From positions 1-64,000 of the forward strand of contig JADFXB010000003.1 of assembly GCA_015233935.1 (NCBI GenBank): a stretch of DNA of 64,000 nucleotides, written 5' to 3'. Every line of letters begins with the position of its first letter. Positions within the stretch are counted from its first letter, which is position 1. Below, piece after piece: positions 1 to 64,000 of this stretch. The translations under genes and the position numbers were made by a program. Source of the stretch: Magnetococcales bacterium (GTDB taxonomy: Bacteria; Pseudomonadota; Magnetococcia; Magnetococcales; JADFXB01). The notes beneath the pieces were generated by a model. That model did no database searches. It saw only the letters and a list, made by a program, of their open reading frames with translations, and was not told the origin of the DNA.

Positions 1-285
1 AACACCATGCATGCGGTGCGAACCGAAATCAAAGATACCTTGATCAAAAAAGGCTACTCCCTCAAAGATCCCATCATCATGAAACAATACGAGGAGATGG
101 AGAAAGTTATCCTGCTCTCCCGATTAAGAACCTTCCTCACCAGTGCCCAATCCATGCCGGACCGGCTGGAAAAAAAGGATGACAAACTGGCGCAAATCAC
201 CAGTTATCTGGATTATATCAGGGAAAACAACCTGCCCTTCAACACCAGGGAGGCTCTGAGCTGGATGGTTAAACAGTACCGGTAA
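1..285 (+). CDS. Unknown protein, 3' part of a gene entering from the left edge
   Basis: An open frame runs from the window edge to a TAA at 283-285. The first ATG is at 7, but the two codons before it are also open, so the true start may lie outside the window. The visible 92 residues are charged and look helical, with many Lys, Glu, Leu and Arg and no Cys. I see no signal peptide, membrane segment or recognisable motif, and I do not recognise the family. It is convergent with lon, separated by a perfect 12-bp hairpin. The lack of a competing frame and the clean stop before the hairpin support a real gene. The function is unknown. Confidence 0.55.
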   Translation, partial: NTMHAVRTEIKDTLIKKGYSLKDPIIMKQYEEMEKVILLSRLRTFLTSAQSMPDRLEKKDDKLAQITSYLDYIRENNLPFNTREALSWMVKQYR

Positions 286-312
286 CCACCCATGGCCGCA
301 GCCATGGGTGGT
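285..312. terminator. Hairpin between convergent genes
   Basis: A perfect 12-bp inverted repeat (arms 285-296 and 301-312, 4-base loop) starts at the last base of the upstream stop codon. It lies 11 bases from the lon stop on the other strand. Neither side has a clear T-run, so it is either a weak terminator for both genes or a 3'-end stabiliser. Confidence 0.5.
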
Positions 313-323
313 CAAAGGAAAGA

Positions 324-2861
324 TTACTTGTCGGAAAACACCAGGCGGGCAACTTCAAGATAGCGACGTACAAAGTGGACGGTAAAACCATCCCGAATAT
401 AATCGGGGGTCTCCTCATAATCCTTGCGGCAAGCCTCCGGCAGAATCAACTCACGAATACCCACCCGCCGGGCAGCAATCACCTTCTCCCGAATACCACC
501 CACCGGCAACACCTTGCCCGTCAAGGTGATTTCACCCGTCATGGCCAATGGACGACTCACCGGCTTGTTACGGGCCAACGAAAGCAAAGCCGTGGTCATG
601 GTGATTCCCGCCGATGGACCATCCTTGGGGGTGGCCCCTTCGGGTACATGCAGATGAATGGTTCCCGCAATCCGATCCGTATCCCCACCCAACTCCCGAC
701 AGTTGGCCAAAATAAAGCTGTGGGCGATGCGGGCTGACTCCTTCATCACATCCCCCAAACTACCCGTCAAGGTGATGGAGGGATTCTGCTCCTTGCCAAT
801 CAACATGGCTTCAATATCCAGGGTGGCCCCACCCATGGCGGTCCAGGCCAAGCCGGTGACCACACCGATACCACGCATGGGCTTTTCATCCCGGAAATCC
901 GGTTTACCCAGCAACTCTTCCACCTGTTTACGGGCCACCTTCACCGGTTTGCTGGCCCCATCCAACAATTTGACTGCGGTTTTGCGGGCGATGGCACTAA
1001 TCTTCTGCTCCAGACGCCGCACCCCTGCCTCACGAGCGTAGCCCTCGATAATGGCGACCACCGCACTGTTTTGGATGATTAAATCTTCCTTGGTGAGACC
1101 ATTTTTATCCAACTGTTTTGGAATTAGATGGTTGCGGGCAATGGCGAGTTTTTCCTCGGTAATATAACCCGACAAGCGAATCCGCTCCATGCGATCCAAC
1201 AAGGGACGGGGAATGGTATCCAACTGGTTGGCGGTACAAATAAACAACACCTTGGAAAGATCAAAGCGCACATCCAGATAGTGGTCCAAAAATTCCACAT
1301 TTTGCTCTGGATCCAACACCTCCAACAAGGCCGAGGCCGGATCCCCATGATAGCTGGCCCCAATCTTGTCCACTTCATCCAACATGATAATAGGGTTGGC
1401 CACCTTGGTATGGCGAATGGCCTGCAAAAACTTGCCGGGCATGGCCCCCACATAAGTACGACGATGGCCTTTAATCTCCGCCTCATCCCGCATGCCACCC
1501 ACGGAAAAACGGTAGAAAGGCCGTCCCACCGCATCGGCCACCGAACGACCAATGGAGGTCTTACCCACCCCTGGCGGTCCCACCAGCAAGATGATGGAGC
1601 CGCCAATCTCTCCCTTCATCTTACCCACGGCGATAAATTCCAGAATACGCTCTTTCACATCATCCAGACCGTCATGATCCCGATTGAGAATCTCTCTTGC
1701 CCGTTTGATATCCAGCACATCCTTGGAATAGACACCCCAGGGCAGACTGGTCAACCAGTCCACATAGTTGCGGGTGACACCATATTCAGACGAATTGGGT
1801 TCCAGAATGGACAGTTTTTCCAACTCTTCGTTGATCCGGTTGGCCGCATCTTCCGGCAGGGTGAGTTTTTCAATACGCTCCCGAAAGCGGTCCTTGTCGG
1901 CGGTGCGGTCATCCTTGGTGATGCCCAGCTCTTTTTGAATCTCTTTCAACTGCTCCCGCAAGAAAAATTGCCGTTGATGTTCGGCAATGCCGCTTTCCAC
2001 CTGTTTTTGAATCTTGTCCTGGACCTTGACCATCTCCAGCTCTTTTTTGAGCAGGCCCAAAACCTTTTCCAACCGTTCCTTAATGGGCAGGGTTTCCAAA
2101 ATTTCCTGCAACTCTTCCCGACTGGAGCTGGTCATGGAGGCGACAAAGTCGGCCAACCGATCCGGCTCTCCAAAATTGTGGCGAGAAAGAAAGATGCGAA
2201 CCTGCTCCTGATAGAGAGAATCATATTTCAAAATCTCTTTCAGGGTATTGATCACCGCCATGGCATAGGGCTTGAGGCTCTCCATGTCGGATTTTTCCTG
2301 ACCGGAGGGGCGATGGTGGGCCACCTGGGCCACCAACGGCGGATCATTTTTCACCACCCGGACGATTTCAAAGCGGGAGAGTCCTTCCGCCAGCAACTTG
2401 ATTTGATTCTCCTTTTCATCTACCGCAGCCTCCAGCACCCGTGCCATGGTGCCGTAACGATAGAGTTGAGAAGGATCGAAAACCTCCTTGCCATTTTCCG
2501 AATGGCTCAAGACAATACCGAACAACTTGCCAGGGGTCTCCAACGCTGCCTTGATGGTGTCGAAATAGGGCCAGCCCTCCACATGAATGGGAGTGAGCAT
2601 GCCTGGGAAAAAGGGGCGTCCACCCAGTGGATAGAGAACCAGTTCCAGCGGACTCAAACCTTCCAGAGTAGCCGGTGGCGTACCGGCTCCACTGTCTGCG
2701 GGAGGGGATTCGGTGTGGGTCTCTTCACTGCTTTCCTCTACCTCCTCTTCATCACTGGCGGCAGCGGCTTCCACGGCTTCCGGGTTATGCTCTTCATCAA
2801 ATACCGCATCCACCACGGGAATATCGGTAGAATCATTATGGTCATCATCCGACCTGGACAT
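324..2861 (-). CDS. lon: ATP-dependent Lon protease
   Basis: Cytoplasmic AAA+ serine protease that degrades misfolded and regulatory proteins, 845 residues. An acidic, Glu/Ser-rich stretch of about 60 residues precedes the N-terminal LON substrate domain, which begins with a L[14 protein letters not shown] segment. The Walker A box GPPGVGKT is near residue 426, followed by Walker B ([11 protein letters not shown]). The catalytic dyad is Ser750 in PKDGPSAG and Lys793 in GGIREKV. The 43-residue spacing equals that of the E. coli dyad. An in-frame ATG lies at 2897, but the ATG at 2861 has an AGGTG Shine-Dalgarno at proper spacing and was chosen. The acidic N-terminal extension is longer than in E. 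coli Lon. No clpPX or HU gene is adjacent. Confidence 0.97.
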
Positions 2862-2979
2862 GGGAATCACCTCGTCTTCAATATGGAAAGGTCGCAACCT
2901 GCCACCAGCTTGGTGACTATTATGTAATCATTGTTCAGAGCCTGGCAACGCCGATTGTCAAAAATATTCGTCTTCCCCC

Positions 2980-3023
2980 ACTAAAAAAACAAAACCCTTC
3001 CCCCAAAAGATCAGGGGAAGGGT
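2980..3023 (-). terminator. Rho-independent terminator of erpA
   Basis: Inverted repeat with arms 2994-3003 and 3014-3023 (10 bp, GC-rich). Read on the reverse strand it is followed by a T-rich tract at about 2980-2993. It lies just downstream of the erpA stop and upstream of lon, so lon is probably transcribed separately. Confidence 0.85.
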
Positions 3024-3070
3024 CGGCACAGAAGAGGAGAGTCGGATGTTTGCCGCAGTAAAGCGATAAA

Positions 3071-3424
3071 TCAGGCGTTTGCACAACCCCCGCCGGCTTT
3101 CGGCTCGAAGGAGTTACCACAACCGCAAGAACTGGCTGCGTTGGGATTGCGAATGACAAACTGGGCACCACCCAGGTCTTCCACAAAATCAACCTCCGCA
3201 CCGTTCAAATAACGCAATGAGACAGAATCCACCAAAACCTTGACGCCACCCTTTTCCACAACAGAATCGGAATCTTCCTGCTGTTCGTCAAAGGTGAAGC
3301 CATATTGGAAACCAGAACAGCCGCCACCAGAAACAAAAATCCGCAACTTCAGATTGGGATTGTTCTCTTCCGACAGAAGATCGGAGAGTTTGCGGGTGGC
3401 ACTATCGGTCAAAATAATCGACAT
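3071..3424 (-). CDS. erpA: Iron-sulfur cluster insertion protein, ErpA/IscA family
   Basis: A-type carrier that passes Fe-S clusters to apo-proteins, 117 residues and full length. The three conserved cysteines are present: Cys36 in GGGCSGF, and Cys100 and Cys102 in the C-terminal SCGCG motif. The start at 3424 has an AAGGAG Shine-Dalgarno eight bases upstream; the longer frame to 3475 lacks support. An extra Cys lies four residues from the C-terminus. The residue pattern fits ErpA better than IscA, and no isc or suf genes are adjacent. Assignment within the A-type family is inferred. Confidence 0.9.
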
Positions 3425-3750
3425 TCCTGTTTCTCCTTGAGTCCTGCACGCGAAGCCTTTTTCCTCGCGCTCCATGGTATCCGATGAGGGATGCTAATCC
3501 TCTAACATAGTTTTTGGCAAGGATAATAATTTTTATGGCCAATCAGTATTCTTGTGTGTATCCTTGGATATTGTTGAAATAAATAAAAAATCTGTCAAAA
3601 TAAGATTGCATTTTTTTCTGAAATTATTTCTGTGGAATCCTGTAATTCTGGCAACAATCGCTTGTGGTTGATCTTTTGATCGTGTCATCATTACAGACAG
3701 TGGAAAATGATAAAAATTCCCACAATCTGTCATCTTCGTTGGGAGCCGAT
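3425..3750. other. AT-rich intergenic region, 326 bp
   Basis: Divergent spacer between erpA and the PPC-repeat gene. The stretch from about 3490 to 3740 is clearly AT-richer than its surroundings, with several A and T runs. It probably holds both promoters. An open frame continues upstream of the chosen PPC start to a GTG at 3664, but it lacks a Shine-Dalgarno. I see no RNA gene or confident promoter. Confidence 0.5.
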
Positions 3751-6700
3751 ATGAGCCTCTATCCAGAAACGGGTGGTGACACCCTGCAAAAGGCACAAAA
3801 TTTGGGCCTTCTTTTCGGATTGTCCCATGGCAAGCGGTTGATCAATGGTTGGGTCGGGCTGGGAGACAGTCACGATTATTACCGGTTTTACCTCACCTCT
3901 CCCAATTTACTGCGCCTCTCTCTTGCCAATGTGGATGTGGCTTCCGATCTGTATCTATACAACAGCACCGGCACCCTGCTCTTGGGCAGCAGCCTGAACA
4001 TGACCAGCAGCAGCCCCGCCCTTTCTACGCCGCTCTCCGCTGGAACCTATTATGTGCGGGTTACCCCCTATCGTACCACCCTCAACCATTACACCTTGAA
4101 TGTTCAATCCTTCCCGGTGGATCCGGGTTCCCGTCCTTCTGAAAGTTTGGACATCGGGCTGTTGGATGAGAATGTTCGCAGTTACAACGGCTGGTTGGGA
4201 GGCAGCGACAGCTTTGATTATTATCGTTTCGCCACCTCGGTCACCGGCAATCTTGCCCTGAAACTGACCGGCATCTCTGTGGATGCAGACCTTAAACTGT
4301 TGGATGCCAGTGGTACCCTGGTGCTGGCCAACTCGTCCCAAGGTGGGACAAAGCATGAACTTATTGAGTTGCAAGTCATCCCCGGCACCTATTACACCAT
4401 GGTCTCTCGCAAGACCCAGGCGACCGATTACACCCTGTGGGTCAAACAACCCCATGACAACGGCTCCGATACCCCGGCCTTGGCTCCCAACATGGATATC
4501 TCTGTCGATACTACCAGTTGGATTGCCAGTACTGCCGGTTGGGTGGGACAAAACGACACCTACGACTATTTCCAGTTCATCATGACGGCAACGGGTAACA
4601 TTGCCATGGAGTTGAGCGGATTGAGTGAAGATGCGGACCTCGCCCTCTTCAACAATTCCGGCTCTTCTTTGCTGGCCACTTCCTCGTTAAAGAGAACCAG
4701 TGCCGATGTCATTTACCGGCAGTTGACCCCTGGCAGTTATCAGGCCCGGGTCAATCGGGTGGGAACCAGCAAAAACACCAGTTACACCCTATCTCTGGAG
4801 GCCAATGATGATACCGGGGGCGATACCCACCTGTCCGCCACAGATCTTTCATCCCCTGAAGATTCTGTCACTGGGTGGGTAGGGATTGGAGACAGCTTTG
4901 ATTATTATCGCCTGGTAGTGGGAGATTTAGGTCATGTATCCCTCACCATGAGTGGACTTAACCAGGATGCCAACCTTGTTCTCTTGATGGGGTCAGGAAC
5001 TCAGACCATTGCCAGCTCCATGTTAACCGGGACAAAGAATGACACTATTGACTACCAGGTTTCTGCTGGAACCTATTTTGCCCGTGTCAGTCGTACTGCC
5101 AGTACAGCAACAGAATACGATCTAAATTTTGAGTTTGAAGCAGATACAGGAAGCAATACCCCCTCTTCCGCTCCTGATCTTGGCTCTGAAAGGACGGTTA
5201 CCGGTTGGCTGGGGATGGGGGATTCCTATGACTATTTTAGATTTGACATCCAAACAAAGGGTGACTCCTCCTTGCTTTTGACTGGTGCGGATAATGACCT
5301 CGGGCTGTTTGTTTTCAACACCAATGGGACCGTGTTGGTTGCCTCCTCTTTGACCAACAGCTCTTACACGGAAGGTCTTTTTCGATATTATACCCCTGGA
5401 ACCTATGTGGCTCGCGCCACTCGCACAGGAAATTTAAAAACCGACTATACCTTGTACTTCAAAAAACAAAACCTGGCAGGGGGTTCCACTTCCGAAGCCC
5501 AGGATGTGGGGATTATTTCCACTTGGACAGGAGAGGATACCTATACGGGTGTAGGCTGGGTGGGAACCGGCAATGGCTATGACTATTATAAGTTCACCAC
5601 CAGCGTTGATGCTGAGGTCTATGTGCGGTTGATTGAACTAACCGCTGATGCCACCCTGGAAATTTTAAATGGCGACGGGGTCCGCATTCTCACTGGCAAT
5701 AAATCCAGCTCCAGCAATTCTATCTATCATCATCTTACCGCAGGTAACTATTATGCCAGGGTAGGAAAAGGCGTCAGTACGTCTACCGAATACCAGTTAA
5801 AAATGTGGGGCAGTGCCTTACCCGATGGCGGCAATACCTTCCAGGATGCCACCCCTTTTGGGAATGTTTTTCAAGTCATAGACGTCACCCTGGCGGCGAG
5901 CACATCTGCCACTTATTCCTTCCCGATATCCCTAGGATCACCCGACGAAACTCGCAACTCTTCCATGTTAATTCGCAATTTAACCGGTAACGCAGACTTG
6001 AATCTATATAGTGCGTCCGGCACGGCGGGGAGATCCTGGCAACTCGATAAAAGGGAAGATTATATCAATCTTAATTTGAGCAGTGGCTCCTATACTATTG
6101 AAGCTATCAATACAACCGACGTATCCGCCATGGTCAATCTGGTCTACGGTAGAGAGCGTATCAACTCCGCCTACGTGGGGGAATGGGACCCTTATGATAC
6201 GTATGAAGTGTATATGCCCACTGTTGGACACTTTGAAGTCACTCTAAACAATTTAAATGGCAATGTTAATCTGTTTTTATATAATGGTGATGGACAGCTT
6301 GTAACCTCGTCGCAAAAATCGGGGATATATAATGAATCCATCTCCCGCCAACTCACAGCGGGTTACTATTATATTCGGGTTGCCCAAGTCAGCAGTCAGG
6401 GAGCAAATTACACCATAAGAACCAATGGTTGGGTGGAAACAGGGGGCAATACAGCAGAGACGGCCACCATCATGGTGAGTTGCATGCCCGGTTGGGTAGG
6501 CACGGGAGATTCCATGGATTGGTATTTCTTGGAAGTAGAAGTCAACAGCCGACTTGAACTTACCATGCAAGGGATGCGTGAGGATGCCAATTTGAGCTTG
6601 TACAATGCGGCAACCACCCAATTGATCAGTACTTCTGCCCTGAAGGCCAATCTGGACGAATCTATTATTCGGCAGTTGGAGGCAGGGACTTATTTGGTTA

Positions 6701-9153
6701 AAGTGGCTGCCGCCCCCACTCAAAACACCAACTATTTTCTGCAAATCGATGAAAAGCCCGATTTGGGCACCGATACCCCCTTCCCAGCCAGAGAGATGGG
6801 TGTCATTAACAGCAAGGCCAATACTTTCACCGGATGGTTAGGCAGCGGCACTACGACCGATGATCCCCTTTCCTGGACCGAATGGGTGGGAACGGGTGAC
6901 TCTTTGGATTTCTTCCGCTTTACCGTGGCCACCACAGGTATGGTGGTCATTACTTTAGGTGGTCTGGAGGCGGATGCCAATCTGGCACTGTTGACGGGCG
7001 ATGGTTCTGTCGTTCTGCAAACTTCTCAGAAAACGGGGACGAATGACGATACCATTTTTTATCAATTGGGAACCGGCACCCATATGGTGCGGGTCAATCG
7101 ATTTGCCAGCAACGCCACCGAATACAAGCTGTCATTAACTACACTTCCAGACAGCGAAGGAAATCTTCCCTCCCTAGCCCCAGTTATGGTGAATAACACC
7201 TGCCAGGCTGGTTGGGTGGGCGATGGCGATTTATTGGATTATTATCGGTTTGTCTCCAACACCACGGGCCATGTGGTTCTCTATCTGGATGGCCTACAGC
7301 AAAATGCCAACCTACTGTTGTTTGATTCCAGTGGTACAGTGCAATTGGCAGCCTCCAATCGACTGACCGGGCTGAACCAGGATATTCAATCCATTGTGGG
7401 GGTGGGAACCTATTATGCGGCGGTGCAACGGGCACCTGCCGTGCATACCACCTATAGCCTCTACTATTTTGATAGTGACACCGGCGGCGACACGCCCCAA
7501 ACTGCTCCCACCCTGGCCATCAGCGATGAAGATTGGCAAACCACCATCACGGGCTGGTTGGGACAAGGCGACTCCTTCGATTACTACCGGTTTGTCACCG
7601 CGATGAAGGGCAATCTGACGATTTCTATCGACAACCTGCTGGCAGATGCCAACCTGCTTTTATTCAACGACAGCGGCACATCCACCCTGGCCTCCTCCTC
7701 TTTAAAGGGGACATCAGAAGACTCCATTGAAATTCAGTTGGCACCAGGCACCTATCTTGTTCGCCCCAGTCGAGTGAACAATCTGGCCACACGCTATGAC
7801 CTCACCCTGTTTTTTGAACCAGATCGTGCGGGAGAGACTTCGTCACAGGCCAATTTTGCGGGCAATCTGGCTATGGGACAGGCAATCTATGGATTTGTGG
7901 GGGATGCAGATAGCGTTGATTTTTATCGGTTTGACATGGCGGCAACCGGTAATGCCAGTATCTTTTTGTCGGGTCTTGCTGCGGATGCCAATCTATTGCT
8001 GTTGGATGGCATGGGATCTGTAACGATAGCCTCTACCAATCAAGCGGGTAGTCAGTCGGAGTTGATTCGCCAGCAGTTGAGTGCAGGAAGTTATTATGTG
8101 GCCGTGGTGCAGGGCAGTGGTGACACCGATTATACCTTGGAAATGTTGGCCGCCAATGACCTGGGGGGAGGTTCCACCAACACCGCCGGGCATTTGGTCA
8201 TCAATACCAGCAATCGGGAATGGTTGGGCGTTGGAGATGAAGAAGATTACTTCGAATTTTTCGTCAACACCACCATGGGGCTTGCCCTTACCCTAAGCGG
8301 GTTAAGCGATCTTGCCGATCTCACCCTTCTGGACAGCGGTGGCACCATTCTGGGGACGGGTGCAAATGCGGGCACCCAATGGGAGTTGATCTCCCGCACC
8401 TTGCCACGGGGCACCTATTATGCCCGTGTCAACAGCTCTGCTACCAACAGCGATTATACCATCTCCATCAATACCTTTGTGGATGGTGGTTCCACCACAG
8501 CCACCAGCGGCAATTTAGGAACGCTTTCCTCCACGCCCATCACCGCCACGGGCTGGCTCTCCACGGAAAACACTCTGGACTTTTATCGTTTTGCACTGTC
8601 CTCTGCCCAGAGGGTTACCCTGGATTTGGAACGTCTGGCAGACAATGCGGACTTGCAGGTATTGAATGGCAATGGTGTAGAACTGGATGCCTCCACCCTT
8701 GCTGGAACGGCTGCCGAACAGGTAATTTTGGATTTGGCGGCAGGGACCTATTATGCCGCTGTTTCGGGTCAGCAGGTATTGAGCGACTATCTGTTGACCC
8801 TCACCGCCACGGCCAGCGGTGGCGGGTTAATACAAAGAAATCACGCCACCTCTGCCAGTGCCAGCGTAAACAATCTGGGGGTGTTGACCACCACTCCTGT
8901 TTATCAGCATGGTTCTGGCCAAGGGGATGGCTATCTCTTTCAGATTGCCGAACCAGGAAACTTCACCTTCACCCTGGAGGATGGTGGAAATCTTTATCTT
9001 TACCAAATGGAGGAAAAATCATCTCTCTCCATGGGGCAGCTTGCCGTTGGTTCCAGCCTGCAAGTCAATCTGGATGTGGGCAGCTATCGTGTTGTGTTGC
9101 GCAACGAAAATCAAGGAAGTGGAGAATACCTGTTTTCCATCCAGAGCAGTTAG
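3751..9153 (+). CDS. Giant PPC-like tandem-repeat protein
   Basis: A 1800-residue protein made almost entirely of about 15 beta-sandwich-like repeats of roughly 100-130 residues. Each has a G-W-(V/L)-G-x-(G/N)-D-S-x-D-Y-Y-R-F core, then a D-A-(N/D)-L-x-L-x-x-x-(S/D)-G strand, and ends with A-G-T-Y-Y-x-R-V plus a Y-x-L segment. This matches bacterial pre-peptidase C-terminal (PPC, PF04151) domains, which often bind calcium or carbohydrate at the cell surface. Units near residues 700-780 and at the C-terminus are degenerate. No protease domain, signal peptide, membrane segment or RTX tail is visible. The ATG at 3751 has GGGAG five bases upstream; a GTG at 3664 would add 29 residues. An adhesin or matrix role is inferred only. 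A hybrid kinase gene follows after 57 bp. Confidence 0.85.
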   Translation: MSLYPETGGDTLQKAQNLGLLFGLSHGKRLINGWVGLGDSHDYYRFYLTSPNLLRLSLANVDVASDLYLYNSTGTLLLGSSLNMTSSSPALSTPLSAGTYYVRVTPYRTTLNHYTLNVQSFPVDPGSRPSESLDIGLLDENVRSYNGWLGGSDSFDYYRFATSVTGNLALKLTGISVDADLKLLDASGTLVLANSSQGGTKHELIELQVIPGTYYTMVSRKTQATDYTLWVKQPHDNGSDTPALAPNMDISVDTTSWIASTAGWVGQNDTYDYFQFIMTATGNIAMELSGLSEDADLALFNNSGSSLLATSSLKRTSADVIYRQLTPGSYQARVNRVGTSKNTSYTLSLEANDDTGGDTHLSATDLSSPEDSVTGWVGIGDSFDYYRLVVGDLGHVSLTMSGLNQDANLVLLMGSGTQTIASSMLTGTKNDTIDYQVSAGTYFARVSRTASTATEYDLNFEFEADTGSNTPSSAPDLGSERTVTGWLGMGDSYDYFRFDIQTKGDSSLLLTGADNDLGLFVFNTNGTVLVASSLTNSSYTEGLFRYYTPGTYVARATRTGNLKTDYTLYFKKQNLAGGSTSEAQDVGIISTWTGEDTYTGVGWVGTGNGYDYYKFTTSVDAEVYVRLIELTADATLEILNGDGVRILTGNKSSSSNSIYHHLTAGNYYARVGKGVSTSTEYQLKMWGSALPDGGNTFQDATPFGNVFQVIDVTLAASTSATYSFPISLGSPDETRNSSMLIRNLTGNADLNLYSASGTAGRSWQLDKREDYINLNLSSGSYTIEAINTTDVSAMVNLVYGRERINSAYVGEWDPYDTYEVYMPTVGHFEVTLNNLNGNVNLFLYNGDGQLVTSSQKSGIYNESISRQLTAGYYYIRVAQVSSQGANYTIRTNGWVETGGNTAETATIMVSCMPGWVGTGDSMDWYFLEVEVNSRLELTMQGMREDANLSLYNAATTQLISTSALKANLDESIIRQLEAGTYLVKVAAAPTQNTNYFLQIDEKPDLGTDTPFPAREMGVINSKANTFTGWLGSGTTTDDPLSWTEWVGTGDSLDFFRFTVATTGMVVITLGGLEADANLALLTGDGSVVLQTSQKTGTNDDTIFYQLGTGTHMVRVNRFASNATEYKLSLTTLPDSEGNLPSLAPVMVNNTCQAGWVGDGDLLDYYRFVSNTTGHVVLYLDGLQQNANLLLFDSSGTVQLAASNRLTGLNQDIQSIVGVGTYYAAVQRAPAVHTTYSLYYFDSDTGGDTPQTAPTLAISDEDWQTTITGWLGQGDSFDYYRFVTAMKGNLTISIDNLLADANLLLFNDSGTSTLASSSLKGTSEDSIEIQLAPGTYLVRPSRVNNLATRYDLTLFFEPDRAGETSSQANFAGNLAMGQAIYGFVGDADSVDFYRFDMAATGNASIFLSGLAADANLLLLDGMGSVTIASTNQAGSQSELIRQQLSAGSYYVAVVQGSGDTDYTLEMLAANDLGGGSTNTAGHLVINTSNREWLGVGDEEDYFEFFVNTTMGLALTLSGLSDLADLTLLDSGGTILGTGANAGTQWELISRTLPRGTYYARVNSSATNSDYTISINTFVDGGSTTATSGNLGTLSSTPITATGWLSTENTLDFYRFALSSAQRVTLDLERLADNADLQVLNGNGVELDASTLAGTAAEQVILDLAAGTYYAAVSGQQVLSDYLLTLTATASGGGLIQRNHATSASASVNNLGVLTTTPVYQHGSGQGDGYLFQIAEPGNFTFTLEDGGNLYLYQMEEKSSLSMGQLAVGSSLQVNLDVGSYRVVLRNENQGSGEYLFSIQSS

Positions 9154-9210
9154 TCAACGCGCTCTTTCATATTGGAATGCCACTCCATGATGTACACGGG
9201 AGAATCGGAC

Positions 9211-12200
9211 ATGGAAGTTTTGTTTACAAAAGTCATTCAAACCTTGGAAGAAAACGAATCTTCTCTCGTCTCAAGAATTCTGGAATATGCCAAACGATAC
9301 GATTTTACTCGTTACACCTCCACTCTTGAAAAAGCTTGGGTTCTTTCGATCCAGGGACTGACGGGAAGCATCGTCCATCAGCTCAAAACAAGCGCGTCAA
9401 CCTTTGAACTCTCACCCGATGATGATTACACCCAAGATCCCGTCTGCCAGTTTGCCATTGTGTCTGCACACAAGCACCGTCATCGTGGGGTTTCCCTCAG
9501 CATGTATCTTGGTCTGTTCAAATATTATCGTGCCTCCTACATCGACCTCCTGACAGAACACATTTCCTCCCCCGAACAATCCCGCATCCTGTCCATCATA
9601 AACCGGTTGTTCGACAAGATGGAGATTGCCTTCAGTACCTCCTGGGCAGGCATTAATCCAGAAAAACAGATCCGCGACCTGGCTTCAACCAATCTGGTGA
9701 TGACAAACGAGAAAAATAAGTTTCTCACCGTCTTTGAGAATATTCCAAACCCGGTTCTCATTTTGGACACGGACAATCAGATCGTTATCACCAATCTTTC
9801 CTTCCAAAAGGTATTCATCAATACAACCATCATCCCTGGCAACGAATACTACGGACAACACAAAGCCAATGTGGGTCACCTTCCCTGGCTCGACAATCTG
9901 GTTTTCAATGCCAACAGTATAAATTATTCGGGACGGTTTGAACTCACCATCCCCACAACCGCAGGAAATCGACTCTTTGGGATTAACGTTCATTCCATAT
10001 CCGACGTGAGTATGAAGTACTCGGGTCGCATATTCATTTTTGAGGACACCACAGAATTAAAAAAATCGGAACTCCGCTTACGTGATCGAACCAACCACCT
10101 GGATCTTGCCTTAAGTGCCGCCAATGCAGGAAGCTGGTCCCGTGATATGCACACCGGGGAGATCCAATGGGATGCAGGGATGGAACGTATCTTCAACCTG
10201 ACTGCCGGAACCTTTTCTGGTACCACCAGGGAGTGGGAGGAGCGGGTTCATCCTGAGGATATGGATGTGGTAACCAAGGCCCTTCAGCATGCACTGATGG
10301 CCCATGGGGAGATGAACCTGGAATACCGGATTTCCAATGGAAGCGGGGGGTGGAAGCACGTCAACACCTTTGGGAAAGCGATCTACAATGAAGAGGGTGT
10401 CCCCATCAAGTTGGTGGGGATCTGCATGGACATCACCCAGCGCAGGGAGGCTGAACGCCTCATGTCCGAGCTTGCCCATCGGCACCACGCCCTTATCACC
10501 TCCAACCTGGATGGCTACTGGGCGGTAGATTTACAAGGGAACATTCTGGAAGTAAACGATGCCTACCTCCGGCTCTCTGGTTATTCAAGGGAAGAACTTC
10601 TTTCCATGCGCATTCAGGACCTGGAAGTCAAGGAATCTGCGGAGGAGGTCCAGAATCGTATAGCCAAAATCATGGAGAAGAGTTGGGACGTATTTTCCAC
10701 CCGACACCGTTGCAAAGATGGCAGCTTCATTGATGTGGAAGTCAGTGCCGGTTTCACATGTTTTGAGCAGCATCCGTATATCATCGCCTTTTTGAAGGAT
10801 GTTTCGTGGCGCGTCCGCCAGGAACGACAGGAACACCTGCGTTCGGAGCGATTCCGTTCCCTGCACCAGCTTTCCACCCACCAAACCAATGATTTATCGC
10901 AAATCGCTGGATTTGTCCTGGATAGCATCGTCGAACTGACCGAAAGCCGTATGGGTTTATTGGGGTTCATGAATCTGGATGAATCGGTTTTAACGATACA
11001 CGCCTGGTCCCGACATGCCATGGAAAAGTGTGCCATCTTGGAGAAGCTCTTAGACTATCCCATCGCCAAAGCAGGTCTGTGGGGGGAAGCAGTCCGCCAA
11101 CGCGCACCTGTCATTTTCAACGACTATTTGCACACCGAAGGAAGGAAAGAACTGCCTCAAGGGCATGTGGAAATAGTGCGTCTGGCCAGTGTACCCATCA
11201 TGGATAATGGAAAAATTGTTGCGTTGGCTGCGGTGGCCAACAAGCAGTGTCCCTACGAAGATCACGATATTCAGCATATTTCCATCATGGGCACGGAGAT
11301 GGTCCGGCATTTAAGGGAAAAACAAGCCAATGAAACCGCCCAACTCTTCAGGCACATTCTGGAGGAAAGCTTGAACGAAATCTACATCTTCGATGTGGAT
11401 ACCCTCAAGTTTGTGCACATGAACAACAGTGCGTTAAAAAATCTTGGTTATTCCCAAGAGGAGATCACCTCTCTCACCCCTCTGGACCTTAAACCTGAAA
11501 TAACCCCAGAGCAGTTTGCCACCCTTCTTGCCCCTTTAAAACAAGGTAAGAAGGAAAAGGTGCAATTTTTCATCCATCATCGCCGCAAGGATGGAACACT
11601 CTACCCTGTTGAAGTTCACCTGCAACGGATTACTTTTGGAAAACCCCTCTTTGTCGCCATTGCTCTAGATGTCACCCAGCGCATTCAGATGGAAGAGCAC
11701 ATCCGTCAAGCACAAAAGCTACAGGCAGTGGGGACCCTGGCCGGGGGAATCGCCCACGATTTCAACAACCTGTTGGCGATGATCATGGGTAACGCCCAAT
11801 TGGTGACCATGGAGGCTTCCGAAACCGTCGAATCCATGGGTCATATCCTGGCCGCTTGCAAACGGGGCAAGGATCTGGTGTTGCAACTTCTTACCATTGG
11901 TCGGCGCACCCCGATGGAAATGAAAGTAGTGGATCCTGTGGAGGTGGTTGACGAAACAATCAAGCTAATGCGTTCCACGCTACCTAAATCCATCCGGGTC
12001 GATGCCATTGTCAGCAGAAACAACAGGAAAGTCTTTCTGGATCCCAGCCAGTTATATCAGGTGCTGGTCAACCTGTGCACCAATGCAGGACAGGCCATGG
12101 GGGAGAACGGGGGCATTCTTGGCATCGAGATGGATTCAATCGAACTTGCCATGGAACAGGCCAGCGTGCTGGGCATTCGCGGCGGCGACTACATCCGGCT

Positions 12201-12825
12201 GCGGGTCCGTGATACTGGGCCGGGCATTCGTTCAGAGCATATTTCACGCATTTTTGAACCCTTTTTCACCACCAAAGAACAAGGCAAGGGCACTGGCCTT
12301 GGATTGGCCGTGGTGCATAGCATCACGCGCTCTTGCGGGGGCGGGGTGGAAGTGGAAAACCTCCCCGATGGCGGCGCAGAGTTCCGCATCTATCTACCCG
12401 TGTATTCTGAACCAGCAGAAAAATGTGCTTCCCAACCTGCCCCTGTTCAACTGGAACAAGGCTCAGGACGCATTTTGTTTGTGGACGACGAGCCTATGCT
12501 GGTAAAGGTGGGAATTGCCCAATTGCGCACCCTGGGTTATGTCCCGGTGGGACAGACTGATCCAGAAGCCGCCCTGGCTACCTTTATGGAGAACCCGAAG
12601 GGCTTCACAGCAGTAATCACTGATCAGGTAATGCCACAAATGACGGGGAATGTTCTTGCCGCAAAAATATTGGCGGTGCGACCGGATATCCCCATCTTTC
12701 TCTGCACCGGCTATAGCGAGATCATCACGAAGGAAAACTATGCACGGAGCGGTTTTCACGGTTTTCTCATGAAACCGGTTGCTCTTGAGGATCTTTCAAT
12801 AGCACTCCAAACGATTCAACCTTAG
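9211..12825 (+). CDS. Soluble hybrid sensor histidine kinase (multi-PAS, GAF, HisKA, HATPase, REC)
   Basis: A 1204-residue cytoplasmic kinase with no membrane segment. The N-terminal 130 residues are helical and resemble four-helix globin-like or RsbR-type sensor regions. Next come a PAS-like region (about 175-290), a PAS-PAC (about 290-410), a further PAS (about 420-545), a GAF (about 550-700) and a PAS (about 705-830). The phospho-acceptor is His849 in GGIAHDFNN, followed by a HATPase with DTGPG and G-x-G-x-G boxes. A C-terminal receiver domain has Asp1138 in TDQVMPQMTG. The family autophosphorylates on His and relays to its own receiver. The ATG at 9211 has GGGAG at good spacing; a TTG at 9172 is less likely. 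It lies 57 bp after the PPC-repeat gene and may share its transcript. The signal is unknown. Confidence 0.92.
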   Translation: MEVLFTKVIQTLEENESSLVSRILEYAKRYDFTRYTSTLEKAWVLSIQGLTGSIVHQLKTSASTFELSPDDDYTQDPVCQFAIVSAHKHRHRGVSLSMYLGLFKYYRASYIDLLTEHISSPEQSRILSIINRLFDKMEIAFSTSWAGINPEKQIRDLASTNLVMTNEKNKFLTVFENIPNPVLILDTDNQIVITNLSFQKVFINTTIIPGNEYYGQHKANVGHLPWLDNLVFNANSINYSGRFELTIPTTAGNRLFGINVHSISDVSMKYSGRIFIFEDTTELKKSELRLRDRTNHLDLALSAANAGSWSRDMHTGEIQWDAGMERIFNLTAGTFSGTTREWEERVHPEDMDVVTKALQHALMAHGEMNLEYRISNGSGGWKHVNTFGKAIYNEEGVPIKLVGICMDITQRREAERLMSELAHRHHALITSNLDGYWAVDLQGNILEVNDAYLRLSGYSREELLSMRIQDLEVKESAEEVQNRIAKIMEKSWDVFSTRHRCKDGSFIDVEVSAGFTCFEQHPYIIAFLKDVSWRVRQERQEHLRSERFRSLHQLSTHQTNDLSQIAGFVLDSIVELTESRMGLLGFMNLDESVLTIHAWSRHAMEKCAILEKLLDYPIAKAGLWGEAVRQRAPVIFNDYLHTEGRKELPQGHVEIVRLASVPIMDNGKIVALAAVANKQCPYEDHDIQHISIMGTEMVRHLREKQANETAQLFRHILEESLNEIYIFDVDTLKFVHMNNSALKNLGYSQEEITSLTPLDLKPEITPEQFATLLAPLKQGKKEKVQFFIHHRRKDGTLYPVEVHLQRITFGKPLFVAIALDVTQRIQMEEHIRQAQKLQAVGTLAGGIAHDFNNLLAMIMGNAQLVTMEASETVESMGHILAACKRGKDLVLQLLTIGRRTPMEMKVVDPVEVVDETIKLMRSTLPKSIRVDAIVSRNNRKVFLDPSQLYQVLVNLCTNAGQAMGENGGILGIEMDSIELAMEQASVLGIRGGDYIRLRVRDTGPGIRSEHISRIFEPFFTTKEQGKGTGLGLAVVHSITRSCGGGVEVENLPDGGAEFRIYLPVYSEPAEKCASQPAPVQLEQGSGRILFVDDEPMLVKVGIAQLRTLGYVPVGQTDPEAALATFMENPKGFTAVITDQVMPQMTGNVLAAKILAVRPDIPIFLCTGYSEIITKENYARSGFHGFLMKPVALEDLSIALQTIQP

Positions 12826-13011
12826 CCAAACCGACAACCCTTTGATTGAATCAAAAGCAAGCACCTTCATAATTTTGTTAACTTTTTCCACCAATAACGT
12901 AAAAAGGACCCCCTAGAGCCTCTCATCAGGCCCCATTATCTAAAAAAACTCACCAAGTTTCCCACACAGCAGCACTCACAACCCCGAAGAGGTTGCAAGC
13001 CTCACAGCTTC

Positions 13012-13353
13012 TCATCTATAGGGAACGCTGGTGAACGATCTGGGAACGTAGGTTAAGCCATCCCGCTCATTTTTTTCTGTGTAGTGAATCCAACCTCTGG
13101 CAAAGGATGCGACAAAACCTCCCGCCAAGATCAAATTGCTTGCCAATAGGATTGCTTCAACCTGATCGGCAGTCACCTGCCATAGGTCATAGGTGACCCG
13201 AATTTTTCCATGGGCCACATCGATAGCATAGTTCAAAATTCCCGGCGTTTCTTGCAACTGGAAAGAAAGGCGGGCGCACGCCTCCAAATCGTGCAAATCC
13301 CGAACAGGCCATGAGTGTGTCACCAGATAAGGGACATGGGTATGATTAACCAT
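13012..13353 (-). CDS. Small protein with an HMA-like fold (hypothetical)
   Basis: 113 residues. The centre (about 28-75) has the spacing of a heavy-metal-associated ferredoxin-like fold: a helix, then T-P-G-I, a strand, K-I-R-V-T-Y-D and a further helix with A-D-Q-V-E-A-I. The CxxC metal site of real HMA domains is absent. A short hydrophobic helix follows (LILAGGFVASFARGWI), then a charged tail. It resembles the small HMA-like proteins found near metal transport genes, but no transporter is adjacent. It stands alone, convergent with the upstream kinase gene. The function is unknown and the fold assignment is an inference from pattern only. Confidence 0.6.
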   Translation of the reverse strand: MVNHTHVPYLVTHSWPVRDLHDLEACARLSFQLQETPGILNYAIDVAHGKIRVTYDLWQVTADQVEAILLASNLILAGGFVASFARGWIHYTEKNERDGLTYVPRSFTSVPYR

Positions 13354-13658
13354 GGCGCGATCCTCTGTTGAAATAAATCCTGCTGCTTAGACATTCATCC
13401 TGAATAAACTGCACCAAAAGCCTGGTAAATATTTTTCTTTGGATATTTTTTCAGCCTACAAAATCTAAAGAGCATCCTGTCGATTTTACCTGAATGATTC
13501 ATACCTATCTCTCCTGATATTCAGAAAACAATAAATCAAATAGTTCTCTGCAAAACCACCGTTAAAGAAAGATTGGCAGGCGATGGCAGACTCTCAACCT
13601 TTCTACTGATCAACCAAGCATGGATTTACCCCCCTTCCTCCAAATCTGGAGAACAACC
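13354..13658. other. Intergenic region, 305 bp
   Basis: Divergent spacer between the HMA-like gene and the Gly/Tyr-rich secreted protein gene. It is moderately AT-rich. A sequence at about 13572-13589 resembles a sigma-54 site, but its GG-to-GC spacing is one base short. I see no RNA gene or other feature. Confidence 0.4.
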
Positions 13659-13913
13659 ATGAAAAACAAAATACGCATCATGGTTATGGCCGCGCTACTG
13701 GGTGGAACGGTGCTGTTGGCATCGCCACCTGCCGAAGCTTGGAGCTGGTTCGGTCCCGGATGGGGCTATCCAGCCTATGGCTATCCTTCCTATGGCTATC
13801 CCGCCTGGGGATACCCAGGATACTGGGGTGGCGGTTTGGGAGGTGGCATTGGATTTGGATTTGGCTTTGGCATGGGTGGAGGAGGATGGGGCGGACCAGG
13901 CTGGTGGTGGTAA
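13659..13913 (+). CDS. Secreted Gly/Tyr/Trp-rich repeat protein, sulfur-globule-protein-like
   Basis: 84 residues. A Sec signal peptide (KNKIR, then a hydrophobic core, then A-x-A near residue 27) is followed by a low-complexity mature part. That part has four G-Y-P-(A/S)-(Y/W) repeats, then Gly/Phe repeats and a Trp-rich end. The composition and repeat style resemble the small sulfur-globule envelope proteins of purple sulfur bacteria, and also generic Gly-rich surface proteins. The ATG at 13659 has GGAG seven bases upstream; an earlier ATG at 13620 has no such site and would spoil the signal peptide. It stands alone. A structural role in the periplasm or cell surface is likely, and a sulfur link is speculative. 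Confidence 0.75.
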   Translation: MKNKIRIMVMAALLGGTVLLASPPAEAWSWFGPGWGYPAYGYPSYGYPAWGYPGYWGGGLGGGIGFGFGFGMGGGGWGGPGWWW

Positions 13914-14235
13914 CCACAAACAATGACAACAATTTTTAACAAAAGCAGGTAGAGCCACAGTTTGCCCTTTCCAGGAGAATTCCCCGGTGAGACAAACTGG
14001 CAGCACCCAAGAAAGGTTCACTGGGATAGGATCTTCCCTAGGTAGTGCCACCACATACCAAGGAATTTCCACCTGAAAACTGCTCGTCCAACGCCGGAAA
14101 CCGTCGGGTTCCCGGCGTCTCATTTCTAACCTGATCAAAAAAAATTATGGAATTTCCATGCAGGTTTGCTAGAATGTCAGGAATAAGACCACCCCATGTA
14201 AGAATTGTCCCTTTACTTTAGATGGAGAGATCGCC
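13914..14235. other. Intergenic region with one hairpin, 322 bp
   Basis: Spacer between the Gly/Tyr-rich gene and the PilZ gene, which lie on the same strand. It contains an inverted repeat at 14091-14118 (listed separately). The 60 bp before the PilZ start are AT-rich and probably hold its promoter. I see no supported gene. Confidence 0.4.
14091..14118 (+). terminator. Terminator-like hairpin
   Basis: Arms ACGCCGG (14091-14097) and CCGGCGT (14112-14118), extendable inward by two A-T pairs across a mismatch. A weak T-rich run (TCTCATTTCT) follows. It could end the transcript of the Gly/Tyr-rich protein gene about 180 bp upstream. Confidence 0.4.
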
Positions 14236-14955
14236 ATGGAACAGCAGCCAGAAGAAACTGTTACCGACAAGTCGCAAATAGTAACGCTGCTGGAGTATGC
14301 CGCTTCCCATAACATGCCGGTAACTTTGAACTTCCCCAATGACCCTCAAAGCTATTTTACCTCTGTGTCTTCCCGGCAGGATGAGGTTCTTGGTCTGCAA
14401 GAAGGGCATTATGTAGCCATCAACATGTTGGGGCCTCCACAGGGCAATGAAAAAATTTCTCAGGTTGCCAGTGTGGCGGTACGCTTTTACACCGATGAGT
14501 ACAAAGTGACCTTTACGGTTCCCTGGGTCGGCAAGGCGGATGAGCGACGCCATAAGTTGGCCTTTCCCACGGAGGTGGTCCGCAGTTCGCAGAGTCGCGA
14601 TTACCCCCGTTTCAAGGTCACCAAAAAATACACGGCCAATCTGAGCGTTGTGCTGGAAAACGGTCAGGCCGTTCCCGTCAAACTCATGGACATCAGCCGT
14701 AGTGGCATCTCTTTTTATAATGATGATCTGGAACAACCGGTCAAAAATTTCAGCACGGTACAGCTCAAATCCCACACCCCGCCCCTACCGGATCTTTCTT
14801 TCCAGGTACGTGTCATCGGCAGCAAGATCACCCAAAAAGGACACCACTGTCACCGCGCCTATTTTTCCATCAACTCCCATCAGGAGCGGGAAAATCTGAA
14901 TCAACTGGTGGACCACCTGATGCAGCATGCGAAAACAGTGCAGGAGGCGCTTTAA
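14236..14955 (+). CDS. PilZ domain protein, YcgR-like c-di-GMP effector
   Basis: 239 residues. The N-terminal half (about 15-110) is a beta-rich YcgR-N-like domain. The C-terminal half (about 116-225) is a PilZ domain with the RxxxR motif at Arg121-Arg125 (RDYPR) and the D-x-S-x-x-G motif at Asp152-Gly157 (DISRSG). Both are needed for c-di-GMP binding in the family. It has no signal peptide or membrane segment. YcgR-type proteins act as c-di-GMP-controlled brakes on flagellar motors. No flagellar gene lies nearby, so the target is unknown. GGAG lies eight bases before the ATG. GGDEF genes elsewhere in this window could supply the ligand. Confidence 0.9.
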   Translation: MEQQPEETVTDKSQIVTLLEYAASHNMPVTLNFPNDPQSYFTSVSSRQDEVLGLQEGHYVAINMLGPPQGNEKISQVASVAVRFYTDEYKVTFTVPWVGKADERRHKLAFPTEVVRSSQSRDYPRFKVTKKYTANLSVVLENGQAVPVKLMDISRSGISFYNDDLEQPVKNFSTVQLKSHTPPLPDLSFQVRVIGSKITQKGHHCHRAYFSINSHQERENLNQLVDHLMQHAKTVQEAL

Positions 14956-15008
14956 CCATACTCACATCCTTGTCAAATGGGTGGGATTTAAGAGTTTTCT
15001 TTTTTCGA

Positions 15009-15030
15009 TGGTGATCGAGGATGATCACCA
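15009..15030. repeat. Inverted repeat, 8-bp arms
   Basis: TGGTGATC at 15009-15016 and GATCACCA at 15023-15030 with a 6-base spacer. It lies in the spacer after the PilZ gene and may be a 3' hairpin or an operator-like site. No T-run follows directly. Confidence 0.35.
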
Positions 15031-15159
15031 GAGTTGGTGGTCCTGGCACTCACCGGCATCCTCCACTTTGGCAAAGGTCAACAAACGTAAATATCTCCTA
15101 CATTGAAATGTTGTCAAAAAGTGGGTAACTGTGTATTATAGGGGGCAAGGAGAAGACCC

Positions 15160-15399
15160 ATGACCACCATGATTTCTGAAGTTTATGATGCCTTCTTGTC
15201 TGCGGGGGTAGATGAGGAAAAATCCCGCAAAGCTGCTATCGCTTTGTCTGAAAGCCAATTGGCTACCAAGGGGGATATCATCAAACTGGAAAAAGAGCTG
15301 CTCACCCTTAATGGCAAAATCACCCTTTTGCAATGGATGGTGGGTTTGGTTATTGCCGTTCAGGTCATTCCCCTCATCAAAAACATGATGATTCACTGA
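15160..15399 (+). CDS. Small DUF1640/CCDC90-like coiled-coil membrane protein
   Basis: 79 residues. The N-terminal part is a helix-turn-helix-like segment (about 5-30), then comes a K-G-D-I-x-K-L-E-K-E coiled coil, and then a C-terminal membrane helix (about 56-74). This layout, with the A-T-K-G-D-I motif, matches short bacterial DUF1640-type proteins, whose function is unknown. A second protein of the same layout is encoded at 50961-51272. The ATG at 15160 has an AAGGAG-like site about eight bases upstream. The neighbours are unrelated signalling genes. Confidence 0.65.
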   Translation: MTTMISEVYDAFLSAGVDEEKSRKAAIALSESQLATKGDIIKLEKELLTLNGKITLLQWMVGLVIAVQVIPLIKNMMIH

Positions 15400-15465
15400 A
15401 TACCATTTCTATCCTCCTCCCTTGCCTGAAAGTCACCGACATCTATTCATACAATACCAGTAAGT

Positions 15466-17901
15466 TTACTGCCCTTCAGAACGCGTCTTGTTGGCAAATG
15501 TCTGGATGACCTCCAACAATCGCTGTTTCCTGACCGGCTTGGTTACATACATGTCGCATCCTGCTTCCTTGCTGCGCTCCCCCTCACCTTCCAGTGCATG
15601 CGCGGACAAGGCAACAATGGGTAACCGGGGGCGGTTGTTGGCCGCTTCCCATTGGCGGATGGCACGGGTGGCGGCATAACCATCCATGATGGGCATCTGC
15701 ACATCCATCAAAACCAAGTCGAAAGAGTCCATTAGAACCAAGACTACTGCCACTTCCCCGTTACCAGCCATGGTCAATCGATGGGGGGTGTTTTTGAGAA
15801 AGGTTTGAATCAGAATCTGATTGTCCTCTGCATCTTCCACCAACAAAATCTTCATGGGTCGCCCAGGCGAGCTTTCCTCCGCAGGAAGCGGGGAAGTCTC
15901 GGGAGCCACCATCTGAGTGGGCGGACTGGACTTGCGTAACGGTAGAGTGAGCTGGAACCGGCTGCCTTCCCCTACTTGGCTCTCCACCTGGATGGAGCCT
16001 CCCATCAAGGCCATCAGTTTACGGCAAATGGCCAGGCCCAGACCAGTGCCGCCATAACGACGGGTAACGCTGGAATCAGCCTGGGTAAACACTCCGAAAA
16101 TGTTCTCAAGTTGCTCCTGCCGGATGCCAATTCCAGAGTCATCAACGATCAGATGAAGGCGGGAAGAGTTTTCATCATCCACCCGAACCGTAAGCCGGAC
16201 ATAACCCCGTTCGGTAAATTTGATGGAGTTTCCCAACACGTTGAACAGAATCTGCTTTAACCGTAAGCGATCCCCAAGAATCCAAGTGGGAACGGTTTCC
16301 TCAAACTGACATTCCAGTGCCAACCCCTTGCCTAGGGCAATCACCCGCAGCAATTCCGTCACCTCATCCACGATTTCAGCCAGCGACAACGGCTCTTCCG
16401 AAATACATAGATGACCGGCCTCAATCTTGGAGAGATCAAGAATTTGGTTGATCAACTCCAGCAGGCTGTTGCCAGCTTTGAGCTGCTTCTTCACATAGTG
16501 CTGCTGTTCTTCGCTCAAACCGCTTTCCAGCAAAATATCCCCCATACCAATTACCACATTCATGGGGGTGCGGATCTCGTGGCTCATGGCGGCTAAAAAT
16601 TCGCTCTTGGCCTGGTTGGCCGCCTCTGCGGACTCCTTGGCCTGGCGCAGGGCCTCTTCCATCTGCTTACGTTCGGTAATATCGGTGGCAATCCCGCATA
16701 CTGCGTATGGACGACCGTCTGCATCGCTGAGGGAAAATTTGATGGACAGATAAGTATGGATGCCGTCACGCTGAGGAACTACCTCATCGAACATGATGGG
16801 AGTTGGGCTTTCCAGGGCCAGGCGGTCGTTGGCCTGAAATTTTGCTGCCAGTTCCTCCGGAAAGATTTCATAATCGGTCTTCCCCTGTACTCCTTTGTTC
16901 GTAATATTAAATAACTCGCCGTAGCGGCGGTTGATGAACAGGTAACGCCCCTGAAGGTCTTTCATGAAGACTACGGATACGGTGTTGTCCAGAATGTTGT
17001 TGAGTCGCCGTTCACTATCCAACAATTCATTATTGGCTTGCTGCCCCTTCAGGAACAAGACAGCCACCAGTGAACCATCCGAGGAAAGACTGATTATGTA
17101 ATAAAAATAGTTAGATAGGTACGTTTTGGTTATATCATCTGAAAAGAATCCCAGGCCAGAAAGGGCACCTATCAACCCCTGTACCGCAGTGATGGAGATG
17201 ACGATCATGGTACCCAGCGGGCCTAAGCGAAGAGCGGCAAGGGTTACAAACAGAAACATCCAGTAACCACGGGCAACCTGCCCCAACGAATCGTGCAACC
17301 AATCAAGAAAGACAACCTGTCCCACCAGGATCGAACTGCCAATAATCACTCCAGCTTCCCATTTGAGCAATTGCTTCAGGGAAAAGCGGGTTCTCTCCTG
17401 AAAGACTAAAAACGGCAGCATGGTAATGATGAAACCAAAAGTGACCCCTGCCACATAGTGAACCGTTGTGGTTTGAAAGTTCCCCGGCAGTTGGAGTTGG
17501 GTTTGCAACGAACTGAGGATGGAGGCGACAAACCCCATGAGCAGCCCGACTCCATATAAACGCAGATAGTCGGCAATCTGCTCGAACTTCAACCCCGCCC
17601 CTCCTGTCCGCTGGAAGGTCCAACTCCCGGCCATCAGAATGATTGCCTGTCGGATAGCGTGACCGATGCAATCCTCCAAACCAGCTCCCTGTAAAACTCT
17701 TCCCAGGACCACACCAAGAATGGCTACAGCGATGATCCTGAAGCCGTGCCGAATAGCCAGAAAGATGACCGGACCGCTCAAAAGCCAGGTAAAGCTCATG
17801 ATATCGTTGGTGCCAAATACGGCCATGGTAACCTGCGACATGACTCCGTAGGTCAGCAACAAAAGTGCAGAGTCCCGCAGAAATGCTTTGTTTGAACCCA
17901 T
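15466..17901 (-). CDS. Membrane hybrid histidine kinase (MASE1-like, PAS, HisKA, HATPase, REC)
   Basis: 811 residues. The first 285 residues contain about eight hydrophobic helices with the pattern of a MASE1 sensory membrane domain. A PAS-PAC domain follows (about 300-420), then HisKA with His441 in [10 protein letters not shown]. The HATPase domain has N, G1 (DDSGIGI) and G2 (GGTGLGL) boxes. The C-terminal receiver has Asp733 in [11 protein letters not shown]. No Hpt domain is present, so a separate phosphotransfer protein would be needed. The start is chosen at 17901 (MGSNKAF) with GGGG about nine bases upstream; a GTG at 17916 is possible. The kinase stands alone, and neither ligand nor output is indicated by its neighbours. 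Confidence 0.92.
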
Positions 17902-18160
17902 GTTTTGGCACCCCACTCAAATTCAGTTATGCTATGTCTGCCAAGGTATAATTTTCAGCGCAACGTTTCAACAACATAAAAACATCTATTCAACCTAATT
18001 TCCATCCAATGTTCTGGGAACACCAGCAGGCGATTTCTGATCTGCTCATCTATTCCTTGACATCTCTCTCTGTTCAATCCCAGACTTAAACCCATGGGCC
18101 AATTCAACTTGGCAGAGGTTCCCACCCTAATGCACCGACCACAAACCATATGAGACCTCC

Positions 18161-18610
18161 ATGCTGATTTATGTGGATGGTGACGCTTGCCCGGTGAAAT
18201 CCGAGGTGATGCGGGTCGCCCAACGTCATACTCTTGTTGTCCACATGGTCAGTAACCATTGGATGCGTCTGCCTGCCCATCCCTTGCTGAAAATGCATGT
18301 GGTCACAGGAGGACTGGACAAGGCTGATGACTGGATAGTTGAGCATATCCAGCAGGGGGATATTGCCATCACAGCGGATATTCCCCTGGCCGCCCGCTGT
18401 CTTACCAAAGGTGCGCGTGTCATCGGCCCCACGGGCAAGCCTTTTGATAATGACTGTATCGGTATGGCACTGGCCATGCGGGATCTCAATGCCCACCTGC
18501 GGGATACAGGGGAAATCCGGGGTGGTGGCCCCTCCTTCGGCAACAAGGACCGGTCGCGTTTTCTGCAAGCCCTTGAGGAAGCGATTCAGGCCATCAAGCG
18601 CGGACGGTGA
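18161..18610 (+). CDS. YaiI/YqxD family protein (DUF188, UPF0178)
   Basis: 149 residues, full length for the family. It opens with the conserved Y-V-D-G-D-A-C-P-V-K segment, followed by V-S-N-H and D-x-A-D-x-W-I. The middle has I-T-A-D-I-P-L-A and the end has F-D-N-D-x-I and G-G-P motifs. These acidic residues suggest a PIN-like nuclease fold, but the family's role is not established. An amidohydrolase gene follows 43 bp downstream on the same strand. Confidence 0.9.
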   Translation: MLIYVDGDACPVKSEVMRVAQRHTLVVHMVSNHWMRLPAHPLLKMHVVTGGLDKADDWIVEHIQQGDIAITADIPLAARCLTKGARVIGPTGKPFDNDCIGMALAMRDLNAHLRDTGEIRGGGPSFGNKDRSRFLQALEEAIQAIKRGR

Positions 18611-18653
18611 TTCATTAAGACAGGATTACGAGAAGCAATCCCTTCTCAATACT

Positions 18654-19838
18654 ATGCGGTACAACGACATGAACCTGTTAAGTTGTTTACTGGGTAAACG
18701 CTGCCTGGAAGGCCCCCCTCCCCTTGATCTGGAACAAAGCCGTTTGGTGGCAGATGCCTGGCAAGGCCTTGACCCCCACCAAATGTGGGATGTGCACGCC
18801 CACTTGGCAGGTGTGGGAGACGGGGGTTCAGGTATTTGGGTTCATCCCCGCATGCAAAACCTTGGTCACCTGTCGCCTTTATCCATGCTAATGTTGCGAC
18901 TTTATCAACGGGCGGGTTGCACCCATTTGGCACCCGGCAGGCAAGATCATGCCTATTGGCAGCGATTGGAAAGCTTGGTGGACGCTTTTCCACCAGGGGT
19001 CAAGATCATACTGCTGGCCTTCGATTATTTTTATCGGGAGGATGGTTGTTGTGATCCCATGGCGGGAACCTTCTACGTTCCCAATGAATGGGCCAGACAA
19101 CTGGCAGCCAAACGGCCCGACCGTTTCGGCTGGATGGCCTCCATTCACCCTTATGATCCATACTGGGAAAAAAAGCTGCACCTCATCAGCCAATGGCAAC
19201 CCGGCCCACTGGCCATCAAGTGGCTTCCTCAGTCCATGGGTATTCAGCCCGATTCGGCCCGCTGTTTTGGTTTTTATCAAGCCCTGGCACAATTGAACCT
19301 GCCTTTGTTGACCCATTGCGGCGACGAGAAGGCCACCCATGGGGATGCTCCAGCAGATTGGAACGCCCCCTCTCGCCTGGCCATGGCCTTGGATACCGGG
19401 GTGCGGGTCATCGTCGCCCACTGTGCTTCCCTGGGGGGAGCCAAAGGCAAACAAGATAAAATGGGCTATTTTGGTGAATTCATGACCATGATGGATAATC
19501 CAAGATGGAAAAACCTCCTGTTTGGCGACATTTCCGCCACCCTCCTGGTCAATCGTCGGCCTGAAATTCTCCCCACCCTGCTCTCACGGGTGGACCTCCA
19601 CCCAAGGCTGCTCTATGGCTCCGACTATCCCCTGCCTGCTGCCTGTTTTATCAGTGTAGCACAACAGCTACAAAGAGGGTTAATCCATAAAAAACAAGCG
19701 GAAATCTTGCAACAAATTTTACCCTATAACCCCCTGCTCTTTCATTTTCTGTTGGTACGCTGGCTTAACTACCAAGGTATTGGTTTTTCCCCCCAGGTGT
19801 TTCACACTGACCGTTTTTTCTCCCCATTCAAAAATTGA
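18654..19838 (+). CDS. Amidohydrolase-family metal-dependent hydrolase
   Basis: 394 residues with the TIM-barrel amidohydrolase_2 pattern. Visible metal-site motifs are D-V-H-A-H near the N-terminus, L-T-H-C-G-D in the middle, V-A-H-C-A and a late Y-G-S-D-Y-P. No signal peptide is present. The family hydrolyses or decarboxylates varied substrates, and the substrate here cannot be read from sequence. The frame stays open upstream into the YaiI-like gene, but the ATG at 18654 gives the expected N-terminus; the Shine-Dalgarno is weak. Its 3' end overlaps the convergent DUF1302 gene by 11 bp. YaiI and this gene may be one transcript. Confidence 0.85.
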   Translation: MRYNDMNLLSCLLGKRCLEGPPPLDLEQSRLVADAWQGLDPHQMWDVHAHLAGVGDGGSGIWVHPRMQNLGHLSPLSMLMLRLYQRAGCTHLAPGRQDHAYWQRLESLVDAFPPGVKIILLAFDYFYREDGCCDPMAGTFYVPNEWARQLAAKRPDRFGWMASIHPYDPYWEKKLHLISQWQPGPLAIKWLPQSMGIQPDSARCFGFYQALAQLNLPLLTHCGDEKATHGDAPADWNAPSRLAMALDTGVRVIVAHCASLGGAKGKQDKMGYFGEFMTMMDNPRWKNLLFGDISATLLVNRRPEILPTLLSRVDLHPRLLYGSDYPLPAACFISVAQQLQRGLIHKKQAEILQQILPYNPLLFHFLLVRWLNYQGIGFSPQVFHTDRFFSPFKN

Positions 19839-21633
19839 CCCCGACAACCAGGGTGACGTTATCCCGATCAACCAGCACATTGTAGGCCCCACCTGCCATA
19901 TGGGTGTATTGAACCTCGGCAAAATATTTTTTATTCCAATCGGCACGCAAACCTGGACGCAAGGAAGTGCGATTTTGTAAAAAAATTCCATCATGGGAGT
20001 AGCCCTTGATATCATGGGTAAACATAAGAGAAGGGGTGAGCCTGGCGGCCAGGAAGGCGTCGGGATAACTGGCAGACAGGTGCAAACGGTAGCCCCAGGC
20101 ATCCGAAGTAATGAACCCATCATGGGTACAGGATTTTTGGGCAAGAGAGTTATCGGAACAAGGTTGCCCATTGATGGCGGCAATGCCGTAAGCGTCGGAC
20201 CGACCGTAGCGCAACACCCCTGGATCGGGCAAACCCGCAATGTGGCTCCAGCCGATTTCCCCGCCCAGCAATACCCGTTCCGCCCCCCAGGTGGCTGGAA
20301 TCCCCTTGTTTATACCCAGGCTGGTGGTGGTAACTGGATACCGATCGTAACCATCAAGGGATCCACCAAGGGGAATTCCGTTGGTACCCTTGGCCAGATT
20401 CAGTGCCGAGGTGGGAGAACGGCCTACAAAGGCGGCAATCAGGTCGGAGGCATTCAGACTGAGGGGCTGATTGGGACGATAAGAAATTTCACCAAATATC
20501 CGCATGGATGCATCCAAATTGGTCTCAAAGCTGGCACCGTATAATTGGATGTTTTCTGGGTAGACCATGGCATAACGAAGGCCATTCGGACCGGCCAATC
20601 GGCTAACCACTGTTCCAAAACCTGCCGAGACATCAGGATTGAAGGCCTTAACACTCGGATTCCTGCTGTGATAGTTCATCAGGTAGGCGCGAAATCCGGT
20701 GCGCCAGCCCGTTGGGCTATAACGCAACGACAGGCCGTACTGTCCAAAGTTACTCACCTCTTCATCCGGGCTTCGTTTCGGATACATTCCCGTAGCCAAG
20801 GCGTTGACATCGCTCAGGTTGCCCAGTACCGAAGCATAATTGCAGCCAGCGGGGGCGTAATTAACCAGGGCGAAAAAGGTGCCACATCCTGGCAAGACGT
20901 TGGGACGAAATTCATAAGGGAAAACCCCGTCCACTTCCCACTGCTGACCACTTTTCAGATTGGCATAGAGCATTCCCAAAGGTACACGCCCCTCCTCCGG
21001 CAATACCCCAGGACGTTGCCGTGCCGGATAGTCTATGGGGTTGATGGCATCCACCCCTCCCCCTATCCACTGGGCACCCCCCCAACGAACCACCTGACGA
21101 CCCAGGCGCAGATTCAGTTTGGACGAATCGTTCACGTCGAACCTGCCAAAGAGGTAGAGATCATCCAGCAGAATGTTGCTGAACTTTGCTTCAGGAGCGA
21201 AGCCGTTGTCACTTAAGGGAATATTGGGCTGAAATCCATTAACACTATTTCCGTAGGGCCGATTCCCATGCTCCAGGGTAAAATCGTACCAAGCCCTGGA
21301 CTTGGCAAACAGTCCCAACTCCTGCCATTTGATCTCCAGGTTGAGATTGCCCTTGAGTACGGTAGAGACCGGTTGGCCCGACTTGAAATTGAGATCATTG
21401 GTGCCTGTGTTTCCAGCGAGTTGCCCGCTCCTGCCAACTTGCTGGGCCGCCGTCTCTCCCAGCACTGCGGGATTGGGCGATTCGGTTCGGAGGGTGGTTC
21501 CAGCCGTTATCGTACCGGTGAATTTTACCTCGATATCCTTTCCGAACTGAAAATCCGTGGCCTGGGCCGCAACCACTGGCAAGAGCGCAAGAATAATAAA
21601 CATGATATAGAAAAACGGATGATCTATACGCAT
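19828..21633 (-). CDS. DUF1302 family outer-membrane protein
   Basis: 601 residues. A signal peptide (hydrophobic residues 8-22, ending A-Q-A) precedes a protein of alternating polar and aromatic residues typical of an outer-membrane barrel, ending in the aromatic terminus V-N-F. The motif L-R-L-G-R-Q-V-V-x-W-G near residue 175 is typical of DUF1302 proteins. These are often encoded next to DUF1329 lipoproteins and efflux or surface-transport genes, with no agreed function. No DUF1329 gene is present here. A passive channel or surface assembly role is inferred. The 3' end overlaps the convergent amidohydrolase gene by 11 bp. Confidence 0.85.
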   Translation of the reverse strand: MRIDHPFFYIMFIILALLPVVAAQATDFQFGKDIEVKFTGTITAGTTLRTESPNPAVLGETAAQQVGRSGQLAGNTGTNDLNFKSGQPVSTVLKGNLNLEIKWQELGLFAKSRAWYDFTLEHGNRPYGNSVNGFQPNIPLSDNGFAPEAKFSNILLDDLYLFGRFDVNDSSKLNLRLGRQVVRWGGAQWIGGGVDAINPIDYPARQRPGVLPEEGRVPLGMLYANLKSGQQWEVDGVFPYEFRPNVLPGCGTFFALVNYAPAGCNYASVLGNLSDVNALATGMYPKRSPDEEVSNFGQYGLSLRYSPTGWRTGFRAYLMNYHSRNPSVKAFNPDVSAGFGTVVSRLAGPNGLRYAMVYPENIQLYGASFETNLDASMRIFGEISYRPNQPLSLNASDLIAAFVGRSPTSALNLAKGTNGIPLGGSLDGYDRYPVTTTSLGINKGIPATWGAERVLLGGEIGWSHIAGLPDPGVLRYGRSDAYGIAAINGQPCSDNSLAQKSCTHDGFITSDAWGYRLHLSASYPDAFLAARLTPSLMFTHDIKGYSHDGIFLQNRTSLRPGLRADWNKKYFAEVQYTHMAGGAYNVLVDRDNVTLVVGVNF

Positions 21634-21816
21634 CCTGATTCCTTGATGAGCCGATCCAGCTCTTATATAGCATTATAAAAGTTGGATTCATCCAATTTAA
21701 TTAATAACCTTTATAAATTATTTTGAGCAGGTCTTTACCTTTCCTGAATAATTGACCCTGTTCCTGGCTTCTTCCAGGGAGAAAGCAAAATCGTACCCAA
21801 ACATAGCTAATATCCA

Positions 21817-23109
21817 TCATGAACTGCCGACCTGGATGCCTTCGGGATGATCGTCTGTGCAGTAAACCACCGTATTGCGTCCCCCGTTTTTGGCTTTGTA
21901 AAGCATGGTATCGGCCATAGCCAGCGTTGTTTCCAAATCTCCTTCAATTTCAGCCGCCACCCCGATGCTTATGGTGACTTTTATGGTTTTGTCGTTGACC
22001 ATAATTTCCTCCTCCGCCACAAATTGGCGCAACTGGTCAAAAATTTGCTCAATTTTATCTGGGCTGAGATTGACGGCAAGGATGGCAAACTCCTCGCCTC
22101 CCATGCGGGCAACAATATCGGTGGTGCGAAAATGTTTTTCAGCAATCATGGCGACCTGTTTGAGAACCAGGTCGCCCACATCATGGCCATAAGTGTCATT
22201 GATCTTTTTAAAGTGATCGATATCCAGCATGGCGGTGGTAAGATGGATTTGTTGCCGCTTGGCACTTGAGAAGAGCTTTTTGCCAGCCTCAAAAAAATAC
22301 CGCCTATTGTTTAGTCCGGTAAGAAAGTCCCGTATGACAGCATCGTTGAGGGCACGTACCTTTTCCAAAAGATTCATATTGACTGTCACACGGCAGAAAA
22401 ATTCTTCGGAAAGAAACGGTTTGTTGATAAAGTCATTTGCCCCATTTTTAATAAACTTTGTGGAAAGAAGGTTGTTTCCATAGGCAGATAAACCAATGAT
22501 GACCAACTCTTCTTGAGAAAACCTGGCGCGGATGCGTTTGATTAAACTGAAACCATCCATTTCCGGCATATTATAATCAGTCAAAACCAACCGCACATCC
22601 CCTTCTTTTTCCAGAATTTTCAGTGCCTCCTGCCCATTGGAAGCCTCCATCACCTGGTACATGTGAAGTGCTAACAGATTGATCTGATGCTGACGCGAGC
22701 TTTTGGAATCGTCCACCACCAAAGCCTTGATAAACCGGTTGCGGGTGATGCGGTGAATCATGGAAATCACATAATCAATAGAGCTGGAACTCTCCTTGAA
22801 TACATAGTCGATAATCCCCTTTGAAAGAATTTGCTCCCGCATATTGTCGTCGAACTCACCGGTGAAGACGATAATGGGTATTTGAAAGGATTGCACAACA
22901 TCCACGATCTCTCCTTGTGGAGAGTCTGGCAGGTTGAGATCCAGTAAGCCCAAGAAAAAATCATTTTCTTCAGACAGAATTTTTTTTGCCTCGGCCATGG
23001 TCATGGCAAGCGAGACGCGATAGTTACCATCTACTTCGATACGGCTTTTAAGAAGATTGGCAAACACTTTGGAATCTTCGACCACCAATATTTTATATGC
23101 AGAAGTCAT
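21817..23109 (-). CDS. Diguanylate cyclase with two receiver domains (REC-REC-GGDEF)
   Basis: 430 residues. The first receiver (about 5-120) has the likely phospho-acceptor Asp57 in DLNLPDS. The second (about 127-245) has Asp178 in TDYNMPEMDG. The GGDEF domain (about 255-425) has the active-site sequence GGEEF at 337-341 and an inhibitory-site RxxD at Arg328-Asp331, so it should make c-di-GMP and be product-inhibited. The layout matches PleD and related cyclases. AAGGA lies about seven bases before the ATG. A truncated GGDEF relic lies 24 bp upstream on the same strand. No kinase gene adjoins it, so the phosphodonor is unknown. Confidence 0.93.
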   Translation of the reverse strand: MTSAYKILVVEDSKVFANLLKSRIEVDGNYRVSLAMTMAEAKKILSEENDFFLGLLDLNLPDSPQGEIVDVVQSFQIPIIVFTGEFDDNMREQILSKGIIDYVFKESSSSIDYVISMIHRITRNRFIKALVVDDSKSSRQHQINLLALHMYQVMEASNGQEALKILEKEGDVRLVLTDYNMPEMDGFSLIKRIRARFSQEELVIIGLSAYGNNLLSTKFIKNGANDFINKPFLSEEFFCRVTVNMNLLEKVRALNDAVIRDFLTGLNNRRYFFEAGKKLFSSAKRQQIHLTTAMLDIDHFKKINDTYGHDVGDLVLKQVAMIAEKHFRTTDIVARMGGEEFAILAVNLSPDKIEQIFDQLRQFVAEEEIMVNDKTIKVTISIGVAAEIEGDLETTLAMADTMLYKAKNGGRNTVVYCTDDHPEGIQVGSS

Positions 23110-23133
23110 GGGGAATCCTTATTCTAAGCTTAT

Positions 23134-23522
23134 TTAACGACATATGACCTGGTTACGTCCATGGTGTTTACATTGGTAAAGCACCTTATCGACCACCTTA
23201 ATCAGATCCATAAATATATCTTGCATGGATGGGGTGAAGGAAGCAACCCCAATGCTTAGTGTGACAAAATCAGCAGCCTTGGACTTGGCATGAGGAATTT
23301 TCAGATCACGCACGGCTTCCAGAATACGATTGGCCACCACCTTGCCCCTTCTCCTCCCCCATAGCGGGCGGCAAGCTTCACCATTTGTGGCATGGCCCTA
23401 CTGATGGCTGCGACCATTTTTTTGAGGCATGCATCTCCCTCGGCAGGACCATAGAGGTCATTGTAGAGTTTGAAATGGTCGATACCCATCAAAGTCAGGG
23501 AAAATAAATGACCATAACGCAT
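23134..23522 (-). pseudogene. GGDEF diguanylate-cyclase relic, truncated and frameshifted
   Basis: Two reverse frames together read as a GGDEF domain. 23301-23522 gives R-Y-G-H-x-F-S-L, then I-D-H-F-K-x-Y-N-D-x-Y-G and A-A-R-Y-G-G-G-E. 23134-23340 gives V-V-A-N-R-I-L-E-A-V-R-D-L-x-I-P-H and ends with H-H-G-R-N-Q-V. The frame changes near 23340. The usual dozen residues between GGEEF and the R-I helix are missing, so this is a small deletion plus a frameshift. The 5' half of the gene is gone; the homology stops at about 23519, where transposase-like sequence begins. It cannot make an active cyclase. Confidence 0.85.
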
Positions 23523-23529
23523 TTTGGAT

Positions 23530-23769
23530 AAATTCTACAGCCTGGAGTTTCGACGAAAACTGTTTAAGCCTTGAGGAGCTTCAAACAGAATTGGATGCAT
23601 GGATAGATCTGTGCAACCGCGAACGCTCACACTCTGGGAACTATTTTTACGGGAAAACTCCGATGCAAACCTTCCTGGATTCCAAAAAAAATTGCACAGG
23701 AAAAAAATCCTGGAACGATTTTACCAAACAGACAGAACCAAGGCCGTATGACCCATTTTTGTCAGATTA
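23530..23769 (+). pseudogene. IS481-type transposase relic (C-terminal end only)
   Basis: Forward translation from about 23534 reads F-Y-S-L-E-F-R-R-K-L-F-K-P. It then shifts frame near 23572 and continues L-E-E-L-Q-T-E-L-D-A-W, N-R-E-R-S-H-S-G and Y-G-K-T-P-M-Q-T-F-L-D before a TAA at 23767-23769. This is the rve-domain C-terminus of IS481 or IS3-like transposases, including the catalytic-region R-x-H-S-G motif. The N-terminus is absent and one frameshift is present, so it is dead. It abuts the truncated GGDEF relic, whose 5' end was probably lost in the insertion. Confidence 0.8.
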
Positions 23770-23792
23770 AGCCTTGACAAGTACAATTGATG

Positions 23793-23845
23793 AGCCGATG
23801 CCAGGGGGAGTACTCGCCCCCCTGGCATCGGCTACTCTTTTTTGC
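23793..23845 (+). terminator. Strong hairpin with T-run
   Basis: A perfect 16-bp inverted repeat (arms 23793-23808 and 23818-23833, loop of 9) followed on the forward strand by a run of seven T at about 23838-23844. This is a textbook rho-independent terminator for forward transcription. The only forward gene upstream is the transposase relic, so it probably ended the IS or an older gene. The hairpin also lies downstream of katG on the other strand, but without a T-run for that direction. Confidence 0.8.
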
Positions 23846-23941
23846 TATAGGCGCAGCAGTTCCCCCAACATTATGGGAATTATACATCTACGCCTTGTCC
23901 CCTCAAATACGCTTCAGCCGGAAGATCGACTCTTTTCCTGG

Positions 23942-26167
<2,226 letters not shown>

Positions 26168-26344
26168 TCAAGTTTCTCCTTGCTCAGCCCCCTGACCCGG
26201 TGCTCGGATCCCATCTTCGCGTTGCCCTATCCTTTGGTCAGGCTGAAGACTCGTTTGAGATATACGGGCAAAGATTAACCACCGTTCGCGGAAAATGGGT
26301 GATCGAGGCGAAAGAGCGCGAATTCCGTCCATAGACCGTGTGGA

Positions 26345-27298
26345 TCACACTACCAGGAGTCCACGTTTTTCGGCCAAAGTGACGATGGCCTCCGTACCGC
26401 TGTTAAACTCGATATGGTCTACTTCAACGCCATCGCTAAAAATAACCCCTTCCTCAGGCATTTGTGAAACAAGTCGCAGACATTTATTTTTGTCAATACG
26501 TCCAATCACCAGTTCCGCCGCCGTGGTCCGGCTGGGAAATGGTTCGCGTACAAACCAGTGGAGATGATCGGATTCCCAGGGAAAGGCCCCATGATGGGTA
26601 TCGTTTGGCATCAGCTCCCAAATCTTGGTCCCGAGCAATGCCTGGGTGGTGGCCATCCAGCCCGAATAGATACTTTTCAACCATCCTGTCGAGCCTAGAC
26701 CCGTGGAAATAATGATCCCACTGGAGGATTGCACCTCCTGCCGATCCCCCACATCCAGCAGATAACGGGCCGAGACATGGGACTTTTTGCCAATAAACAG
26801 GTCATTGACAGCCAACAGGCTTTGTCCGTTGTTCAATGTTGCACGGGCCATGCTTACCACCTTGACGGGCCGTTTGCGGGCGGTTTCCTCACCCATGACC
26901 CGATCCAGGTCATCGATGGTGAAAGGTAACAGGACACCATCCCAACGGGCTGGGTCGGGATTGACCCCCGTTACCCGCTGACCATCAAGATATTTCAGGG
27001 TATTCGCCACCAGACCATCCTGACCGAGGACCACAACCGTATCTTCCGGTCCGAAAATAAAATTAGGCAAAAAACGACGTTCCAGACGTTGCACAAGGCC
27101 AAAGTTGCGGAGAATCTCCCCCGCTCTGGCGACGGCGGTCTGGTATCCAAAGTGCTCAGAAAGATAATCGGAAAAATCGCTACCAAGGTGCTCGATATAA
27201 AAGCGTGCCTGCTCAATGGTGTTGTAGCGTGCAACCAGTTCGTCCAATCGGGTTTGGCGCACTACCAGGACAATCTTTCTGGCCAAGGGATCGGCCAT
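26345..27298 (-). CDS. NAD-kinase-like protein (ATP-NAD kinase fold)
   Basis: 317 residues with the NAD/diacylglycerol kinase layout. The usual GGDG motif appears as L-G-Q-D-G (91-95), keeping Asp94. An N-D-x-x-x-G segment (165-170) matches the family's N-E/D motif, and S-T-G-L-G-S-T-G-W (198-206) matches the S-T-P-T-G-S-T-A substrate loop. The family phosphorylates NAD(H) or related substrates. The changed GGDG and the extended insert with T-H-H-G-A-F-P-W make true NAD kinase activity uncertain. The start codon follows the SPFH stop by one base, so the two genes are translationally coupled. The function is probably linked to SPFH membrane assemblies. Confidence 0.75.
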   Translation of the reverse strand: MADPLARKIVLVVRQTRLDELVARYNTIEQARFYIEHLGSDFSDYLSEHFGYQTAVARAGEILRNFGLVQRLERRFLPNFIFGPEDTVVVLGQDGLVANTLKYLDGQRVTGVNPDPARWDGVLLPFTIDDLDRVMGEETARKRPVKVVSMARATLNNGQSLLAVNDLFIGKKSHVSARYLLDVGDRQEVQSSSGIIISTGLGSTGWLKSIYSGWMATTQALLGTKIWELMPNDTHHGAFPWESDHLHWFVREPFPSRTTAAELVIGRIDKNKCLRLVSQMPEEGVIFSDGVEVDHIEFNSGTEAIVTLAEKRGLLVV

Positions 27299-27299
27299 G

Positions 27300-28319
27300 T
27301 CACGCCCTCCCTTGCTTCCCTATAATCTCGTTAAGAAGGTCAGGAGAAATGTTGAGTTGACCAATTTTATTGGCATTTTCGGCTATATCGCGAAAAGCAA
27401 GGGCCATCAACTGCCCTGGATTCATGCCAACGGTTGCCAACGCCTGCAAAATTTTTGCATCACTTCCAGCAAAAGATTTCAGCACGGCTTCGATGGCATA
27501 GGCTTGGTCGTCGGCTTCACGTCTGGCATTGGACGAGGCGCATTCCACCAATTGGCGGCGTCGTTCCTCGAGAAAAATTTGCCCTTCCATATCCTCCTGG
27601 GCGATCAACCGCTCCTTTTCCCGAACCGAACGGTCGGCCTCCACCTGAACCTCCCGTACTTGCCGACGCTTGGTTTCGATGGCAATTTCGGTGTCCGGTT
27701 CGTTCTGGCGAATAATCCGTTCCTGTTCCACAGCGGCGTTTCGCCGGGCGTAGGTGGCTTCATCCGCCAGACGCAGCAGCTCCTCCCGCACTTCCGCTTC
27801 CATAGCCCGTGCCGTTTCAGGCTTGGGTTTCACCGCCAGGATGGAAAGGCCAAGAATTTCGGTGCCAAGGGCTACCACGGTCTGCTCATTTCGCAATATT
27901 TCAAGAACACGGGATACAAGGCCATCATTGGCTGACAGAGCCTCCTTCAAGGGCATGGTACCCACCTGGAAGGTTAAGGCCACCCGTGCCTGATCAATCA
28001 GACGTTGGGGCAGTTTTTCTGGATCATCGGAAAGATGTTGTCCGTTGGCATCTACGGAAAAATCCATCAGCTCTGAAGTCTTCCGAGGATGGCTGATACG
28101 GTAAGTGAGTTGTCCCTGGATGGTGATCTCCTGGAAGTCTGCGGTGACCTGCTCAAACATGAAGGGCACGTTGACGCTTCCCGTAGGAACCACCACCACG
28201 GAAACCATGGGGGCAAAATAGAACAGGGCAAGTCCTGCTCCCTCCCGAAGGGGTTTCCCATTGCGAAATACGATGACATACTGGGTGGGTTGGGTCTTCA
28301 GGTATCTGAATCCGAACAT
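27300..28319 (-). CDS. SPFH/Band 7 domain protein
   Basis: 339 residues. The N-terminal part (about 10-180) has the SPFH (stomatin/flotillin) beta-strand pattern. It is followed by a long charged coiled coil (about 190-280) rich in Glu, Arg and Gln, and a C-terminal oligomerisation-like region. No clear signal peptide or long membrane helix is present; a short hydrophobic segment (L-A-L-F-Y-F-A-P) could dip into the membrane. SPFH proteins form ring or cage scaffolds in membrane microdomains and often pair with proteases or nucleotide enzymes. Here the partner is an NAD-kinase-like protein in a TGAC-ATG arrangement. The ATG at 28319 has AGGGA seven bases upstream; an upstream frame to 28427 is unsupported. 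Confidence 0.85.
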   Translation of the reverse strand: MFGFRYLKTQPTQYVIVFRNGKPLREGAGLALFYFAPMVSVVVVPTGSVNVPFMFEQVTADFQEITIQGQLTYRISHPRKTSELMDFSVDANGQHLSDDPEKLPQRLIDQARVALTFQVGTMPLKEALSANDGLVSRVLEILRNEQTVVALGTEILGLSILAVKPKPETARAMEAEVREELLRLADEATYARRNAAVEQERIIRQNEPDTEIAIETKRRQVREVQVEADRSVREKERLIAQEDMEGQIFLEERRRQLVECASSNARREADDQAYAIEAVLKSFAGSDAKILQALATVGMNPGQLMALAFRDIAENANKIGQLNISPDLLNEIIGKQGRA

Positions 28320-28595
28320 AAAATTTTCCCTGGTATTTTTAAAATGGATTGGGATCCTGATTGTCAGTTCATGCCAAGTTTTTGGGATCAACGGGATGCG
28401 ACTTACTCCGCCCACCAGACGGTCCAACAGAGCAACTATCGTCCCCTGTTCTTCCTGTTATGGCAAGAAAAAAATGGCAATCAGATCCAGGAATTCCAGG
28501 GAAGTCATTTCCACCCCCTGCGCACCCGATGGGTCTATTTAGCAGTCCGTTGATAATACATAAATCATTTACTATACTGTAGGCACCTTGAACCA
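28320..28595. other. Intergenic spacer before the second transposase relic
   Basis: About 276 bp upstream of the SPFH gene, expected to hold its promoter on the reverse strand. Both strands carry short open frames, but none shows a recognisable motif or Shine-Dalgarno. It may include IS-derived sequence that I cannot identify. Confidence 0.35.
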
Positions 28596-28599
28596 TTGA

Positions 28600-28862
28600 G
28601 GAGGGTATCAGATATCGGCAGGCCGGATGAGCGAAGTTTTGAGCATGTGCTGGACCGAAGTGGCATGAGGAGGGTGTGGTTGCAGGGTCAGGAAAATGTC
28701 TCCAAACGATACCTGATTCACGTCGCGGGGTTCAATCTTGGCATCCTGATGCGCCATTTGACCGGGAAAGGAACGCCCAAAGGGTGGGCTGACCGCCGCC
28801 ACCTCTTTATTTTCGTCCTGGTTACGCCTTTTGGCCAGCTTTGGGGAATCGGTCTGCCTTGA
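28600..28862 (+). pseudogene. Transposase C-terminal relic (IS1182/IS5-like)
   Basis: The forward frame from about 28614 reads P-D-E-R-S-F-E-H-V-L-D-R-S-G-M-R-R-x-W-L-x-G-Q-E-N-V-x-K-R. It then reads H-V-A-G-F-N-L-G-I-L-M-R and G-K-G-T-P-K-G. This pattern is the C-terminal end of DDE transposases of the IS1182/IS5 type. Nothing upstream encodes the catalytic core, so it is a fragment. It ends about 70 bp before a bidirectional terminator. With the IS481 relic at 23530-23769 it brackets the katG/SPFH region. The exact IS family is uncertain. Confidence 0.7.
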
Positions 28863-28933
28863 TTCCCATTTTAGAGTAAATCGTATATAGAATTTTTTTC
28901 AATTGAAATGTAAGCCTACAAAAAACGATAATA

Positions 28934-28969
28934 AAAAACCCTCCGGTCGCTTCCACCCGGAGGGTTTTT
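28934..28969. terminator. Bidirectional terminator
   Basis: Inverted repeat with A/T-flanked GC-rich arms (AAAAACCCTCCGG at 28934-28946 and CCGGAGGGTTTTT at 28957-28969). It has a T-run on each strand. It ends the reverse transcript of the tandem secreted-protein genes and could also stop forward transcription from the transposase relic. Confidence 0.9.
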
Positions 28970-28991
28970 GAACTGCCTTAACTACTGTGGA

Positions 28992-29232
28992 GGATTATTT
29001 CTTTTCCACCACCGGGGCCGCACCCTTGACTTCGCCCTCTTTCTTTTCCGCCTTCTTTTCCACCTTGCCAGCGGGTTTCACAGGCTGTCCACCCTGGGGA
29101 GAGGCGGGTTGGGCTGCGGTCTGGGCAGCAGGTTGCGCCGGAGCAGCGGAAGTGGCTTCATTACCAGCCAGGGCACCTTGAGCCAACATCAAACCGGAGA
29201 CCAACAGGGCAGCATACAGGGTTTTCATGATT
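28992..29232. repeat. Direct repeat copy 1 (with 29287-29530)
   Basis: About 240 bp, nearly identical to 29287-29530. It covers a whole small gene and the bases just before its start codon. Differences cluster near the 3' part of the gene and in the Ala-rich stretch after the signal peptide. The flanking sequences diverge at once, which indicates a simple tandem gene duplication. Confidence 0.85.
28995..29228 (-). CDS. Small secreted Ala/Pro/Lys-rich protein, copy 1
   Basis: 77 residues. A Sec signal peptide (K-T-L-Y-A-A-L-L-V-S-G, cleaved after G-A-L-A near residue 21) is followed by a Pro/Ala/Gln-rich stretch and then a Lys/Glu-rich tail. No cysteine and no fold-forming hydrophobic core are visible, so the mature protein is probably disordered in the periplasm or outside. 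GAGGAG lies eight bases before the ATG. It is the downstream copy of a tandem pair and is followed by a strong terminator. I do not recognise the family, and no function can be read. Confidence 0.75.
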   Translation of the reverse strand: MKTLYAALLVSGLMLAQGALAGNEATSAAPAQPAAQTAAQPASPQGGQPVKPAGKVEKKAEKKEGEVKGAAPVVEKK

Positions 29233-29286
29233 CACACTCCTCAAGTTTTGGATTTATTCTGAAGATCATCTTTACTGCTTGCTCAA

Positions 29287-29530
29287 TGATTATTTCTTTT
29301 CAACCACCGGGGCGGTGCTCTTGCTCACCTCACCCTCTTTCTTTTCCGCTTTCTTTTCCACCTTGCCAGCGGGTTTCACAGGCTGTCCACCCTGGGGAGA
29401 GGCGGGTTGGGCTGCGGTCTGGGCGGCAGGTTGCGCCGGGGCGGCGGGGGCAGCTTCCGTACCGGCCAAAGCACCTTGGGCCAACATCAAACCAGAGACC
29501 AACAGAGCGGCATACAGGGTTTTCATGATT
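29287..29530. repeat. Direct repeat copy 2 (with 28992-29232)
   Basis: The second member of the tandem duplication, carrying the upstream copy of the small secreted-protein gene. The two copies are separated by about 54 bp. Confidence 0.85.
29290..29526 (-). CDS. Small secreted Ala/Pro/Lys-rich protein, copy 2
   Basis: 78 residues, nearly identical to the product of 28995-29228. The signal peptide is unchanged; changes are confined to the residues just after cleavage and to a short V-S-K-S-T stretch near the C-terminus. The P-A-A-Q-T-A-A-Q-P-A-S-P-Q-G-G core and the K-V-E-K-K-A-E-K-K tail are conserved, which suggests selection on these parts or a recent duplication. GGAG lies eight bases before the ATG. 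It is probably the first gene of a two-gene transcript ending at the terminator near 28950. Confidence 0.75.
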   Translation of the reverse strand: MKTLYAALLVSGLMLAQGALAGTEAAPAAPAQPAAQTAAQPASPQGGQPVKPAGKVEKKAEKKEGEVSKSTAPVVEKK

Positions 29531-29695
29531 CATTCTCCACATCAATTGGGTTAAAGGCTTCTTTTTGGGTGGTCCCGGTGGGGTGTTTCTCTCTTCCCTT
29601 TTCCGTCTGACCATGGCCCATAATGTAGCCAATTCATTTGACCCCAACCTGATGGGAACTTTAAGGCTGCGTTAAGCTACCAAGAGATAAAACCA

Positions 29696-30130
29696 ATGAG
29701 AATCAATAGCATGAACAAATACCTTCTGGGAATTGGCCTGGTTTTCTTAAACATGGCCAACAATTCTTTGGCCCAGGCCGCAATTTATAATTGCACTCCT
29801 GATCACCAACACACCTGTGACCAGCAAGGATGCACCACAACCACCGAAAACTTCGCCCACGCCGAAACCTTTACCCTGGATACCCAACGAAAAATCATCT
29901 CTGCCTGCCTGTGGACCGCCTGCTACGAAGGACGTGCCAGTTTTTATCATGTCGATAAACAAGGAGAAATTACCGCCATGGGCCAGTTGCAGGAACAAGG
30001 GGACAACCCGGATAAATCACCCCGCCTCCTCTCCCTCACCAAGGATGCCAACCACCATTTTACCGCCGTCTGGAGTTATTCCGGCTCCGGCCTCACCTTT
30101 GATATGGGCGTTTGCCAACCCATACGTTAA
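29696..30130 (+). CDS. Secreted protein with six cysteines (hypothetical)
   Basis: 144 residues. A signal peptide (hydrophobic core about 9-22, cleaved near A-Q-A) precedes a mature part with six cysteines: C-T-P, T-C-D-Q-Q-G-C, A-C-L-W-T-A-C and a final V-C. These probably form disulfides in the periplasm. I do not recognise the family. AAGAGA lies eight bases before the ATG at 29696; a second ATG at 29711 is possible. A GNAT gene follows 42 bp downstream on the same strand. Confidence 0.65.
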   Translation: MRINSMNKYLLGIGLVFLNMANNSLAQAAIYNCTPDHQHTCDQQGCTTTTENFAHAETFTLDTQRKIISACLWTACYEGRASFYHVDKQGEITAMGQLQEQGDNPDKSPRLLSLTKDANHHFTAVWSYSGSGLTFDMGVCQPIR

Positions 30131-30172
30131 ACTATGGCCATCGTTCACCCCCCTTCATGCCGAGGATGACCC

Positions 30173-31000
30173 ATGCCCAACCCCATTATTCGTCCCCTAA
30201 CCCGGCAAGAAATGACCCTGCCTTTGGAATGGGCCGCCGCCGAAGGATGGAATCCCGGTCTTGCCGATGGGGATTGCTTCCATGCCGCCGATCCCCAAGG
30301 ATTCCTAGTGGCCATGGTGGAAGAACAACCCGTGGCAGTGATTTCAGCGGTCACCTACCAACAAGCCTTTGCCTTTTTGGGATTTTATATCGTCAAACCT
30401 GAATGGCGGGGACAAGGGTATGGCATAGCCTTGTGGAATGCCGCTTTGCAACGATTGTCTTCTTGCACCATTGGCCTGGACGGCGTGGTGGCCCAACAGG
30501 AAAATTATCGTCGATCCGGCTTTGTACTGGCCCACGGCAATCAACGATTTCAAGGAATGGGTGGCGGGGAGCTGCCTGTGGGTGTGGTGGAGGTGGGTGA
30601 AATTCCCTTGGATCAACTGGTGGAGTACGACGCCCGGCATTTTACGAGAAAGCGAACCGCCTTTCTCCAAGGTTGGCGCAATTTTCCCGGTAAAGCCGTT
30701 ATAAGAGATGGTCGCCTGGCAGGTTATGGCATCATCCGTCCCTGCCGCGTCGGCCACAAGATCGGCCCCTTGTTCGCCGATACCCCCCAGGTGGCCGATA
30801 CCCTTTTCCAAGCCCTGGCGTCCACGGTTCCCCAGGCCACGCTCTTTCTGGACCTGCCTCTGCCCAACCCGCAGGCCGTCGCCCTGGCCCATCGTCACAA
30901 AATGACACCAGTTTTTGAAACCGCCCGCATGTATCGGGGCACGCCCCCTGACCTGCCCCTTGCCAACATTTACGGCATTACTTCATTTGAGCTGGGCTGA
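30173..31000 (+). CDS. GNAT-family N-acetyltransferase, two-domain
   Basis: 275 residues. The N-terminal GNAT domain (about 4-145) has the acetyl-CoA binding motif R-G-Q-G-Y-G at 79-84. The C-terminal half (about 150-275) has the pattern of a second GNAT-like domain (acetyltransf_18 type), which in relatives lacks its own CoA site. The substrate is unknown. GAGG lies seven bases before the ATG. It is convergent with htpG, with a hairpin between. Confidence 0.85.
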   Translation: MPNPIIRPLTRQEMTLPLEWAAAEGWNPGLADGDCFHAADPQGFLVAMVEEQPVAVISAVTYQQAFAFLGFYIVKPEWRGQGYGIALWNAALQRLSSCTIGLDGVVAQQENYRRSGFVLAHGNQRFQGMGGGELPVGVVEVGEIPLDQLVEYDARHFTRKRTAFLQGWRNFPGKAVIRDGRLAGYGIIRPCRVGHKIGPLFADTPQVADTLFQALASTVPQATLFLDLPLPNPQAVALAHRHKMTPVFETARMYRGTPPDLPLANIYGITSFELG

Positions 31001-31013
31001 CCTTTTTGCAGAG

Positions 31014-31042
31014 TGCAGGGGGACCCATGGGATCCCCCTGCA
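31014..31042. terminator. Hairpin between convergent genes
   Basis: A perfect 10-bp inverted repeat (arms 31014-31023 and 31033-31042, 9-base loop) between the GNAT gene and htpG. No strong T-run follows on either strand, so termination would be weak or rho-assisted. Confidence 0.55.
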
Positions 31043-31051
31043 TACTTGCTC

Positions 31052-32935
31052 TTATTGACCAGACATCACCAACAACATGCGGTTTAACCGCTTGACAAAG
31101 GCCATGGGATCGTTAAGCGTCCCACCCTCGCCCAACAATGCCTGCTCATACAACAGGTGGCTCCACTCCTCAATCCGCCCCTGCTCACTCTCCGCCTGCA
31201 ACCGCACCACAATGGGATGATGGGGGTTCAACTCCAGAATGCGCTTGCTCTCTGGGACTTCCTGCCCCGCCGAACGTAAAAACCGCTCCAAAGTATGGCT
31301 CATGTCATGCTCTTCACCCACCAGACAACACGGCGAATCGGTCAGACGATTGGTCAAACGAACCTCCTTGACCTTGCCCGCCAAAATTTCCGCCATCTTG
31401 GTGCGCAGGGATTCCATATCCCCCTCACTCTTCTTCAACTCCTCCTCTTCCGCTGCATCCTGCAACTTGCCAAGGTCCAACTCACCCTTGGAAACCGCCT
31501 GCAACGACTTGCCATCAAACTGCTCCAAATGGGTGACCAACCACTCGTCCACCCGATCCGAGAAGACCAAAACCTCGATACCCTTCTTGCGGAAAATTTC
31601 CAAGTGCGGACTGTTGATGGCCGCCGAATGGGTATCCCCCAACACGTAGTAAATCTTCTCCTGACCTTCCTGCATGCGGGATACATAATCCTGCAAAGAA
31701 ACCACCTGATCGGGCGAACCGGTATGGGTGGAAGCAAAACGCAACAACTTGGCCACCCGCTCCTGATGACCATGATCCTCCACCACACCCTCTTTCATCA
31801 CCTTGCCAAAATTTTTCCAGAAGGTGACATATTTTTCCGGCTCCTTCTCCACCATCTCCTCCAGCATGGTGAGCACCCGTCCCACCACACCTTTGCGAAT
31901 GGCCTCCACCGCCCGATTCTGTTGCAAAATTTCCCGGGAAATGTTCAACGGCAGATCCGCAGAATCCACCACACCCTTGACAAACCGCAAATAACGGGGC
32001 AGCAAATCTTCCGCCCCCTCCATGATGAACACCCGGCGGACAAACAATTTCACCCCATGCTTGCGCTCCCGATCCCACAGGTCAAAGGGTGCGCGTTCCG
32101 GCAGATACAACAAGACCGTGTACTCATACTTGCCTTCCAAACGGGCATGGTGATAAGCAAGCGGATCCTGATAATCATGGGAGATATGCTTGTAAAATTC
32201 CTTGTACTCCTCCTCCGTCACCTCACTGCGGGAACGGGTCCACAAGGCGGACGCCTTGTTGACCGTCTCCACCTCCCCTTCCTTCTCTTTGTTGTCACTG
32301 ACCATGCGAATGGGCCAGGAGACATGATCGGAAAACTTGCGAATCACGGAACGCAAACGCCAGCCATCGAGAAATTCATCCTCTTCCCCCCGCAAATGCA
32401 GGATGATGCTGGTACCACGAGCCAATCCCTCTTCCGCCTCCACCGTATACTCCCCATCCCCACGGGACTCCCAACGCACCCCTGTCGAATGGCCCGCCCG
32501 GCGGGAAAGAACCGTCACCCGGTCGGCAACGATAAAGGAGGAGTAAAAACCAACCCCAAACTGACCAATCAGGTTGGCATCCTTGCTTTGATCACCCGTT
32601 AACGACTTGACAAACTCCTTGGTCCCCGAATGGGCGATGGTGCCAAGATTTTCAATAATTTCATCGTGACTCATGCCGATACCGTTATCGGACACGATCA
32701 CGGTACGCGCCTCCTTGTCAAAGGAAACGGTAATGGCCAAATCGGCATTGCCTTCATAAAGGGCTTCATTGGCCAAGGCCTCAAAGCGCATCTTGTCCAG
32801 GGCATCGGAGGCGTTGGAGATCAACTCCCGCAAAAAAATTTCCTTGTTGCCGTAAATGGAATGGACCATCAGGTCCAAAAGTTGACGAACTTCTGCCTGG
32901 AACTGACGTGTTTCTTTCTTATCCGCTTGACTCAT
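31052..32935 (-). CDS. htpG: Molecular chaperone HtpG (Hsp90)
   Basis: 627 residues, full length. The N-terminal GHKL ATPase domain has E-L-I-S-N-A-S-D-A-L-D, the D-N-G-I-G-M box and the G-x-x-G-V-G-F-Y-S-S lid segment. The middle domain has the catalytic Arg region N-I-S-R-E-I-L-Q-Q-N. The C-terminal dimerisation domain is present. The family is a cytosolic ATP-dependent homodimeric chaperone. A GGGAGG lies about 14 bases before the ATG, somewhat far. The region upstream of it (32936-33116) holds no gene and probably the promoter. I see no sigma-32 site I can vouch for. Confidence 0.97.
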   Translation of the reverse strand: MSQADKKETRQFQAEVRQLLDLMVHSIYGNKEIFLRELISNASDALDKMRFEALANEALYEGNADLAITVSFDKEARTVIVSDNGIGMSHDEIIENLGTIAHSGTKEFVKSLTGDQSKDANLIGQFGVGFYSSFIVADRVTVLSRRAGHSTGVRWESRGDGEYTVEAEEGLARGTSIILHLRGEEDEFLDGWRLRSVIRKFSDHVSWPIRMVSDNKEKEGEVETVNKASALWTRSRSEVTEEEYKEFYKHISHDYQDPLAYHHARLEGKYEYTVLLYLPERAPFDLWDRERKHGVKLFVRRVFIMEGAEDLLPRYLRFVKGVVDSADLPLNISREILQQNRAVEAIRKGVVGRVLTMLEEMVEKEPEKYVTFWKNFGKVMKEGVVEDHGHQERVAKLLRFASTHTGSPDQVVSLQDYVSRMQEGQEKIYYVLGDTHSAAINSPHLEIFRKKGIEVLVFSDRVDEWLVTHLEQFDGKSLQAVSKGELDLGKLQDAAEEEELKKSEGDMESLRTKMAEILAGKVKEVRLTNRLTDSPCCLVGEEHDMSHTLERFLRSAGQEVPESKRILELNPHHPIVVRLQAESEQGRIEEWSHLLYEQALLGEGGTLNDPMAFVKRLNRMLLVMSGQ

Positions 32936-33116
32936 GGCAAAATGGATCCTCCCTCATGACGGTTGTACCAAACAACCTGCCTCCCAAGGAAACCCTGTGC
33001 TAAACTGGTTCTCCATGCAGGCACGGTTGCAGGCAGCAGGCTGCCTGGGGGTTAGATAATCACTCTTTTGCTTTTGTCAAATCCAAAAGGGAACTTTTCT
33101 TAAAGGAAATTGCATC

Positions 33117-33869
33117 ATGCAAAAATCCAGGGAGTCGGATGATCTTCTGGTGGTCTTAACCGGGGCTGGTATATCCGCCGAATCCGGTGTTCCCACCTTT
33201 CGTTCCAACGGCGGACTTTGGCGCACCTATCGCTATCAGGATCTGGCCACCCCGGAAGCCTTTCAAAAGGATCCCCTACTGGTGTGGGAGTTTTATCGTT
33301 GGCGACAGGAAAATGTGAAAAAGTCCCAACCCAATCCCGGCCACCTGGTTTTGGCTCAACTGGCCAAACAGTTGGGGCGTCGCATGGTGCTGGTCACCCA
33401 AAATGTGGACGATCTGCACGAACGTGCTGGCAGTAGCGATGTAATCCACATGCATGGGGAAATCATGAAGGCTCGCTGTATCCACTGCCAATCGGTATTG
33501 GCTGCCTTCGACTATCAGGATTCCGGTCAACCCTGTCCCCGCTGCAAGGCCCCCCGTACCCTGCGCCCCCATATCGTCTGGTTTGGCGAAACACCCCTGC
33601 ACATGGAAGAGATCCATACCTATCTCAACCAGGCTACCGTGTTCATGACCATCGGCTCCAGCGGAACCGTTTATCCCGCTGCCCAGTTTGTGGAGACCGC
33701 CCGCGCCAACGGGGCCTTTACCCTGCTCCTCAATCTGGAAGCCGCCGATAACACCCGCGCCTTCCATCGGGTATTGCAAGGCCCCTCCTCGGCCCTCCTG
33801 CAAGAGATGATCACCCAGGGCGAGAACGATATTTTTGACTACTTCCGCCGTTTGCGTATGGGAAATTAA
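33117..33869 (+). CDS. cobB: NAD-dependent protein deacylase, sirtuin class III
   Basis: 250 residues. The NAD-binding G-A-G-I-S-A-E-S-G-V-P-T-F-R motif is at 16-29, the T-Q-N-V-D-D-L-H motif near 94-101 and the catalytic His113 in H-M-H-G-E. A zinc site uses Cys121, Cys124, Cys140 and Cys143. Tyr60 and Arg63 (Y-R-W-R) are the acyl-pocket pair that marks class III sirtuins able to remove succinyl groups. The enzyme is cytosolic and uses NAD. A glycosyltransferase-like gene starts 6 bp after its stop, so the two are co-transcribed. Confidence 0.93.
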   Translation: MQKSRESDDLLVVLTGAGISAESGVPTFRSNGGLWRTYRYQDLATPEAFQKDPLLVWEFYRWRQENVKKSQPNPGHLVLAQLAKQLGRRMVLVTQNVDDLHERAGSSDVIHMHGEIMKARCIHCQSVLAAFDYQDSGQPCPRCKAPRTLRPHIVWFGETPLHMEEIHTYLNQATVFMTIGSSGTVYPAAQFVETARANGAFTLLLNLEAADNTRAFHRVLQGPSSALLQEMITQGENDIFDYFRRLRMGN

Positions 33870-33875
33870 TCCATT

Positions 33876-34970
33876 ATGGCCATTCGCTTATGGTGTGCCA
33901 TTTCTGGCCATGGTTATGGTCACTTCGCCCAACTGGCTCCCATTCTGCGCCTTTTGCACCAATGGCGACCAGATATGGAATTCCAGTTGGCAGGCGGTCC
34001 CCCCACCGCCATCATGGCCAGTCGCCTGGGTTTCCCTTTTCTTCACGATCCCCGCCATCGGGATGTGGGATTGGTCCAACAAGGGGCCATACAGGTGGAC
34101 CTGCCCGCCACCCGCCACGCCCTGGCAAGCCTGCACCACTCCTGGTCCCATTGGCTCCAGGAAGAGATCACCGCCATGGCCCACTGGCGACCGGATCTGG
34201 TGCTGGCCAATATTCCCTACCTCTCCCTGATGGCGGCAGACCACTTGGCCATTCCCACGGTGGCCATCGCCTCCCTGACCTGGGATAAGGTCATCACCGC
34301 CTATTTCGGTCAACAAAACAAGGACATCTCCCCCTGGCTGGAACAAATGACCAATGCCTACGGTCACACCCAACTGGCCCTGCTACCCGAACCCGCTCTG
34401 CCCAACCCACCCTTTTCCAACTGTCAGTTTATCCCCCCCATAACCAACCCCGGCACCCAAAAAAGAGAACAATTGCGCCAGGAATTGCATATATCTCCAC
34501 AAGATAATCGTCCCCTGGTCTTTGTCAGTTTTGGCGGCATTCCCACCGAATTTCCCGACATCCACGCCCTGGCTGCCGAACAACAAGTTTTGTGGCTGGT
34601 CAACTTTCCCCACATCCCCAAAGAAGACAATTTATATCATTTAGATCAACTGGATCATTGGAGCCACAGCGATATCACCGCATCGGTGGATGCCATGGTG
34701 GGTAAACCGGGTTATGGCATGGTGGTGGAAGCAGTGGCCAGCGGCATCCCCTTTTTATATTTACGCCGCTACACCTTCCCCGATGAAGATGTGCTCTGTC
34801 CCTGGCTCCACCGTCACGGGCGCGGCCTGGAGTTGGATCAGGCAACTTTTTGGAGTGGTCGCTGGCTACCTGCTCTGCAACATCTTTGGTCCCAACCGCC
34901 CCCCCCCATCCCTGCCATGAACGGTGCCCAGGTGGCTGCCGAAAAAATTATTTCTTTGCTACCCCCATGA
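33876..34970 (+). CDS. MurG-like (GT-B) glycosyltransferase
   Basis: 364 residues with the two-domain GT-B pattern. The N-terminal segment has G-H-G-Y-G-H (11-16), as in MurG and related enzymes. The C-terminal nucleotide-sugar site shows G-K-P-G-Y-G-M-V-V-E-A, then A-S-G-I-P and a Y-L-R-R-Y segment. No signal peptide is visible. The donor and acceptor cannot be read. It follows the sirtuin gene by 6 bp and overlaps the convergent membrane-protein gene by 23 bp at the 3' ends. A role in surface glycan synthesis is inferred. Confidence 0.8.
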   Translation: MAIRLWCAISGHGYGHFAQLAPILRLLHQWRPDMEFQLAGGPPTAIMASRLGFPFLHDPRHRDVGLVQQGAIQVDLPATRHALASLHHSWSHWLQEEITAMAHWRPDLVLANIPYLSLMAADHLAIPTVAIASLTWDKVITAYFGQQNKDISPWLEQMTNAYGHTQLALLPEPALPNPPFSNCQFIPPITNPGTQKREQLRQELHISPQDNRPLVFVSFGGIPTEFPDIHALAAEQQVLWLVNFPHIPKEDNLYHLDQLDHWSHSDITASVDAMVGKPGYGMVVEAVASGIPFLYLRRYTFPDEDVLCPWLHRHGRGLELDQATFWSGRWLPALQHLWSQPPPPIPAMNGAQVAAEKIISLLPP

Positions 34971-36342
34971 GCTGAAGGCATCCGGCCATCAACAGGGAGG
35001 GCAATAAAACTCCCGTTCCCATGACATAGCGTTCAATGGGGGGTTCCACCAGGACCACTTCCAACGAACCCGCCATAAACCAGCCCACCGCCATCAACGC
35101 CACCAACACCAGAGCATATTCCCTGTCTTGCTGGAGTAATATGCTACGGTGGGTTATCACCCCCTCCTCCTCCCCATATTGACTCAAATATAGATTTTTG
35201 AGCCACAACAGCACCATCAATAAGAGCAATCCCTGTATCAGCGGATCCATGCGAATAAGGGTCAACACCGCCTCCACCATGGAGCGCATGATCCACTGCG
35301 CATAGGCCAAGGGATGGTGTTTGAGAATGGCCAGGGAAAGTTTGCTCAACGCCTTGTTGGCCAACAGGGTATTCCCCCCATGTCCGGCAACGGCAGCAGG
35401 TAAGGCCACCTGATGGATGGATGTATTATAATCATTATACCATGGATTATACTTGATGCTCCCCTGCCGCCCCAGTGGGTAGGTGAGGCCAAGGAGTTGG
35501 CGTTGTTGCAAAATATCCCTAGCCAGGGGTTGCACTTCCTCCGGCAATTGGGGAATCAGGGCGTTAGAAATCATGGGGGTGGCGATGCCTGCAATATTGA
35601 TCCCGCCAAAGGAGACTACACCAAAATGATCCACCGTCAGCCAACGCAGTGAGCCGTAGAGCAAGAAGGGCAGCAGGGCAACCAACGCCACCCGCATCCA
35701 CCCTCTGTTGGCCCGCACACAATGGGGAAGGATGATCATTTTTTCCAGAAGCCAGGCCAGTAATGGCAACAAAGGAATCAAAAATAAATACATAGGTCTG
35801 ACCAGCCAGGTGGCTGCCAAGGCCATCGCCAACAACCACCATCCCCGTCCACTGCCCAAGGACCACAACATCAAGGAAAGGGAGAGCAAGCCTAGAGAAA
35901 GGCCAGGGGCATCGCTCAACAGGGTTTGCCCATAAAGGCGCAACATGGGGGTAAACAACAGGGGAAGGGCAATCCAGAAGGCACTCCAGGGCAAGACCAG
36001 CACCGCCCGTAATCCACTATAAAAAAGCAACACGGAAAAAACATGCAGGGCATATTGAAAGGCGGGAATCCACCAGTGCCCCCCCAGGGAGGCACTCCAG
36101 GAAAGGATCCATGGATAACCAGGAGTACGGATATTTGAGAGAATTTCCTGCCAGGAAAGGTTGTGCCATTCCAGATAGGTGGCAGAATCGGGCATGAGTT
36201 GGGGACCGGTGCCTGCCATGCCATTCAGATAATAGACCAGCAAAGAGATCAGCAGCAATAAAATGGGAGGACGCGGCATGCCAGGAAGAGGTGTCATGAT
36301 CCACAAAACCGATTGGGTAAAATTGAGGGTTTGATGATCCAT
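34948..36342 (-). CDS. Polytopic membrane protein, GT-C/PMT-like glycosyltransferase candidate
   Basis: 464 residues with about ten hydrophobic helices. An early luminal-type loop carries M-P-D-S-A-T-Y-L and the helix after it carries R-T-P-G-Y-P-W. The Asp and the R-x-P-G-Y-P pattern are typical of GT-C/DUF2029/PMT_2-type membrane glycosyltransferases, which use a lipid-linked sugar. No exact family can be named. The start is uncertain: ATG at 36342, or ATG at 36297 just before the first helix; neither has a good Shine-Dalgarno. Its 3' end overlaps the GT-B gene, so the two may belong to one glycan pathway. Confidence 0.7.
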   Translation of the reverse strand: MDHQTLNFTQSVLWIMTPLPGMPRPPILLLLISLLVYYLNGMAGTGPQLMPDSATYLEWHNLSWQEILSNIRTPGYPWILSWSASLGGHWWIPAFQYALHVFSVLLFYSGLRAVLVLPWSAFWIALPLLFTPMLRLYGQTLLSDAPGLSLGLLSLSLMLWSLGSGRGWWLLAMALAATWLVRPMYLFLIPLLPLLAWLLEKMIILPHCVRANRGWMRVALVALLPFLLYGSLRWLTVDHFGVVSFGGINIAGIATPMISNALIPQLPEEVQPLARDILQQRQLLGLTYPLGRQGSIKYNPWYNDYNTSIHQVALPAAVAGHGGNTLLANKALSKLSLAILKHHPLAYAQWIMRSMVEAVLTLIRMDPLIQGLLLLMVLLWLKNLYLSQYGEEEGVITHRSILLQQDREYALVLVALMAVGWFMAGSLEVVLVEPPIERYVMGTGVLLPSLLMAGCLQLMGVAKK

Positions 36343-36356
36343 CGGAATGGATTATC

Positions 36357-37553
36357 ATGGCTGTTTTTTATCATACCAACAGCCGCCCTCTTTCTGAAAG
36401 CATATCTATGGCCAGACCCCCTTCATTTCACGATCATCGTTCGGAACCCGAACTGGATGATATCCGCCTGGATGATCGTATGGATGATACCGAGTCTTTC
36501 GGGCTGGAACCCCGTCCCTCCCTCTCCCGTCGTCCTGCCGCTGCCGCCCCTTTTTCGGTAGGTAAGCTGGTGGCTGGCATGGTTGGTGGTATTGGCATTT
36601 TATGGGGAGGATATCAAGGCGTGGATATGGTGCAAACCCATATTCACAATCGAGTGGACGAACTACTGGCTGCTGAACGCCAAACCCTCAATGACTCCCT
36701 CACCCAGTTGGCCGAGGAAAGGCGTGCCCTCGCAACCGCCAAGAGCACCCTGGAAAATAATATGAGCAAGGCGGACACCCAGGTCAAAGCCTTGCTGGAG
36801 GAGCGGAAAAAGCTCAAAGAGGAAAAACAGAAGCTGGAAGAGGAACTTAAAAAACAGTCGGAGGCCCGCAAGAAAGCGGATGAGGCCAAAACCCAGTTGG
36901 AAGAAAAGGAAAAACAGGCCAAGGAAAAACGCCAGGCAGAGGAGAGTCGTCGTCAACAGGAAGAGGCCAAGCGGGATGAAGAGGCCAAAGTGGTGGCGAC
37001 GGAGCGTACCCGTTTGAAAGAAGAGCAGAAGCATTTGGAGCAGGAAAAGAAGCAGTTGGAGCAAGAGAAAAAACAGTGGGAGGAGAGCCGCAAAGCCAGG
37101 GAAGAGAAGGTTAAAGAGGAGAAGACCAAGGCGGAAGCCGTCCCCACCACCCCCACCATTGAAGGGGTGGACAAGGATTTGTCTGCCGGGCGACTGAGCG
37201 AACCCAAGGGCAACAATGCCATGGAAAAGATGGAGTGGCTGGCCCGGTTGGATCCCAACAACAAGGTTTTGGCTCCCCGCTGGCAAAAATTGGCCGAAAT
37301 GCTGTTGGCCAAAGCGGATGAAGCCATTGCTGCCAAAGATTTCAAGGGGGCCGATCTCCATCTTAAACAGGCAGAAAAGATATCTTTTGCCAGGGAACAG
37401 ACCGCCCGCGCCCGCCAACGATTGGCCCATGCCAAGGAGGCCAACAGCAAGCTGGATTTGGATGCCCTGCGCCAGGCTGAAGAGGAAGAGGTTTTGCGCC
37501 GTCTGGAGCAAAACCGTTCCCCGGCCAATCGTCCTCCCCAACCCCGCCGATGA
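36357..37553 (+). CDS. Membrane-anchored coiled-coil protein
   Basis: 398 residues from the ATG at 36357; an ATG at 36408 gives 381. An acidic Asp/Arg-rich cytoplasmic tail (about 30-60) is followed by a membrane helix (about 68-88) with a Gly-rich pattern. Then comes a long coiled coil (about 95-275) dominated by Glu, Lys, Gln and Arg in K-K-L-E-E-E heptads. A C-terminal helical region (about 285-380) has the spacing of one or two TPR-like units. The layout resembles TolA or other periplasm-spanning proteins. It diverges from the membrane glycosyltransferase gene with 14 bp between the longest starts. The function is unknown. Confidence 0.75.
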   Translation: MAVFYHTNSRPLSESISMARPPSFHDHRSEPELDDIRLDDRMDDTESFGLEPRPSLSRRPAAAAPFSVGKLVAGMVGGIGILWGGYQGVDMVQTHIHNRVDELLAAERQTLNDSLTQLAEERRALATAKSTLENNMSKADTQVKALLEERKKLKEEKQKLEEELKKQSEARKKADEAKTQLEEKEKQAKEKRQAEESRRQQEEAKRDEEAKVVATERTRLKEEQKHLEQEKKQLEQEKKQWEESRKAREEKVKEEKTKAEAVPTTPTIEGVDKDLSAGRLSEPKGNNAMEKMEWLARLDPNNKVLAPRWQKLAEMLLAKADEAIAAKDFKGADLHLKQAEKISFAREQTARARQRLAHAKEANSKLDLDALRQAEEEEVLRRLEQNRSPANRPPQPRR

Positions 37554-37563
37554 TCAAAGGGAA

Positions 37564-38934
37564 TCAGGCCACCTGCCCCTTTTTTTCCTGCAAATTTTTC
37601 ATGCGTCCCCGCAAATAGCGCGGCAGGGAGTAGAGGGTGGAGGTGACCAAACGATAGACAAAACGGGGATGAAAACAGCGCAAGAAAATTTCCCAATAAG
37701 GGGCACTACCGGTAAAGGTATCCCACAAGACCCGGCTCATATCCCTGGATTGGGGGGAGACCCGTTTTTCCATGGCAATCATGCGCACCATTCCCATGCG
37801 TAACAGGGAGAGGCGTTGATAGAAGGTGGTGATATAAAAAATCATCTCCCCCACATGGTTATCCCGATCCATGCGCTGCACCACCGGTCGATAATAATTA
37901 TGGAAATCATCCCGGTGTACGCCCAGAAAAACGGCGGTGACGGCAGCGGCCTTGGCAGTTATGTAGGCGGCCCCGATGCCATCTTTGTACAAACGTGAGA
38001 TGGCGCAGTCCCCCACCATGACCACCCGGTTACCGTAGGGATTTTTGGCCAGCCCCAGATTGAGTTTGGGCATGCAGCGGCACACATCGCCAATGCCATC
38101 CCAGTCGGGGGGAAAGCAGGCGCGGACTTCAGGGGCAGCAAAAAATTGTTGGACGATCTCCCGGTTGATATCCTCTCCCAACAGGCAGACGGTGATATTT
38201 TCCGTTTTTGGAATCAGGGCGGCAAACTTGAGACCAGGAATTTCCAGCAAGAAAATATGCATGGAACCCATGCCAAAATATTTGCGGGTTTTTTCCACCC
38301 CCAAATATATTTCCGAGAGATAGCCTTTGGAAACGGGAGGAGCCTGGTAGGAAAAGCCCAACTCTTCAAACAATTTCAGGGAGGCGGAATTGACGCCCAT
38401 GGCCCCGATCACCAGGTCATAATCTTCGTCTGCATGTCCTTTGCAACTGACGCGGGGGCGATCCTTGTGCCAGGAAAGGCCAGTTACCCGTTGGGGAATA
38501 TGGTTGACCCCTTTGCTTTTGGCCAACTCCAACAGAAAGCCATCAAAGCTGCTCCATTGCACACCTTCCGGGGAAAGCCGTGGTCCCCCACCCCGATAGA
38601 CAGTGGCAATACGCATGCCCACATCTGGGATGGCAATATCCACCGGTTCCAGCCCGGAGGTATGGAGAAAATAGGTATCAATGCCCCGCTGAACCACCAT
38701 TTCCGGCAGGTTGATTCCTTCGGCGGCCAGGGTTTGCACCAACTCCTCGGAAACCACGCCAGCGCACATGTTGCAACCGGGAGGACCTGTACGAGAGAAG
38801 TCTCGCGGCTCAAAGATATTGACCGTCAATTTCAGGTTGATGCGAGCCGCCAGCTCCTTGAGAAAAAATCCACTCATGGAGCCTGCTGGCCCTCCCCCCA
38901 AAATGGCGATGCGGGCATTTTCCCTAAGTTTCAC
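37564..38934 (-). CDS. FAD-dependent oxidoreductase, geranylgeranyl-reductase-like
   Basis: 456 residues. The Rossmann FAD motif G-G-G-P-A-G is at 13-18, with an acidic strand end (F-E-P-R-D) near 41-45. A C-N-M-C-A-G motif at 54-59 sits where geranylgeranyl reductases have C-G-G/C-A-G. The second FAD motif V-M-V-G-D-C-A-I-S-R and G-A-A-Y-I-T-A lie near 305-330. The C-terminal 110 residues are basic and aromatic. No signal peptide is visible. The likely reaction is reduction of a prenyl or hydrophobic double bond, but the substrate is unknown. The start is a GTG at 38934 with GGGGGGA just upstream. It diverges from the sigma-54 activator gene. Confidence 0.8.
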   Translation of the reverse strand: MKLRENARIAILGGGPAGSMSGFFLKELAARINLKLTVNIFEPRDFSRTGPPGCNMCAGVVSEELVQTLAAEGINLPEMVVQRGIDTYFLHTSGLEPVDIAIPDVGMRIATVYRGGGPRLSPEGVQWSSFDGFLLELAKSKGVNHIPQRVTGLSWHKDRPRVSCKGHADEDYDLVIGAMGVNSASLKLFEELGFSYQAPPVSKGYLSEIYLGVEKTRKYFGMGSMHIFLLEIPGLKFAALIPKTENITVCLLGEDINREIVQQFFAAPEVRACFPPDWDGIGDVCRCMPKLNLGLAKNPYGNRVVMVGDCAISRLYKDGIGAAYITAKAAAVTAVFLGVHRDDFHNYYRPVVQRMDRDNHVGEMIFYITTFYQRLSLLRMGMVRMIAMEKRVSPQSRDMSRVLWDTFTGSAPYWEIFLRCFHPRFVYRLVTSTLYSLPRYLRGRMKNLQEKKGQVA

Positions 38935-39092
38935 CTTCCCCCCAAATCCTTAAGCGAACTCCCTGGTCATCCTGGTGTCAAAGCCATAGAATCCGCTAGA
39001 ATAAGCGGGTTTAACCCTACACGTAAAGAGACCAAAGCATTCACTGCCTTTCCGGTGCACGTTTTTACCCACCGGAAAGATGGGATGCCCCT

Positions 39093-40448
39093 GTGAAAGG
39101 CCCTTACCAAGGCATGGAAAATCAAATCATTAACCCATTAGAAACGGTTTGCCAGACGGTTCATGAGGCCATCATTATCGTCAATCGGGATCTGGTCATC
39201 CAATTGGTGAATCAAGCGGCCTATCGTTATTGTGGCTTAACGGAAGCCTTTCGTGGACAGCCCTTCCATAGCATCACCACCACCTGCGGGGCCAAACTGG
39301 CGGATGCCCTGAAGCAGGTGATTGCGGAAAAGCGTCCCATGCAGCAGTTGCAGGTCATGTGTCAGGGGTGGGACCGGCACAATATTTTGTTGGAGGCCAC
39401 CATCAACCCTGTTTTGGATGATCAGGGTACCTGTCAGGGGGCGGTGTTGGCCATCCGGGATCGCACCCGTATGATTGGTGGTGATGTGACACCCAACCGT
39501 CGCAATCGTTTTCATCGTCTGCTGGGTAGCTCTCCTGGGATGGAGGAGATCTATTCTCTGATTGAAAATCTGGCTCCCATGAACACCACCGTCTTGATCA
39601 CCGGCGAAAGCGGGGTGGGCAAGGAGTTGGCAGCGGAGGCCATTCATTTGCAAAGCCAACGGGCCAGTAAACCCTTGGTTAAGGTCAACTGTTCGGCCTT
39701 GTCGGACACCCTGTTGGAAAGCGAACTGTTTGGTCACGTCAAAGGGGCCTTTACTGGAGCGGTGAAAGATCGTCTGGGACGTTTCCAACTGGCTGATCAG
39801 GGGACCATCTTTTTGGATGAAATTGGTGACATCAGCCCCAACATGCAGGTTCGCCTGCTGCGGGTGTTGCAGGAAGGGGAATTTGAACGGGTGGGAGACT
39901 CCCACACCAGCCGGGTGGATGTGCGCATTGTGGCCGCCACCAACCAGGACTTGCGAAAAAAGGTGGCCAAGGAGACCTTTCGGGAGGATCTCTATTATCG
40001 CTTGAACGTGGTGGAAATTCCCATGCCTCCTTTAAGGGAGCGCAAGGATGATATTCCTTTGCTGGTAGAGCATTTCATCATCAAATTCAACCAGAAACAC
40101 GGCAAGGCCATTAGTGCAGTCAACAGCAAGGTGATGGACCTCTTCAACGGCTATCCATGGCCTGGCAATGTGCGGGAGTTGGAACATGTGATTGAACATG
40201 CCTTTGTCACCTGCCGGGAGCCGGTGATCAAACTGGGCCATCTGCCCAAATCCCTGTTTAATCCTGATGTGAATATTCGGGAGATTCCCCCGGCTGTGGT
40301 GGAAATTGAACAATCCAGCGATGAAAAGGAGGCCATTTTACGTGCCCTGGAGGCCACCCATTGGAAAAAAAATCGGGCCGCTGAACTGCTGGGCATGAGC
40401 CGCAGCAGCCTTTATCGCAAAATTGAACAGTATGGGATTACAGCCTGA
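39093..40448 (+). CDS. Sigma-54-dependent transcriptional activator (PAS-AAA-HTH)
   Basis: 451 residues. A PAS sensory domain (about 12-118) lacks a receiver domain, so a ligand or redox signal is likely rather than phosphorylation. The AAA+ domain (about 143-380) has Walker A G-E-S-G-V-G-K-E, the sigma-54-contact motif G-A-F-T-G-A and Walker B I-F-L-D-E-I. The Fis-type helix-turn-helix is at about 410-450. It activates RpoN promoters. The GTG at 39093 is used; an ATG at 39114 is an alternative. The target is unknown, but it lies upstream of the sugar cluster at 41.0-48.8 kb on the same strand. Confidence 0.9.
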   Translation: MKGPYQGMENQIINPLETVCQTVHEAIIIVNRDLVIQLVNQAAYRYCGLTEAFRGQPFHSITTTCGAKLADALKQVIAEKRPMQQLQVMCQGWDRHNILLEATINPVLDDQGTCQGAVLAIRDRTRMIGGDVTPNRRNRFHRLLGSSPGMEEIYSLIENLAPMNTTVLITGESGVGKELAAEAIHLQSQRASKPLVKVNCSALSDTLLESELFGHVKGAFTGAVKDRLGRFQLADQGTIFLDEIGDISPNMQVRLLRVLQEGEFERVGDSHTSRVDVRIVAATNQDLRKKVAKETFREDLYYRLNVVEIPMPPLRERKDDIPLLVEHFIIKFNQKHGKAISAVNSKVMDLFNGYPWPGNVRELEHVIEHAFVTCREPVIKLGHLPKSLFNPDVNIREIPPAVVEIEQSSDEKEAILRALEATHWKKNRAAELLGMSRSSLYRKIEQYGITA

Positions 40449-40473
40449 CCCCTATTATTCCTCTTGAAGATAT

Positions 40474-40842
40474 TCACTCAGTGGCAACCGGCTTTCCAGT
40501 ACAAACAGGGTGATTTTTTTTGATAGCCGGGGCCAAGTCCACCTCATAGACCATCCCTTTGCGAAAGGGAAACATGATCTCTGCCAAACCATCCACCGGA
40601 TCATAGCGGGTGATGCGAATGGGTATGGAGGTCACCTTTTTGGTTTCCAAATCCGTGGCTGTGGCCACAAAATCACTTAACTGGACCGAGGATGGTGGTG
40701 ACAATGGATTGCCCAGGCAATCTTTGGGCTTTAAGTCAATCACCGCCTTTTCCAAACTTGTGGCATTGTATTCGGCACCATAAGCACATGAAATACCAAG
40801 CATAACCACCACAAAACAACATATTTTTGCTTGCATTTCCAA
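40474..40842 (-). CDS. Small secreted protein (hypothetical)
   Basis: 122 residues. A signal peptide (hydrophobic core about 6-20, cleaved near A-Y-G) precedes a beta-rich mature part with two cysteines (K-D-C-L-G and P-V-C-T-G) that may pair. The start is read as a TTG at 40842 because GGGGGAG lies six bases upstream; the ATG two codons later is at poor distance. I do not recognise the family. It lies antisense between the sigma-54 activator and the sugar cluster. Confidence 0.65.
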   Translation of the reverse strand: MEMQAKICCFVVVMLGISCAYGAEYNATSLEKAVIDLKPKDCLGNPLSPPSSVQLSDFVATATDLETKKVTSIPIRITRYDPVDGLAEIMFPFRKGMVYEVDLAPAIKKNHPVCTGKPVATE

Positions 40843-41022
40843 ATCTAACTCCCCCTAAATTTTGTTTTTTAGCTGGACCCTTTAGATACCCTATTGTTCC
40901 CTCTTTGACAACCAGGAAATACCATTCCAACCCATTGGCCTAATGTCGCTTAACTTTATGTTCAAGCCAACCGATGAATATTCCAAACTTCTTGCAACCT
41001 TTACCATTATCAGAGCAGAGCG

Positions 41023-42075
41023 ATGAAAGACTGGCGCACCATTGTGATTCCACCAGATGCTTCCATCCTGCAAGCCATGGAAATCATGGACCGGGGTTCC
41101 ATGCGATTTGGTCTGGTCGCCAATAGTGATCTCAAACTGTTGGGTGTGGTAACCGATGGGGATATTCGCCGGGGTTTGCTCCACCGGCTTGGTTTGGAAC
41201 AATCCGTAGTCCAAGTGATGAACCCCACCCCGCAAATTGCCAAACTGAACGACTCCAGGGAACATATTCTCTCCCTTATGCGGGGATTCGATCTGTTTCA
41301 TATTCCGGTGGTGGACGATGACAATCGGATCATCCGACTGGAAACCCTGCAAGATCTATTACGCCCGGATCGCAAAAAAAACTGGGTGGTGCTGATGGCA
41401 GGAGGCTTGGGCAGTCGTTTGGGAGAATTGACCAGAGATTGTCCTAAACCTTTGTTGCGCATAGGTGGACAACCCATTCTGGAAATCATCCTGGAAAGTT
41501 TCATCTCCTTTGGATTTGAACGTTTCTATATTTCCGTCAACTACAAAAAGCAGATGATTCGGGACTACTTTGGCAATGGTTCCCGCTGGGGTGTGACCAT
41601 TCGCTATTTGGAAGAGGAGGAGCGGTTGGGAACAGCCGGTGCCCTCTCCCTGATCAAGGAAATTCCAGAGGAACCCCTATTTGTCATGAACGGCGACTTG
41701 CTCACCCGGGTGGATATGACCCGCATCCTGACCTTTCATCAGGAGAGCCAGGCCAAGGCCACCTTGTGCGTGCGCAAGGTGGAGGAAACCCTGCCCTTCG
41801 GGGTGGTGGAGAGCGAACACAACCGTTTGCTGGCCATTCGGGAAAAACCCACCCGCAGCTATTTTGTCAATGCAGGCATCTATATTTTGGAACCGGAAGT
41901 GCTCCGCTTGCTGCCAGCCCATCAACCGTTGGACATGCCCGATTTATTGCAACGGGTATTGGACCACCAGATGCCAGCCGCCACCTATCCATTCCTGGAA
42001 TACTGGTTGGATATTGGCCGTATGGGTGATTTTCACCAGGCATGTCAGGATGTGACGGAGTTTTCACCATCATGA
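41023..42075 (+). CDS. CBS-domain sugar nucleotidyltransferase, PtmE-like
   Basis: 350 residues. A pair of CBS domains (about 1-118) precedes a nucleotidyltransferase domain (about 122-340) with L-M-A-G-G-L-G-S-R-L-G, the P-K-P-L-L motif, and M-N-G-D-L for metal binding. The same architecture occurs in Campylobacter PtmE, which makes GDP-glucosamine at the start of legionaminic acid synthesis. CBS domains often bind adenine nucleotides and could tune activity. It is the first gene of a same-strand run, and its stop overlaps the next ATG (ATGA). The activity is inferred from architecture and neighbours. Confidence 0.85.
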   Translation: MKDWRTIVIPPDASILQAMEIMDRGSMRFGLVANSDLKLLGVVTDGDIRRGLLHRLGLEQSVVQVMNPTPQIAKLNDSREHILSLMRGFDLFHIPVVDDDNRIIRLETLQDLLRPDRKKNWVVLMAGGLGSRLGELTRDCPKPLLRIGGQPILEIILESFISFGFERFYISVNYKKQMIRDYFGNGSRWGVTIRYLEEEERLGTAGALSLIKEIPEEPLFVMNGDLLTRVDMTRILTFHQESQAKATLCVRKVEETLPFGVVESEHNRLLAIREKPTRSYFVNAGIYILEPEVLRLLPAHQPLDMPDLLQRVLDHQMPAATYPFLEYWLDIGRMGDFHQACQDVTEFSPS

Positions 42076-42776
42076 ACACCTCCGAACGGGTTCTGGCCAT
42101 CATTCCCGCCCGTGGAGGTTCCAAAGGCCTTCCCGGCAAAAACATCCGGCCCTTGCAGGGAAAGCCCCTGCTGGCATGGACGGTGGAAGCTGCCAGGGCC
42201 TGTCCGTTGCTTGATCGGGTGATTCTCTCCTCCGACGATGAAACCATCATGGCCACTGCCAGAGAGTGGGGTTGCGAAGTCCCCTTTATTCGCCCCCCCC
42301 ATTTAGCGGATGATAAAGCCTCCATGATGGATGTGATCTGGCATGCCTGGCAGGCATTGGGCAAACGCCATGCCTGGCTGGTCTTGTTGCAGCCCACCTC
42401 CCCTTTGCGATGGGCCGCAGATATTACCGCCTGTTTGGAGATATGTTTGCGGGGAAGTGCACCGGCTGCCGTCTCCATGACAGCGACCAGCAAGCCACCC
42501 CACTGGCTGGTCACATTGGATGAGGCGGGCCACCCTTACCCCCTGTTACCAGGCGATGGTCTGCAACGACAGAGGCAGGAGTTGCTGACCACCTATCTGC
42601 CCAATGGGGCGGTTTATGTGGCCAACACCTATTGGCTGGCCCAGACCCAAACCTTTATCACACGGGAAACCAAGGTTCACATCATGCCCGCTGAACGGTC
42701 GGTGGATATCGATTCGGAATTGGATTTTCGTCTGTGCCAACTTCTCCTGGAGAGAGGCCAACATGAACATTTATAA
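42072..42776 (+). CDS. CMP-nonulosonate synthetase (acylneuraminate cytidylyltransferase family)
   Basis: 234 residues, full length. The N-terminal I-P-A-R-G-G-S-K-G-L-P-G-K-N motif binds CTP, followed by S-S-D-D-E and the L-Q-P-T-S-P-L-R motif. The late D-I-D-S-E-L-D-F motif is typical. The family joins CMP to sialic, legionaminic or pseudaminic acid; by context legionaminic-type (LegF/PtmB) is most likely. The ATG at 42072 overlaps the preceding stop as ATGA, with GGAG 11 bases upstream. An in-frame ATG at 42042 would overlap further and is rejected. The next gene starts before its stop. Confidence 0.88.
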   Translation: MNTSERVLAIIPARGGSKGLPGKNIRPLQGKPLLAWTVEAARACPLLDRVILSSDDETIMATAREWGCEVPFIRPPHLADDKASMMDVIWHAWQALGKRHAWLVLLQPTSPLRWAADITACLEICLRGSAPAAVSMTATSKPPHWLVTLDEAGHPYPLLPGDGLQRQRQELLTTYLPNGAVYVANTYWLAQTQTFITRETKVHIMPAERSVDIDSELDFRLCQLLLERGQHEHL

Positions 42777-44103
42777 AAAACCCATCGCCATCACCACTGG
42801 TTATGATATGGCGGATAGCCCCTCCCTGGAAGCCTTTTATGGACTGCCCCCACAGGTGCAATTTTGCCGTCGTTGTGTGATTTCCAACCAGCGACCCAAT
42901 TCATCGCCGGAGTTTCACCATACCCGCACCTCCCGCAAGACCACCATCCACCTGGATGAAGAGGGTATTTGCGACGCCTGCCGCCACGCCGAGCAAAAGG
43001 CCATGACCAACTGGCAGGCCAGGGAAGAGGAACTCCAGGAACTTTGCAACCGCTATCGTCGCCATGATGGACGCTACGATTGCCTGGTGCCCGGTTCCGG
43101 CGGCAAGGATAGTTTTTATGCTGCCCATATTTTAAAATATAAATACAACATGCACCCCCTCACCGTAACCTGGGCACCCCATATCTATACCGAATGGGGC
43201 TGGCAAAATTTTCAGGCCTGGATCCATGCCGGTTTCGATAATTTATTGATGACACCCAACGGTCGCGTCCACCGCCTGCTCACCCGTCTGGCATTGGAAA
43301 CCCTGTTTCATCCCTTCCAGCCTTTCATTTTGGGACAAAAAAATATTGCCCCCAAAATGGCCCTCATGCACGGCATCCCACTGGTCTTTTATGGGGAAAA
43401 CGAGGCTGAATATGGCAATCCCCGTAATGATGCCGCCAAACCAACCAGGGATCTTTCCTATTTTGCTGAAGGGGACTTGGCCAATATTCATCTTTCCGGG
43501 GTCTCCTGTGCCGATCTGGAAAGCTATTTTGGCATTGACCGTCATGAGATCCAGCCCTATCTGCCTGCCGATCCTGAAGCCCTGAACAAAGCCGGGGTGG
43601 AGGTGCACTATCTGGGTTACTATCTGCCCTGGCATCCCCAGGGGGCCTTCTATTATTCGGTGGAGCATGGGGGTTTCCGCCCATCACCGGAAAGAACACC
43701 CGGAACCTACAGCAAATACAACAGCATTGATGATCGGGTGGACGATCTCCACTATTTCACCACCCACATTAAATTTGGTATTGGACGTGCCACCTATGAT
43801 GCCTCCCAGGAGGTGCGCAGCGGTGAAATCACCCGGGAGGAAGGTGTAGCTTTAGTGCGAAAATACGATGGAGAGTTCCCAGAACGCTTTATCCAACAGT
43901 TGTTGGACTATTTGAGCCTGCCTGCCAAAGAGTTTCCCACTGCCGGTAGCATGTTTGAGCAACCCATTTTGGATCGGGACTATTTTCTTGCCCTGGCCGA
44001 TCAATTTCGCTCGCCCCACTTATGGCGTCGCCATGGCGGGCGTTGGCAGTTGCGTCATACCGTTTTCGGGGAAGAAGATGCCAAGGCCCAGAGGATTGCA
44101 TGA
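42763..44103 (+). CDS. N-acetyl sugar amidotransferase (WbpG/PseA/PtmG-like)
   Basis: 446 residues. Cys35-x-x-Cys38 (C-R-R-C) and Cys70-x-x-Cys73 (C-D-A-C) form a zinc-like site. The PP-loop S-G-G-K-D-S is at 112-117. This is the N-acetyl sugar amidotransferase family, which adenylates an acetamido sugar and replaces oxygen with ammonia to make an acetamidino group, using ammonia from HisF/HisH partners. Cyclase-like and glutaminase-like partners are encoded at 44100 and 48155. It overlaps the preceding gene by 14 bp and the next ATG by 4 bp, so it is translationally coupled. It may modify a legionaminate. Confidence 0.9.
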   Translation: MNIYKKPIAITTGYDMADSPSLEAFYGLPPQVQFCRRCVISNQRPNSSPEFHHTRTSRKTTIHLDEEGICDACRHAEQKAMTNWQAREEELQELCNRYRRHDGRYDCLVPGSGGKDSFYAAHILKYKYNMHPLTVTWAPHIYTEWGWQNFQAWIHAGFDNLLMTPNGRVHRLLTRLALETLFHPFQPFILGQKNIAPKMALMHGIPLVFYGENEAEYGNPRNDAAKPTRDLSYFAEGDLANIHLSGVSCADLESYFGIDRHEIQPYLPADPEALNKAGVEVHYLGYYLPWHPQGAFYYSVEHGGFRPSPERTPGTYSKYNSIDDRVDDLHYFTTHIKFGIGRATYDASQEVRSGEITREEGVALVRKYDGEFPERFIQQLLDYLSLPAKEFPTAGSMFEQPILDRDYFLALADQFRSPHLWRRHGGRWQLRHTVFGEEDAKAQRIA

Positions 44104-44885
44104 AGCCGCAAAAACAGATGCCTGCGGCCCGCCTGGTAGCCCGTCTGGATATAAAAGCTCCCAATCTGGTGAAAGGGGTGCAACTGGAAGGGTTACGCAA
44201 ACTGGGAGACCCCCACGCCTTTGCCTTGCATTATTATCAACAGGGGGTGGATGAACTCCTGTACATGGATATTGTGGCCAGCCTTTACGAGAGAAATTCT
44301 CTGTTGGATTTGGTGGAACGCACCACCGCCAACGTCTTTGTTCCCTTAACGGTGGGGGGTGGCTTGCGCAGCGTGGCCGATGTGGGGAAGGCTCTCCGAG
44401 CAGGGGCGGACAAGGTGGCCATCAATACAGCGGCCATTAAACGTCCCCAACTCATCAGTGAAGTGGCCAATGCTTATGGTCGTCAGTGTATGGTCCTTTC
44501 CATCGAGGCCAAACGCCGTCCCAACGGCCAATGGGAAGCCTATTTTGATAATGGACGAGAGCATACCGGTCTGAATGCAGTGGATTGGGCCAAAAAAGGG
44601 TGTGAGCTGGGGGCAGGTGAAATTCTTTTGACTTCCGTGGATCGGGAGGGAACCGCCAGCGGGGTGGACCATGAACTCATCCAGGCCATTGCCAGCCAGA
44701 TTCCCATTCCAATCATCGCAAGTGGTGGTGTAGGTCAGTTTTCCCATATACAACAGGCTCTTGACTCTGGTGCCCAGGCGGTTGCCATGGCCCATGTGCT
44801 CCATTATAAATTATGCGATTTACCCACCCTCCGTCAGCAAGGCAGCCAAGCCGGCATCCATTTACGTTCTCTTCCCCGTCTGTAA
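44100..44885 (+). CDS. hisF2: HisF-like cyclase subunit of a sugar amidotransferase
   Basis: 261 residues with the HisF TIM-barrel pattern: R-L-D-I-K near the start, T-V-G-G-G-L-R at 84-90, N-T-A-A and S-V-D-R-E-G-T at 179-185. Asp17 and Asp181 match conserved Asp residues, but Glu136 replaces the Asp that acts as general acid in histidine HisF (I-E-A-K instead of I-D-A-K). This fits a HisF that only channels ammonia. The start overlaps the previous stop as ATGA with GAGG five bases upstream. Its partner HisH gene lies 3.3 kb downstream, beyond a kinase gene. A role in histidine synthesis is unlikely. Confidence 0.85.
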   Translation: MKPQKQMPAARLVARLDIKAPNLVKGVQLEGLRKLGDPHAFALHYYQQGVDELLYMDIVASLYERNSLLDLVERTTANVFVPLTVGGGLRSVADVGKALRAGADKVAINTAAIKRPQLISEVANAYGRQCMVLSIEAKRRPNGQWEAYFDNGREHTGLNAVDWAKKGCELGAGEILLTSVDREGTASGVDHELIQAIASQIPIPIIASGGVGQFSHIQQALDSGAQAVAMAHVLHYKLCDLPTLRQQGSQAGIHLRSLPRL

Positions 44886-44989
44886 ATATCCCCTGGAAAA
44901 TGTAGAAAAAATGTGAAAAACTATTCCATATTTTGGCGAAGGTAACATTATTTTTAACACATTAATCTCTGTATAACTAATGGAGAATC

Positions 44990-47900
44990 ATGAATACCCT
45001 CTCGCCCCAGCTCTTGAGATGGCTGTTTACCGCCTTATTTGTGGCCGTTGCAATGGGTATTTTGGTAACAAGTCACCTGTTTTTACAGGTAAAAAAGAAG
45101 GATATGATCGAAAATTTGGTGGAGGTGCATGGCTTTCACCTGGTAATTGCAGAGCTTGCCCTGAAAAAGGACTGGCATCACATTCTCACCGATCTTTCCC
45201 TGCTTTCCAACACCCCGGAACTTGCCAAAGCTTTTGATGAAATGTCGGCGGAAGAGACTGCCAGCAGCCATCGTGGGATTGAGGCCATTTTTGATCGTTT
45301 TCTCAACGCCAACAAAATATACCACAAGGTTCGGCTGATTGATCTCAATGGTCGTGAGACCATCAAGGCCCATTATGACCGTATTTGGGATACCATTCAG
45401 GAAAAAAACATCTACCTGGCTAGTCCCCCATATAAACCGCATGGACGTTCTCCAGATCTTTTGCAAGACAAAAGCAAAAAAGTTTATTTCAATGAAACCA
45501 GAAAATTACCAAAAGGTGGGGTTTATGTTTCTCCCTTTGATCTTAATACCGAGTTTGACCAAATCATTGCGGACCTTCCCACCATCCGCTTCAGCACCCC
45601 TATTTATAATGAAAATGATTTATTAAAGGGCATACTGGTTTTAAGCTACAACGGCATTCATCTGCTCAATAATTTTAAAAGTGTTCTGCCCATAGGGGTG
45701 GATGCGGCTCTTCTCAATGCAGAAGGCTACTGGTTTCACCGTATTGATAATCAGCATTTATTTGGTTTTGCAACCGGGGATGCTTACAGCTTTGGCCATG
45801 AATTTCCAGAGGTTTGGACTGCCATCCACCATACCACCTCCGGGGTGGTGGAAAACCAGCAGGGCATCTTTTTGCATCAGGAATTTCGTCCTTTTCGCGA
45901 AGGAACCCCTGACCTGTCGGATCGTTTGCAAAATCTTTCCCAGGGTCGATTGCTCAATGATTTGAATAATTATGTATGGAAGATTGTCATTCGAATCAGA
46001 CCGGATGAACTTGATGGAAAGCTTGATCCTATCCGCCAGGTTACCTGGACGGTGGCGGCGGCTGGTACTGGTTTGTTATTCCTGCTTTGTTTTGTCTTTT
46101 ATCTTTGGTTCCATCGCAAAATACAGGAGCGGGAAGAGAAAAAGAGCGAGCTTATCGCCCAAAATATTTTTCACGAGTTGCAGGTTCTGGTTTACCAAAA
46201 TCAGGATTTGCAGAGCAAGCTGGATTTGTTCCTTCACAAACTCTTCTCTCTACCCTGGTTAAATGCTACCTGTCGTGGGGCGATCTTCCTCTCCGGTGAG
46301 GATCATCGTCCCCAGTTGGCGGCCAGCTATCCTCTTGGTCAGGTCTTCGCGCTTCAATGTGGCGGAAATGAAGCCAACTGCCACTGCCGACAGGTATTTT
46401 ACAACAAAGAAGAGCCATCGCCCCATAACGGTTGTATGACCTTTCCTGCCTGGAAACAGGACAAGTTGGAAGCAGTCTTGGGCATATTTCAGGATCGTTC
46501 GGAATCGGAATCCCATTTTCATGCAGTCTTCGATGACAGACTACGCTCCTTTCTGCAAAATGCCGCCCAACTGTTGACTGATCTGGTGGGAAGACATCGG
46601 GATTTGGAAGAGTTTGCCAAGTTGCATCGGGCGGTGGATCAAAGCCCAGCGTCGGTGGTGATCACCGATTTGCGGGGGAAAATTGAATATGTAAATGAAA
46701 GATTTACCAAAGTTTCTGGGTATACCGCATCGGAGGCCATTGGTCAGACACCTGGAATACTCAAGTCGGGGGAGATGTCCCCATCCATCTATCAGGAGCT
46801 ATGGCAAACAATTCTGGCCGGGCAGGAGTGGCAAGGAGAATTGTGCAATCGGCACAAGGATGGCAGCCTCTATTGGGAGTGGGCTTTGATTACCCCCATT
46901 CGCAATCCTCAAGGGCAGATGAGTAATTTTCTGGCCATCAAGGAGGATATTACCGACAAAAAGCGGGCCACTGAGGAGCGACTTTTTCTGGAAAAACAGT
47001 TGCGACAGGCTCAGAAAATGGAAGCCATTGGTCACTTAACCGGCGGCATTGCCCATGATTTCAACAATATTCTGGCAGCCATCAAGGGTTTTACCGAACT
47101 TTCCCTTTTGCGTTTTGCCACCGATGAGCAGAGTAAACTCAATGCATATCTGAAAAATATTTTGACTGCATCTGACCGGGCGCGGGATTTAATTGCCCAA
47201 ATGCTGGTTTTCTCCCGCAGTAAGGAGACGGAAACCCGGCGTGTTTTGGTGGAGCCGTTGGTCAAAGAAGTAGTCAAGCTCATGCGGGCCACTCTGCCTG
47301 CCAGCATATCCATCACCACCAATTTTTCCCGTGATTCCTTGGAAGTCTCTGCCGATCCAGTGCAAATGCATCAGATATTGATGAATTTGTTTGTCAACGC
47401 AAGAGATGCCATGGCAGGCAAGGGCAGGTTGGATGTGGAGGTATTTATGGAGAAAGGGGAGAAAAATCTCCTGTGCACCTCCTGTCACAGCCTGTTCTCC
47501 ATCAAGGATAAGATTGTCTTGATGGTGCGGGATGATGGTCCTGGAATTCCTACGGAGATTCAAAGCAAAATTTTTGAACCTTTTTTCACCACCAAGGAGG
47601 TGGGACAGGGAACTGGGATGGGACTTTCCATGGTTCATGGCATTGTCCATTCGTTTCAAGGCCATATCGTTCTGGAAAGTTCGGAGCAGGGGACCACCTT
47701 TTTTCTTTATTTCAACCGATTGCAGGAGAAGCCTTCCCAACCTGCTCCTGTTTCCCCTCTCCCGCGCATTTACAGCGAACAAAAGGGTCATGTACTTGTG
47801 GTGGATGATGAAGTGGCCATTCTCGGCTTTTTGCGGGAACATTTGGCGGGGGAGGGTTTCAAAGTAACTGCGTGCAACACCAGTTTAGAAGCCCTGGTCA

Positions 47901-48151
47901 CCTTTGAGTCCAATCCACAAAAATTTAATCTGGTCATCACCGATCAAACCATGCCGGAAATGACTGGTTTGGAATTGGTGCAACGTCTGTTGACCATTCA
48001 ACCCAAGTTGCCCATCATCCTTTGTACGGGCTACAGCCGGGAGGTCAATGAGGTCACGGCCAGGGGTTATGGCATCCACACCTTTTTGAAAAAACCGGTT
48101 GAACTGGCTAAGCTCAATGAGGCGTTACGAGAGATCCTGGGAGATAGGTAA
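44990..48151 (+). CDS. Membrane hybrid histidine kinase (periplasmic sensor, GAF, PAS, HisKA, HATPase, REC)
   Basis: 1053 residues. A membrane helix (about 10-32) precedes a large periplasmic domain (about 35-345) with a dCache/LuxQ-like pattern, then a second helix (about 352-374). A GAF-like domain (about 395-560) holds Cys457, Cys464, Cys466 and Cys482. A PAS domain (about 570-680) follows, then HisKA with His689 in G-G-I-A-H-D-F-N-N, the HATPase, and a receiver with Asp985 in T-D-Q-T-M-P-E-M-T-G. GGAG lies four bases before the ATG. It starts 104 bp after the HisF-like gene and ends 3 bp before the HisH-like gene, so it is probably co-transcribed with hisH. No dedicated response regulator is present. 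Confidence 0.92.
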   Translation: MNTLSPQLLRWLFTALFVAVAMGILVTSHLFLQVKKKDMIENLVEVHGFHLVIAELALKKDWHHILTDLSLLSNTPELAKAFDEMSAEETASSHRGIEAIFDRFLNANKIYHKVRLIDLNGRETIKAHYDRIWDTIQEKNIYLASPPYKPHGRSPDLLQDKSKKVYFNETRKLPKGGVYVSPFDLNTEFDQIIADLPTIRFSTPIYNENDLLKGILVLSYNGIHLLNNFKSVLPIGVDAALLNAEGYWFHRIDNQHLFGFATGDAYSFGHEFPEVWTAIHHTTSGVVENQQGIFLHQEFRPFREGTPDLSDRLQNLSQGRLLNDLNNYVWKIVIRIRPDELDGKLDPIRQVTWTVAAAGTGLLFLLCFVFYLWFHRKIQEREEKKSELIAQNIFHELQVLVYQNQDLQSKLDLFLHKLFSLPWLNATCRGAIFLSGEDHRPQLAASYPLGQVFALQCGGNEANCHCRQVFYNKEEPSPHNGCMTFPAWKQDKLEAVLGIFQDRSESESHFHAVFDDRLRSFLQNAAQLLTDLVGRHRDLEEFAKLHRAVDQSPASVVITDLRGKIEYVNERFTKVSGYTASEAIGQTPGILKSGEMSPSIYQELWQTILAGQEWQGELCNRHKDGSLYWEWALITPIRNPQGQMSNFLAIKEDITDKKRATEERLFLEKQLRQAQKMEAIGHLTGGIAHDFNNILAAIKGFTELSLLRFATDEQSKLNAYLKNILTASDRARDLIAQMLVFSRSKETETRRVLVEPLVKEVVKLMRATLPASISITTNFSRDSLEVSADPVQMHQILMNLFVNARDAMAGKGRLDVEVFMEKGEKNLLCTSCHSLFSIKDKIVLMVRDDGPGIPTEIQSKIFEPFFTTKEVGQGTGMGLSMVHGIVHSFQGHIVLESSEQGTTFFLYFNRLQEKPSQPAPVSPLPRIYSEQKGHVLVVDDEVAILGFLREHLAGEGFKVTACNTSLEALVTFESNPQKFNLVITDQTMPEMTGLELVQRLLTIQPKLPIILCTGYSREVNEVTARGYGIHTFLKKPVELAKLNEALREILGDR

Positions 48152-48154
48152 CAG

Positions 48155-48796
48155 ATGAAGCGGGTCACCGTGGTGGATTATGGCCTGGGCAATTTGTTAA
48201 GTGTGCGCCGTGCCTTTGAACAATGTGGTGCGGAGGTTACCATCAGCCATTCGCCGGTGACGGTGGAGGCGGCGGATCGTTTGGTGGTTCCTGGTGTGGG
48301 GGCGTTTGGCAAGGGGATGTGGGGTTTGCGTCAGAATGGACTGGATTTGGCCATCCAGCAGCATGTGGCCAGTGGGCGGCCTTTATTGGGTATTTGTTTG
48401 GGCATGCAGTTATTGTTGGATGAAAGCGACGAATTTGGTGTTCATGCTGGATTGGGACTTATCCCTGGTAGGGTTATTGCCATTCCTGCTCAGGGAGCTG
48501 ACGGTTCTTCCCACCCTATTCCTCACATGGGATGGAACGCCCTTTATTCTCCTCCTGGTTCTCCCAGTTGGCAGGGAACCCTGCTCAATGGTATTGCCCA
48601 GGGGGAGTATTGCTATTTTGTTCATTCTTTCATGGCCAACCCAAACCATTCCTCTCACAGATTGGCCGACTGCCAATATAACGGGATCGCCATCAGTGCG
48701 GTGATTGCCAAAGAGAACATTCTGGGCTGCCAGTTCCACCCAGAGAAAAGTGGTACCGTTGGCCTCGCCATTCTCAACACATTTTTGTCCATGTAA
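48155..48796 (+). CDS. hisH2: HisH-like glutaminase subunit
   Basis: 213 residues, class I glutamine amidotransferase. The catalytic triad is Cys81 in G-I-C-L-G-M-Q, His195 and Glu197 in Q-F-H-P-E-K-S-G. The N-terminal V-D-Y-G-L-G-N-L-L-S-V is typical of HisH. It releases ammonia from glutamine for a HisF partner. In this setting the ammonia would go through the HisF-like protein to the N-acetyl sugar amidotransferase. It starts 3 bp after the kinase stop and is likely translated from the same transcript. Confidence 0.9.
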   Translation: MKRVTVVDYGLGNLLSVRRAFEQCGAEVTISHSPVTVEAADRLVVPGVGAFGKGMWGLRQNGLDLAIQQHVASGRPLLGICLGMQLLLDESDEFGVHAGLGLIPGRVIAIPAQGADGSSHPIPHMGWNALYSPPGSPSWQGTLLNGIAQGEYCYFVHSFMANPNHSSHRLADCQYNGIAISAVIAKENILGCQFHPEKSGTVGLAILNTFLSM

Positions 48797-48915
48797 GAAA
48801 ACCCGCCAACAAAAAAATGTGCCATTTTTTCGATATTTCTGCTACACTTGCGGAGATGACCTATTCGGTTCAATAAACTTTTCGTTGCAAAACAAGATCA
48901 TGGGAGACAATTTCC

Positions 48916-50007
48916 GTGGACAGCATCCTGATGCCCCTTTTTCGTCCTTACAAGTTTGGCAAATTGAAAGTTCGCAATCGTTTTGCCCTGGCTCCCATGA
49001 CCCGCAGTCGCTCACCCAAAGGCATCCCCGGCAAAGATGTGGCCAATTACTACCGCCGCTACGCAGAAAACGAAGTAGGACTGATCATCACCGAAGGCGT
49101 GGCCATCAACCACAAAGCCGCCCTCGGCTACCCAGACGTACCTAACCTGCACGACAAAAAAGCCATCAAAGGATGGAAACGCGTCGTGGATGGCGTACAT
49201 AAAGCCGGTGGAGCCATCGTGCCACAAATTTGGCACGTAGGTAACCACCACCGCCTGGGAGACGAACCCATTCCCAACGTCCCCGGCTACGGTCCCTCCT
49301 CCCTGGTGGAAAATGACCAGGTGGTGGTCAAGGAAATGTCCCGCAAAGATATCCAAGAGGTGGTGAAAGCCTTCGCTGACGCCGCACGCCAAGCCAAGAA
49401 AATCGGCTTCGATGGTGTGGAAATCCACGGTGCCCACGGCTACTTGATCGACCAGTTTTTCTGGCCCCGCACCAACCGACGGGCAGACCGCTATGGCGGC
49501 TCCATGGAAAATCGCCTGCGCTTTGCCGTGGAAATCATCCGCGCCGTCCGCCGGGCAGTAGGCCCCAAATTTCCCGTCATCTTCCGTTTTTCCCAATGGA
49601 AACCATTGGATTATCAGACCAAACTAGCCAACAATCCGGAGGAATTAAGCCAATTCCTCACCCCCCTGTCCCGTGCCGGAGTCGATATCTTCCACGCCAG
49701 CTCCCGCCGCTATTTTGAACCCGAATTTGAAGAATCTAACCTCAACCTGGCGGGCTGGACCAAGCAAATCACCGGCAAACCAGTGATTACCGTCGGCAGC
49801 ATTGGTCTGGACTCGGTCAGTTGGCGTGCTGCTAATCCCGCCGGCATCGAAGCCCTGGCCCGCATGCTCTTAAGAGACGAATTCGACCTGGCCGCCGTAG
49901 GACGTGCCCTGCTGGCCGACAGCCAATGGGTGAAGAAAATCCGGGAGGACCGCTTCGAAGAGATCAAACCCTTTACCAAGGATGCGTTCAACTCCCTGGA
50001 AAATTGA
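48916..50007 (+). CDS. NADH:flavin oxidoreductase (old yellow enzyme family)
   Basis: 363 residues with an FMN-binding TIM barrel. Visible motifs are A-P-M-T-R-S-R, the Q-I-W-H-V-G-N active-site region, H-G-A-H-G-Y-L-I-D-Q-F near 175-185, and R-x-A-D-x-Y-G-G-S-x-x-N-R-x-R-F. The family reduces activated C=C bonds with NAD(P)H. No iron-sulfur cysteine cluster is present, so it is the short class. The start is a GTG at 48916 with GGGAG nine bases upstream. The substrate is unknown. It lies downstream of the sugar cluster but has its own terminator. Confidence 0.88.
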   Translation: MDSILMPLFRPYKFGKLKVRNRFALAPMTRSRSPKGIPGKDVANYYRRYAENEVGLIITEGVAINHKAALGYPDVPNLHDKKAIKGWKRVVDGVHKAGGAIVPQIWHVGNHHRLGDEPIPNVPGYGPSSLVENDQVVVKEMSRKDIQEVVKAFADAARQAKKIGFDGVEIHGAHGYLIDQFFWPRTNRRADRYGGSMENRLRFAVEIIRAVRRAVGPKFPVIFRFSQWKPLDYQTKLANNPEELSQFLTPLSRAGVDIFHASSRRYFEPEFEESNLNLAGWTKQITGKPVITVGSIGLDSVSWRAANPAGIEALARMLLRDEFDLAAVGRALLADSQWVKKIREDRFEEIKPFTKDAFNSLEN

Positions 50008-50031
50008 CTTGGCAATCGGAAACGATCAGTA

Positions 50032-50067
50032 ACAAAATCCCACACTCATCCATGCGTGGGATTTTGT
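50032..50067 (+). terminator. Rho-independent terminator after the OYE gene
   Basis: A 12-bp inverted repeat (arms 50032-50043 and 50056-50067) whose outer part carries T4 on the forward strand. It sits 25 bp after the OYE stop codon, before the FkbM gene. Confidence 0.75.
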
Positions 50068-50089
50068 CGTACCATTAAAGGAAAAGAGA

Positions 50090-50911
50090 ATGGCTGTTCA
50101 GAAAATTGCACACATCCATATCCAAGACGGCGGTGTTGATTTTTTCATGGACCTTGACCCCGCCTCCAGATTTGACAACACCATCATCTCCCACCTGGCG
50201 GCTGGTTCTTTTTATGAGCCAGACGTGATCTCCCTCATCATGAGAACCATTACCCCAGGAGATGTGGTCATTGACGTGGGTGCCAATGTTGGCTACTTCT
50301 CCTGTCTGCTGGCACTCCTTGTGGGAAAAAGCGGAAAAGTCGTGGCCTTTGAGCCAGACAGCAACAATCTTTCCGGCTTAACGCGAAATCTGGCCGCCAA
50401 CCAACTTGATAATATCCTAATAATTAACAAACCTGCGTCAAACAAAAAAGGATTTATGAGATTCTTTAATAATGAAGACAGCGGAGGCCATGCACTATGG
50501 GATGCTGCTGGGAAAGGAAACTTTGTGGAAATGGAAACCACGACTCTGGATGAAGAATTCAGGAAGACCAATCTTGCACCACCCAAATTGATCAAAATTG
50601 ACACAGAAGGGGCGGACCACCTAGTGCTTGAAGGAGCCAGGGAACTCCTGAAAGATCATAAAGTACCCTATATCGTTGCTGAAGTATTGCCACAAGGACT
50701 GGCCAAATTTGGTTCCTCCCAAATGCAGATGAGACGCTACATGAAAGATTTTGGCTACGATACCTTTGCTATCTACTGGAGAGGACACCTGCCAAAACTG
50801 ATTCCAGCCGATACCGTCATTGAACACGAATATGTCATGAACATCCTCTTCAGCACACCAGAAGATGTTGGACGCGCATGGCCAACCGAAAGCTACACAG
50901 TCGCCTTGTAA
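50090..50911 (+). CDS. FkbM-family methyltransferase
   Basis: 273 residues. The SAM-binding motif V-V-I-D-V-G-A-N-V-G-Y-F-S is near 62-74, followed by F-E-P-D-S-N and the late motif I-K-I-D-T-E-G-A near 166-173, all typical of FkbM methyltransferases. These methylate hydroxyl groups on polyketides, sugars or glycolipids. The substrate here is unknown, but the neighbouring surface-sugar cluster makes a sugar O-methyl group plausible. The region from about 50400 is AT-richer than its surroundings, which may hint at transfer. An A-rich AAAGGAAAAGAG lies before the ATG. Confidence 0.85.
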   Translation: MAVQKIAHIHIQDGGVDFFMDLDPASRFDNTIISHLAAGSFYEPDVISLIMRTITPGDVVIDVGANVGYFSCLLALLVGKSGKVVAFEPDSNNLSGLTRNLAANQLDNILIINKPASNKKGFMRFFNNEDSGGHALWDAAGKGNFVEMETTTLDEEFRKTNLAPPKLIKIDTEGADHLVLEGARELLKDHKVPYIVAEVLPQGLAKFGSSQMQMRRYMKDFGYDTFAIYWRGHLPKLIPADTVIEHEYVMNILFSTPEDVGRAWPTESYTVAL

Positions 50912-50960
50912 CCCCCCCACAGGAGAATAACGGTCAGACGGGAAAGTTCAACCATCGGAG

Positions 50961-51272
50961 TCAATGGGGAAAAAAGGCTTTCAAAATCAGAGCCACAATG
51001 CCACCGACCGCAACGGCCATCCCCCAACGCAAGGTGGCCAGTTCGCCATGGACTTTTGCCAGTTCAGTGTTCATGCGAAGCTCTGCCTCTTTGATATCCC
51101 GTTTGACCTCCTGGATATCTCCCCTGGTTGCAACGCTCTCCAGATTGTTCTTCTGCACTTCCTGAATAGCGGTTGCCATCCCTTTTGCCTGGGACTCATC
51201 AAAACCAGACGCCTTGAGCGTTTCGACAAATTTAAGGGTATCAAAGGTAATGGCCGTTATTCCGTCCTCCAT
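50961..51272 (-). CDS. DUF1640-like coiled-coil membrane protein
   Basis: 103 residues. The N-terminal part has F-D-T-L-K-F-V-E-T-L-K-x-x-G-F, then a coiled coil with A-T-R-G-D-I-Q-E-V-K-R-D-I, and a C-terminal membrane helix (about 82-100). This matches DUF1640 (CCDC90-like) proteins of unknown bacterial function. It is a longer relative of the protein at 15160-15399. It is convergent with the FkbM gene. Confidence 0.75.
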   Translation of the reverse strand: MEDGITAITFDTLKFVETLKASGFDESQAKGMATAIQEVQKNNLESVATRGDIQEVKRDIKEAELRMNTELAKVHGELATLRWGMAVAVGGIVALILKAFFPH

Positions 51273-51337
51273 GGATTATCAGGGTGTTGACAGATTACCA
51301 CACCGTCCACCCTGAAGTGGAGAAAAATTTATAATCC

Positions 51338-52240
51338 TTACGAAGCCACATCCTTGCCGGATTTACCCAGAAAATAGCCATCCACAAAGGGTTGCCCTTT
51401 ATTGAGTTCCACCAAGCGCGCCATGGCCTCTTCACCACTCAGTTGATTATCCAAGCGACTTTTCCAAATGGCAACAATCTTCTCCATATTTTCGCTTTGC
51501 GGCGACAAGCGAACCAGGGAGATGCCCATGCTCTGCAAACGCTCCACATGGCCAATAAGATTATAAAGACGATGGGACATGGTTTGCAGACCGTTGATGG
51601 TCAAATAGGATTCACCATCCTGGGTTGCCACCTCCATACCATCGGGAAAGGCATCACACTTGAACTGACAATTCATCTTGTGCAGGTGAAAGGCCCTTGC
51701 GGTATAACAACGGGCAGAAAAGGTGAGAGGCAGACGCCCAAAGGCAAAAACCTCCCCCTCCACGTTACGATGCTTGATCCTCTTCAAGATGGTGGCCATG
51801 GCATCGGCAGATAACTCCACCGGAAAAACCACCCGTTCCACCCCCAAACCAGCCAGAAAATCCACAGTTTCCGGGTTGTAGGTGGTGATATGAGGGCCTG
51901 CCACCAGTTTACCCCCCTCACCCACCGCAATACCCGCCATGTCGTTGGCCTCCACCGAAAATCCTTCCTGGCGGGCCAATTGCACGATGCGGTGGGTGGT
52001 CTCCACCTCCTCCTGATCCATCACCAGACCCAGGGTGGAAAAGACCACCTGCTTGCCACTGCTGCGCAAGTCGTGGGCCAATTCCATCATGTCATCCGGC
52101 GACAGGCTGTTGCGTTTGGAACAAACCACCTCGCCTATGTAAAGGACATCGGCAGCGGTTTCAAAGGCCATGCGATGATAAAAATCCCGAATCGCCTTTT
52201 TGCCCCATTCAAACAAAAGTGGACCAATGGAGAGCTTCAT
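51338..52240 (-). CDS. ubiV: Ubiquinone biosynthesis protein UbiV (U32 family)
   Basis: 300 residues. Four cysteines (Cys40, Cys178, Cys191, Cys195) have the same spacing as the 4Fe-4S ligands of E. coli UbiV (39, 180, 193, 197). With UbiU it carries out oxygen-independent hydroxylation of the ubiquinone ring. The ATG at 52240 overlaps the UbiU stop (TAATG) and gives the same N-terminus as E. coli UbiV (M-K-x-S-x-G-P-x-L); a GTG at 52249 would add three residues. It is the last gene of the ubiX-ubiU-ubiV operon. UbiT is not in the window. Confidence 0.9.
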   Translation of the reverse strand: MKLSIGPLLFEWGKKAIRDFYHRMAFETAADVLYIGEVVCSKRNSLSPDDMMELAHDLRSSGKQVVFSTLGLVMDQEEVETTHRIVQLARQEGFSVEANDMAGIAVGEGGKLVAGPHITTYNPETVDFLAGLGVERVVFPVELSADAMATILKRIKHRNVEGEVFAFGRLPLTFSARCYTARAFHLHKMNCQFKCDAFPDGMEVATQDGESYLTINGLQTMSHRLYNLIGHVERLQSMGISLVRLSPQSENMEKIVAIWKSRLDNQLSGEEAMARLVELNKGQPFVDGYFLGKSGKDVAS

Positions 52241-53256
52241 TATTGCCACGCTTCCTCATAGGTGCCCAAGGTGTAGGTGGTGCCTTCGGAAGTGGCGTTG
52301 AGGGTGCGAAGCCAGCTTCCCTTGACCCGAAATCCCTTGGGATCTTGATAATAGGCGTCCACCGCCTCCCGCATGACCTTGGTGACAGTGGCCACATAAG
52401 ATTTGGTCCGCTGCCGTCCTTCAATCTTCAGACACACCACCCCCGCCTCGATCACCTGGGGAATCATTTCCAGAATATTCAAAGAACTGGGTTCTTCCAT
52501 CACATGGTACAATTGACCATTGGCATGGTAGCGACCCTTGCAAATCGTCGGATAGGCCGCCTCTTCCCCCTTGCCATATTCGGCAATCAACACCCCACCC
52601 AACCGGGTACGCAATCGTTCCCCCATATTTTCAAAACGCACTGCCCGCGCCGGGGAACACACCCCCTCAATGTTGGGAGAGACCCCGGTGGTATAGGAGG
52701 AGAGATAACAGCGTCCTTCCGCCATGACGCACAAACCGCCAAAGGCGAAAACCTCCAACTCCACATCGGTTTTTTCCCGCAGGGCACGAATTTCAGGTAC
52801 GGTCAATACCCGTGGCAAGATCACCCGGGTGATACCAAAGTGACGTTTGAAAAAGTTGATGGCCTCATAGTTGCTGGCCGATGCCTGCACCGACAAATGA
52901 ATGGGCAACTGGGGATAGTTTTTGTGGCAGTAGTCCAACAGGGAAATATTGGCCAGAATGATGGCATCCGCCTTCAAACGGGCCGCCAAATCCACCGTCT
53001 TGTACCAGATATCCGGGTTGTCTGCCTGGGGATAGGTGTTGAGGGTTACATTGGCCTTGACACCATGCTTGTGAGCAAACTCGATGCCACGAGCTGCCTC
53101 ATCTTCATTGAAGTTGAGACCCTCAAAGTTGCGGGCGTTGGTGGCGTTACGAAAACCGAAATAGACTGCATCGGCCCCGTTTTCCACCGCCGCTTTCAAG
53201 GAGGGCAGATTGCCCGCCGGGGATAAGACCTCTACGCGCCCTTGCTGCTTTGTCAT
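52240..53256 (-). CDS. ubiU: Ubiquinone biosynthesis protein UbiU (U32 family)
   Basis: 338 residues. The N-terminal L-S-P-A-G-N-L-P-S-L-K-A-A-V and N-G-A-D-A-V-Y-F-G are typical of U32 proteins. Cys176, Cys183, Cys200 and Cys239 reproduce the spacing of the E. coli UbiU iron-sulfur ligands (169, 176, 193, 232). It forms a heterodimer with UbiV for anaerobic ring hydroxylation. Its ATG overlaps the ubiX stop by 4 bp, so translation is coupled. The presence of the pair suggests that this bacterium makes ubiquinone without oxygen. Confidence 0.93.
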   Translation of the reverse strand: MTKQQGRVEVLSPAGNLPSLKAAVENGADAVYFGFRNATNARNFEGLNFNEDEAARGIEFAHKHGVKANVTLNTYPQADNPDIWYKTVDLAARLKADAIILANISLLDYCHKNYPQLPIHLSVQASASNYEAINFFKRHFGITRVILPRVLTVPEIRALREKTDVELEVFAFGGLCVMAEGRCYLSSYTTGVSPNIEGVCSPARAVRFENMGERLRTRLGGVLIAEYGKGEEAAYPTICKGRYHANGQLYHVMEEPSSLNILEMIPQVIEAGVVCLKIEGRQRTKSYVATVTKVMREAVDAYYQDPKGFRVKGSWLRTLNATSEGTTYTLGTYEEAWQ

Positions 53257-53927
53257 GCTCCGTATGACCCCATGGTTTGGTGTGATTCCTTCATCATACC
53301 ACCTGCCAATCCGCCAGACCAGGGAGGAACCAGGGTATGGCCAATGGCCAGGTGATCCAGAATACGTGCCACCACAAAATCGATCAACTCATTCACACTG
53401 GCAGGACAATGATAAAAACCGGGGGCAGCCGGCAGAATGGTCACCCCCAGTTGGGCCAAACGCAACATATTGGATAGATGAATCACCGACAAAGGAGCCT
53501 CACGGGGAACCAGAATCAACGGCCATTTTTCCTTGATGGCCACATCCGCCGCCCGCTCCAACAAGTTATCCGACATGCCATTGGCCACCGCTGCCAAGGT
53601 TCCCATGGAACAAGGACAGATCACCATGGCCCGCCCCCGCGCCGAACCAGAAGCAAGTGGGGAATTCCAGTCGTTGTTGCCGTAAAGGTTCAACAACTCT
53701 GTACCATGAGGCCACATTTCCTTTAATATCCGGTTGGCATCGGGGACAGAATCAGGCAACATGAGGTGACACTCCTGCTCCAGCACCAACCGTCCGGCAC
53801 GGGAGATCACCAAATCCACCCGCCGCCCTGCCGCCAGCAGCATCTCCACCAGGCGCAGCCCATAAGGTGCACCAGAGGCCCCGGTGATGGCCACAGTGAC
53901 GGCAGTGGTGTTGGTTGCATCGGCCAT
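53253..53927 (-). CDS. ubiX: Flavin prenyltransferase UbiX
   Basis: 224 residues. The flavin-binding V-A-I-T-G-A-S-G-A-P-Y-G motif is near residues 12-23, with I-S-R-A-G and P-C-S-M-G-T-L-A later. P-R-E-A-P-L-S and L-P-A-A-P-G-F-Y also match. UbiX makes prenylated FMN for the UbiD decarboxylase in ubiquinone synthesis. The ATG at 53927 has GGGAG seven bases upstream; a longer frame to 54032 runs into the divergent thrB gene and is rejected. It is the first gene of the ubiX-ubiU-ubiV operon. ubiD is not in the window. Confidence 0.93.
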   Translation of the reverse strand: MADATNTTAVTVAITGASGAPYGLRLVEMLLAAGRRVDLVISRAGRLVLEQECHLMLPDSVPDANRILKEMWPHGTELLNLYGNNDWNSPLASGSARGRAMVICPCSMGTLAAVANGMSDNLLERAADVAIKEKWPLILVPREAPLSVIHLSNMLRLAQLGVTILPAAPGFYHCPASVNELIDFVVARILDHLAIGHTLVPPWSGGLAGGMMKESHQTMGSYGA

Positions 53928-53954
53928 GCCCAAACTCCCGCATAAGGAGGAAAT

Positions 53955-54908
53955 GTGTCGGTTTATACACCGGTTTCCCTGATGGATGCCCAACACCTGC
54001 TTACTGGATACGCAATCGGTGAAGCCACCCAAATCAGCGGCATCACCGAAGGGGTGGTGAATAGCAACTTTCGCTTATCCACCACAACTGGTCAATATAT
54101 TCTGACTCTGGTGGAAAATCCTGAACATGGTAAAGAGCTTCCCTGGTTGATCACCCTTTTGGATCAACTGGCAGCAACCCAACTGCCCACTCCACGGCCT
54201 GTTCGAGATCAACAAGGGTTGGCCATTCACCCCCTGCATGGCAAGGCCAGTTTGCTGGTCACCCTGTTACCAGGGGTATCGCCCCAACATCCCACCCCCC
54301 ACCAATGCCGCCAAATTGGCGAGACCCTGGCCCGCATCCACACCCTGCCCAGGGGAAAACTGGAGGTTCGGGATAATCCCATGGGCATTGCCAGATGGTA
54401 TCTGCTCCTGCACCAATTGACGACACGCATGGCAGCAGGGGAGCTGCGCTGGTTGCAAGAAGAGTTGGGACAAGCCAAACTGTTTTTTGCCAATCCCCAC
54501 CTGCCCACCGGCCTTTGTCATGCCGATCTTTTCCCCGACAACTCCCTGTTTCAGGAAGAGCAGTTGACCGGGGTGATCGACTTTCATTTTGCCTGTCATG
54601 ACAAATGGCTTTATGACTTGGCCATTTCCATCAATGCCTGGTGCTTCCGCCCGGATGGCACCCTGGATGATGCCCTGCTCACCCCACTATGGCAAGGCTA
54701 CCAACGCCATCGCCAAGTCACGGATCTGGAAATCGCCTGGCTGGATCAAGCGTGTCGCACGGCCAGCCTCCGTTTTGCTCTGACTCGACTGGTGGCCCGT
54801 TGGTTCCCAAAGGCAGGGGCAACAGTGACTTGCAAACCGCCAGAGGAATACCTGAACCGATTGCAATTTCACCGTGACAACAGCATTCGCCAGTGGATCA
54901 CACGTTGA
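53955..54908 (+). CDS. thrB: Homoserine kinase, ThrB type II (APH fold)
   Basis: 317 residues, aminoglycoside-phosphotransferase-like kinase fold. The catalytic loop C-H-A-D-L-F-P-D-N is near 189-197 and the metal motif V-I-D-F near 207-210. The N-terminal G-V-V-N-S-N-F-R and I-L-T-L-V-E are typical of type II homoserine kinases. It phosphorylates homoserine for threonine synthesis in the cytoplasm. The GTG at 53955 has a perfect AAGGAGG four bases upstream. It diverges from ubiX with 27 bp between starts, so the two promoters must overlap the opposite genes. Its 3' end overlaps ychF by 11 bp. Confidence 0.87.
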   Translation: MSVYTPVSLMDAQHLLTGYAIGEATQISGITEGVVNSNFRLSTTTGQYILTLVENPEHGKELPWLITLLDQLAATQLPTPRPVRDQQGLAIHPLHGKASLLVTLLPGVSPQHPTPHQCRQIGETLARIHTLPRGKLEVRDNPMGIARWYLLLHQLTTRMAAGELRWLQEELGQAKLFFANPHLPTGLCHADLFPDNSLFQEEQLTGVIDFHFACHDKWLYDLAISINAWCFRPDGTLDDALLTPLWQGYQRHRQVTDLEIAWLDQACRTASLRFALTRLVARWFPKAGATVTCKPPEEYLNRLQFHRDNSIRQWITR

Positions 54909-56001
54909 AGCGAAAGTGCATCACGTCTCCATCCACCACCCGATACTCCTTGCCTTCCAGCCGCATACGTCCCTGCTCCTTGGCCCCGACCTCGCCACGG
55001 CAGTTGATGTAGTCGCTGTAACCGATCACCTCAGCCCGGATAAAACCCTTCTGAAAATCGGTATGGATTACCCCGGCGGCATCATAGGCGGTATCGCCCT
55101 GATGGATGGTCCAGGCCCGCACTTCCTTGGGACCAGCAGTAAAATAGGTGATCAAGCCCAACAAACGATAAGCGGCATGGATTAAACGGTCCAATCCCGC
55201 CTCCGAGACCCCCAAACCTTCCAAAAATTGCGCCTTGTCTTCCCCATCCAGTTCGGAAATTTCCGCCTCGATGGCTCCACAAATGGGGATGGCCTCCGCC
55301 CCTTCAGAAGCGGCGTATTGACGCACCGTATCCACCAAAGCGTGGGGCTTGCCTGCCTGCAAATCGCTGATATCCTGCTCTGAGACATTACAGACATAGA
55401 GAAAGGGTTTGGCGGTCACCAAATCCCGCACAAAGGGTTTTTCCTCGGCAGATAAGCCCTGCCGACGAATGGGCACCCCATTGTTCAACCCTTCGATCAC
55501 TTTAATAAAGACCGCCTCCTGTGCCTTGGCCTCCTTGTCACCCACCCTCGCCCGCTTGGAGAGGGTAACGATCCGCTTTTCCAAGCCCGCCAGATCGGCC
55601 AACATCAATTCAGTTTCGATCACCTGAATATCTTCCAGGGGATTCACCCGACCATGCACATGGATGACATCATCGTTTTCAAAACAGCGCACCACATGGG
55701 CCACCGCATCCACCTGGCGGATATGGCCAAGAAACTGGTTGCCTAATCCCTCCCCCTGGCTGGCCCCCTTGACCAAACCGGCGATATCCAAAAACTCCAC
55801 CGAGGTAGGAACAATCTTTTGTGGCTTGATGATACCGGACAATTCCTGCAAACGGGGATCAGGCACCGCCACCACCCCCACATTGGGATCGATGGTGCAA
55901 AAGGGATAGTTGGCCATTTGCGCCCCGGCGGCGGTCAAGGCATTGAAGATGGTGGATTTGCCCACATTAGGCAAACCGACGATGCCACACTGAAGACTCA
56001 T
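54898..56001 (-). CDS. ychF: Ribosome-associated ATPase YchF (OLA1 family)
   Basis: 367 residues. The Walker [10 protein letters not shown] is at 8-16, and switch motifs D-I-A-G-L-V follow. Asn-Val-Ser-Glu (N-V-S-E) replaces the NKxD of GTPases, which explains ATP preference in the family. A coiled coil lies at about 120-170 and a TGS domain at the C-terminus. It binds ribosomes and affects oxidative-stress responses. It overlaps the preceding pth gene by 4 bp, as in many pseudomonadotes. It is convergent with thrB. Confidence 0.95.
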
Positions 56002-56582
56002 GGGGATTCTTTCCTGACGGCAAAGATGGATAAGCGATTAAGAACATTGGCGATATCGGCGGCCAGGATGGCGGGCATCTCTTTGGCCAAAGCATCCAGC
56101 AGGGGATCCAAAACTTCCCGTTCGGTTGCGGTGAAGGGGGACAACACATAGGAAGCCGGGTCACCCCCAGCGGTAGGACGACCGATTCCCAGACGCACCC
56201 GGACAAAGTTGGCGGTTCCCATCATTTCCTGCATGGACTTAAGACCGTTGTGTCCACCATTGCCACCGCCGGTCTTGATACGAACACGTCCGGGAGCCAA
56301 ATCAAGATCATCATGAAAAACAAGAATTTGTTCGGGGGGAATTTTGTAAAAACGGGCCGCTTCTGCAACGGAGCGACCGGAGAGGTTCATATAGGTTTCC
56401 GGCATCAACCAAAGAACCCGCTCATGACCAATGGTGCCATCCCCATAACGCCCGGCAAAGCGGTTTTGCCCCGAGGAAAGGCCCCATTGCTGGATGACCC
56501 GTTCCATGGCATGCCAGCCCAGGTTATGCCGGGTGGTGCGATATCGTTCACCAGGATTGCCCAAACCCACCAGTAGCCACAT
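55998..56582 (-). CDS. pth: Peptidyl-tRNA hydrolase
   Basis: 194 residues, full length. G-L-G-N-P-G is at 6-11. The catalytic His19 lies in R-H-N-L-G, and the D-D-L-D-L-A motif is near 92-97. N-G-x-K-S near 112-116 and R-x-R-x-G-I-G-R near 131-138 are conserved. The enzyme recycles peptidyl-tRNAs dropped by ribosomes. It lies between rplY and ychF, overlapping ychF by 4 bp. The terminator between rplY and pth implies its own promoter or read-through. Confidence 0.95.
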   Translation of the reverse strand: MWLLVGLGNPGERYRTTRHNLGWHAMERVIQQWGLSSGQNRFAGRYGDGTIGHERVLWLMPETYMNLSGRSVAEAARFYKIPPEQILVFHDDLDLAPGRVRIKTGGGNGGHNGLKSMQEMMGTANFVRVRLGIGRPTAGGDPASYVLSPFTATEREVLDPLLDALAKEMPAILAADIANVLNRLSIFAVRKESP

Positions 56583-56604
56583 GGATCAACCGCTTTGCAA
56601 TCAA

Positions 56605-56654
56605 ACAACAAACCCTTGCGGGCGTGTAACCTAAAAACCACACACCCGCAAGGG
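56605..56654 (-). terminator. Rho-independent terminator of rplY
   Basis: Long inverted repeat with arms at 56613-56627 and 56640-56654 (one mismatch). Read on the reverse strand it is followed by a TTTGTTGTTTG tract. It lies 34 bp downstream of rplY and separates it from pth. Confidence 0.85.
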
Positions 56655-56688
56655 AGTTGAATCAGAAGGATAAAAAGGGCGTCAGCCC

Positions 56689-57390
56689 TTATTTTTTGCC
56701 ACCAGCTTTGGGAGCGGGGGCAGCGGCAGCGGCGGGGGCTGCTTTGGCAGGTGCGGCTTTGGCAGGTGCAGCCTTGCCCTTGGCACCTTTGCCCTTGACG
56801 GGAGCAGCGGCCACTTCCACCTCTTCCACCTTGGCCCCGATGATGGCGGCGATGGTGGCATTGGGGTCGCCATGGATGGTCACTTCTGGCGGCAACTTGA
56901 TATCCCGCAGATGGACCGACTCGCCCACATCCATTTTGTTGATGAAGGCTTCGAGAAAATCGGGGATGGCCCCGGCGCGGCAATGGACATCCGCTTCGCG
57001 CATGGCCACTTGCAAAATTCCACCCTTCTTGAGACCGGGGGACTCGCTCTCACCGATGACGTGAATGGGCAGACGAATGTGAATGCGGCGGGTGGGATCA
57101 AAGTGAACCAGGTCCAGATGAATGGGCACATCGGTGACCGGATCCTTCTGGAACTCTTTGAGCAACACCTCCATGGTTTCGCCACCTTCCATGTTGAGGG
57201 TCAAGGGGTGAGTTCTCAACTTACCCTTTTCCGACTCCATGAGTTTGATGAAATCTTTCACATTGACGGTGATCATACGGGTGGGCTGGCCATTGCCGTA
57301 GATCACGGCGGGAAGCAGAGACTCCCGACGAAGTTTGCGGGCCACCCCCTTGCCGGTCCCGTTGCGAACTTGACCTGTAATACTTGGCAT
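56689..57390 (-). CDS. rplY: 50S ribosomal protein L25 (Ctc type, Ala/Lys-rich tail)
   Basis: 233 residues. The N-terminal L25 domain (about 1-95) binds 5S rRNA, with the R-x-x-S-L-L-P-A-V-I-Y-G motif near 23-34. A Ctc/TL5 C-terminal domain (about 100-190) follows. The last 40 residues are a low-complexity A-P-A-K-A tail. The long Ctc form is usual in many pseudomonadotes. Spacing to prs is 115 bp and contains a small hairpin at about 57482-57501. The order prs-rplY-pth-ychF is conserved. Confidence 0.95.
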   Translation of the reverse strand: MPSITGQVRNGTGKGVARKLRRESLLPAVIYGNGQPTRMITVNVKDFIKLMESEKGKLRTHPLTLNMEGGETMEVLLKEFQKDPVTDVPIHLDLVHFDPTRRIHIRLPIHVIGESESPGLKKGGILQVAMREADVHCRAGAIPDFLEAFINKMDVGESVHLRDIKLPPEVTIHGDPNATIAAIIGAKVEEVEVAAAPVKGKGAKGKAAPAKAAPAKAAPAAAAAPAPKAGGKK

Positions 57391-57505
57391 GTTTCATTCC
57401 TTTGTAAGACTTTAACCATTACGGAAAGAAAATGGGTGACCAACCTCCAGGGGTGCTGAGACACCTTTTTCTTTCCACCTTTCTCCCTTTGTTGGGAGAA
57501 TTTCT

Positions 57506-58453
57506 TTAAACGAAGAGGGAGCTGACCGACTCTTCATCACTGATACGACGGATGGCTTCCCCCAACAGGTTGGAAACGGTGAGGGAGACGATTTTATCGC
57601 AAGCTCTCGCATCCGCGCTTAAATTGATGGTATCGGTGATCAATAAGCGATCCATGGGGGAATTGGCAATGCGACGGACAGCTTCACCGGACAACACCCC
57701 GTGGGTACAAGCGGCGATGACAGAGGTTGCCCCGCCTTGATCCAAGAGATATTCGGCGGCCTTGACCATGGTTCCAGCGGTATCCACCATGTCATCCACG
57801 ATCAGACATTTTTTGCCCTGTACATCACCAATGACATGCATGACTTCCGACAAATTAGCGGAAGGACGGCGTTTGTCGATAATGGCCAGTTCGGCATCCA
57901 AACGTTTGGCATAAGAACGTGCCCGCACCACCCCACCCACATCGGGAGAGACCACCACCATATTTTCGGAGCAGCAAGAGCGGATGGCATCCAGCAAAAC
58001 AGGGGTGGCATAAATGTTATCCACCGGCATATTGAAAAAGCCCTGAATCTGTCCCGAATGGAGATCCATGGTGAGAACCCGCTGTACACCTGCGGCATCC
58101 AGCAGGTCGGCCACCAACTTGGCGGTGATGGGGGTACGTCCTGCTTCTTTGCGATCCTGGCGGGCATAACCGAAATAGGGAATTACGGCGGTAATGCGAC
58201 CAGCGGAGGCTCTCCGCAGGGCATCCACCATAATGAGCAATTCCATTAAATGGTCGTTGGCGGGGGCCGAGGTGGGTTGCACCACGAAGACATCCCGTCC
58301 ACGCACATTTTCGTTAATTTGAATAAAAATTTCTCCGTCAGAAAAACGGCGGACTGTGGCATCTCCAGGAGAAACCATCAAGTAATCTGCAATACGATTG
58401 GCCAGTTCCGGGTTAGCAGTCCCGGAAAAGAGTTTCATTTTGGAGATGGACAT
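57506..58453 (-). CDS. prs: Ribose-phosphate pyrophosphokinase
   Basis: 315 residues. The ATP loop F-S-D-G-E-I near 30-35, the [11 protein letters not shown] flexible region and the PRPP-binding loop [10 protein letters not shown] are all present. It makes PRPP from ribose-5-phosphate and ATP for nucleotide, His, Trp and NAD synthesis. The start is uncertain: ATG at 58453 (M-S-I-S-K) is listed; an ATG at 58438 (M-K-L-F-S-G) gives the N-terminus usual in relatives. Neither has a good Shine-Dalgarno. A tRNA-Gln gene lies just upstream, as in many relatives. Confidence 0.95.
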
Positions 58454-58555
58454 GGCAGGGATGGATCTTCCAGGCAAAGTTGAAAGCCGATGCCGGGCAG
58501 GATCGGGACGGGGACGAAAAGGGGGATCCGAACCGGCTGACGCTGAAATTGAAAG

Positions 58556-58630
58556 TGGCTGGGCCGCCAGGATTCGAACCTGGGGATGCCGGAATCAAAA
58601 TCCGGTGCCTTACCGCTTGGCGACGGCCCA
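58556..58630 (-). tRNA. tRNA-Gln (anticodon TTG)
   Basis: 75 bases including an encoded CCA (58556-58558). On the reverse strand the acceptor stem is TGGGCCG/CGGCCCA. The D-arm contains AAGCGGTAAGG and the anticodon stem-loop is CCGGATTTTGATTCCGG, with loop TTTTGAT and anticodon TTG. The T-arm is CCAGGTTCGAATCCTGG. The gene sits between ispE and prs, a conserved position. Confidence 0.97.
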
Positions 58631-58660
58631 ATAGGACACTGATTTTCGTATTCAACGCCG

Positions 58661-59563
58661 TCACGGTGAGGCAAACTGACGACGCCACTCCTGCTCAAAA
58701 GGATGCTGCTTGCAGGTTATACCATGAAAAAGCAACCAATGGCCATGGCTGTTGGTAATAGCCTCTGCTGCTTTTGCTGCCATAGGCCCATCTTCAAATA
58801 AGCCGAAGACGGTGGGACCACTCCCCGACATGGCAGCCAACCAAGCCCCGTTTGCCTGCAAGGCTTGGACCATCTCGCCCACCACCGGAGCCAGCACCTG
58901 ACTGACCGGTTGCAGGTCGTTGACCAACGGGTTGACAACCCTTTTACCCCTTGGAAGGTTGAAGATATTAATTGCTCCTTCAGAACTTGTCAATCCCTCT
59001 CTGTAAGCCCGGAAGACCTCTTTGGTGACCAGGGGGACACGGGGATTGAGGAGGAGCACCGACCAGGGAGGTCCCAGGTCCACCGGGGTGAGTTTTTCCC
59101 CAATTCCTTCCATTAAACAGGTTTGTTGCCCAAGAAAAACAGGAACATCCGCACCAAGTGCCACCCCTTCGTCAATCAATTGCTGGTGGGTCAATCCCAC
59201 CTGCCACAAGCGGTTGAGAACCAACATCACGGTGGCCGCATCGGAAGAACCGCCCCCCAAACCAGCCGCGACCGGCAAATTTTTTTCCAGGTGGATGGCC
59301 ACCCCACCAACATGGGGGGCCAACTCAGCCATGCGACGGGCAGCACGCAAGGCCAGATTGTCATCCGCCTTTCCCAAATCACTGGAGCAGGAAAACTGGA
59401 TACCTTCTTCTATTTTCTTGAAAAATATAAGGTCCTGCCATGAAAGAAAGGTCACATGACTTTGCAGAAGGTGATAACCATCTTCTCGCCTGCCTACAAT
59501 GCGCAAGTCCAGATTAATCTTGGCAGGGGCTGAAAAACAGAGGGCATTCTCAAGGGAGGGCAT
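58661..59563 (-). CDS. ispE: 4-diphosphocytidyl-2-C-methyl-D-erythritol kinase
   Basis: 300 residues, GHMP kinase family. A-P-A-K-I-N-L is at the start and the ATP loop P-V-A-A-G-L-G-G-G-S-S-D-A-A near 97-110. The C-terminal M-S-G-S-G-P-T-V-F-G motif is also typical. It acts in the MEP isoprenoid pathway. The ATG at 59563 overlaps lolB and has GGGGA five bases upstream; longer starts extend well into lolB. The product feeds isoprenoid synthesis, including the ubiquinone side chain. Confidence 0.95.
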   Translation of the reverse strand: MPSLENALCFSAPAKINLDLRIVGRREDGYHLLQSHVTFLSWQDLIFFKKIEEGIQFSCSSDLGKADDNLALRAARRMAELAPHVGGVAIHLEKNLPVAAGLGGGSSDAATVMLVLNRLWQVGLTHQQLIDEGVALGADVPVFLGQQTCLMEGIGEKLTPVDLGPPWSVLLLNPRVPLVTKEVFRAYREGLTSSEGAINIFNLPRGKRVVNPLVNDLQPVSQVLAPVVGEMVQALQANGAWLAAMSGSGPTVFGLFEDGPMAAKAAEAITNSHGHWLLFHGITCKQHPFEQEWRRQFASP

Positions 59564-60308
59564 AGGCTTCCCCATATTCGGGCAAAATGATGCGTCGGAA
59601 GGTTTCCGGCGGTTGAAAGACCAACATTTCCTCACCACTTTTTCGGTCGGGAAACCGCCAATCCTGCCAGGTAAATTCCAACTTATGGGCATCCCCGAGG
59701 GTCAACCCAACCTTGCCCGGCATGATGGCCTCCAGTGCAGGCCATTGATAGATGATGGTGTAAGGATAATCCGACTGCTGCCCCTCCCGCACCAATAAAC
59801 GTCCCTGTTGATCCAGACGAATTTTCTCTTCCCCCAAAGAGAACCACCCTCCCTCCCCTGGCACCAGTTCTGACAAGGAAGACAAAGCCAAAACCGCTTG
59901 CACCAACTGTTGGGGAGCCACCCGCAATTGAGCCAAACGAAACAAACCCGCCGCCGTGGCCGCAGTCTGCCAAACTTCATGCTGTTGCTTATGAATCAAG
60001 GAAATCTGGCTTTCATCCAACCACAACTCCCCAACCTGTTGCTGGAATGGCCCCCAGATGGTCATGCGCACCCGCCTTGTTCCCTCCCCCACCAGAGTGA
60101 CCCGATGGCGACGCCCACCCGTTTCCGGCGACTCCACCTCCATGATGCCATTGACCAGCCAGTGACGAGGGGTTTGATACCAGGAACGCTGGTACGCCAT
60201 GAAACGCTCCACCGCCATTCCCTGTTCGACAGGTTGCTCCGGCACTGTGGAACAGGCCGTCAGCAACAAAAACAATAACATGGACAGCTTGTGGCGTATA
60301 GGCGACAT
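59550..60308 (-). CDS. lolB: Outer-membrane lipoprotein insertion protein LolB (candidate)
   Basis: 252 residues. A lipoprotein signal peptide ends in the lipobox L-T-A-C with Cys19. The mature part has the beta-strand pattern of LolA/LolB folds, with no enzymatic motif. LolB is the outer-membrane receptor that takes lipoproteins from LolA. Sequence identity to E. coli LolB is weak by eye. The call rests on the lipobox, the size and the conserved place directly before ispE, with which it overlaps by 14 bp. A TPR lipoprotein gene ends 13 bp upstream. Confidence 0.7.
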   Translation of the reverse strand: MSPIRHKLSMLLFLLLTACSTVPEQPVEQGMAVERFMAYQRSWYQTPRHWLVNGIMEVESPETGGRRHRVTLVGEGTRRVRMTIWGPFQQQVGELWLDESQISLIHKQQHEVWQTAATAAGLFRLAQLRVAPQQLVQAVLALSSLSELVPGEGGWFSLGEEKIRLDQQGRLLVREGQQSDYPYTIIYQWPALEAIMPGKVGLTLGDAHKLEFTWQDWRFPDRKSGEEMLVFQPPETFRRIILPEYGEAYALP

Positions 60309-60321
60309 GAGAGGTCAATTT

Positions 60322-62085
60322 CTAGCGAGAGAGGCTTTTCAACTTTTCAGCGATGGCCTCATTTTTTGGGTCAAACTCAAGGGCTTTGCGCCAAGTGGAC
60401 TCCGCTTCCGCCTTGTTGCCCATGGCCTGATAAACATCCCCCAAATGTTCCAAAATGGCGGCATCTTCCGGCTGCATGCGCACCGCCTCTTTCATCACGG
60501 CGAGAGATTCTTCATAACGTTGCAAACGAAAAAGAACCCAACCCAGACTGTCGGTGATGAAACCATCGGCAGGGGCCAGGGCGGAGGCTTTTTTTAACAA
60601 TTCGTGGGCTTCCTGCAAATTCATATTGCGATCTGCCCAGGAATACCCCAAATAGTTGAGGGCTTGGGGATCTTCCGGGTCGCGGGCGATGTAATCCTTC
60701 AAATCTTTTTCAGCCTCATCCCAACGATCCAGCTTGTCAAAGGCCATGGCCCGATTAAAAATTAAACGAATGTGCGCCCCTTCAAGAGCCAACCCCTTGT
60801 TACAGGCATCCACCACCCCTTCATAATCTTTTTCCTGCAACAACAAGACACTCAAAGCCAGATAAACATCCGAACGCTTATCATCCACCGCCAATACTTT
60901 TTTAACCCTGGCGATAGCCTCCTGATATTTTTTATCCCGTGCCTCCATGAAACTTAAACGGAGCTGGCTTTCCAAATGGTAAGTATCATCCACACCAATT
61001 TTATTGTATTGGACGAAGGCCTCCTCATCTTGATTCAAAGCTTCCAGCACCTGCCCCATATAATAACGCACCCCGGAATTTTGGGGGCTGGTGGCCTCTG
61101 CCAGACGCAACTCCTTGAGAGCCTCTTGATATTTTTCCTGGCTCATCAAGATCAAAGCGGTGGTCATCCGAGCCTGAACACTATCAGGCGAAATGCGGGA
61201 CATGGCACGAAATTCAGCCAGTGCTGCTTCCCGGTTGTCTTGATCCAAAAATAAACGCCCCAAACGACCATGGATTTCCTGGTTTTCCGGGTTACGTTTT
61301 AAATGATCCCGATAAACCACCTCCGCCTCTTTTCCCCTTCCCAACTCCTGCAACAACGATCCCAAGGCCACCGTGGGTTCCAAACGATTGGGAGCTGCCC
61401 GCAACGCCTCCCGAAAGGGAACTACCGCCTTTTCCGATTGCCCCTGATTGACGTAGGCCCGCCCCAAAGCCAGGTGGGCCTTCCATGCCAACTCTTTTTG
61501 TTGATAGAGGGGTTTTAACAGCTCGCGGGCAGCATCGGCTTTGTGTTGATAACCATAGAGCTGTGCCAACAGCAGACGGGCCTGGTGGTTGTCACCATCC
61601 AAGCGCAACAAGGCTTCGTAATGTCTGACAGCCTGGTCATACTCTTTGTTGGCCATGTGAATACCGGCCAAAAGCAGACGACCACGTTGATTATCAGGAT
61701 CTTTTTCAATCAACAATTGGGCATACTTGCCTGCCGTTGCCAAATCGCCCCTTTGGGTGGCCAGACTGGAGACGGTCAACAGGGCTTCGGTATGACCAGG
61801 ATCCAATTCAGCAAGACGGGTGAAGGCTTCTTCAGCTTCGATCCATTTATGCTCCCGCAGCCGCATGCTGCCAGTTAAATAGTGATAAATTTTTTCATCA
61901 TCCAAGCTACCCAGATATTCTGCATGGGCGGCAGGAACCTGGTTGGCATCGGCGGGCAAGGGTTGACTGATACCTGTCTGCTTTGGTTTGCCGGTCAAGT
62001 CATCCTCAACGGTCACCGGACCGACACAGGATGTCAGCCCAAGGAGAACCAGCATTAAACTTCCGATGCGGATGCCGGAAGACAT
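60322..62085 (-). CDS. TPR-repeat lipoprotein
   Basis: 587 residues. A signal peptide with lipobox L-T-S-C (Cys20) is followed by about 15 tetratricopeptide repeats with the usual A-x-x-x-Y-x-x-A and P-x-N/D patterns, for example E-A-E-E-A-F-T-R-L-A-E-L-D-P near 95-110. It is probably tethered to the outer membrane and acts as a scaffold for an envelope complex, but no partner is shown. It is the first gene of the run with lolB and ispE, 13 bp before lolB. It is not PilF or BamD by length. Confidence 0.88.
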   Translation of the reverse strand: MSSGIRIGSLMLVLLGLTSCVGPVTVEDDLTGKPKQTGISQPLPADANQVPAAHAEYLGSLDDEKIYHYLTGSMRLREHKWIEAEEAFTRLAELDPGHTEALLTVSSLATQRGDLATAGKYAQLLIEKDPDNQRGRLLLAGIHMANKEYDQAVRHYEALLRLDGDNHQARLLLAQLYGYQHKADAARELLKPLYQQKELAWKAHLALGRAYVNQGQSEKAVVPFREALRAAPNRLEPTVALGSLLQELGRGKEAEVVYRDHLKRNPENQEIHGRLGRLFLDQDNREAALAEFRAMSRISPDSVQARMTTALILMSQEKYQEALKELRLAEATSPQNSGVRYYMGQVLEALNQDEEAFVQYNKIGVDDTYHLESQLRLSFMEARDKKYQEAIARVKKVLAVDDKRSDVYLALSVLLLQEKDYEGVVDACNKGLALEGAHIRLIFNRAMAFDKLDRWDEAEKDLKDYIARDPEDPQALNYLGYSWADRNMNLQEAHELLKKASALAPADGFITDSLGWVLFRLQRYEESLAVMKEAVRMQPEDAAILEHLGDVYQAMGNKAEAESTWRKALEFDPKNEAIAEKLKSLSR

Positions 62086-62209
62086 ACCTTTGTAACCCCT
62101 GAAAAACGTGTTGAAATTTTATTCTGCCAGAAGGTTTGACACACGAATTCTGACAAAAATTCCCTCTTTCCGCCATAATGTCATGGCGGAATTTCAATTC
62201 TTTGGTGGT

Positions 62210-62422
62210 TCAGGAACTCTTTTGTTTGCTGGTGGCGGAACGCACCTTAGCCAACAACTGCTCCAAATCCACATGGTACATACGCACCACATCCTGCAAA
62301 GTGTCCACCTGGGAAGCCAGACATCCCCCGCAATCGATGCCCATTTCCTTCAGCACTCTACCCAGTTCGGGAACGTCGCGAATGAGTTGTGCCATATTTT
62401 TGCGAGGATCGATATCGCTCAT
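62210..62422 (-). CDS. DUF1858 domain protein
   Basis: 70 residues. The protein contains the DUF1858 pattern: A-Q-L-I-R-D-V-P-E-L, then L-K-E-M-G-I-D-C-G-G-C with a Cys-x-x-Cys pair, and a final D-x-E-Q-L-L-A-K-V. Such small proteins may bind a metal or iron-sulfur site and often lie near redox or hydride-transfer genes. The ATG at 62422 has AGG five bases upstream; a GTG at 62428 is also possible. It diverges from rpmB, separated by 281 bp with no gene. Confidence 0.8.
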   Translation of the reverse strand: MSDIDPRKNMAQLIRDVPELGRVLKEMGIDCGGCLASQVDTLQDVVRMYHVDLEQLLAKVRSATSKQKSS

Positions 62423-62703
62423 GTTCACCTGCTCAATGTAATGATACTCATTGGTCGAAAGGAGGAAGGCAACCGCCCCTTCCCCACCTTCTTTAATACA
62501 CCATTTTCACCAAGATACAAAGCTCTTCCTTGCCATGATTGCCCCAGTCTGATGGGCTGGCAAATAAAAAATTTTCATTTGCCGGCGGGATTATGGATTA
62601 AACCCTTGCCATGTCACTTGAAATCGATTAAAAGAGGTGGTTTTTCTCAATCGGAAACTTATGAACCCTTTATGGGTGTTTGGATAGCTAAGGAGAGAAG
62701 ACC

Positions 62704-62991
62704 GTGGCACGGAAGTTTACCCTGGGCGGCAAAGCCCCGCAAATTGGATGCAACGTTTCCCATTCCCATCGCAAGACCAAAAAGGCCTGGATGCCCAACA
62801 TTCAGACCAAGGCCATGTACAGCATGGTTCTGGGTCGCTCCATCCGCATGACCATCACCACCTCTACCCTGCGGAGCGTGGATTTTGTGGGCGGTTTGGA
62901 CAACTATCTGTTGGCCGCCTCTGATGCCGAACTCACCAAGACCATGCGCGACTTGCGTGATCTGATTCGTCAGAAGAGTGCCTCTGCTTGA
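62704..62991 (+). CDS. rpmB: 50S ribosomal protein L28
   Basis: 95 residues. N-terminal G-G-K-A-P-Q-I-G-C-N-V-S-H-S-H-R-K-T-K-K is the typical L28 pattern, followed by R-x-x-x-S-T-L-R-S-V-D. It is a structural protein of the large ribosomal subunit. The start is a GTG at 62704 with AAGGAG eight bases upstream. rpmG (L33) is not adjacent. A strong terminator follows directly. Confidence 0.95.
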   Translation: MARKFTLGGKAPQIGCNVSHSHRKTKKAWMPNIQTKAMYSMVLGRSIRMTITTSTLRSVDFVGGLDNYLLAASDAELTKTMRDLRDLIRQKSASA

Positions 62992-62994
62992 TGA

Positions 62995-63036
62995 AAAAAA
63001 ACAGGTGGGGAAGCAGCTTCCCCACCTGTTTTTTTT
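62995..63036. terminator. Bidirectional terminator after rpmB
   Basis: GC-rich inverted repeat with arms 63001-63012 and 63018-63029, flanked by an A-run (62993-63001) and a T-run (63029-63036). It can stop transcription from rpmB and from the convergent apgM. Confidence 0.95.
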
Positions 63037-63069
63037 GCCCCCTGCCCCACCTGGTTTGATTCCACCTGT

Positions 63070-64000
63070 TCAATCTCGCAAAAACCACTCCATCAAGGTG
63101 CAACCAGGATCAAAAGTCCGGGAAGCCGTGGTCAACAACCCTTCATCATAAGCCACATTGTTATCAGGTTGAATGCCCGCCCCCATCATGGCAAAGGGCA
63201 CCGGATCGGGCGTATGGGTTTTCAGGACAACGGGAGTGGGGTGATCGGGCAACGCCAGGGCACGATAAGGTTCTCCCCTGCGATCCAGTTCAGCCAGGAC
63301 AGGACCAACCAACCGCTTATCGAAATCTTCGATGGCCTTGATCTTGTAATCCAACCGTCCGGCGTGACCCGCCTCATCAGGGGATTCTACGTGGACGAAC
63401 ATCATGTCCAACTCCCGCAACCCTTCCAGACAAGCCGCTGCTTTTCCTTCATAATCGGTATCGATCCAACCGGTAGCCCCTGGGACATGGAATACTTTGA
63501 ACCCAATGTGGTTGGCAATACCCCGCATTAAATCCACCGCCGAGATGACCCCACCCGTTTTGCCAAAGCGGGAGGCAAAGGTTTCGATATCCGGCTTTCT
63601 CCCCTGCCCCCACAACCAAATGCTGTTGGCCGGTAGTTTGCCCTCGGCAATCCTTTTTTGATTGACCGGATGGTCCTGCAAAAAGGACCAGGAGGCTTTC
63701 ATAAGTCCCAGAATGGTCTCGCCAACCTCACCATGGGGCAAACGGTCGGCAATGGGACGGTCAGAAATATCATGGGGAGGCACACAAGTGACTTGATCAC
63801 TCCCACCATGCCACACCAGAATATGACGATAACTCACACCTGGATGAAAGCGGAAATGTTCATTACCCAACCGCCGGTTAAGTTCACCAATTAAAATTTC
63901 CCCTTCAGCACTGGAAATTTGATCGGCAGAAAAATCCTGCATGACGCTAAAATTGTCGGACAGGGTGACCAGATTACACCGGAAGGAAACATCCTCCTGC
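63070..64000 (-). CDS. apgM: Archaeal-type 2,3-bisphosphoglycerate-independent phosphoglycerate mutase, partial
   Basis: The C-terminal part of the gene, 310 visible residues; the start lies beyond 64000. The frame stays open from the first in-window ATG (63942) to the edge, reading F-R-C-N-L-V-T-L-S. That matches the family's N-terminal core, so the ATG is internal. Motifs include P-P-H-D-I-S, W-L-W-G-Q-G, H-V-E-S-P-D-E-A-G-H and H-T-P-D-P-V-P-F for the two-metal site of the alkaline-phosphatase fold. It interconverts 3- and 2-phosphoglycerate in glycolysis. Confidence 0.92.
   Translation of the reverse strand, partial: QEDVSFRCNLVTLSDNFSVMQDFSADQISSAEGEILIGELNRRLGNEHFRFHPGVSYRHILVWHGGSDQVTCVPPHDISDRPIADRLPHGEVGETILGLMKASWSFLQDHPVNQKRIAEGKLPANSIWLWGQGRKPDIETFASRFGKTGGVISAVDLMRGIANHIGFKVFHVPGATGWIDTDYEGKAAACLEGLRELDMMFVHVESPDEAGHAGRLDYKIKAIEDFDKRLVGPVLAELDRRGEPYRALALPDHPTPVVLKTHTPDPVPFAMMGAGIQPDNNVAYDEGLLTTASRTFDPGCTLMEWFLRD

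Follow-up and report, generated by a model that had tools for sequence, protein, structure and literature searches.

A hybrid sensor kinase gene lies between the HisF-like and HisH-like genes of a sugar-amidation cluster in a Magnetococcales bacterium

In one lineage of the Magnetococcales, the two genes for a HisF-like and HisH-like enzyme pair are separated by the 3.2-kb gene of a hybrid sensor histidine kinase. We consider it quite probable that this lineage acquired the intact and unrelated gene by insertion, co-oriented with its neighbours, between the two subunit genes of an acetamidino-sugar cluster. The established parts of this explanation are the gene order, the intact motifs of the kinase, the adjacency of the pair in relatives, the lack of any detected kinase orthologue and the retention of the arrangement, under purifying selection, in a sister strain. 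The cluster forms a co-oriented run at 41023-48796 of the window (the whole 64,000-nucleotide stretch of DNA that was analysed), in the order CBS-nucleotidyltransferase, cytidylyltransferase, WbuX-type amidotransferase, HisF-like protein, hybrid kinase and HisH-like protein:

41023-42075, + strand: CBS-domain nucleotidyltransferase, opening the cluster (Pfam NTP_transferase and CBS)
42042-42776, + strand: CMP-nonulosonate-type cytidylyltransferase, PseF/NeuA-like (CTP_transf_3)
42772-44103, + strand: WbuX-type N-acetyl sugar amidotransferase (TIGR03573, 366.9 bits; cut-off 203.2)
44100-44885, + strand: HisF-like barrel subunit, WbuZ type (His_biosynth; WbuZ and HisF models)
44886-44989, + strand: AT-rich spacer of 104 bp (29% GC), with GGAG ahead of the kinase ATG
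44990-48151, + strand: hybrid sensor histidine kinase, 1053 aa (ATG 44990, TAA 48151; domain searches)
48155-48796, + strand: HisH-like glutaminase (TIGR01855, 207.8 bits; cut-off 105.4)
48916-50007, + strand: Old-yellow-enzyme-type oxidoreductase (OYE), downstream of hisH (domain search; also present in sister contig C203)

The first four genes overlap one another (42075/42042, 42776/42772 and 44103/44100), the ATG of the HisF-like gene at 44100 being shared with the WbuX stop as ATGA. Gaps of 104 bp and 3 bp separate the kinase from hisF upstream and from hisH downstream. These gaps and the coordinates agree exactly with the sequence-only reading that had placed a kinase between the two genes, and domain searches bear out the gene identities. 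The amidotransferase passes the cut-off of its own subfamily, as expected for the WbuX enzyme of an acetamidino-sugar cluster. The cytidylyltransferase reaches 144.6 bits with the PseF model, below the cut-off of 205.7, and is thus not assigned as PseF (pseudaminate cytidylyltransferase). The CBS-domain nucleotidyltransferase gene also precedes the cluster in two genomes of the same order (G012 and G018), and in G018 a gene with a NeuB-like start, recognized by eye from the sequence, precedes the equivalent cluster; the present assembly has two matches to PF03102 (NeuB family) elsewhere. The cluster is probably of the acetamidino-sugar type, serving a nonulosonic acid, and its likely product is a nonulosonic acid, related to legionaminic or pseudaminic acid, that bears an acetamidino group. 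Passages of two papers place acetamidino sugars of these types on the flagella of Campylobacter and in the lipopolysaccharide of Legionella (PMC3958885, PMC3694923).

The kinase consists of a transmembrane segment (residues 8-26), an extracytoplasmic dCache-like sensor, a second transmembrane segment (354-372) and then PAS, HisKA, HATPase and receiver domains. The sensor matches PF21623 and, weakly, the solved structures 2p7j and 3lid. All expected motifs are present (HDFNN at 689, NARDA at 803, DDGPG at 848, FEPFFT at 862, GTGMGL at 874, ITDQ at 983 and LKKP at 1033), and the protein has the HisKA His, the N, G1, F and G2 boxes and the receiver Asp of a hybrid kinase; it looks functional. A CTSC motif at residues 829-832 (window 47474-47485), within the HATPase region, is possibly a metal-binding insert. 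The HisKA-HATPase-REC core resembles that of the CckA- and VirA-type hybrid kinases (273.8 bits to the CckA model and 283 to the VirA-like one), but these scores are far below the equivalog cut-offs and the present kinase has a dCache-like sensor and is without a known partner.

For the sensor half of the kinase, no orthologue was found in the 47 other genomes of the order, the best cross-genome match having 28-32% identity, and no match at E <= 1e-40 in the 398 other genomes of a 399-genome sample of the phylum. This lack of an orthologue elsewhere argues for a lineage-specific insertion, and the 116 HisKA matches in the 4.5-Mb assembly put kinases among the commonest genes able to land at such a site. 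The assembly itself holds the nearest relative, a paralogue with 42% identity at 6713-10021 of L103 (contig C355), preceded by a gene for a PBP-like periplasmic protein; the reading frame of this paralogue ends close to the edge of the contig, and a HATPase domain was not matched in it. A foreign base composition of the kinase was considered and set aside, as the difference between the kinase (47% GC) and the neighbouring genes (52-57%) is too small to argue for recent transfer. A search for insertion scars also gave nothing of use, the direct and inverted repeats in the vicinity being imperfect or short and none of them flanking the kinase.

Comparison with other clusters supports the earlier statement that hisF and hisH are often adjacent. 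Eighty loci with close WbuX relatives were surveyed from a one-genome-per-species collection, adjacency being taken as a gap of at most 300 bp (usually it is under 60). Both genes are present at 67 of these loci and adjacent at 62, across many phyla, and a kinase lies between them at none of the 67. The 3.2-kb kinase sets the present locus apart from this arrangement, which is usual but not strictly defining, with five of 67 departing from it: 4.1 kb of glycan-type genes intervene at L135, a cytidylyltransferase gene at L147, and a single HisH is placed in a second amidotransferase cassette at L137, L141 and L146. The last three loci and L148, all Acidimicrobiia-type, have two WbuX-like, two HisF-like and one HisH-like gene in a row, which suggests that one glutaminase may serve two barrel partners. 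WbuX-type genes with no HisF- or HisH-like gene within the flanks examined were seen at L104, L120, L144, L159, L160, L167, L169 and G012, the HisF- and HisH-like genes of G012 being on a contig other than that of WbuX. Of the 80 loci, only L128 has a kinase near the cluster; it is over 5 kb away from WbuX, and the L128 flanks are without HisF and HisH.

Within the order, for which 48 genomes were searched, both relatives with a complete pair (G012 and G018; 2/2) carry the orthologous cluster and keep hisF next to hisH, at gaps of about 110 bp and of 15 bp or less. G013, the closest by HisF (81%), was left out of the gene-order score because its contig ends inside hisF, and the comparison includes a single genome of the family to which the window belongs. 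The sequence-only reading had held that related genomes with the pair adjacent and the kinase elsewhere would make this a chance insertion. The relatives come close to that description: the pair is indeed adjacent, and the kinase, rather than lying elsewhere, has no orthologue in them. Most likely, then, the ancestral state was adjacency and the kinase is a newcomer in this lineage.

The arrangement is nevertheless older than a single strain. With 7% contamination, the assembly is evidently a mixture of two closely related strains, and a short contig from the relative, C203, has 84-86% DNA identity to window positions 47888-51514 and the same gene order, namely the final 268 bp of the kinase region followed by hisH, the oxidoreductase and FkbM. 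Since C203 retains the kinase tail beside hisH, this adjacency predates the divergence of the two strains. For the kinase tail, dN is 0.056 and dS 0.418, a ratio of about 0.13 (85 codons of one sequence pair), and dN/dS for hisH is about 0.06; by this measure the tail is under purifying selection. The FkbM methyltransferase gene (50090-50911) has 80% amino acid identity and a dS of 1.34 between the strains, far above the divergence of its neighbours.

The same contig bears on the suspicion that the kinase was wrongly joined to hisF in a metagenome-derived assembly. The assembly is in 414 contigs, with the contamination and second strain already mentioned, and the hisF-kinase junction is seen on one contig only. 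However, recurrence of the kinase-hisH junction on the divergent contig C203 makes misassembly of that junction very unlikely, no gene is truncated, spacing and ribosome-binding sites are normal, and base composition is near that of the surroundings; an artefact is very improbable. Still harder to credit is the proposal that the pair is an extra imidazole glycerol phosphate (IGP) synthase of histidine biosynthesis, with the kinase tied to nitrogen or histidine status. The good matches to the HisF and HisH models are in its favour. The HisF-like protein scores 269 bits with HisF and 266 with WbuZ (cut-off 299.7), both just under the cut-off, and 183 with AglZ/HisF2 (cut-off 310), and has 46-81% identity to other WbuX-type HisF proteins. 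In the HisH-like protein the Cys-His-Glu triad expected of the glutaminase in a WbuX-type cluster is present as Cys81, His195 and Glu197, invariant in the alignment. Against the proposal, the HisF-like gene adjoins WbuX, and contig C199 of the same assembly carries a separate hisH, hisA-like and hisF set that covers histidine synthesis and so assigns the present pair to the sugar-acetamidino cluster. The alignment also shows that Asp17 is retained but that Glu136 occupies the second catalytic Asp position of the histidine enzyme, Asp130 in Thermotoga HisF. The HisF-like protein thus lacks one of the two catalytic Asp residues of histidine IGP synthase, the canonical C199 copy having IDAK at this point. 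Glu is found there in 56 of 69 WbuX-linked HisF-like proteins from other bacteria, with Gln in 10 and Asp in three, and Glu or Gln in place of this Asp can serve to mark the sugar type. The assignment to sugar amidation made by the sequence-only reading is therefore upheld.

Could the kinase instead be a dedicated regulator, whose periplasmic domain senses an envelope or extracellular signal and whose own promoter in the spacer sets HisH and hence the degree of amidination? It is intact, the 104-bp spacer has 29% GC, and coupling of the kinase to hisH is retained in the sister strain. Yet a site scan found no sigma-70-like promoter on the + strand of the spacer and, from the hisF stop to hisH, no + strand terminator that would isolate the kinase from hisF, and the site totals were at shuffle level (9 versus 10.2 and 12 versus 14.0). 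Moreover, no other carrier of the cluster has a kinase orthologue, and no adjoining partner regulator or Hpt gene was identified. A dedicated regulator is accordingly unlikely, and the earlier suggestion that glutaminase supply is set by the kinase promoter found no backing. As hisF and the kinase have no recognizable promoter or terminator between them, hisH is reachable from an upstream promoter; being AT-rich, the spacer may hold a promoter of another type. RNA families and riboswitches were not found in 40000-51500. Separation of the subunit genes is no sign of separate control, as the histidine hisH and hisF of the same assembly are also separated, by the HisA-like gene, and is unremarkable in itself. 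Regulation of amidination by the kinase is so far unsupported, and we would give little credence to a sensor kinase recruited into a nonulosonate-amidination operon, where its expression and signal output would tune the HisH supply and the acetamidino share of the surface sugar.

Insertion of an unrelated kinase gene is thus preferred. A common transcript of kinase and hisH, as proposed previously, is very probable from the 3-bp gap and from the one-base overlap of the kinase stop (TAA) with the hisH ATG in C203, and the two genes are probably also translationally coupled. The simplest reading of the whole run is as one operon. A single transcript would then extend from the upstream genes through hisF and the kinase to hisH, with hisH translated by coupling to the kinase end. 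The HisF-like and HisH-like proteins would still form their usual complex and supply the WbuX amidotransferase with ammonia, and the kinase would have a sensing role of its own and merely share the operon. As a counterpoint, co-expression may have been selected for, which could account for the retained position of the kinase and its tight coupling.

The locus is otherwise of a familiar kind. It has in common with the WbpG-HisH2-HisF2 and WbuX-WbuY-WbuZ clusters of Pseudomonas, Legionella and Campylobacter (pse/ptm) a WbuX-family amidotransferase, HisF-like and HisH-like proteins and a cytidylyltransferase, but differs in the 3.2-kb hybrid kinase between hisF and hisH. Legionella worsleiensis, with 66% WbuX identity, has the order WbuX-HisF-HisH-CTP. 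WbuX-HisF-HisH gene sets are listed in PMC11340318 and Legionella HisF/HisH neighbours are described in PMC3694923; in the relevant parts of these two papers, found by a non-exhaustive literature search, no kinase is mentioned in such sets. At the alphaproteobacterial locus L135 the hisF and hisH genes are of the same type and likewise apart, though the 4.1-kb insert there holds sulfotransferase-like, glycosyltransferase and deacetylase-like genes (functions judged by eye) and no kinase. The canonical hisH-hisA-hisF set shares the two-subunit glutaminase and barrel and, in this genome, a gene between the subunits, but a different substrate is expected at the present locus, where Glu replaces Asp130 of HisF.

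The novelty goes no further than the unusual order of genes in a single lineage, which has the look of a retained local insertion rather than of a proven control circuit. As it stands, this is a lineage-specific change of gene order, and it shows that a large gene can be accommodated between the two halves of the HisF/HisH glutaminase pair in sugar-amidation clusters. It also offers a naturally occurring system in which to examine whether the chemistry of the surface sugar is changed by translational coupling to a sensor kinase.
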